Source of the DNA: a virus
Virus record (IMG/VR): IMGVR_UViG_3300042691_005556
Location: 1-21,886 of that record
Reading direction: 5' to 3' (one strand)
Length of the DNA: 21,886 nucleotides
The notes beneath the pieces were generated by a model, which saw only the letters and a program-made list of their open reading frames with translations, had not been told where the DNA came from and searched no databases. A program made the translations under genes and the position numbers. This document shows positions 1 to 21,886 of the stretch, piece after piece; the first letter of the stretch is position 1; the number at the start of each line of letters is the position of its first letter.

Positions 1-2
1 CA

Positions 3-497
3 AAAAGAATGGCTAAAGCTATATATAGTTCTGATTCAGAATTACAAGATTTTGAAAAAGCAAACTTAAAAAAATCTTTGAGAGATATGATGTTTGCTGG
101 AGGTACAGGATTAATGGTAATGCTACTATCTGCTATGGCTAAAGCTGCAGATGATGAAGATAGAAAAGCTTATCAGTACGCTTTATTTTTTGCTTTAAAA
201 CTAAATACAGATTTAGGTGTTTATGGAACTCTTGGAGATCCACAGAATTTAGGATTTCCTAATGTCCAAGAAATGTTTAAAAATGTTAAAAGCCCTGTTG
301 TAGCTTTAAATACTATTGATAAGTTTATAAGATTACTTTCACAAGCTACAAGACCTGATGAAGTATATGAAACAAAATCAGGCATGTTTGAAAAGGGAGA
401 TAGTAAACTATTTGCTAAATTATTAAAGTTTGTAGGTATTACTGGTACTAACGTAGATCCAGAAAACTATATAAAGTTTATGCAGAGTCAGCAATAA
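3..497 (+). CDS. C-terminal end of a large protein, probably a virion protein (5' partial)
   Basis: The reading frame is open to the left edge of the window, with Lys and Arg codons before the first visible ATG at base 9, so this is probably the last ~165 residues of a longer protein. An independent 162-aa gene starting at base 9 is the alternative, since the bases before that ATG are A-rich. Residues ~28-46 (from base 9) form a hydrophobic Gly/Met/Leu/Ala stretch, possibly a membrane-active or buried helix. The rest is mixed helical sequence rich in Lys and Asn. It is the only + strand gene and converges on the replication block. In crAss-like phages very large virion or virion-RNA-polymerase genes run opposite to the replication genes, so a C-terminus of such a protein is my inference. 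No catalytic motif is visible. Confidence 0.6.
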   Translation, partial: KRMAKAIYSSDSELQDFEKANLKKSLRDMMFAGGTGLMVMLLSAMAKAADDEDRKAYQYALFFALKLNTDLGVYGTLGDPQNLGFPNVQEMFKNVKSPVVALNTIDKFIRLLSQATRPDEVYETKSGMFEKGDSKLFAKLLKFVGITGTNVDPENYIKFMQSQQ

Positions 498-501
498 TGA
501 A

Positions 502-520
502 AGGGGGATTAACTCCCCCT
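502..520. terminator. Bidirectional hairpin terminator between convergent genes
   Basis: A perfect 7-bp stem (AGGGGGA with TCCCCCT) encloses the loop TTAAC. It lies 5 bases after the stop of the + strand gene and 5 bases before the stop of the minus-strand 73-aa gene. The tract after the stem is AT-rich on both strands but has no long U run, so termination may be moderate. Position between convergent stops supports a shared terminator. Confidence 0.75.
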
Positions 521-525
521 ATAAA

Positions 526-747
526 TTATTCTTCATTCTCATCATAACCAAACTCTAGCACTTCTCTTACAGCTGCACCAAGAGCTTGATCATTTTTAAT
601 CAGCTTTACTAATTGCTGAATTCTTTTGTACTTTACTAAGGCACTATGTTGCCTTCCTGATAAATTAAAAAATTGTAGTTTACCTACATCATCTGTTACC
701 TCAATGTCTGGTAGAGGCATGTTTCTTTGTGTAATGATCTTGTCCAT
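526..747 (-). CDS. Small hypothetical protein (73 aa), last gene of the minus-strand block
   Basis: A short acidic-ended protein with predicted helices in its C-terminal half (about residues 33-66) and an Asp/Glu-rich C-terminus. I do not recognise a family. It starts with ATG 3 bases after the stop of the uracil-DNA glycosylase gene, so it is probably the last gene of the same transcript, which ends at the 502-520 hairpin. No signal peptide, membrane segment or metal-binding cysteines are visible. Confidence 0.7.
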   Translation of the reverse strand: MDKIITQRNMPLPDIEVTDDVGKLQFFNLSGRQHSALVKYKRIQQLVKLIKNDQALGAAVREVLEFGYDENEE

Positions 748-750
748 TGT

Positions 751-1392
751 TTACCACCTTATTATATGTTTTGTTTGCTTAAATTGATTGTTTGTTATCC
801 ACTTCCTGCCATTTCTAGCAGCATAGGATGGGTGCTCAGCTATATACACAGGATTATCTGTATAGATATACTGCTTCATAGCTTCAGCATTTTTACCCCA
901 TAGAAACCATGTAACGGGTTTTATAACAGAAAGTTGCTCTATAAATCTTTTTGTGAAAGCACTCCATACTTGCATATGAGATCCTGCTTCCCCATGTCTT
1001 ACAGTTAGTGCTGTATTTAGTAACAGCACACCCTGTTTAGCAAGATGTTCTAAAGTATAGTCAAACTCTAGCAACATACCATCATAACATTCATCTTCTA
1101 TAGATTCTCTTATCTTTCTAAGACTAGGATTAATAGAAGCACTCTTTACACCAAAAGCCAAACCTATAGCATTACCATCATTATAAGGATCCATACCTAA
1201 AATCACTGCCTTTACATTATTAAATTGACATAACTCAAATGCCCTGAATATTTTACTAGGTTCAGGATATACTTTCTTTGTATGGTATTCTGATGAAATT
1301 TGCTTGATGACTTGTTCTACCATCTCAGATTCCCAAAAGTTAGGGAAGTTGGTATACCAGTCACCAAGCTGTTGTTTAGTTGTATCTTTCAT
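751..1392 (-). CDS. ung: Uracil-DNA glycosylase, family 1 (UNG-like)
   Basis: Removes uracil from DNA by cleaving the N-glycosidic bond, starting base excision repair. The 213-aa length is close to bacterial UNG. The catalytic-water motif is GMDPY at residues 66-70, where the usual form is GQDPYH. Asp68 and Tyr70 are kept, but Gln is Met67 and His is Asn71. Other family 1 marks are the base-stacking Phe in GLAFGV (Phe80), the uracil-specificity Asn in LLLN (Asn126) and the HPS minor-groove loop (187-189), whose downstream part (AARNGRKW) departs from the usual PLSxxRGF. The start overlaps the upstream 211-aa gene by 4 bases. Its position among nucleases suggests maintenance of phage DNA. The variant motif could mean altered specificity, but the fold assignment is secure. 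Confidence 0.93.
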   Translation of the reverse strand: MKDTTKQQLGDWYTNFPNFWESEMVEQVIKQISSEYHTKKVYPEPSKIFRAFELCQFNNVKAVILGMDPYNDGNAIGLAFGVKSASINPSLRKIRESIEDECYDGMLLEFDYTLEHLAKQGVLLLNTALTVRHGEAGSHMQVWSAFTKRFIEQLSVIKPVTWFLWGKNAEAMKQYIYTDNPVYIAEHPSYAARNGRKWITNNQFKQTKHIIRW

Positions 1393-2024
1393 TTCATTTT
1401 TATTCTTTTAGGTTTCTCTATTTTTATGCTAAGTATCTCATCTTCATTAATTTTATCCCAAACTTCTGCTTTATGAAAATCAAATGCATAATCTGAAAAA
1501 TACTTACAATCTAGGTAATTTGATGAATTACATTTACATTCTTCTTTCATACAACCTAGATTCTTATGGATATTCTTTAGCATAGTTTTGTCTCTAGTAA
1601 GTACACCTATAATACCTTTGCTACTAGATTCTGTGTGAAAACTCAGGATCTTATTTTTATATCCTGCACTCATCCTAGAATACTTGCCATACATAAACCA
1701 ATCATAGTCTTCTTGATATTCTTTTGGAACTTCATAAATAAATACAGAGTGTTGAGTATCAGGATCATATCTATGAACCATTGGAGCATTAAGCTCTCTA
1801 AATAGCTTCTCTTCCATTTTAATAACAGCAGCTACATTTTTAGGACTCAATACTTCTGGATATTTATAAAGCAAGACTATATGATTATTATATTCAGGAT
1901 AATTCTCATCCTGAATATAGCAGTTTAGAAAGGAACCAGACCAATCAAAATAAGACTGGTCTGGGCCTAACATTGGCAGAATCAGAAAAGATGATTTATT
2001 CTTTTTAGAATGCTGTTTTATCAT
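1389..2024 (-). CDS. Hypothetical protein with a cysteine cluster (211 aa)
   Basis: I do not recognise the family. The protein opens with a short basic stretch (KQHSKKNKS) and then mixed alpha/beta sequence rich in aromatic residues. A cysteine cluster near residues 158-174 (C-x4-C-x-C, then one more Cys ~9 residues later) could bind zinc or an Fe-S centre, and the C-terminus is strongly basic (KPKRIKMK), which would suit nucleic-acid contact. It overlaps the glycosylase gene by 4 bases downstream and the PD-(D/E)XK gene by 20 bases upstream, so it is translationally packed with DNA-repair genes. A DNA-related role is inference from context only. Confidence 0.75.
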   Translation of the reverse strand: MIKQHSKKNKSSFLILPMLGPDQSYFDWSGSFLNCYIQDENYPEYNNHIVLLYKYPEVLSPKNVAAVIKMEEKLFRELNAPMVHRYDPDTQHSVFIYEVPKEYQEDYDWFMYGKYSRMSAGYKNKILSFHTESSSKGIIGVLTRDKTMLKNIHKNLGCMKEECKCNSSNYLDCKYFSDYAFDFHKAEVWDKINEDEILSIKIEKPKRIKMK

Positions 2025-2997
2025 ATAAATTAGTTACTAGCTCACCATCTTTCTCATAGACTTCTCTTTTATAGTCCCATACATCATTATCTAGATGCCA
2101 CTTAAGATCAGCTAGTATATCAAATAAACCTCTTACACCACCTTCTCCAGCAATACCCATCTTAGCTGATATATAATCATTGGTAGACATCTTCCAAATC
2201 AAAGGATTGTTTGGATATTCTACATTAATTACAATAAACTTAAATGGAGCTATGGTATAGTTTTGTATAAGATGTTCTTGAGCAAAAGCTGTACTAATAT
2301 AATGGCTATAGATAACTGCTTGAAGATCATATCTATATCTAGTCATGCTCTTTGCAAATCCATATGGGCTATCAGATGTAGTCTTGATATCTATAGGATA
2401 GATAGTTTGAGTATTGTGGTCCACAATAATACAATCAAGTTTAACTTTGTATTGTATTCCATCATGTTCAAATGTACTATCTTTTTGATAATACCTATCT
2501 ATATTCTCCCCTAGATTCTCAGCTAAGAATTTACTGGTAAATCTATTTGTTTTTAATATTTGTGCTGCTGCATTAGCTTTAGTATATTGCTCAAAGCTTA
2601 GGACTATTTTATCTCTACTAGATACTAGAAAGTCATAATAAGACTTACCTTCTGTAAGAAATCTTTCTTTGACTTTATCTATACTATCTCTTTTAAATCC
2701 TACAATACTATAAGCATCCTCTTCAGCATTCTCTACACCTTGAGATGTTAGTTTAAATAGCATATCTACATAATCTCCCATCTGTCCTGTAGGTCTATCT
2801 ACAGTAGCAACAGTAAATAAAGTATAAAAATCATCAGGTTGAGTAAGCAGACAATCTACTGCAGAACCTATGTTCATAGCATCACTTTCCTTCTCTTCTA
2901 TATCTTCCTTCAGAATATACTTTTTGTGGAATAAGAATGGACTTCTTTCAAATAATGCTAGCCTACTAAAGCTTAGTGGCTGAATGTCCATTGGCAT
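2005..2997 (-). CDS. PD-(D/E)XK nuclease, RecB/Cas4-like
   Basis: A DNA nuclease of the PD-(D/E)XK superfamily. Counting from the chosen ATG at 2997 (330 aa): an N-terminal helix with FSRLALFERSP, typical of RecB-family nucleases; a GSAVD helix near residues 44-48; Asp188; then the core Asp203-x-Lys205 in the strand PIDIKTT; and the supporting helix DLQAVIYSHY, whose Gln226 and Tyr230 match the QxxxY motif of RecB/Cas4 exonucleases. The frame is open to an ATG at 3039, but that start would overlap the upstream gene by 74 bases. The ATG at 2997 has GGAG nine bases upstream and an A-rich spacer, so I prefer it (3012 is also possible). The RusA-like neighbour suggests recombination or host-DNA degradation. 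No helicase domain is attached. Confidence 0.85.
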   Translation of the reverse strand: MPMDIQPLSFSRLALFERSPFLFHKKYILKEDIEEKESDAMNIGSAVDCLLTQPDDFYTLFTVATVDRPTGQMGDYVDMLFKLTSQGVENAEEDAYSIVGFKRDSIDKVKERFLTEGKSYYDFLVSSRDKIVLSFEQYTKANAAAQILKTNRFTSKFLAENLGENIDRYYQKDSTFEHDGIQYKVKLDCIIVDHNTQTIYPIDIKTTSDSPYGFAKSMTRYRYDLQAVIYSHYISTAFAQEHLIQNYTIAPFKFIVINVEYPNNPLIWKMSTNDYISAKMGIAGEGGVRGLFDILADLKWHLDNDVWDYKREVYEKDGELVTNLYDKTAF

Positions 2998-3271
2998 TTT
3001 TAACTTCTCCATCGAAGTAAAAGATTCTTCCTTCTGCATCTAATAATGATTTTTTATATAATTCAATTCTTTGTTTAATTTTCTCAACAGATGTACCTGG
3101 CTTAAAGTAGATAGTAGTTCTATCATCTACATTATAAGCTATCAGTTTACTTGTATCTGGTGATTGTTTAGCAAGTTCTTGTGCTTGCTCCCTCATACTG
3201 AGGTTATAATTTTTCATTGTGTTACCTGACCCAGTATCTTCTAGGTCTTTAGGTTTCTTTCTTTTACTCAT
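2966..3271 (-). CDS. Hypothetical protein (101 aa)
   Basis: A small protein with a basic start (SKRKKPK), a hydrophilic linker, a short beta-like segment around YNVDDRTTIYFKPG and a helix to residue ~78. I do not recognise a family. It ends in two consecutive TAG codons, showing that TAG is read as stop here. Its ATG overlaps the stop of the RusA-like gene in an ATGA arrangement, and its 3' end overlaps the nuclease gene by 32 bases or more. This points to coupled translation with those nucleases. Confidence 0.7.
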   Translation of the reverse strand: MSKRKKPKDLEDTGSGNTMKNYNLSMREQAQELAKQSPDTSKLIAYNVDDRTTIYFKPGTSVEKIKQRIELYKKSLLDAEGRIFYFDGEVKNANGHSATKL

Positions 3272-3708
3272 ACTCTTATTCTTAATATTACACCTGGATT
3301 TTCTTTATCCAACGAATAATTCCTTCCATCTACCTTCAGAACATAAGGAATAAAGTATCTCATGCTGTCATCTACTATGTAGTTATGAGCTACCAATAAG
3401 TCCTGTATGATTTGTGTAGCATTGTTAAAGTCAAAGTCTGCAGCAGTTCTCCTAATAAAGTGAAACCCTACTTCTATAGGGTAATGCTTTTCATGAAGCT
3501 TAGGGAATTTTATAAGAGCTGTACTAAATAAATTAGGTCTAGTCTTATAACCTTCCACTTGTTTATCTCTTACTGAATAGGATTTAATACCCATCTGCTG
3601 TAGATACTTTGTTACTGTCTTTGAAGGAAATATCCCTCTCTTAGTCTTTATTTTACTATTCTTAAGAGAGGGAACATTGTAAGGGATAAAAAATTCATAT
3701 GTTTTCAT
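3268..3708 (-). CDS. RusA-like Holliday-junction resolvase
   Basis: RusA-family dimeric endonucleases cleave four-way DNA junctions. Counting from the ATG at 3708 (146 aa): an N-terminal strand with PSLKNSK (residues ~13-19) resembling the P-x-SKN start of RusA; then DFDF with acidic Asp91 and Asp93 followed by Asn95-Asn96; Asp103; and the DDS pair Asp113-Asp114 followed by a strand. These match the D-x-D-N...D...DD layout of RusA. The lysine that follows DLDN in E. coli RusA does not appear conserved. The frame extends two codons further to a TTG, but the ATG at 3708 overlaps the upstream TAA by one base (TAATG) and is the better start. Confidence 0.82.
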   Translation of the reverse strand: MKTYEFFIPYNVPSLKNSKIKTKRGIFPSKTVTKYLQQMGIKSYSVRDKQVEGYKTRPNLFSTALIKFPKLHEKHYPIEVGFHFIRRTAADFDFNNATQIIQDLLVAHNYIVDDSMRYFIPYVLKVDGRNYSLDKENPGVILRIRV

Positions 3709-4586
3709 TACCAAGGCATTTCTATAGTTTCTGCTGGAGTTTCAGTTGTTTTATTAGCTTCCAACATAAGTCTATATTGGTCTTTATAATACTGATTCTC
3801 TTCTCTAGCAGAAGCAAATGTAGGAATTGTCGGAATTAAAAACAAATCTGCAAGTAAATTAGGTCTTGTTACTATCTCAACCTTATGCTCTTTAGCCCAA
3901 GGAATAATATATTTTCTATAAAAAGACCTAAGACTTTTCTCTTCTGTTTCTTTATAATCAAATCCTCCTTGAACATACAATACAAATGTATTATCTTCGT
4001 TAGTTATAGGTGTATTAGTTAGCCAAGATAATCTAGGCAATTGTACTAATTCTCTTTTAACCATTAGAGCTACAAAAGGTTTCAAAGTGCTATTTGTATT
4101 AACTCTACCTATAATACCACCACCTGTTACAAAAGTACCAGTTCTAGTACTTACTCTATAAGGAGCAATTCTATTAAAATTAAGTATAACATCAACATTA
4201 TTACCATATCCATAGTTGCAAACTAAATCAGATTGAGGTTCTAAAAATTTGTTAATATGTTCCCTAATCAAATCTTCACAAAAACTATCAGCTTTAATAT
4301 AACTAAGATCTACTTGTCCATCAAAATGAGATACAATTTGTCTAGCAGGAGCAGTTAAAAATTTAGCCAATCTATCATCATTAGGATCAAAAGCTTTACT
4401 TATTTCATTCATTACATAAGTAGTAGCAGTTACATATCCATGTACATACTGACCATAATTATTAGGAACAATACCTGCAAAAGAACAATACTCATTATTG
4501 TAATTAAGCTTATGCTTAATACTAGATGGGTGATTACTATTAAGTAAATATGATGATATATCTGTATTAATTAATCCATTTATCAT
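3708..4586 (-). CDS. Unrecognised 292-aa protein linked to the ubiquitin-like cassette
   Basis: I do not recognise a family. The protein seems soluble and mixed alpha/beta: an N-terminal region with NYGQYVHGYVTATTY, a helical middle with cysteines at about 34, 103 and 122, a Gly-rich turn (TGGGIIG) near residue 172, then strands and a long C-terminal helix ending in a Thr/Glu-rich tail. Its ATG overlaps the stop of the E1/ThiF-like gene by 4 bases, and its own stop overlaps the RusA-like gene by 1 base. Tight coupling to the E1-like gene suggests a partner such as an E3-like factor, adaptor or substrate, but no RING, HECT or other ligase signature is visible, so this is only contextual. Confidence 0.8.
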   Translation of the reverse strand: MINGLINTDISSYLLNSNHPSSIKHKLNYNNEYCSFAGIVPNNYGQYVHGYVTATTYVMNEISKAFDPNDDRLAKFLTAPARQIVSHFDGQVDLSYIKADSFCEDLIREHINKFLEPQSDLVCNYGYGNNVDVILNFNRIAPYRVSTRTGTFVTGGGIIGRVNTNSTLKPFVALMVKRELVQLPRLSWLTNTPITNEDNTFVLYVQGGFDYKETEEKSLRSFYRKYIIPWAKEHKVEIVTRPNLLADLFLIPTIPTFASAREENQYYKDQYRLMLEANKTTETPAETIEMPW

Positions 4587-5278
4587 AATTCAATTGTTTC
4601 AGTCATTGTAAATATATCATTATCTATCATAAATGGGAGTACTCTATCATCTCCTCCTGTAGCTATATTAGCACAAAAGTTAGTATAACATGCAATCATC
4701 TTAGATGCAATCATAAAACTATTGTGTGTAGTACCTTTAAAACCACAAGCTAATACTGCTGCTTCAGAATCATCAAATAAAGTCTTCTCATATCTCTCCA
4801 ATCTATGTGGAGTAACTATATAAATTTGAAACTGCTCAGCAGTTAATCTACCATCAATTAGTAAAGGCATAGGTATTTCTCCATTAGCTTCAGCATGGCT
4901 ATTTACACTTTGCTTAAATACTTCATACATAGCTTTCCTAGCTTTCATATTATCAAAGCAAGAAAAATATATATCATACTGTGGAGATTCTTCTGTAAAT
5001 AACTCTTGCTTAGTAGATACTTGATAGAGAGAATAGTCATTAATTATTCCTTTAATTGCAGATACTTTAGACTTACCATTATCATCTATAGAGTATAATT
5101 GATTGGACATATTAACTGTATCTACAGTATCTGGATCATAAATAGTGATAGACTCTGGCTCTAGTCTGGCTAATAAAAAAGCTAGACAAGAACCAATGCC
5201 ACCAGCACCACCTACTACAGTATAATGTTGCTTTACTATAGGCAACCATACTGCATCTTTAAATCTATCTGTTGCCAT
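4583..5278 (-). CDS. E1/ThiF-like ubiquitin-activating-type adenylyltransferase
   Basis: E1/ThiF/MoeB enzymes adenylate the C-terminus of ubiquitin-like proteins and may form a thioester. This 231-aa protein has the Rossmann ATP loop GGAGGIGS (23-30), the ribose-binding DPDTVD (48-53) with NMSNQ (56-60) and GKSK (68-71), which match the D-x-D-x-V...N-x-x-R/Q...G-x-x-K pattern, and DNMKAR (109-114), matching the conserved Asp-Asn...Arg after the third strand. Cys178 in ACGFKG lies in the region where the catalytic cysteine is expected. MoeB-type CxxC zinc pairs are absent. The protein is short (a single ThiF domain). It follows the JAB gene with a 2-base gap and overlaps the 292-aa gene. Activation of the ubiquitin-like protein at 7626-8033 is inferred. 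Confidence 0.9.
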   Translation of the reverse strand: MATDRFKDAVWLPIVKQHYTVVGGAGGIGSCLAFLLARLEPESITIYDPDTVDTVNMSNQLYSIDDNGKSKVSAIKGIINDYSLYQVSTKQELFTEESPQYDIYFSCFDNMKARKAMYEVFKQSVNSHAEANGEIPMPLLIDGRLTAEQFQIYIVTPHRLERYEKTLFDDSEAAVLACGFKGTTHNSFMIASKMIACYTNFCANIATGGDDRVLPFMIDNDIFTMTETIEL

Positions 5279-5280
5279 AA

Positions 5281-6468
5281 TTATAAGTAATGTGGTAAAA
5301 AGTCAGAATAATAATTAGCCAATTCAGTATATACAAGTTCTGCTACATCAGACTTTTCAAAGTTTGGATAGTTAAGAACTGTCTCCATAGCATCTTGTAT
5401 AAACTCTTGTGTATCACTGGTAATCATATAGTTAGATCCAGTAGCTGATAGATAATAGTCTTCTAGATTATCTGCCATCATAGCTGAATAGATTTCTTCA
5501 TCTATCTCTTTAATCTTAGAATCCATCTTCTCAAATGCACCTTTAATATCAGATATCTTAGTACTATTATCTAACATAATAAGCATACAGATAAAGTTAT
5601 TTATCTGATCTTGAGTATGTTTAGCTTTGTAAGACTTTGCATAAGATGGAGTATCAAACAAAGATGTTTGTCTAGTATCATTATACCAGTTGCTTTGATA
5701 TCTAGGAGTTTCAGGAAACTCTGTATTCATATAACCATAGTTTGTAACAGGTGGTTTATATGCTAGAATACCTTCTACTTGTTTATCAAAGAACTCATCA
5801 AACTCTAGAACTATCTTCATATCTATAGATTTGATAGATACTACTTCTTGCTCAGATGTTTCATCACTAGACATTACCCAGTTACCATCACCATCTTTAT
5901 AATGTACACCAGTGCTTGTTACTCTCTTACTTACAGGATAAGCAGCCTTAGCTATAATTTCACCCTTGTTATTAACAATCACAGATATACAGAAGTTAGA
6001 TAGCTTAGCATACTCATTCAAAGTAGAAGTATCTGTACCTGAAAAGAATACACCCATGTTAACATGAGAATGGATAATACCCATCTTACATTCTTCTAGC
6101 TCTGTATTATTATCATAAGCATCAATTAACCTATCATCTATCTCAAACTCAGTATATGTAGGCTCACCTTTATGCATAGGTAAAATATCTATAGCTCTAG
6201 CACTAAATGTTTCAGGATCTATAGGATGACCTTCAGTTTTACAAAAGATAATACCTGACCATTCTACAGTATTAATTCTCTTACAAAGATACCAGATCTT
6301 GCTTAAGATGTTCTGGGAAAGATACAGCTTGGAAACTTCTTGAGAGGAGCTGGTTTTTGTATCTTTCTTTGATTGAGTTGCATATGTGTTGGAAAATTTG
6401 AGGGTGGGGGAATTCTTCTTCAGATTCTTGTTGCCCTTCATATTGGACTTCATATTTAATTTCTTCAT
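5281..6468 (-). CDS. JAMM/JAB-domain metallopeptidase (deubiquitinase-like)
   Basis: A zinc isopeptidase of the Rpn11/RadC/JAB superfamily, expected to trim a ubiquitin-like precursor or remove it from targets. The full catalytic set is present in the 395-aa protein: Glu69 in VEWSGII, His133-x-His135, seven residues, Ser143 and Asp146 (HSHVNMGVFFSGTD). Residues 1-47 are a Lys/Asn/Ser/Thr-rich leader without clear fold; the JAB fold begins near residue 48 (LYLSQNILSKI). Residues ~205-395 form an extra, largely helical domain I do not recognise. The first 188 bases overlap the E2-like gene in another frame. There is no internal Met before the JAB helix, so a shorter ATG start would break the fold. 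The E1-like gene follows after 2 bases. Confidence 0.92.
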   Translation of the reverse strand: MKKLNMKSNMKGNKNLKKNSPTLKFSNTYATQSKKDTKTSSSQEVSKLYLSQNILSKIWYLCKRINTVEWSGIIFCKTEGHPIDPETFSARAIDILPMHKGEPTYTEFEIDDRLIDAYDNNTELEECKMGIIHSHVNMGVFFSGTDTSTLNEYAKLSNFCISVIVNNKGEIIAKAAYPVSKRVTSTGVHYKDGDGNWVMSSDETSEQEVVSIKSIDMKIVLEFDEFFDKQVEGILAYKPPVTNYGYMNTEFPETPRYQSNWYNDTRQTSLFDTPSYAKSYKAKHTQDQINNFICMLIMLDNSTKISDIKGAFEKMDSKIKEIDEEIYSAMMADNLEDYYLSATGSNYMITSDTQEFIQDAMETVLNYPNFEKSDVAELVYTELANYYSDFLPHYL

Positions 6469-7555
6469 TTCTAAATGTTTTAAATTCTATATATCTTTTA
6501 GCATTTTCAACTACCCCATCTATCAGCTCTTTATCTACTCTTTCTGCTTGGATAAGTTGATTATTACCAGTCATTATACCTTTAACTGTTGCATACTTAG
6601 CTACTTCTAGCATAAGTTCTCTTTCATTGAGAATATTTATTTCTAATTCTCCATTTACTATACTTGCATTTATGTTAGGTATAAATTCTGTTTCTTTAAA
6701 AAATTTCTTTTGACTAATACCTAGATCTGCATTAGTTACTGCAGAAGCACTAGCACTACCTGTACTATTAACTATAGTAGTAGTAGCCATTCTAATATAT
6801 GGTGTACCTTCAAGAGATTCCCATCTCACATAATTATCTAGATCATACAGGAATAGTTCAAGCTTTTCTAGATCTATCTTATCTCTAAGTTCTGACAATA
6901 CTGTTGTAAATCCTGTAGAGCCAGTACAAAAATTAGTAGCTCTAAATAAATCACCAGATCTTTTAGTATGTAAATGAGAATGAGCATAACCATGTTTATA
7001 GGCTTCTAAATCATATGTAGATCTAAAACCTTTAAACTCACTAACTACTACATCTTCTTCATCATTTATTGTAAAACTAATCAATACATATAGTCCACTA
7101 ATATCTCTAGTGTCTCTGTTAGTATTTATAATAGTAAATGTATCAAACCTAATTAGTAGGTTTAGATGGTTAGTTTCTTTATTAAATTGTAGATCATAGT
7201 TATTTGGATAGATAGCATCTAGTATAGGAACAATAGAATTTACAAAGTTTATATATGTTTTTGCATAATGATAATCTAAAGCAATTCCTATTTCTTTAAG
7301 AAACTCTTCTTTATTATCTACTACAAATACACTATCATTATCTCCACAACTTTCATACTTATAGATTTCTTTATTTGATTTTATTACAAATTGACTTACT
7401 GAATAATAGTCATTATCATCACCTTCTGCTACTAAGTTTGTTAGTTGATCTAAATTTTCTAGTTGTTGCAGCCATCTAAAATTGTACTTTTCTCTTACAG
7501 CAAAAGGAGATGGTTGTTCTTGTATGTTGGAATATTTTAATTGAAATTCTGTCAT
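6281..7555 (-). CDS. Candidate E2-like ubiquitin-conjugating protein
   Basis: A 424-aa protein with no family I can name with certainty. Residues ~119-215 resemble a UBC/E2 fold: successive strands (DLQFN, LNLLIRFDTF, LYVLISFTI, VVVSEFKGF) and then AHSHLHT (His192, His194, His196), a short Gly turn and FCTGS with Cys210. In many E2 and bacterial E2-like proteins an HPN/HPH element precedes the catalytic Cys by ~10-17 residues, with a strand meander before it, so Cys210 is the predicted thioester cysteine. The N-terminal ~115 and C-terminal ~190 residues are unassigned. The gene starts 16 bases after a terminator and overlaps the JAB gene by 188 bases. The E1- and JAB-like neighbours strongly support the call. 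Confidence 0.65.
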   Translation of the reverse strand: MTEFQLKYSNIQEQPSPFAVREKYNFRWLQQLENLDQLTNLVAEGDDNDYYSVSQFVIKSNKEIYKYESCGDNDSVFVVDNKEEFLKEIGIALDYHYAKTYINFVNSIVPILDAIYPNNYDLQFNKETNHLNLLIRFDTFTIINTNRDTRDISGLYVLISFTINDEEDVVVSEFKGFRSTYDLEAYKHGYAHSHLHTKRSGDLFRATNFCTGSTGFTTVLSELRDKIDLEKLELFLYDLDNYVRWESLEGTPYIRMATTTIVNSTGSASASAVTNADLGISQKKFFKETEFIPNINASIVNGELEINILNERELMLEVAKYATVKGIMTGNNQLIQAERVDKELIDGVVENAKRYIEFKTFRNEEIKYEVQYEGQQESEEEFPHPQIFQHICNSIKERYKNQLLSRSFQAVSFPEHLKQDLVSL

Positions 7556-7571
7556 ATTATTAATTTTAAAT

Positions 7572-7604
7572 AAAATAGGGAGCCTGATATAGACTCCCTA
7601 TTTT
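7572..7604 (-). terminator. Intrinsic terminator between the ubiquitin-like gene and the E2-like gene
   Basis: A perfect 11-bp stem (AAAATAGGGAG with CTCCCTATTTT) with an 11-base loop, followed on the minus-strand transcript by ATTTAAAA. It lies 21 bases after the ubiquitin-like stop and its base is only 16 bases before the E2-like ATG. There is little room for a promoter between them, so the E2-JAB-E1 genes are probably reached by read-through or by a promoter inside the preceding gene. Confidence 0.88.
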
Positions 7605-7625
7605 TGTTACCAACCCCAGAAATTA

Positions 7626-8033
7626 TTAGATAAGACCTTCTTCTTCTAACTCATTAAGAGCATCTAAGTCATCTTCACTTAGTCCTTCAGAAAGTTTTTC
7701 TTCACAATTTTCATTTAACAAATCTTCAAAGATGTTGTTAAGTTTAGTTTGCATATCACGCAATACAGCATCTTTGTAGCGTGTAGTATTAAAAGGATTC
7801 TCAGTACCTGAAGCAATCTTCTTCATGCTTAGGATGATAGTAAAATCACCTGTAGGAAGAACTGCATCAGCAGCTTCTAGAGTTACTCTAGTATCTCTAA
7901 CAATAGCTTTCATATCAGATACTCCTGAGAAATGATTAGCTAATTCATTTTTAAGATCACCCCAGTTAGTAGCTGAAGATTGAATAGTTTTAGCACTATT
8001 AGTCTGTGAAGAAATAACACGAATGTTACGCAT
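7626..8033 (-). CDS. Ubiquitin-like beta-grasp protein with C-terminal extension
   Basis: A 135-aa protein whose first ~76 residues fit a beta-grasp ubiquitin/ThiS/MoaD fold: strand (NIRVIS, 3-8), second strand (KTIQS), helix starting WGDLKNELANHF (24-35), strands MKAIVRDT and VTLEA, then ALPTGDFTIILSMKK, the hallmark loop (L-P-x-G-D) and last strand. The body ends KKIASG at residues 71-76 rather than a terminal Gly-Gly, and ~59 further residues form an acidic, helical tail ending EEEGLI. A JAB peptidase encoded next to it could remove the tail. It starts 11 bases after the primase stop and is followed by a strong terminator. Arginines 2, 5, 87 and 92 use CGT/CGC, rare among its AGA-using neighbours, which suggests high expression. 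The fold call is from pattern, not a search. Confidence 0.72.
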   Translation of the reverse strand: MRNIRVISSQTNSAKTIQSSATNWGDLKNELANHFSGVSDMKAIVRDTRVTLEAADAVLPTGDFTIILSMKKIASGTENPFNTTRYKDAVLRDMQTKLNNIFEDLLNENCEEKLSEGLSEDDLDALNELEEEGLI

Positions 8034-8044
8034 AATTTTAAATT

Positions 8045-9064
8045 TTAGTTGTTATTAATTAAATTGTTTAAGTGGACAATTGCTTCTTCTTTACCATGAT
8101 CTTTCACTAGGTCAGAGAAGTCTTTTGATTTATAGAGATCTGCTATCTCTATTTGTGTTAGGTTAAATCTCTGTGCTATCTCAGCACCATATTTTCTACC
8201 CCAATTTGTTTCTTTGTTAAAGTCATTGTCATATAGAAGATACACTTTATCAAACCTGCTTTTGAGTTGATCTATTATATGTGGCTTTGGATCAGTTGTT
8301 TCTGCTTGCATAGCCACTGCAGGTATTCCCAGTAATTCTGTTATAGCCATAACATCCTTCAAAGATTTAGTGATGATGAGCTTATCACCTCTATCTGGCA
8401 TCTGTGTCCAACCTTGCCAAACAGATTTATCTACATTAGATATAAATCTATGTTCTTTGTTAAATGGCTGATATATCTTGTATGTGTACTTACCATCTTT
8501 AGATTCTAGATATGCATAAGCTGGACTAACTAGGTTATTAACTACAAGAATCTTCTCATTAATAAATATATGTGTACAACTGTATACATTATATTTGTTG
8601 AGAGTCTTTGTAGTAATACCAAAGTCTTTCCAAAACTTAGTATCTCTAGTAGTAAAATCCTGATACTTTATACCAAGATGTACTTCTCTTGCTTGCTTAT
8701 AGTCTATGTTCTTTGGTAAAGTTCTTTTCTTCTGATCTGCACTTATTCCTACTGCTGTAATTCCAAAGTCATAGGCTATTCTTTGCAAAGCCTGGTAATA
8801 ATCTATATTAAATAATTTAGAAACAAAAACAAAACAATCTCCCTTCTCTTTAGTAGCAAAATCTGTAAATAGAAGCTTACCTATGTTAGAAGCATAGAAT
8901 ACACTAAATGAAGGTACTCCATCTTCTCTCAAAGGACTACACATAGCTGTATTAAGTTCCAACTCTGGAATATAATAAGCAAAAATCTGATAGTCTGATA
9001 CTTTTCTTAGTATCATCTCATCAGATAACCTGTACTCTAGCTCTATGTTATTAAGATTTATCAT
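8045..9064 (-). CDS. DNA primase, DnaG/TOPRIM type with degenerate zinc domain
   Basis: Makes RNA primers for phage DNA replication. The 339-aa protein starts with a CHC2-like region (CSPLREDGVPSF, 42-53, then KGDCFVFVSKL), but of the usual Cys-His-Cys-Cys zinc ligands only cysteines 42 and 77 remain. The TOPRIM core has TKSLKD (232-237) in place of the usual E-G-x-x-D, with a Glu nearby in QAE (253-255), and the metal-binding DND (279-281) after a hydrophobic strand. This TKS-type TOPRIM layout occurs in other phage primases. No helicase domain is fused; the DnaB-like helicase is separate at 11012-12112. The ATG lies 8 bases after a terminator hairpin. The ubiquitin-like gene follows 11 bases downstream. 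Confidence 0.87.
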   Translation of the reverse strand: MINLNNIELEYRLSDEMILRKVSDYQIFAYYIPELELNTAMCSPLREDGVPSFSVFYASNIGKLLFTDFATKEKGDCFVFVSKLFNIDYYQALQRIAYDFGITAVGISADQKKRTLPKNIDYKQAREVHLGIKYQDFTTRDTKFWKDFGITTKTLNKYNVYSCTHIFINEKILVVNNLVSPAYAYLESKDGKYTYKIYQPFNKEHRFISNVDKSVWQGWTQMPDRGDKLIITKSLKDVMAITELLGIPAVAMQAETTDPKPHIIDQLKSRFDKVYLLYDNDFNKETNWGRKYGAEIAQRFNLTQIEIADLYKSKDFSDLVKDHGKEEAIVHLNNLINNN

Positions 9065-9072
9065 AAATAAAA

Positions 9073-9090
9073 GGGGCTATTGCTAGCCCC
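9073..9090 (-). terminator. Intrinsic terminator with GCAA tetraloop before primase
   Basis: A 7-bp stem (GGGGCTA with TAGCCCC) closed on the minus-strand RNA by GCAA, a GNRA tetraloop, followed by TTTTATTT. It lies 20 bases after the stop of the SSB-like gene and 8 bases before the primase ATG. Besides terminating, the hairpin could limit ribosome access to the primase start on read-through RNA. Confidence 0.87.
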
Positions 9091-9110
9091 CATTATTAAA
9101 CACACACAAA

Positions 9111-9677
9111 TTAGATTACATCAGATGCTGCAGCAGAAGCAACAACCATAGGTTTGTCTTCTTCTAGCCTAGTCATCTGATCTATTTGACTTGCTCTAAG
9201 TCTAGTATCTCCTACAGGGATAATCTCATTCTCAATGAATGGGACATAACTTCTGATTTGGATATACTTCTTAGGTGCCATTGTAGAACCATAAGTACAA
9301 TATACACGCACTAGAACAGTTGTAAATTTAGGAGCAATCAATTTAATACATCCATCAAGTAAATCTTTTACTGATGCAAATGCAGGAATTTGATAATCTG
9401 CACCCAAATAACAATGGATCAAATGCTTCAATACTTTACCTTGTTTCTCTAGATCTTTAGCAAAGGTATCTTTAGTTGTATCTAAATACCAGAAAGCCAT
9501 ATTAACCTCAGCACCATTGCTATCCTTAAAGAATAGTTTATAGTCTGGGCCATTACCAGTATCTTGCTTAGATTCAATCTTAGAACCTATTACATTTCTT
9601 GCAATACCTGCTTTTCCATCATTGAAAATTTGCACATTGCTGCTGCCATTATAGGCACTGTCATTTAAGTTAATCAT
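9111..9677 (-). CDS. Putative single-stranded-DNA-binding protein (188 aa)
   Basis: Assignment is tentative. The protein is beta-rich, with alternating strands around KLFFKDSNGAEVNMAFWYLD (54-73) and TVLVRVYCTY...KKYIQIRSYVPFIE (~119-148), compatible with an OB-like fold with exposed aromatic residues, and an acidic segment (RLEEDK) near the end that could be a protein-interaction tail, followed by an Ala/Ser-rich stretch. It sits between primase and the Sak4-like ATPase, where phage SSB genes often occur, and is followed by a strong terminator as expected for an abundant protein. Its leader shares AGCAAGTATG with the next upstream gene (9691-9948). An unrelated structural role cannot be excluded. 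Confidence 0.55.
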   Translation of the reverse strand: MINLNDSAYNGSSNVQIFNDGKAGIARNVIGSKIESKQDTGNGPDYKLFFKDSNGAEVNMAFWYLDTTKDTFAKDLEKQGKVLKHLIHCYLGADYQIPAFASVKDLLDGCIKLIAPKFTTVLVRVYCTYGSTMAPKKYIQIRSYVPFIENEIIPVGDTRLRASQIDQMTRLEEDKPMVVASAAASDVI

Positions 9678-9690
9678 ACTTGCTTATTTA

Positions 9691-9948
9691 TTAGTTGTTT
9701 GTTAATTCATGTAAAGGTAATTGTTCTTGTACTAATTTATCAGGATCTGTGAACACAAAGTTAGGTTCAGATCTCTTGATGTTTCTAGTTTGTATTCCTC
9801 TTTCTCTTAATAACTTAGCTACATCATCACCTGAACAGTTGATGTTATATCTCTCATTAAGATTCTCAGAAATTTGATCTGCTGACATTCCATCTAGGAC
9901 ATACCAAATCTTCAGATCTCTTGTGCTAATTGCTACATTCTTTGTCAT
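9691..9948 (-). CDS. Small HTH-like protein (85 aa)
   Basis: Residues ~9-53 look like a helix-turn-helix: STRDLKIWYVLDGMSADQI, a turn, then VAKLLRERGIQTRN, similar to resolvase or MerR-type recognition helices in phage HTH proteins. The C-terminal third is a flexible, acidic tail. I see no catalytic motif. The ATG is preceded by AAAGCAAGT, almost the same leader as the SSB-like gene 13 bases downstream of its stop, suggesting shared translation control. It probably binds DNA; target and role are unknown. Confidence 0.65.
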   Translation of the reverse strand: MTKNVAISTRDLKIWYVLDGMSADQISENLNERYNINCSGDDVAKLLRERGIQTRNIKRSEPNFVFTDPDKLVQEQLPLHELTNN

Positions 9949-9959
9949 ACTTGCTTTGT

Positions 9960-10637
9960 TTAGTTGTAATACTCATCAATTTTTGTGGACACATAATTCA
10001 AATCATTAGGAATGTATATCTCATCAAACATTCCCTTTGGACTTTTTGCTGTGGTAACACCATCAGTTTGGGTAACAAAATAATAATGTGGAAGTTTATC
10101 ATCTTCCATCTTAACCTCAGTAAAAAGAACTATAGTAAATAAACCCTCTAAGGTAATCTTGTCATCCAATAACTTACCTATAGTTTTAATCTTTCTCTTC
10201 TGATTAAAATTCTCATTAGTTGTTTCCTCATGATATAGTGCAAACACCTTTAGATCATCTCTCAACTGTCTACCAGTATTAAGTACATCAAAAGTATTCT
10301 TACCTATATCAGTAAATTTCTCAAAGCCTTTCTCTTTAGCTTTGGCCATAAATTCAAAAGACATAAGATACTGCAAGTCATCCAATACAATATGCTTTAC
10401 ATCTTTTCTGTTATCACTAATATACTTAAGAGCTTGTACAATAGTGCTGGCAGAATCTGTAGAGACATAATTAGCTCCTTCAGATAACTTACCTTCTTTA
10501 AACTTACTCTTCCAACCTTTGAATGGCAAAGGCTTATTGGATACATTAATAATAACAGTGTTTTTGGGATCTAAGGTCTCAATAGAGGTGGATTTCCCAG
10601 TACCACTCTGACCTACAATGCCTACTAAAGTACTCAT
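9960..10637 (-). CDS. P-loop ATPase, AAA_24/Sak4-like recombinase
   Basis: A RecA-fold ATPase of 225 aa. Walker A is GQSGTGKST (9-17). Walker B is HIVLDDL (82-88, Asp86/Asp87) followed by QYL. A third strand with ALYHEET could carry the sensor. It is a minimal RecA core without extra domains, like Sak4-type phage single-strand annealing or recombination proteins annotated as AAA_24. The neighbouring SSB-like gene fits this, since Sak4 proteins commonly act with a phage SSB. It starts by 4-base overlap with the MazG-like gene. Another replication-associated ATPase function is possible. Confidence 0.82.
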   Translation of the reverse strand: MSTLVGIVGQSGTGKSTSIETLDPKNTVIINVSNKPLPFKGWKSKFKEGKLSEGANYVSTDSASTIVQALKYISDNRKDVKHIVLDDLQYLMSFEFMAKAKEKGFEKFTDIGKNTFDVLNTGRQLRDDLKVFALYHEETTNENFNQKRKIKTIGKLLDDKITLEGLFTIVLFTEVKMEDDKLPHYYFVTQTDGVTTAKSPKGMFDEIYIPNDLNYVSTKIDEYYN

Positions 10638-10843
10638 TTTTTATTTATTGATTTTAATTTTTCAATGTAATTAACAGCATCCATTAGTTCCTCTTGTAAA
10701 TGATTTAAGAAATCATCTGTGTTGTTATTCTCTAGTGTAGTTCCATATTTCTTGAATCCTACATTACTTCTATCTCTGAATTTTTTAACAACAGCTTCTA
10801 CAATAGGATCTATTGCTTTGTTAGAATCATTTGTACTATCCAT
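10634..10843 (-). CDS. MazG-like small protein (69 aa)
   Basis: Resembles the short all-alpha NTP-pyrophosphatase-like proteins common in phages: IVEAVVKKFRDRSNVGFKKYG (13-33), then FLNHLQEELMDAVNYIEKL (45-63) with the ELMDA acidic motif (E-x-x-D type). At 69 aa it holds only half of a usual MazG four-helix unit, so it would work as an oligomer or be non-catalytic. The ATG overlaps the stop of the small HTH gene by one base (TAATG), and its stop overlaps the ATPase gene. Nucleotide-pool cleaning is the possible role. Confidence 0.68.
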   Translation of the reverse strand: MDSTNDSNKAIDPIVEAVVKKFRDRSNVGFKKYGTTLENNNTDDFLNHLQEELMDAVNYIEKLKSINKK

Positions 10844-11022
10844 TATTTACTAAATTTAGGAAGTTCTTTAGATTCTTTCTGCTTTAATCTCCATTTCAAA
10901 GACTTAATGTAAGTATCAGTTACATCAAATCTTTCTGTTATAGCCTTGTTAGTCAGGTTGTTACCTGATCTTTCCATGAAGGCTATGATGTCCTCTTCTT
11001 TAGTGTTTCTTTTATCTTCCAT
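10843..11022 (-). CDS. Small HTH DNA-binding protein (59 aa), easily missed
   Basis: An ATG at 11022 opens a 59-codon frame ending in TAA at 10843-10845. The protein starts MEDKRNTKEED and holds a clear helix-turn-helix: helix around NLTNKAITERFDV, turn, helix TYIKSLKWRLKQK, then a basic tail (KESKELPKFSK). The pattern resembles the HTH of small terminase subunits or sigma-type C-terminal regions. It fills the 168-base gap between the DnaB and MazG-like genes exactly: its start overlaps the DnaB stop by 11 bases and its stop overlaps the next ATG by one base. That junction geometry matches neighbours and supports a real gene. Its target is unknown; it may act in replication control. Confidence 0.82.
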   Translation of the reverse strand: MEDKRNTKEEDIIAFMERSGNNLTNKAITERFDVTDTYIKSLKWRLKQKESKELPKFSK

Positions 11023-12112
11023 TACTTATAGTTTTATAGAAATCTTCTAACTCTGGGCTACCTGGTTTAGGTAATTCTGCAAAGTGGTTTACTGCACCAT
11101 TGAAATGCATACCAACTACACCATTGGGACTACCACTGCGGTATTTTAGTACATGCAAAGATCTGAAATTATCTTGTAAAAGAGAAATTTTATATCCTCT
11201 AAATGTTTCTAATTCATACCTTGCTGGACTAAAAATACCTAGAGCTATATCAGCATCCCTGCCTGATAGTTTAGTTTCACCCAAACCATATAGACTAGGA
11301 ACTAATTTAGACTCTAGTGTCTGACCTTTATATGTGTCAATCTCCTCATTAGCAGCAGCTTGCTGTTGGATTAGTACAGGAATATAGCCATACATATTTC
11401 TAAGTATAACCATATTATTACTATGCTTTTCTATAGTACCCTTAGTACTTAATCCTTGCTCAGAAGCTAACAATGCAGCATGATCCACAATAACAATCAC
11501 ATACTCTTTAGGATTGTTAGGTGTGTAATAATCAAATACCTCATCTTCTACTTCTGTAATCTCACCAGTAGCTTCATTCTTAATCTTCTTGGTAATCTTC
11601 TTCTTATGAATAGTACCATGAGATCTAGCATACTCTGTTAGTTGTTTATAAATACCATAGGGATTCATACCACTATCATAGATATAAACAAAGTCTTCTA
11701 TCTTTTCAAAGTAATCCCTTGTAGATTCAATAATCCTATACTCTTCTTCAGATATTCTGTTCTTGTTCATAGATAGAATCTTATTGAATGGTATTACCAT
11801 ATTATAGGTTTGATAGATCTTTCTAGCAATACCTTGAATAATCTTAGATTCTTTATCTACCTCTAATGAATAGTAAAATATCTTTACCTTAATATCTGTA
11901 TGATTGTTTAGGACAAAATCTATAGGGTTATACATAAAGAAGGCATCAGTAAACTGAGTTTTACCTATACCAGTGTTAGCTGTAATTAGATAGTACTTCT
12001 TCTGCATAATGCCTGGCACAACATTCTCAAACCTAGGTAATCCCCATGGTATACAGTTATGCTCATTAAGCATGTTCTCATTAATACGCTTTAAAGCTCT
12101 ATCAAATATCAT
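11012..12112 (-). CDS. Replicative DNA helicase, DnaB-like (SF4)
   Basis: A 366-aa RecA-fold helicase lacking DnaB's N-terminal domain. Walker A is ANTGIGKT (45-52). SLEVD (82-86) is the equivalent of DnaB's catalytic-Glu strand FSLEM. Walker B is VIVIVDHAA (205-213, Asp210). QQQAA (249-253) is the H3 glutamine motif, and HVLKYRSG (320-327, Lys323/Arg325) carries the beta-hairpin arginine finger of hexameric SF4 helicases. An insertion at ~170-200 (Lys/Glu-rich, KKITKKIKNEATGE) separates the strands. It should unwind the phage fork with the separate primase. The frame extends to a TTG at 12118, but the ATG at 12112 overlaps the upstream gene by 11 bases and fits the local pattern. Confidence 0.92.
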   Translation of the reverse strand: MIFDRALKRINENMLNEHNCIPWGLPRFENVVPGIMQKKYYLITANTGIGKTQFTDAFFMYNPIDFVLNNHTDIKVKIFYYSLEVDKESKIIQGIARKIYQTYNMVIPFNKILSMNKNRISEEEYRIIESTRDYFEKIEDFVYIYDSGMNPYGIYKQLTEYARSHGTIHKKKITKKIKNEATGEITEVEDEVFDYYTPNNPKEYVIVIVDHAALLASEQGLSTKGTIEKHSNNMVILRNMYGYIPVLIQQQAAANEEIDTYKGQTLESKLVPSLYGLGETKLSGRDADIALGIFSPARYELETFRGYKISLLQDNFRSLHVLKYRSGSPNGVVGMHFNGAVNHFAELPKPGSPELEDFYKTISNGR

Positions 12113-12554
12113 AGTCAAATTTTACTTGTGTTTCTATAGTATCATCTAGCTCATCACAATATGCTTCTAGCTTAGACACTCTACCTTCCTTAGTATTGTT
12201 CACACTTTTAGAGATAAAATAATCAGCTTGCATAAGATATCTATACCTATTGCCTGACTCAGCTGTGATATATCTATCTGTAGCTAGCAATATTTTTTCT
12301 TTAGTTATATCAGGTCTACGCAAGAATAGTTCTTTAAACTTAACTACACAAGCATTTCTATCACCCATAGCACCTGGTTTCTTGCCTTTAAACTTGGCTC
12401 TATATTCATCTATCCAGTTTTCTATAGGATCTACTACATGCTCTGCAGCTTTAGGTCTTAGAATTAATTCCCTAGTATCCCAATTTAACACCTTAATATA
12501 TCCTTCATCTTGAAGCTTATTAAGGATTTCAATTACTTCTTGGATCTTTTCCAT
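12102..12554 (-). CDS. Putative helicase-loader-like or replication-associated protein (150 aa)
   Basis: A mostly helical, soluble protein. The segment WIDEYRAKFKGKKPGAMGDR (47-66), then VVKFKELFLRRPDITKEKIL and RYLMQADYFISK, is a pattern I know from small proteins upstream of DnaB genes in Bacteroidota phages: a charged linker, a Lys/Arg helix and an aromatic helix, and a last helix (SKLEAYCDELDD) with an acidic end. It has no ATP-binding motif, so it is not a DnaC-type ATPase. The stop overlaps the DnaB start by 11 bases, arguing for coupled synthesis. Loader or helicase-partner function is an inference from position. A palindromic 11-bp tandem repeat lies ~55 bases upstream of its start. 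Confidence 0.6.
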   Translation of the reverse strand: MEKIQEVIEILNKLQDEGYIKVLNWDTRELILRPKAAEHVVDPIENWIDEYRAKFKGKKPGAMGDRNACVVKFKELFLRRPDITKEKILLATDRYITAESGNRYRYLMQADYFISKSVNNTKEGRVSKLEAYCDELDDTIETQVKFDYDI

Positions 12555-12718
12555 ATTCTGATTTTATTAATTGATGTATAAGGTAAATGATCTGTATCAT
12601 ATTTCTCTAATGTATATACAATGTATATACAATCACCATCATCAACTAGCCTAACAGAATGTATAGAAAAAATCACATAAGATATTAGTAATATAATTAC
12701 TAAACTTGCCCATTCCAT
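12533..12718 (-). CDS. Small single-pass membrane protein (61 aa)
   Basis: Residues ~3-20 (WASLVIILLISYVIFSIH) form one clear transmembrane helix close to the N-terminus. The rest is a short soluble tail with a basic end (KIRIWKRSKK) that would sit in the cytoplasm or contact phospholipid or nucleic acid. No signal peptidase site is evident. It overlaps the next gene by 22 bases and the previous one by 19. Small membrane proteins of this kind are frequent in phage early regions; function is unknown. It contains the 12609-12630 tandem repeat. Confidence 0.65.
   Translation of the reverse strand: MEWASLVIILLISYVIFSIHSVRLVDDGDCIYIVYTLEKYDTDHLPYTSINKIRIWKRSKK
12609..12630. repeat. Tandem 11-bp repeat with palindromic core
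   Basis: AATGTATATAC occurs twice head-to-tail with a trailing AAT. Each unit holds the palindrome GTATATAC, so the cores are 11 bp apart, one helical turn. As 11 is not a multiple of 3, the copies are read in different frames and do not reflect a protein repeat. It lies inside the 61-aa gene, 55-76 bases upstream of the 12554 start. A protein-binding site is possible; chance in AT-rich DNA is the alternative. Confidence 0.5.
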
Positions 12719-12966
12719 ACTCCCATGTGTTTATGTATTAATTTAGCATCTTCTTCTTCTAGGGCTAATACAAAACATGGTATAACACTTAAGACTTGAT
12801 CTACACTGGTAATCTTTTTACCAGATAAGTGATTAATAATCTCCACATATTTCTCTGGAGTTGCTAATTCATCCTTTACTATACCTGCTTCTGCTACTCT
12901 AGAGAAGAACAATACTTCTTCATCAGTCATCTTGGGTTTGCTTACTGAAACTTTTGTTCCTTCCAT
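12700..12966 (-). CDS. Hypothetical protein (88 aa)
   Basis: A small acidic helical protein: MEGTKVSVSKPKMTDEEV at the start, helices through FFSRVAEAGIV, KYVEIINHLSG and a C-terminal hydrophobic helix (SVIPCFVLALEEEDAKLIHKH). I do not recognise it. The frame extends to a TTG at 13047 inside the helicase gene, but the ATG at 12966 lies just after the helicase stop (12968) with an A/T-rich leader and is the better start. It overlaps the membrane-protein gene by 19 bases. Confidence 0.65.
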   Translation of the reverse strand: MEGTKVSVSKPKMTDEEVLFFSRVAEAGIVKDELATPEKYVEIINHLSGKKITSVDQVLSVIPCFVLALEEEDAKLIHKHMGVWNGQV

Positions 12967-12967
12967 T

Positions 12968-14080
12968 TTATAAATTTTTAAGATGTATATATTCAATCTT
13001 ACTCTTTGGAATGTTTTTGAGTGCACTCTTAGTCCACTCTTCATCAACAGTTCCTACTAAACAAATAACCCATATCTCAGCTCTCTTCTCAGGATTATTA
13101 TATTCTAATCTAAGAAGTCTGCCCATTCTTTGTTGTGCTGTTTCTTCTGAACTTTGGAATTGATGTACAACTGCTTTATTTAGTGGCTTTATATTTAAGC
13201 CTACATTAGCCATGTTTACAACTGCTAATTTATCAATTTTTCCTGAAGAAAACAACTCTAAATTATCTTTATCAGATTTTGAATGAAACTGATAATCAGA
13301 TAGTTGATTTGCTGATTCTGTTAAAGTAGTGAAAATCAATAGCCGGCTATTATCATTAATGTTAATAACTTTTTTAGCTGCTTCTAGTTTTGATTTGCAT
13401 GAATAGATTAATCTTGCTCTCTTTGAAGCTATCTGCATTTTTAGCATTACATACTTCTTTTTAGCTGGGCCTATTGCACCCCATTCAGCAAACTTTAAAC
13501 TATTGAATTGCTTTGTTAGATAATCATACTGAGCTTTCTCAGTAGTTAGGAATGGCTTTGCTTTAGTGCCACCTTCTACATATTTATCTTTATCATCTAA
13601 CATCACCTCTACTACCTTAATCCTGTAATCTGCAATAATACCATCTCTAATTGCATCTTCTAAAGTATAATCAAAGATTACATCTAAATCTATCTGCTCT
13701 TTAATAAAAGCTTTTGTATTCTCACTAATAGTACCTGACAGACCTAATATTGGCCCATCAGGTATTTTAGATAATTGATTGACAGAATATAAATGTATCT
13801 CATCAAGAATGATTAAATCAAATACTTTATTAGTATGCTTACCTAGTGAAGCTGTAGTAGTATAAGTAGCATTTTTATCTGACTTATTCCACTTCTTAAA
13901 TTCTTCTTTCCAGGTTTCCAATACAGATGTGTATGGAGCTACAATTAGAGTTTTGCTATTCTCATCTAGAATATCTATGCCTATTTTAGTTTTACCTACA
14001 CCCATAGATATATGTAGGATACCTTCTTTATGTTCTAGGAACTTTTGTATTGCTAATTGTTGGACTTCAGCTCTTTGCAT
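12968..14080 (-). CDS. SF2 DNA/RNA helicase (SNF2/DEAD-like)
   Basis: A 370-aa superfamily 2 helicase. Motif I is MGVGKTK (26-32); Ia is TLIVAPYTS (44-52); motif II is LDEIH (92-96, DExH type); motif III is LSGT (114-117); motif V-like is NVGLNIKP (292-299); and motif VI is QQRMGRLLR (316-324), whose two arginines complete the ATPase. The second RecA lobe starts around SRLLIFTTLT (245-254). It lacks the large inserts of SNF2 chromatin proteins. Similar compact helicases occur in crAss-like and other Bacteroidota phage replication modules. Likely roles are remodelling of forks or recombination intermediates, or removing bound proteins. It starts 27 bases inside the preceding 96-aa gene. Confidence 0.9.
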   Translation of the reverse strand: MQRAEVQQLAIQKFLEHKEGILHISMGVGKTKIGIDILDENSKTLIVAPYTSVLETWKEEFKKWNKSDKNATYTTTASLGKHTNKVFDLIILDEIHLYSVNQLSKIPDGPILGLSGTISENTKAFIKEQIDLDVIFDYTLEDAIRDGIIADYRIKVVEVMLDDKDKYVEGGTKAKPFLTTEKAQYDYLTKQFNSLKFAEWGAIGPAKKKYVMLKMQIASKRARLIYSCKSKLEAAKKVININDNSRLLIFTTLTESANQLSDYQFHSKSDKDNLELFSSGKIDKLAVVNMANVGLNIKPLNKAVVHQFQSSEETAQQRMGRLLRLEYNNPEKRAEIWVICLVGTVDEEWTKSALKNIPKSKIEYIHLKNL

Positions 14081-14343
14081 TTTTCTATTATACTTGAGAA
14101 TAAATATCTGTTGTCAAGGTAATCATCAATTGTTTCTTGAAATGCTTTTACAGCTGATTGGTATTGTTCTATATTTTCTATATCATTACCTTCTTCACCA
14201 TAATGCTCTTTCAATGTTTCCAAGATACCTTCTATTACCTTTTGTTGCTCTAAGCCTTCACTGATTCTACTTTCTCCAAAGTCTAAATACTCTTGGAAAA
14301 AGCTAATCATTTTGTCCAGCTCTGCATCTGTAAATTGTGTCAT
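14053..14343 (-). CDS. Hypothetical helical protein (96 aa)
   Basis: Almost wholly alpha-helical and acidic: FTDAELDKMISFFQEYLDF, then GLEQQKVIEGILETLKEH and a long helix from NIEQYQSAVKAF to the Lys-rich end. Heptad-like spacing suggests a coiled coil or helical bundle. No cysteine, signal or DNA-binding pattern is visible, and I cannot assign a family. It ends in TAG and overlaps the SF2 helicase gene by 28 bases, so it may be co-translated with it, perhaps as a partner. Confidence 0.65.
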   Translation of the reverse strand: MTQFTDAELDKMISFFQEYLDFGESRISEGLEQQKVIEGILETLKEHYGEEGNDIENIEQYQSAVKAFQETIDDYLDNRYLFSSIIEKCKELKSNN

Positions 14344-14347
14344 AGTT

Positions 14348-14710
14348 TTATTTTAATAGGTCAGTTAAATTGTGTGATTCACTTACTGTTTTAGTTTGTC
14401 CACTCATCCAAGGTTCATATGGGATTTTATCTACCCATTCTTTTACTGTAGGAACAAAACCTAAATCTTCTTTAATATGTTCTATAACAATATACCTAAC
14501 TTCAATATGTTTGTTATCTCTGTTAAATATTGTAGGCCCAAATATCTTCTCACATATATAAATACCAAATGTATTATGTAAGATAGCTCTATGTTGGAAA
14601 CCTATAAAATGTGTTTTAGTCATATCAAGAAACTCATGAATCTCTAAATAATCTTTAGGACTCCCACCAAACTTTTTAGCAGAGTTCTGTGCATGTACCC
14701 AAGGACTCAT
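14348..14710 (-). CDS. DUF6915-like phage protein (120 aa)
   Basis: I match this by pattern to a small phage/bacterial family of unknown function (DUF6915): WVHAQNSAKKFGG (4-16), DYLEIHEFLDMTK (20-32), FQHRAILHNTFGIYICEKIFG (38-58), then RYIVIEHIKEDLGFVPTVKEWV (72-93). The regular histidines (His6, His25, His34, His40, His45) and the paired FG/IFG and EDLG motifs could form a metal-binding helical bundle, but catalysis is unproven. It overlaps the next gene upstream by 4 bases. Confidence is in the family resemblance, not in function. Confidence 0.72.
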   Translation of the reverse strand: MSPWVHAQNSAKKFGGSPKDYLEIHEFLDMTKTHFIGFQHRAILHNTFGIYICEKIFGPTIFNRDNKHIEVRYIVIEHIKEDLGFVPTVKEWVDKIPYEPWMSGQTKTVSESHNLTDLLK

Positions 14711-15102
14711 CGTGTAAATTCTTTAGCTTGATAATCATGGCTATAATAATTGGTTTCTGTATATCTAATATGGTAATTAGCTTTTATTTCACCTGTTTTT
14801 AAATCTATATTAACAGATCCATAACCACCATCATTATTCCACCAATCTTCACCTGATGTATTATCCACAACTTGAAATAAATCCTCTAAAGGTTTTAATT
14901 CTTCATGTGCAAATTCTCCATTGTCACTTTCCCAAGCATAGTTTTCATGTAATTCAAAGTGATCTTCTTCTTTAAATAAACAATAATGCTGTAAATCACC
15001 TGAGTCACCACTACCTTCAAATCCTATAGATACACCTACATAACCAGCTGTTCTAATCTTTGTCAGTAGATCCCTTACTGCTTCTTTTTGTTCTTGTGTC
15101 AT
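14707..15102 (-). CDS. DUF6878-like protein (131 aa)
   Basis: Residues ~19-38 (GYVGVSIGFEGSGDSGDLQH) and ~85-105 (DWWNNDGGYGSVNIDLKTG) give two Gly/Asp-rich loops within a beta-rich fold, which I recall from the DUF6878 family: a G-S-G-D-S-G loop and an N-N-D-G-G-Y-G loop. Family function is unknown. The stop overlaps the DUF6915-like ATG in an ATGA arrangement, and the upstream 73-aa gene overlaps it by 50 bases. No signal or membrane segment is visible. Confidence 0.68.
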   Translation of the reverse strand: MTQEQKEAVRDLLTKIRTAGYVGVSIGFEGSGDSGDLQHYCLFKEEDHFELHENYAWESDNGEFAHEELKPLEDLFQVVDNTSGEDWWNNDGGYGSVNIDLKTGEIKANYHIRYTETNYYSHDYQAKEFTR

Positions 15103-15274
15103 GTTGTTCTATATTTAGTTTCCAAAATGCAGGGCAATGTATTACCCCATTCTCATCTTTTCTCCACTCATACCTTGTATATGTTTGCCATTCATCACTA
15201 GGTTTAGCCATATACCTATAGCATGAGAGTTTGAGTGGACAACTCTCATTGGCACACATTGAAATATCAGCCAT
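15053..15274 (-). CDS. Small cysteine-rich phage protein (73 aa)
   Basis: Four cysteines (Cys7, Cys12, Cys18, Cys47) in a C-x4-C-x5-C...C pattern within ADISMCANESCPLKLSCYR and HCPAFW suggest a small zinc or Fe-S site. The sequence resembles a small cysteine-rich protein seen in many phages (SMC...CP...CYR, then an aromatic Gln/Tyr segment). The C-terminus is basic and flexible (HDTRTKRSSKG). Function is unknown. It starts 8 bases after the polymerase stop and overlaps the next gene by 50 bases. Confidence 0.68.
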   Translation of the reverse strand: MADISMCANESCPLKLSCYRYMAKPSDEWQTYTRYEWRKDENGVIHCPAFWKLNIEQHDTRTKRSSKGSTDKD

Positions 15275-15282
15275 AGTTTAAG

Positions 15283-17145
15283 TTATTTTTTCCAGTGCTT
15301 ATCTATGTAACCATCTACACCAATAGGATAGCCAATTACTTCTCTAAATGCTTCTACCATACATTCTTTCTGTATAGATAACCAAAGCTCTGCTTGCTCA
15401 TCTTTAACTTCACATACTACAGCATCATGTAACTGAAGAACAAACTTAACATCAATGTTCTGTTTAATTCTTTCTTCATCCATCTTAACCATAGCATACT
15501 TAGTAATGTTAGCACCAGTACCTTGAATATAGGTATTACCACTTTGTCTTTCTATCTCAGAGAATTTAGCTGGATCTAGATCAGGATTCTCAAAGAACCT
15601 AATTCTCCTAAATGGAGGTTTAGTTCTAATCATTAAATTCCTTTTACCATAATCTCTTAGCATCTGTAGAAAGCCTGTTAGTTTAGGCAAACCACTGAAA
15701 TATGATTTAATAATATCTTTTGCTTCAGCTAGTGGTATATTAATAGAGTCACTTAACTTCTGTGGACCACCACCATATAAAGATAGATAGTTGAGAGTTT
15801 TAATCTTATCTCTCATCTTCTTATGCTCTTTACAAGAACACTTCTGTTTAGTTTTATAATACTCACAATCTTCTTGTGCAGTATTCTTCCACTTATCTTT
15901 ATATACAGCTTCAGCAACTACAGAATGTAAATCCAGATTATTCTCAAATGCATCTACCCAAGAATCTTCTTTACTTACACAACCTGCAATTACTAACTCC
16001 ATAGCAGAATAGTCACAATCTACAAAGCTATAACCTTCTCTAGCAATAAAACAATTTCTTACTTCATTTAAAGCTGGTAGTTGTTGCATATTGGGAGCTT
16101 CATCCTTCATACCAGAAGATACTCTGCCTGTAGCTAGTATCTGCCAATAAGATGTATGTATGCTACCTGTCTTATGGTTTACCCACTTCAAATACTCTTT
16201 ACCAAACTTACTAATAGCAGTTTGATTTTCTTTATACTTAAGATATAGATCAACTATAGGATGCTTTGCTCTATGTTTCTCTATAATCTTTTCATTAACT
16301 GAATCAGTTTTTATACCACTTGTAGATAATATATCTAAGACTTGTTTAGGAGATGACCATGAGATGTTAGTCTTTAGTTCTGTAGAGAATAAATCTAGTT
16401 GAGTATCTATATACTGATTGTATATATCTTTATGCTCAATGATATATTTATTTAGAGCATCCTCAAATTCATGAGCTGTTTTTTCTCTTGATTCAGCTTG
16501 CTCTAACCATTTAGGTATATCTAGTAGCATACCTACATACTCCATCTCTGCAAAGATCCTTGAGCATTTAAACTCAAGCTCTGCAACAGAGGTAAGATCT
16601 AATTCAGCAAGCTTTTCTTTTTGTTTATTCATTACCTCTTCTAATGCAATAACATCAAAAGCTGCATATTGAATAACTTCATCAGTCAAACCTACCCAAT
16701 TAATCTTACCTCGCACAGATTTATCTAACTTATACTTTTCTCCACAATACTTAGTAACAATATGATCTAATCTAAGTTCTCTATTCTCTAATCCAGTTGT
16801 CAGGATACATTCTGCTAAGAAAGTATCATATACATAACCTAGCTTAATGCCTTTAGCCATAAAGAACTTATCATCATACTTGCTGTTCTGAAGAATATTA
16901 ATAGCATCCTTCTCTTCAAGTATATCTTTTAATTCTCTAAGGTCATACATTGTACAGTCTATTACAAACTGTGTATCAGCATCACCAATTTGGAATGTAA
17001 ATATATGTCCTGTCCAACAATCACCTATAGTCTCAGTATCTATACCTCTAACTTTGTGTGTCTTACACCATTCTTTTACATCATTCATTGTAGCTGTCTG
17101 GAAATTACTTTCTATAAATCCAGGATTTCCTACAAAATAAATCAT
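15283..17145 (-). CDS. DNA polymerase, family A, with 3'-5' exonuclease
   Basis: The replicative or repair polymerase, 620 aa, without a 5' nuclease domain. Exonuclease residues: Asp36/Glu38 in GIDTET, Asn87 with YDD (90-92), and YxxxD in YAAFD (160-164). Polymerase motifs: T-G-R near 339-341, motif A DCDYSAMEL (376-384, Asp378), motif B RDKIKTLNYLSLYGG (445-459, Arg445/Lys449/Tyr457) and motif C LHDAVV (572-577, Asp574). A Cys/His-rich insert between motifs A and B (Cys427, Cys436, Cys438, His441) may bind zinc; it is not usual in bacterial Pol I. The layout is typical of phage T7/Pol I-type enzymes. The start overlaps the DnaA-C gene by 4 bases. Confidence 0.95.
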   Translation of the reverse strand: MIYFVGNPGFIESNFQTATMNDVKEWCKTHKVRGIDTETIGDCWTGHIFTFQIGDADTQFVIDCTMYDLRELKDILEEKDAINILQNSKYDDKFFMAKGIKLGYVYDTFLAECILTTGLENRELRLDHIVTKYCGEKYKLDKSVRGKINWVGLTDEVIQYAAFDVIALEEVMNKQKEKLAELDLTSVAELEFKCSRIFAEMEYVGMLLDIPKWLEQAESREKTAHEFEDALNKYIIEHKDIYNQYIDTQLDLFSTELKTNISWSSPKQVLDILSTSGIKTDSVNEKIIEKHRAKHPIVDLYLKYKENQTAISKFGKEYLKWVNHKTGSIHTSYWQILATGRVSSGMKDEAPNMQQLPALNEVRNCFIAREGYSFVDCDYSAMELVIAGCVSKEDSWVDAFENNLDLHSVVAEAVYKDKWKNTAQEDCEYYKTKQKCSCKEHKKMRDKIKTLNYLSLYGGGPQKLSDSINIPLAEAKDIIKSYFSGLPKLTGFLQMLRDYGKRNLMIRTKPPFRRIRFFENPDLDPAKFSEIERQSGNTYIQGTGANITKYAMVKMDEERIKQNIDVKFVLQLHDAVVCEVKDEQAELWLSIQKECMVEAFREVIGYPIGVDGYIDKHWKK

Positions 17146-17471
17146 AATAAATAATATTGAATTCTTTTTTGTACCTCCATAGCTTCTCTATCTTTGATTT
17201 CAAGCTTATTACTAAAATCTACCATGTGATGTCTAACTGTACATCTATGTAATTTTAGCTTATACTTTTTAGCTACTTTAGTATCAGACATATGAAAGTT
17301 GGTCATCAGGTTATAACATATAGCCTTCTTTGCTGCCACCACATGCCTTAGTCTAGTTTTTCTTACTAACTCATCTTCATCTATGCCATAATAATTGCAG
17401 ATATCTCTGATCATTAGATCAATCTTTTTACCATTCTGCACTTTTAAACCTGGTATAACCCATGCATTCAT
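17142..17471 (-). CDS. DnaA domain-IV-like DNA-binding protein
   Basis: A 109-aa protein that corresponds to only the C-terminal origin-binding domain of DnaA: MIRDICNYYGIDEDELVRKT (20-39), then RLRHVVAAKKAICYNLM (40-56), the second HTH helix around SDTKVAKKYKLK, and HRCTVRHHM, aligned with the DHSTVxHA recognition motif. Arginine and lysine surround the helices as expected for DNA contact. No ATPase part exists. Such proteins in phages may bind an origin or compete with host DnaA. It sits between the polymerase (4-base overlap) and a glucosaminidase-like gene. Origin binding is inferred from family. Confidence 0.82.
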   Translation of the reverse strand: MNAWVIPGLKVQNGKKIDLMIRDICNYYGIDEDELVRKTRLRHVVAAKKAICYNLMTNFHMSDTKVAKKYKLKLHRCTVRHHMVDFSNKLEIKDREAMEVQKRIQYYLL

Positions 17472-17932
17472 AACTTTACAGTCAATTCTTTAAGTTTGTT
17501 AATATATTCTTTGCCTTGCTTACCATATTTTTTGCCATCATTGTATCCAATATACCACAAAAAATCATAATAATCAATACCCTTTGAGTTCTTTTCTGCT
17601 AAATAACTATATAATTTTTTCTTCTGCCACTTTTCATAGTAACATATGGATTCTTCCCATGTATTAAAAGACATATATGTACCACTTAGCTTAAAACCAA
17701 ATAGGTTGTTTTTTGTTTTACCAACACCTGTTTTACCACAATTAGTTTCCATAACTGCTTGCTTAATAACAATCTGAGGACAAATTATATCTGTATGCTT
17801 TAGTATATAATCCATCACTTCTTTTCTTGTTGGCTGAGCAGCTGCCATTCCAGAGCATGTTAGTAAAAGCCCAATAATTACTAATGTGCCCCAGAACAGC
17901 ATATACTCATATGTATCTTTACATTTTTTCAT
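17468..17932 (-). CDS. Secreted glucosaminidase/lysozyme-like protein
   Basis: A 154-aa protein with an N-terminal hydrophobic helix (LFWGTLVIIGLLLT, ~12-25) and an A-A-A-Q junction near 30-33, so a signal peptide or anchor. The mature part fits the glucosaminidase (FlgJ/Bax/LytG-type) fold: QAVMETNCGKTG with the catalytic Glu62, NNLFGFK (75-81), TYMSFNTWEESICYYEKW (85-102). These enzymes cut the N-acetylglucosamine side of peptidoglycan. In this early/replication block it may be a lysis enzyme, or act in cell-wall remodelling or superinfection exclusion. It overlaps the DnaA-C gene by 4 bases and the upstream gene by 14. Confidence 0.8.
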   Translation of the reverse strand: MKKCKDTYEYMLFWGTLVIIGLLLTCSGMAAAQPTRKEVMDYILKHTDIICPQIVIKQAVMETNCGKTGVGKTKNNLFGFKLSGTYMSFNTWEESICYYEKWQKKKLYSYLAEKNSKGIDYYDFLWYIGYNDGKKYGKQGKEYINKLKELTVKL

Positions 17933-18200
17933 CTTTTTTAAATTTTAGTCCATAAGATAAAGTAAAAGAATTAAATAATTCTGTTGCTTCATCTGAATTA
18001 GCCTTCAATGCTTTCTTAATAACACTGATAGCTAATGGTTTAAACTCCTCAAAGTATTTAGCCACAGGAATTTCATCCATTAAAAACCAATTGTCATTCT
18101 GTTTAGCATATTCAGAATTCTTGTCTATACCTGCTACTTGATATTGTAGATTAATCAGGTCTTCTATGACTTGCTCAATTTTTTCTTGTGTTACTTTCAT
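17919..18200 (-). CDS. Hypothetical helical protein (93 aa)
   Basis: Predicted all-helical with two long amphipathic helices (TQEKIEQVIEDLINLQYQV and EFKPLAISVIKKALKANSDEA) and a charged C-terminal KKDEKM. I do not recognise it. No signal or cysteine motif. It overlaps the 93-aa gene upstream by 4 bases and the glucosaminidase-like gene downstream by 14 bases, so it may be a partner or simply a neighbour. Confidence 0.6.
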   Translation of the reverse strand: MKVTQEKIEQVIEDLINLQYQVAGIDKNSEYAKQNDNWFLMDEIPVAKYFEEFKPLAISVIKKALKANSDEATELFNSFTLSYGLKFKKDEKM

Positions 18201-18478
18201 GCTGGTTCTTTCAGTAAGTTTTCTATTATTTCATTCATGTCCATTGGTGGTAATAATTCTTTGAATCTATGAATAGCAAAATGTATTTCTACATATCCAT
18301 TAATAAACCATCTTGGTTCATTTACTATTTCTTCTAAAGCTATACCTGCCCCATTAGGAAATGTTATAATACTTCTTACTGTGTACTCAACACCTTTAAC
18401 TGGATATACATCTATACCTTCATCTTTATATTTCCAGTTTTGATCATTAATTAATTCTACTATTGATCCTACTTTCAT
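18197..18478 (-). CDS. SH3-like small phage protein (93 aa)
   Basis: Starts MKVGSIVELIND, then DVYPVKGVEYTVRSIITF and GIALEEIVN, followed by GYVEIHFAIHRFKELLPP. This is a recurrent small-protein pattern in Bacteroidota phages: a KOW/SH3-like barrel in which a V-G-x-I-V start is followed by a Gly-rich turn and an acidic L-E-E-I strand, and then a helix. Its function is unknown. It starts one base after the stop of the secreted 127-aa gene and overlaps the next gene by 4 bases. Confidence 0.65.
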   Translation of the reverse strand: MKVGSIVELINDQNWKYKDEGIDVYPVKGVEYTVRSIITFPNGAGIALEEIVNEPRWFINGYVEIHFAIHRFKELLPPMDMNEIIENLLKEPA

Positions 18479-18479
18479 A

Positions 18480-18863
18480 TTATCTAGATATTCTTTGTAC
18501 TCCTAATGCTATTCTCTTTTCTATTCCATCTTCTGTAAAATAGAATATAACTAAATCATCAGTATAAGTAAAATCAAATGGCATACCATCATGGTCTCTT
18601 ACAGCTTGATAAAATCTAAAGTTATCTGTATTTACTAATCCATTGATTGTAAATCTGATTTCACCATTTGTAGTAGTCCATTCAATGTAACTCATATCTT
18701 TAGGCAAATATACTATACTTGTATGATCTATCCAATATGGATTACTATATTTTATATCACTAGGATATTTCTTATCTATAGTTATTCTGTTAGTATATAT
18801 AAATGTCTGTGCATTAGCTATACCACCTATTAGTAGTAAAGCTATAATTAATAATTTTTTCAT
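18480..18863 (-). CDS. Secreted hypothetical protein (127 aa)
   Basis: A clear Sec signal peptide: basic MKK, hydrophobic core LLIIALLLIGGI, and A-N-A/Q cleavage near residue 18. The mature ~108 residues are beta-rich (TFIYTNRITID, SIVYLPKDMSYIEWTT, EIRFTINGLVN, DDLVIFYFTEDG). It should reach the periplasm, unusual among the neighbouring replication genes. I do not recognise the family. Envelope alteration or superinfection exclusion are possible, but nothing direct shows it. It overlaps the next upstream gene by 4 bases. Confidence 0.7.
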   Translation of the reverse strand: MKKLLIIALLLIGGIANAQTFIYTNRITIDKKYPSDIKYSNPYWIDHTSIVYLPKDMSYIEWTTTNGEIRFTINGLVNTDNFRFYQAVRDHDGMPFDFTYTDDLVIFYFTEDGIEKRIALGVQRISR

Positions 18864-19057
18864 TGTTTAGCTTCTATTGAATCTTTAATACTTGTTCTAT
18901 AAGCTTCTTCTAATTGTTGCTTTTCCATTTGTTTTGCTTCATCTAAAATATTTAGCATCTTAACATATAATTCTTCTGCTGTTAACCTGCCTTCTATGTA
19001 TGATATAATTAAATTGTTATTTTGTTTAGCATACCATTCTACTGCTGTCTGTGCCAT
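18860..19057 (-). CDS. TAVEW-family small protein (65 aa), paralogue
   Basis: Shares QTAVEW at the start and AKQMEKQQ near residue 40-47 with the 69-aa gene at 19307-19516, so the two are related. The middle (IISYIEGRLTAEELYVKMLNI) is helical. Such Q-T-A-V-E-W...A-K-x-M/E-K-Q-Q proteins are common short phage proteins in Bacteroidota phages, with unknown function. It has no signal or cysteines. The stop overlaps the secreted protein's ATG by 4 bases. Confidence 0.65.
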   Translation of the reverse strand: MAQTAVEWYAKQNNNLIISYIEGRLTAEELYVKMLNILDEAKQMEKQQLEEAYRTSIKDSIEAKQ

Positions 19058-19061
19058 AATA

Positions 19062-19274
19062 TTAATATATTTTAATTATATCTGAAGGTAAAAATTCTAT
19101 TATTGGACATTTTACATCTAGTTCTTCATTCAATAAACCAACATAAACTTCAAAAGAAGCATTATTCATAATTGGTGCTTTATTAAATTCTGCCATATTA
19201 GTCATTCTTTTATCTAAAATTAAAACATCTGTTTCAATTGTTTTAGTTTTTATTCTTACTTTTTTATTTATCAT
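19062..19274 (-). CDS. Hypothetical beta-rich protein (70 aa)
   Basis: Alternating hydrophobic/polar residues (VRIKTKTIETDVLILD, ASFEVYVGLLN) and a Pro/Ile end suggest a small beta-barrel, similar in scale to SH3-like phage proteins. No family is recognised. Short A-rich leader before the ATG, and it follows the stop of the 69-aa TAVEW protein by 32 bases. The stop lies 4 bases before the next ATG. Confidence 0.6.
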   Translation of the reverse strand: MINKKVRIKTKTIETDVLILDKRMTNMAEFNKAPIMNNASFEVYVGLLNEELDVKCPIIEFLPSDIIKIY

Positions 19275-19306
19275 AATTTTCTATTTCTTGTTTAATAGAT
19301 GTCATC

Positions 19307-19516
19307 TTATTCTGATTTATAGGTTTCATTATAGTATTGTTCTGCGTCTGCTCTTTCATCTTCATCATTCCATCCATTGTATGAATAAGCATTCATTATC
19401 TGCTGCTTCTCAATTTCTTTGGCTTGTTCAACTAAATCTATTATTTTTTCTTCCCAAATAATATGTTCTCCTAATTGAGATGCTAACCATTCAACTGCTG
19501 TTTGTTTATTTTCCAT
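19307..19516 (-). CDS. TAVEW-family small protein (69 aa), paralogue
   Basis: Begins MENKQTAVEWLASQLGEHI and has VEQAKEIEKQQIMNAY (29-44), then an acidic, Tyr-rich tail with EQYYNETYK. This is the more typical form of a small phage protein family; the gene at 18860-19057 is a second copy with a different middle. Function is unknown. Its ATG lies 31 bases after the stop of the radical SAM gene, across an inverted repeat (19518-19547). Confidence 0.68.
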   Translation of the reverse strand: MENKQTAVEWLASQLGEHIIWEEKIIDLVEQAKEIEKQQIMNAYSYNGWNDEDERADAEQYYNETYKSE

Positions 19517-19517
19517 T

Positions 19518-19547
19518 TGTCAAGTTTATTGCGTCAAAAAGTTGACA
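19518..19547. repeat. Inverted repeat in a short intergenic gap
   Basis: TGTCAA and TTGACA, 18 bases apart, fill the 31-base gap between the radical SAM stop and the ATG of the 69-aa protein; one further TTGAC copy lies inside the spacer on the minus strand. It could be an operator or promoter element, but no matching -7 element is evident, and it could be chance. Confidence 0.35.
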
Positions 19548-20414
19548 TTAAAATATATATCTTATTGTATTCCAAGGTATTATATTACTATGAAGATACT
19601 TAAATTCTTCAATATATTCACCTTTTAATCCATGTTTATATCTAATATTAGTACCACCATATTGTGATATTTTATCTTCTTGTAAATCTGGTTTCCATAA
19701 TAAATCTTCACCTGTTAAATTGTTTTTTAGATTGTATAGGTGTTTATCTTTATTATGTGTTAAGAATATTACTTCAGCTTTGACAGCATCTGTATCCCAA
19801 GCATAAGTTCTTGCATTGTATTGTACAACCTCAAATAATTCTTTATACTTATCTAACCAATTATCATGTACAATAACAGGACTAAAGTTAAGATGAACTT
19901 CATAACCAGCGTCTATAAATTTTTCTACAGCTATTAATCTTTCATAAATAGTATTTGTATTAGGTTCTAAAACTTGTCTATACTCTTCAGGCATTAGACT
20001 AAATCTTATTCTAATTTTTTCATGCGGATTAAACTGTAGTAAATCTTTATTTACATACTTGGTAGCAAATGAACCCATAGCTATTGGATGATCTTTAAAA
20101 AATTGAAATATCTTTTGCCACTCGTGATATTTAGCATGTAAAGCAAAGTCTTCATTACAAGATATGTCATAAGTTATGTACTTCTCATGTGTTTGATTAG
20201 GCTTATCATCCACAGCAAACATTGCATGATTGTTAATTTCTGTTAAAATATCATTAGTATTAGTGGCTATATCTAAACCTACTGCTTTATGTCTTTTCAT
20301 ATAGCAGTAGGTACAGTTATATAGACAACCATAGCCAAAACTAGGACTAATGTAGTCTGTAGATCTACCTGATGGTCTAATGACCATAGATTTTCTAGTT
20401 AATGTTTCTATCAT
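19548..20414 (-). CDS. Radical SAM protein, spore-photoproduct-lyase-like
   Basis: The radical SAM motif C-x3-C-x2-C is Cys30, Cys34, Cys37 (GCLYNCTYCYMKR), which binds a 4Fe-4S cluster and S-adenosylmethionine. The pre-motif SPSFGYG and the later HLNFSPVIVHDNW (~194-206) resemble spore photoproduct lyase (SplB), which directly reverses 5-thyminyl-5,6-dihydrothymine. Cys86 in DISCNED lies 49 residues after the last cluster Cys; in B. subtilis SplB the essential hydrogen-donor Cys is 44 residues after, so Cys86 may be its equivalent. At 288 aa it is shorter than typical SplB at its N-terminus. It starts immediately after the stop of the upstream gene. UV-lesion repair of phage DNA is inferred. 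Confidence 0.8.
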   Translation of the reverse strand: MIETLTRKSMVIRPSGRSTDYISPSFGYGCLYNCTYCYMKRHKAVGLDIATNTNDILTEINNHAMFAVDDKPNQTHEKYITYDISCNEDFALHAKYHEWQKIFQFFKDHPIAMGSFATKYVNKDLLQFNPHEKIRIRFSLMPEEYRQVLEPNTNTIYERLIAVEKFIDAGYEVHLNFSPVIVHDNWLDKYKELFEVVQYNARTYAWDTDAVKAEVIFLTHNKDKHLYNLKNNLTGEDLLWKPDLQEDKISQYGGTNIRYKHGLKGEYIEEFKYLHSNIIPWNTIRYIF

Positions 20415-20705
20415 TTATCTAATCTTCTTAATATCTTTACTTTTACCTTCTATACATTCTTCACCCATTTTCTTCCATGCTTCATCTAATCTCTTTTGTG
20501 CTTCTGCAGGAATATAATATTCTTCTGTACCATCACTAAAAGTTCTCTTCTGAATTGGTGTATAATCAGGTGGATATATACTCTTACCTATACCCATAGG
20601 CTTGAGTGGTTCTCTTTTCTTACATCTTTCTATACCACATAAAGTATATAGTACATTATAAGTATGTATGATAAGTTTCTTGATTGTTCTTTTGTTATTC
20701 ACCAT
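20415..20705 (-). CDS. Hypothetical basic protein (96 aa)
   Basis: A basic N-terminus (MVNNKRTIKKLIIHTYNVLY), then a Pro-rich middle (KREPLKPMGIGKSIYPPDYTP) and SDGTEEYYIPAEAQKRLDEAWKKMG, and a Lys-rich end. Cysteines lie close together (CGIERC). I do not recognise the family. The frame continues upstream to an ATG at 20723, but the ATG at 20705 reduces overlap with the membrane-protein gene to 11 bases and is preferred. Its stop directly abuts the radical SAM start. Confidence 0.6.
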   Translation of the reverse strand: MVNNKRTIKKLIIHTYNVLYTLCGIERCKKREPLKPMGIGKSIYPPDYTPIQKRTFSDGTEEYYIPAEAQKRLDEAWKKMGEECIEGKSKDIKKIR

Positions 20706-20946
20706 CTTTTTTATATTTATCATACATAAATTGACCTACAGCTACTAATACATAAAATATAGCTGTTAAAGCCATAATAAATATTGCACCTGTAACCCAT
20801 ATATCTACAAATTGTAATGGTGTTTGCCAATCTTCTACAGTTTCATCATGAAATACACCTGCAAAGTATGGTATATAAGCAATACATACAAATGTAAAAC
20901 CTGTAGTAAATAATCCAATAATCAAATTTTTAATGTCTTTAAGCAT
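20695..20946 (-). CDS. Small two-pass membrane protein (83 aa)
   Basis: Two clear transmembrane helices: LIIGLFTTGFTFVCIAYIPYF (~8-28) and VTGAIFIMALTAIFYVLVAVG (~51-71), separated by a charged loop (FHDETVEDWQTP), ending in KYKKDGE. Topology with both ends in the cytoplasm fits the basic tail. No family is assigned. Inner-membrane location suggests a role at the host envelope (for example, lysis regulation or exclusion), without direct evidence. It follows the 46-aa gene by 5 bases. Confidence 0.68.
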   Translation of the reverse strand: MLKDIKNLIIGLFTTGFTFVCIAYIPYFAGVFHDETVEDWQTPLQFVDIWVTGAIFIMALTAIFYVLVAVGQFMYDKYKKDGE

Positions 20947-20951
20947 AATTG

Positions 20952-21092
20952 TTAATTTAAGTTAATATAATAATAAAACACATTTCCTAATATAATTTCT
21001 CTATACTTGTGTGTATATCTCTCTATATCAGGGTTTTCATAGTTTAATCTATGAATATCTTCCATTGAAAATCCATTGTTATATCTTTTCAT
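20952..21092 (-). CDS. Small hypothetical protein (46 aa)
   Basis: An ATG at 21092 opens a 46-codon frame ending in TAA at 20952-20954: MKRYNNGFSMEDIHRL, then NPDIERYTHKYREII and a Tyr/Ile-rich end. It lies between the 21122-21148 terminator and the two-pass membrane protein, whose ATG follows 5 bases after its stop, the same compact spacing as the neighbours. The protein is basic and aromatic-rich. I cannot assign a function. An alternative is that this is leader RNA with a fortuitous frame. Confidence 0.5.
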   Translation of the reverse strand: MKRYNNGFSMEDIHRLNYENPDIERYTHKYREIILGNVFYYYINLN

Positions 21093-21121
21093 ATTGTTAT
21101 TTATAAAATTAATAAAAAAAT

Positions 21122-21148
21122 AAGGAGGATAGGGCGAGTACCCTCCTT
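21122..21148 (-). terminator. Intrinsic terminator after the tRNA-like gene
   Basis: A 7-bp stem (AAGGAGG with CCTCCTT) with a 13-base loop, followed on the minus-strand RNA by ATTTTTTTATTAATTTT. It is the second of two terminators after the tRNA-like gene and has the longer U-rich tail. The 46-aa frame starts 29 bases after it. Confidence 0.85.
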
Positions 21149-21167
21149 ACTTTCATCACCAAAAAAA

Positions 21168-21192
21168 TCCAGAGCTTTAGGTGACATCTGGA
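21168..21192 (-). terminator. Terminator directly after the tRNA-like gene
   Basis: A 6-bp stem (TCCAGA with TCTGGA) and 13-base loop, followed on the minus-strand RNA by seven U residues (opposite the A tract at 21161-21167). It is 8 bases past the tRNA-like 3' end. With the terminator at 21122-21148 it forms a tandem pair. Confidence 0.78.
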
Positions 21193-21200
21193 ACCTTATG

Positions 21201-21316
21201 TAGTCAGGACAGGACTTGAACCTGTAATGGGTAACTAGGATTTTACATGGACTCTCACCATACCATTGAATTTCACTAGGAATTATTTCTGCGTCTACCA
21301 ATTCCGCCACCTGACT
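21201..21316 (-). tRNA. Leucine-type tRNA-like gene with abnormal anticodon/variable region
   Basis: Acceptor stem: AGTCAGG (21310-21316) pairs perfectly with CCTGACT (21202-21208), with A as discriminator. After TG the D-arm GCGGAATTGGTAGACGC is typical of leucine tRNAs. The T-arm ACAGG-TTCAAGT-CCTGT is perfect. But the 116-base span is ~30 longer than a leucine tRNA, and I cannot fold a 5-bp anticodon stem with a U33 loop. The 64-base centre instead allows AATGG/CCATT enclosing hairpins ATGG/CCAT and GTAA/TTAC. TCCTAGT occurs twice, 41 bases apart. No CCA is encoded. So this may be a tRNA-derived element, an interrupted tRNA or a decayed one; anticodon and charging are unassigned. Confidence 0.6.
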
Positions 21317-21320
21317 ATAA

Positions 21321-21354
21321 AACTATAGTGGGTACATTTAAACCCACTATAGTT
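21321..21354. repeat. Perfect 13-bp hairpin upstream of the tRNA-like gene
   Basis: AACTATAGTGGGT (21321-21333) and ACCCACTATAGTT (21342-21354) form a perfect 13-bp stem with an 8-base loop. It lies between the stop of the 171-aa gene and the tRNA-like 5' end (4 bases before it). The tract after the stem is only TTATA on the minus-strand RNA, so it is a weak terminator candidate; an RNA-processing signal for the tRNA or mRNA-end stabilisation is equally possible. Confidence 0.7.
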
Positions 21355-21359
21355 AAGAA

Positions 21360-21380
21360 ATTGAAATATATTATTTCAAT
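21360..21380. repeat. 9-bp inverted repeat over the stop of the 171-aa gene
   Basis: ATTGAAATA (21360-21368) and TATTTCAAT (21372-21380) form a 9-bp stem with a 3-base loop across the TAA stop (21371-21373). With the 13-bp hairpin just downstream, it gives two hairpins at the 3' end of this mRNA, perhaps for stability. An AT-rich chance match cannot be excluded. Confidence 0.5.
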
Positions 21381-21886
21381 AAGTTTGCTTGAGGAAAGTC
21401 ATTAGACACCTCAATAGCAGCATCACGCTGTAAAGATACTACTTTACGACCTTCTCCTGCTGGTACTAAAGAAGCATGCTCATAAACTGGCATACCATTG
21501 TGTGTAATAACTTCACCAGAAGCTACATTGATTTTAGGAGTCTGACCATTATAAGCTGGTTCAGTTTTCTCTTCAACCAAAATATCAAATGGTACAATAG
21601 ATCCTACAGATAGACCATTCTTAGATACAATGTTCTTATCAGCAGAAAATACTGCACGCAATAAACGCTTGTTAGTTCCCCATCCTAAGAAAAATGCTTG
21701 TGCACCTGTTGCAGAAGATTGACTAACCATTTCCTGACACATAAACAAAGTTACTCTGTCTGGATTAGTTGTAGAAGGTACCATAGAAAATACACGAGCT
21801 TTACCATCAGATAAAGTATCACCAAATGCATTATAAAGTTCTACATTAGTTGAATTCTTGCTTAAAGTTGCTGTTAAAGTTGCCAT
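21371..21886 (-). CDS. Hypothetical, probably abundant protein (171 aa)
   Basis: ATG at the right edge (21884-21886) starts a full 171-aa frame: beta-rich sequence (ATLTATLSKNS, RVTLFMCQEMV, SVGSIVPFDILV) with small and polar residues, an Ala/Gly-rich segment (SATGAQAFFLGWG) and a C-terminal basic-to-acidic part ending NDFPQANLLK. No signal peptide or TM segment. Arginines are read mostly by CGT (five of six), unlike most genes in the window, which use AGA; this suggests high expression. The fold could be a nucleic-acid-binding or structural beta-barrel, but I cannot assign a family. Its promoter lies outside the window. It is followed by hairpins and the tRNA-like gene. Confidence 0.75.
   Translation of the reverse strand: MATLTATLSKNSTNVELYNAFGDTLSDGKARVFSMVPSTTNPDRVTLFMCQEMVSQSSATGAQAFFLGWGTNKRLLRAVFSADKNIVSKNGLSVGSIVPFDILVEEKTEPAYNGQTPKINVASGEVITHNGMPVYEHASLVPAGEGRKVVSLQRDAAIEVSNDFPQANLLK

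Follow-up and report, generated by a model that had tools for sequence, protein, structure and literature searches.

The window, a phage fragment of 21,886 nt (IMG/VR virus record IMGVR_UViG_3300042691_005556), carries on its minus strand four adjacent genes, which encode in transcription order a ubiquitin-like protein (Ubl) precursor of 135 amino acids (7626–8033), an E2-like protein of 424 amino acids (6281–7555), a JAB/JAMM peptidase (5281–6468) and an E1/ThiF-like activating enzyme of 231 amino acids (4583–5278). A fifth gene, Y (3708–4586, minus strand), follows directly. Every one of the four ORFs was found at the coordinates given in the initial annotation, and the cassette is flanked by a primase gene on one side and by RusA/exonuclease genes on the other. 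Between Ubl and E2, a terminator-like minus-strand hairpin, AATAGGGAG-11 nt-CTCCCTATT followed by TTATTT, was read in the sequence (7574–7602); it is unscored because its loop exceeds the limit of the scan.

For Ubl and E2, the family libraries gave scattered chance matches only, with no credible hit in Pfam, NCBIfam or PADLOC, and the PHROGs matches of both were uncharacterised. Their identity is based on structure prediction and conserved active residues. The AlphaFold model of Ubl (ma42ccac3fa2a) was superposed on ubiquitin (1ubq) with a Z-score of 9.3 and rmsd of 2.2 over 70 residues, residues 2–75 matching ubiquitin 1–76 from end to end, and Foldseek assigned it to ubiquitin-like folds with a probability of 1.00. 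Ubiquitin, ISG15 and other ubiquitin-like domains filled the match list, in agreement with the beta-grasp fold that had been proposed for this protein.

The beta-grasp domain (residues 1–75) is followed by Gly76 and an acidic tail of 59 residues, so that the ORF does not end in Gly and the conjugation-type Gly is internal. The codons of Ser75 and Gly76 (7806–7811, minus strand; Gly76 at 7806–7808) mark the predicted mature C-terminus and JAB cleavage site. At this position, which corresponds to the C-terminus of ubiquitin, Gly was present in all 125 distinct Ubls and the preceding Ser in 112 of them; alignment entropy was 0.00 at position 76 and over 3.2 bits at positions 77–79. The tail (7626–7805, minus strand) is variable, ranging from 1 to 252 amino acids across relatives and evolving freely. 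It is kept in most phages and predicted as helices in the AlphaFold model. The Ubl ORF stops 1–5 codons past the Gly in 12 loci, and additionally in locus L158 (AG|N) by inspection; a small separate ORF lies directly after Ubl in 9 of the 12 short-Ubl phages. On the E1 tree, at least 4 changes between long-tailed and short Ubl were counted, 8 by parsimony. The initial annotation had included neither this invariant internal Gly and its removable tail, nor the splitting of the gene there, nor the introns in JAMM codons described below.

The E2-like protein contains a UBC-type core at about residues 94–250, which was modelled (m705bd31b00de) with pLDDT of 90–98. No significant match was obtained for the whole model with Foldseek against PDB, and against a viral structure library only phage homologues of unknown function were returned. 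A run of E2/UEV/RWD structures appeared on structural realignment, where they made up most of the 50 listed rows with Z-scores of 4–6.5; the values stay below 8, a range which can reflect a common arrangement. The claim of a UBC-type fold is thus backed by mostly UBC/RWD neighbours at moderate Z, and we regard the predicted fold as moderately supported. Profile comparison did not align this protein with any known E2. The predicted catalytic residue is Cys210 (6926–6928, minus strand) within HSH...FCxGS, conserved in 100% of 88 distinct E2s, with S193 and H194 in 99%. In the model it is placed after a four-strand meander and before helix 215–225, as would be expected for UBC, and (H)SH stands in the predicted active site in place of HPN. 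Over 70 sequences, S193, H194, C210, G212, E246, S247, G250 and P252 were invariant. Average column identity of E2 and Ubl is only 15–17%, and the active residues are nonetheless invariant.

The JAB peptidase, which has a C-terminal extension of about 200 amino acids, matched Pfam Prok-JAB with an E-value of 3.1e-5 for the full protein (24.3 bits, cut-off 25) and scored 27.2 bits, over the same cut-off, in the genome search. Its HxHx7SxxD motif, reported earlier as intact, is present as HSHVNMGVFFSGTD (6031–6072, minus strand), and the catalytic residues E69, H133, H135, S143 and D146 are conserved in 95–100% of 84 sequences. The start codon is uncertain, because the ORF overlaps that of E2 by 188 nt (6281–6468). 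This overlap is conserved in 90 of 93 loci, in one frame in 86 of the 90. Programmed frameshifting between E2 and JAB was considered on account of the near-constant frame and set aside, as nothing beyond the overlap supports it. In relatives, the catalytic codons are repeatedly interrupted by group I introns and endonuclease genes: the insertion site at the HSH codons was occupied in 7 loci, group I introns accounting for 4 of these. Elements directed at conserved codons would be expected to insert in this way.

The E1/ThiF identity, together with the glycine loop claimed for it, was upheld by Pfam ThiF (1.1e-17) and by the nucleotide-binding loop GAGGIGS (5189–5209, minus strand); the best solved relative by profile was UBA5 (3.3e-14). 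Among 87 E1s, G24, G26 and I28 of the loop are invariant and S30 is present in 99%, while the adenylation residues D, N, Q, K and D are invariant or nearly so. Cys178 (4745–4747, minus strand), located in the crossover-loop region and conserved in all 87, is the candidate thioester cysteine and aligns with the conserved Cys of PRTRC ThiF. The fast-evolving gene Y was recognised in the window by the Y HMM (E-value 6e-15) and gave no tblastn match against phages; an ORF of over 100 amino acids directly after E1 was present in 124 distinct loci, 60 of them recognisable by this HMM.

Two alignments (A1, A4) varied too much for patterns to be derived, and a single-protein scan of viral contigs with E2 found nothing; relatives were gathered by E1 similarity only. 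In total, 132 distinct relatives were obtained. All four genes were present in identical order and strand in 127, the remaining five being truncated by contig ends. Conservation of the genes together, which the initial annotation had named as a check, was accordingly found in 127 of 127 intact relatives, so that chance does not account for the arrangement. The cassette genes are under purifying selection (dN/dS 0.06–0.67). The carriers are a sizeable group of phages from the gut and from aquatic habitats, with crAss001 (a cultured human-gut phage), DAC15, Kolpuevirus frurule and the Flavobacterium Fpv phages as cultured members. In crAss001 the four proteins are gp79 (Ubl, with KKIKSG up to the Gly), gp78 (E2), gp77 (JAB) and gp76 (E1). 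A single-pattern scan of 84,980 genomes returned the cassette in only 3 short MAG contigs. The position between primase and nucleases, pointed out for the window, is common to crAss001, DAC15 and many metagenomic phages, and in carriers the cassette belongs to the core replication module, not to a variable region. Its fixed neighbours, primase, recombinase, DnaB helicase and nucleases, suggest an early role in infection, with phage or host proteins of replication or recombination as the targets.

On the basis of folds, conserved residues and joint conservation, the view that a complete Ubl/E2/JAB/E1 set is encoded by a phage was supported, and a phage-encoded system for ubiquitin-like conjugation and deconjugation is in our judgement the likely and best explanation of the whole. 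Support is strong for the Ubl fold, moderate for the E2 fold, and comes from sequence for E1 and JAB; from these we infer all enzymatic steps and substrates. Ubl would be made as a precursor. Cleavage by the JAMM peptidase behind the invariant ...K-x-S-Gly may then expose the Ubl C-terminus (…SG) and release the acidic tail as a protein of its own. E1 would adenylate the Gly carboxylate with ATP and take Ubl as a thioester, probably on Cys178; Cys210 of E2 would then receive Ubl and transfer it to target-protein amino groups, from which the JAMM enzyme could remove it again. Ubiquitin-ribosomal protein fusions offer a parallel for a fusion that yields two proteins. Against conjugation count the lack of any identified E3 and the residue before the invariant Gly, which is Ser and not Gly; retention of the tail in most phages could also mean that Ubl works uncut. 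A contrasting case speaks in favour of it: in the 228 kb of the jumbo phage PhiXhv-15, which encodes a relative of this E1 (1e-34) and an HPH...CLG protein, no JAB was found, and the tag candidate, a small protein that already ends in GG*, needs no trimming. A broader proposal, at somewhat less than even chances, is that crAss-like and related phages own a reversible Ubl pathway as part of their core replication machinery. JAB would there divide the Ubl-tail fusion in two, giving a conjugatable tag plus another protein with a function of its own, and replication or host proteins would be the ones tagged in the course of infection.

Retention of a long tail, predicted as helices, in most Ubls would also suit a structural scaffold, the Ubl domain being bound non-covalently by the E1- and E2-like proteins. 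We consider this very improbable, since all three enzymes keep their catalytic residues with few or no exceptions, Gly76 is invariant amid variable surroundings, and the gene fissions fall at this Gly. Another alternative is a sulfur-carrier or biosynthetic function, in which a ThiS/MoaD-type Ubl, its Gly freed by JAB, is thiocarboxylated by the ThiF-like E1 for nucleotide or tRNA thiolation. Bacterial Ubl-JAB-E1 sulfur operons exist (PMC1779556), ThiF is the best-scoring NCBIfam model for the E1, and a radical-SAM-like gene lies in the window (19548–20414). This E1 nevertheless remains below every NCBIfam ThiF cut-off (41–53 bits versus 152–159), no rhodanese, cysteine desulfurase or thiolation enzyme was recognised in the conserved cassette, and the UBC-fold protein with its invariant Cys is always present, which makes such a function improbable.

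Counter-defence, by competing with or reversing host Ubl systems (Bil, CBASS Cap2/Cap3), with JAB stripping host tags or Ubl serving as a decoy, would be compatible with all sequence data, and the genes stand in the order known from the Bil defence operon. For this purpose JAB or an inhibitor alone would suffice, yet the whole set is intact in all 127 loci, in the core replication module rather than in a variable region; we deem this explanation unlikely, if the least so of the three.

Ubl conjugation in bacteria is known as antiphage defence, and a complete conserved set within phage genomes would reverse this picture, making protein tagging a viral tool. In existing records the system is hidden behind the labels “thiamine biosynthesis protein”, “metalloprotease domain” or hypothetical. 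No description of the four genes as a ubiquitin-like system was found in open-licence full-text literature, an absence that is weak evidence, including the papers on the isolation and on the structure of crAss001 and Yutin 2021. The cultured phages make the system testable now, and phage Ubl and E2, as very divergent families, are of use for the evolution of ubiquitin.

Among known systems, phage lambda tail genes I and K, coding for the Ubl TAPI and the JAB TAPK, likewise combine a phage-encoded Ubl with a JAB, and differ in lacking E1 and E2 and in lying in the tail module with a role in tail assembly (PMC1779556). The PRTRC system of plasmids, which seems to be operon type 6d in Iyer 2006, resembles the cassette in having separate genes in the order Ubl (C), [F], E2 (B), JAB (A), E1, a Ubl with conserved terminal ...KG, a JAB motif HSHxxMSA(F/Y)FSxTD similar to that of the phage, and an E1 homologous over its full length with a shared Cys (hhalign 99.1%, E-value 4e-19). 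In contrast, the phage E1 scored 39.7 bits against the PRTRC_ThiF cut-off of 144.75, and a phage core gene set is set against a plasmid system; PRTRC B and C compared with phage E2 and Ubl gave hhalign E-values of 0.1–0.4 and no NCBIfam match, and the PRTRC E, F and ParB models matched none of ten genes scanned.

Bil (BilABCD) is a bacterial antiphage defence that tags phage tails and consists of four genes, Ubl, E2, JAB and E1. Compared by gene order, the cassette has the same four genes in the same succession, but is located beside primase in replication modules instead of a bacterial defence locus, and no Bil-type model of NCBIfam or PADLOC matched its proteins. With CBASS type II Cap2/Cap3, a similar E1 Rossmann core is shared (PADLOC E1-E2 models 5.6e-8 and weaker). 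In Cap2, E1 and E2 are fused, and the CBASS substrates are CD-NTases, whereas in the phage E1 and E2 are on separate genes and no CD-NTase/nucleotidyltransferase was found among the cassette genes. No sequence similarity to phage Ubl and E2 was found in the UFM1 pathway, whose peptidases are the UFSP cysteine proteases in place of a JAMM enzyme. UFM1 is nevertheless, like the phage Ubl, a single-Gly Ubl trimmed from a precursor, there short-tailed; the compact, single-domain phage E1 has UBA5 as its best solved match, and UFC1 is among the structural neighbours of phage E2. The similarity to UFM1/UBA5/UFC1 is one of working plan, not of membership.

The virus record that makes up the window is 21,886 bp long, and its polymerase shares 32% identity with that of the crAss-like phage cr108_1. 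An ORF check of the window returned the four minus-strand cassette genes at the positions given by the initial annotation, i.e. the ubiquitin-like protein (Ubl, 7626–8033), the E2-like protein (6281–7555), the JAMM peptidase (JAB, 5281–6468) and the E1-like enzyme (4583–5278). E1 was, as proposed, a clear ThiF-fold protein (Pfam, 1.1e-17), and the HxHx7SxxD signature of JAB was perfect, with Prok-JAB scoring close to the cut-off of that family. Searches of Pfam, NCBIfam and PADLOC gave no match to a curated family for E2 or Ubl, and the only hits of these two proteins were uncharacterised PHROGs.

The reading frames of E2 and JAB share 188 nt (6281–6468). Such an overlap was conserved in 90 of 93 loci (median 80 nt), and 86 of the 90 place JAB in the +1 frame. 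Terminator-like hairpins lie on the minus strand between Ubl and E2 (7574–7602) and before primase (9072–9091), so the expression level of Ubl may differ from that of E2-JAB-E1. Gene Y (3708–4586) evolves very fast yet stays closely linked to E1, with the 4-nt-type frame in 34 of 35 overlaps, and is a possible substrate adaptor or E3-like part. The same fragment encodes a Radical-SAM-like protein (CLYNCTYCYMKRH motif, 19548–20414).

The ubiquitin-like fold expected for Ubl was recovered with an AlphaFold model (pLDDT 75), which returned ubiquitin-like proteins throughout the structure search and placed residues 2–75 on residues 1–76 of ubiquitin (1ubq; Z 9.3, rmsd 2.2, 70 residues). The core of the E2 model (pLDDT >90) consisted of one helix, a four-strand meander and a Cys loop, followed by helices. 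Foldseek found no significant solved relative for this model, with UFC1 and RWD proteins in the list, and the realigned list (Z 4–6.5) contained mostly UEV proteins, UBE2 enzymes, UFC1, RWD domains and a bacterial E1–E2–Ubl complex, which argues with moderate confidence for the predicted UBC-like fold. By profile, the closest solved structure to E1 was UBA5 (3.3e-14), and JAB gave weak matches to CSN5 and JAMM1.

Viral contigs were scanned by E1 and bacterial genomes in one further scan; together with the annotated phages, this gave 132 loci with distinct E1. Using HMMs refined on part of the same locus set, Ubl, E2, JAB and E1 were identified in that order on one strand in 126 of these; one further locus (L158) had a divergent Ubl recognised by inspection (81 aa, C-terminus …TRTKAGN), and the remaining five were cut by contig ends. 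Conserved synteny, which the initial annotation proposed to check, thus extends to 127 loci, and the co-occurrence, the HMM refinement apart, is not built in because nearly all loci were chosen by E1. For close pairs, dN/dS was 0.06–0.67 across all four genes. The E1 scan of 84,980 bacterial and archaeal genomes returned only three short "Spirochaetia" MAG contigs; as it used a single pattern, it supports, but does not prove, restriction of the cassette to phages. Two of the three contigs (L107, L108, L109) carried the other cassette genes as well, and the contigs therefore probably represent phage DNA within the bins.

The common gene order was primase–Ubl–E2–JAB–E1–Y, usually followed by UDG, a RusA-type endonuclease and an exonuclease, as in crAss001 (gp80 to gp70), cr126_1, cr112_1, cr128_1, cr111_1, cr85_1, cr106_1, DAC15, Kolpuevirus frurule, bajarodcaudo virus 1 and Dulem virus 41. 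The Flavobacterium psychrophilum phages FpV4 and Fpv1 kept the cassette order, but with UDG between primase and Ubl. All Crassvirales-classified records among those fetched were Steigviridae.

Mean column identity was only 15% in E2 and 17% in Ubl, and the residues kept in these divergent families are exactly those that catalysis would need. Invariant were C210, G212, E246, S247, G250 and P252 of E2 (n=88; window numbering), G24, G26, I28, D50, N56, Q60, K71, D109, R114 and C178 of E1 (n=87; S30 99%), and S143 and D146 of JAB (n=84; E69, H133 and H135 95–98%). Gly76 was the sole fully invariant residue in the larger Ubl alignment (125/125), directly preceded by Ser in 112 of the 125, with a column entropy of 0.00 at 76 and >3.2 bits at 77–79. 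No Ubl of the phage cassette family had a C-terminal Gly, the tail after Gly76 being 1 to 252 residues long. At 12 loci the ORF stopped 1–5 codons past Gly (e.g. KMKSG/K, KVKSG/F, KMAAG/I), nine of them with a separate small ORF (41–131 aa) at or just past the stop. Long-tailed and short forms changed 8 times on the E1 tree by parsimony, at least four changes being forced by well-supported branches. By analogy, an invariant Gly with a variable tail is the pattern of ubiquitin-type precursors, which would give JAB an obvious first job. Steigviridae tails (e.g. L017, L009, L018) share a conserved acidic/aromatic end motif, SxxEIxxMF, resembling a short protein-docking peptide.

Seven phage loci had JAB interrupted at the JAMM signature codons (…GLIH/SH…FFSGTD, slash at the interruption), by Rfam group I introns at the HSH codons in L079, L047, L057 and L060 and by other interruptions there in L020, L064 and L083; in Fpv1, an endonuclease gene occupied this site. 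In cr106_1 (L016/L056), an HNH endonuclease gene split Ubl two codons past the invariant Gly (…KIKSG). Conserved codons of indispensable genes are the preferred sites of mobile introns and homing endonucleases, and the JAB interruptions therefore lend indirect support to the view that loss of the catalytic motif is not tolerated.

The cassette is a real, conserved phage Ubl system, apparently undescribed so far. The evidence is anatomical and evolutionary, every enzymatic step being one that we infer; sequences and models together strongly suggest a Ubl conjugation mechanism. Sulfur transfer would have to accommodate the invariant E2 cysteine, and is unlikely for that reason. The cassette lies within the replication module, its four genes are strictly retained together and their active sites are conserved; disposable counter-defence fits less well with these features, and because of them we favour that the cassette would serve the phage's own replication programme.

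A different E1/E2-like/Ubl-like set was located between DNA ligase and topoisomerase genes in the jumbo phages PhiXhv-15 (PV764602, L187:2817-6696) and Ep032 (L188), which are near copies of each other across this region. Their E1 belongs to the same superfamily as the cassette E1 (HMM 1e-34) and adjoins a protein of 892 aa that contains HPH…CLG and has a Cys-rich C-terminus; a small protein has a C-terminus of exactly SGG. These are E2 and Ubl candidates assigned by motif only. The whole 228-kb PhiXhv-15 genome gave no Prok-JAB match, and the small protein already ends in Gly, whereas the Ubls of the window's cassette family carry tails.

Iyer et al. 2006 (PMC1779556) described such operons from bacteria; for phages, they described a Ubl+JAB pair of the tail but no full set. 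PRTRC plasmid loci have the gene order of the phage cassette with one extra gene, a homologous E1, Cys included, and similar JAB motifs, whereas profile comparison of the phage E2 and Ubl with their PRTRC counterparts gave no recognisable relationship and the cassette E1 did not reach the PRTRC cut-off. Two PRTRC loci (L102, L105) were on Parabacteroides and Phocaeicola plasmids, i.e. in gut Bacteroidota, the host kinds of crAss-like phages. The Bil system equals the phage cassette by plan. The cassette was filed neither as PRTRC nor as Bil or CBASS; it belongs to the E1 and JAB superfamilies, and these comparisons suggest that it acts as a system for Ubl conjugation and deconjugation.

Follow-up and report, generated by a model that had tools for sequence, protein, structure and literature searches.

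A PRTRC-like cassette in crAss-like phages predicted to conjugate a ubiquitin-like protein through a divergent E2-like family

The stretch of DNA analyzed here, referred to as the window, is a virus record of 21.9 kb (21,886 nt; IMGVR_UViG_3300042691_005556, positions 1-21,886). Its genes include those for a UDG, a PD-(D/E)XK nuclease, a RusA-like resolvase, a primase, DnaB, a helicase and a family A polymerase. Gene content and order are those of crAss-like phages and resemble the gp69-gp88 region of crAss001; the source virus is a bacterial virus and a relative of the abundant crAss-like phages of the gut. The window also carries genes for a ubiquitin-like protein (Ubl), an E2-like protein, a JAB/JAMM protease and an E1-like enzyme, followed by a fifth gene:

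3708..4586, minus strand: fifth gene, crAss001 gp75-like, assigned by synteny
4583..5278, minus strand: ThiF/E1-like activating enzyme, 231 aa (Pfam ThiF, 1.1e-17)
4745-4747, minus strand: codon of E1 Cys178, invariant among 89 relatives
5281..6468, minus strand: JAB/JAMM protease, 395 aa (motif E69, H133-S-H135, S143, D146)
6281..6468, minus strand: 188-nt overlap, in different frames, of the 3' end of the E2-like gene and the 5' end of the JAB gene (from ORF coordinates)
6281..7555, minus strand: E2-like protein, 424 aa (ORF, conservation, AlphaFold model, structural matches)
6770-7312, minus strand: predicted UBC-like core, about residues 82-262
6800-6820, minus strand: E246-S247...G250..P252, invariant in homologues
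6926-6928, minus strand: Cys210 codon, invariant in homologues
6974-6976, minus strand: His194 codon, invariant in homologues
7626..8033, minus strand: Ubl precursor, 135 aa (fold model, invariant Gly76)
7806-7808, minus strand: Ubl Gly76 codon
7806-8033, minus strand: Ubl domain, residues 1-76, ending in Ser75-Gly76
Residues 77-135 of the Ubl precursor, minus strand: C-terminal tail

The order Ubl-E2-JAB-E1 on one strand was found in 106/106 complete four-gene loci, a count that includes duplicates of one virus, and in the phages inspected the cassette is flanked by replication and recombination genes. Of 114 loci, 110 have overlapping E2-like and JAB reading frames, with a median overlap of 68 nt; the E2-like stop lies at or past codon 58 of the JAB gene in 19 of 86, among them the window. 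Both counts use predicted JAB starts. The gp75-like gene is poorly conserved (14-22% identity) and is the usual downstream neighbor of E1 in crAss001-like loci. Homing-type endonuclease genes were repeatedly seen in or beside the operon: a LAGLIDADG gene lies within the JAB gene of Fpv1 (L002:8649-9398), an HNH gene separates the Ubl gene from a tail ORF in cr106_1 (L006:5655-6170), and another HNH gene sits directly upstream of the Ubl gene in cr112_1 (L008:5326-5874).

An earlier note, made from the letters of the window, had proposed that the 424-aa product of 6281-7555 is a divergent E2 with an HxHxH...C active-site signature. The reading frame is real and lies on the minus strand, which the note had left unsaid, and its translation does read HSHLH over residues 192-196, with Cys210 inside FCTGS (209-213). 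Comparison with Pfam, NCBIfam and PDB sequence profiles returned no relative and no link to any E2 family, and a viral scan with the single sequence likewise gave no matches. The protein does match phrog_15310 (E 2.7e-17), which is annotated as unknown function, and tblastn found relatives in 70 phage records comprising Flavobacterium Fpv phages, Steigviridae including crAss001, and one Dulem virus. The crAss001 counterpart is gp78, those of the E1 and the Ubl being gp76 and gp79, and the relatives, where annotated, are labeled 'hypothetical protein'. The earlier note had picked out one member of a widespread phage family, and had missed both the family and the PRTRC-like cassette in which it occurs. 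To gather homologues we used an alignment of the neighboring, better conserved E1 as bait (158 viral contigs found, 80 kept) together with a Steigviridae-only alignment. The E2-like protein was recognized in 120 of 123 sequences, window included; in the other three the locus starts just upstream of E1.

Conservation was assessed in 90 distinct homologues, most of them only about 15-30% identical to the window protein. Cys210, His194, Gly212, Glu246, Ser247, Gly250 and Pro252 are identical in 90/90, which, judged from the alignment, is more than chance. Ser193 is kept in 89/90. Every other Cys column is common to at most 32 of the 90 homologues. The three histidines of the supposed HxHxH signature behaved differently from one another: His194 is invariant, but position 192 carries His in 82 of 90 homologues and F or Y in the rest, and position 196 carries His in just six. 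Since His196 is not conserved, an HxHxH metal site was rejected. With Cys210 invariant, no rival Cys column and His196 rare, the prediction of a catalytic cysteine survives and that of an HxHxH motif fails. His194 and Cys210 are separated by 8-27 positions (mode 16), and the true E2-like signature, as read from these sequences, is (H)SH-x(7-26)-CxG. Canonical E2s carry an HPN motif about 8-10 residues ahead of the Cys, with its Asn at about 8 positions; among the 90 homologues there is no invariant Asn near Cys210 and the HPN motif is absent. UFC1 and PRTRC-B also lack this motif, so that HPN is not universal among E2s. For the ES..G.P motif we know of no counterpart in canonical E2s.

An AlphaFold model built with 75 sequences has an overall pLDDT of 77.6, with values mostly above 90 over residues 101-250 and below 50 for residues 12-60. 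In its topology a helix at 82-115 leads into four strands (120-182); a loop (188-214) that carries both H194 and C210 comes next, followed by helices at 215-225 and 229-244. The four consecutive strands that the earlier note had placed ahead of the cysteine are therefore present in the model, as are the helix and meander of a UBC layout. Database comparison of the model was less uniform. Foldseek against the PDB gave no significant match (best E 0.13), although UFC1 accounted for 15 of the top 50 of these non-significant rows. With a second structural aligner, E2/UEV domains made up 45 of the 50 best PDB rows with moderate scores (Z 4.8-6.4), the remaining five being chains from Mediator, RQC and CCAN complexes. 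Some of these complexes hold RWD domains, which are related to the UBC fold. In BFVD, crAss-like relatives with no assigned function are among the matches whose E is below 1e-3. The evidence is consistent and the scores are middling; the predicted fold is most likely UBC, a reading made convincing by the operon context. The protein is most likely the conjugating enzyme of the cassette, too distant for recognition by the databases. The earlier suggestion that its flanks supply E3-like target selection found no support: residues 12-60 are the poorly modeled ones just mentioned, and toward the C-terminus, from about 290 to 410, the model is fairly good and the sequence partly conserved.

The first gene of the cassette encodes a domain that resembles ubiquitin in its predicted fold. 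The Ubl domain was modeled with a pLDDT of 87 and a beta-beta-alpha-beta-beta layout, and superimposed on ubiquitin (1ubq) over 70 residues at 2.0 A (Z 9.4), with a TM of about 0.7 to both ubiquitin and ISG15. The sequence profile gave no convincing Ubl match in the PDB, whereas the predicted fold did. Gly76 is invariant (91/91), preceded by Ser in 82. Beyond it, the tails of relatives range from 1 to 252 residues. In six distinct loci (L006, L030, L042, L069, L074 and L081) Ubl and tail are separate ORFs: the Ubl ends 1-5 residues past the invariant (S/A)G and a small separate ORF follows, which in L030 and L042 comes directly after the Ubl with a TAATG overlap. The separate tail ORF of cr106_1 (L006) is homologous to fused tails (E 1.6e-17). 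For L030 and L042 there is a weak alignment (E 0.003-0.007) of the separate ORF to a fused tail, and it begins at the residue just past the SG of the latter. Gene fission at the predicted processing point lends independent support to cleavage after Gly76. By a loose pattern, 34 of 85 tails (for example in L005, L007, L047 and L056) end in a motif like SxxEIxxMFxF, which is perhaps a docking peptide.

The match of the JAB protein to Pfam Prok-JAB (3.1e-5, 24.3 bits) falls slightly short of the curated cut-off of 25, and the protein gives weak profile matches to JAMM1, CSN5 and RPN11; its JAMM motif is retained in at least 84 of 86 relatives. In the E1-like protein the nucleotide site GxGGIGS...D48xD50...N56...Q60...K71...D109 is kept among the 89 relatives. 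UBA5 is its best solved relative by profile (6.5e-13), and it also matches the ThiF/MoeB sulfur-carrier adenylyltransferases. A plasmid search with the window E1 gave a single match, within a PRTRC locus, and the genome scan gave three MAG contigs only.

PRTRC plasmid systems, operon class 6d of Iyer et al. 2006 (PMC1779556), contain a Ubl (protein C), an E2-like protein of the Prok-E2_D type (protein B), a JAB (protein A) and a ThiF E1 (PMC1779556). Their loci are ordered E, C (Ubl), F, B (E2), A (JAB), ThiF, and the phage cassette has predicted counterparts of the four activities and keeps their relative order, C-(F)-B-A-ThiF. The phage E1 is homologous to PRTRC ThiF (hhalign, 98.7%), the phage JAB is related more weakly to protein A (hhalign, 90.8%), a CxG surrounds the active Cys of both E2s, and the Gly at the end of the Ubl is conserved. 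The differences are that the phage cassette lies within a phage replication module, that its E2 is about 424 aa long and has HSH instead of the PxxN of PRTRC-B, and that its Ubl has a long tail. Profile comparison gave no relation between the phage Ubl and PRTRC-C, and the E2-like protein had no match to Prok-E2_D (PF14460) or PRTRC_B (TIGR03737) at E values up to 1. Aligned with nine PRTRC-B proteins by hhalign, it scored P 0.008 (probability 4.9%) with Cys on Cys, the best of 11 profiles plus reversed controls; as a profile relation this is suggestive and not proof. The phage E1 reached 3.4e-10 against TIGR03736 (PRTRC_ThiF) but 39.7 bits, below the cut-off of 144.75. PRTRC-F showed no relation to the E2-like or gp75-like (G5) families, and among the ten ORFs of 2966-9948 in this fragment record there was no profile match to PRTRC E, F or ParB-family proteins. 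The cassette would work like PRTRC and shares its order, yet it is not classed as a member, and its E2 is unrecognized by the PRTRC-B models.

Other systems resemble the cassette in part. The UFM1 cascade (UBA5, UFC1) contributes the closest solved E1 relative by profile and an E2 without HPN (the title of a UFC1 structure entry states that a TAK motif replaces it). On the other hand, no E2 sequence relation was found and no UFL1-like E3 was seen, so the working parts are alike and there is no membership. CBASS (Cap2/Cap3), Bub and Bil are likewise prokaryotic Ubl-type conjugation systems with an E1, an E2 and a JAMM protease, and the phage E1 domain weakly matches Cap2 and Citrobacter BubCD. 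These are host defense systems with partly fused E1-E2 proteins and no phage replication context. Using PADLOC (2023 library, in which Bil/Bub models are unconfirmed), only the E1 domain matched, to E1-E2 models; these are generic E1 domain matches, and on this library an assignment to a known defense system is not favored. In tail assembly of the lambda/T1 type, a Ubl (TAPI) is paired with a JAB (TAPK) (PMC1779556). TAPI is also a phage-encoded Ubl with a conserved Gly, a C-terminal extension and a JAB partner, but no E1 or E2 is described there and the setting is tail assembly, not a replication module (PMC1779556).

Three other explanations of the E2-like protein and its neighbors were weighed. 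The cassette might be a sulfur-carrier system in the style of ThiS/MoaD/CysO, with the E1 making a Ubl acyl-adenylate or thiocarboxylate, the JAB releasing the Ubl and the E2-like protein serving as a Cys acceptor or sulfur-transfer enzyme. Such a role would suit the ThiF/MoeB matches of the E1, and Ubl, E1 and JAB do co-occur in sulfur-assimilation operons (PMC1779556). However, in the phage operons inspected no sulfur-metabolism gene was present among the annotated neighbors, the partner that always accompanies the set is a Cys protein with a UBC-like model, and a related E1 and JAB occur in PRTRC loci, where E2s are present; we consider this explanation unlikely. We would give equally little credit to a UBC-like fold in which C210, H194 and E246 form the Cys-His-Glu site of an acyltransferase or hydrolase; the protein might then transfer or remove the Ubl alone, for instance, and would not act as a classical E2. 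Each of the three residues is invariant in 90/90, no HPN Asn is present, and canonical E2s have no known equivalent of the ES..G.P motif, but a hydrolase is already supplied by the JAMM protein, the gene lies between Ubl and JAB near the place of the PRTRC E2 (protein B), and the structural matches are E2/UEV.

Less probable than either is descent of the E2-like protein from the neighboring protease as a diverged JAB paralogue, its HSH being akin to the JAMM HSH. GYAHSH does resemble the GIIHSH of the JAB, and the JAB comparison was second-best of the 11 profile comparisons (P 0.036). Yet the JAMM Ser and Asp are missing, the invariant Cys and the CxG have no JAB counterpart, and the model matches are UBC-like, not JAB-like; a degenerate JAB paralogue was rejected on the UBC-like matches and the absent Ser and Asp. 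With Cys210 invariant, a UBC-like model and an operon that also holds genes for a Ubl, an E1 and a JAMM protease, the earlier proposal of a divergent E2 is supported; neither of the two outcomes that the earlier note had named as refuting it, a non-conserved Cys210 or a model lacking the UBC meander, was observed. It is likely, in our judgment, that this protein serves as the E2-like carrier in a Ubl conjugation cassette encoded by the phage, and the best reading of the whole is a phage-borne, PRTRC-like Ubl conjugation set with a new divergent E2 family.

The analysis shows which genes occur together, how their products are predicted to fold, and that Gly76 and the catalytic positions never vary; the chemical steps, the target and the biological role are what we infer. 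The JAMM protease would cut the Ubl precursor behind Ser75-Gly76, which would set the tail free and leave Gly76 exposed. The ThiF-like E1 would then adenylate Gly76 and probably carry the Ubl as a thioester on Cys178, from which it could move to Cys210 of the E2-like protein, again as a thioester. Cys210 would pass the Ubl on, with an amine of a phage or host protein as the most likely acceptor, and the same JAMM protease may take it off again. The location of the cassette among replication and recombination genes, together with the homing endonuclease insertions, makes replication proteins a sensible first guess at its targets, but nothing stronger than that. A further and more doubtful idea is that crAss-like phages modify their replication machinery in the manner of SUMO or ubiquitin, and that the JAMM cut of a two-in-one precursor yields a modifier ready for activation and, as a separate product, a functional tail protein, like the eukaryotic ubiquitin-ribosomal protein fusions.

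Ubl conjugation in bacteria is known mainly from anti-phage defense and from uncharacterized plasmid loci, and here, as predicted from its genes, a phage itself encodes the full Ubl-E1-E2-JAMM set. A literature search, with subscription papers and preprints outside its scope, found no report of Ubl conjugation encoded by crAss-like phages. An E2-like family without the HPN motif would broaden the known range of E2s, and the precursor of Ubl and tail, whose gene has split at the predicted processing site in some loci, would be a prokaryotic parallel to ubiquitin fusion proteins. The cassette is also present in the cultured phages crAss001, DAC15, PhiCrAssBcn and Fpv, where its genes are labeled 'hypothetical protein', 'metalloprotease' or 'thiamine biosynthesis', so the pathway and its targets are directly testable in a laboratory phage-host pair.

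Two further observations were made on phage genes. In the 229-kb Xanthomonas phage PhiXhv-16 (L135), a ThiF gene (5935-6618) adjoins topoisomerase genes, and Pfam recognized no JAB or E2 among the five neighbors tested. In the window, positions 19548-20414 (minus strand) encode a radical-SAM protein that matches spore photoproduct lyase (PF20903, 1.3e-21), here in a phage.
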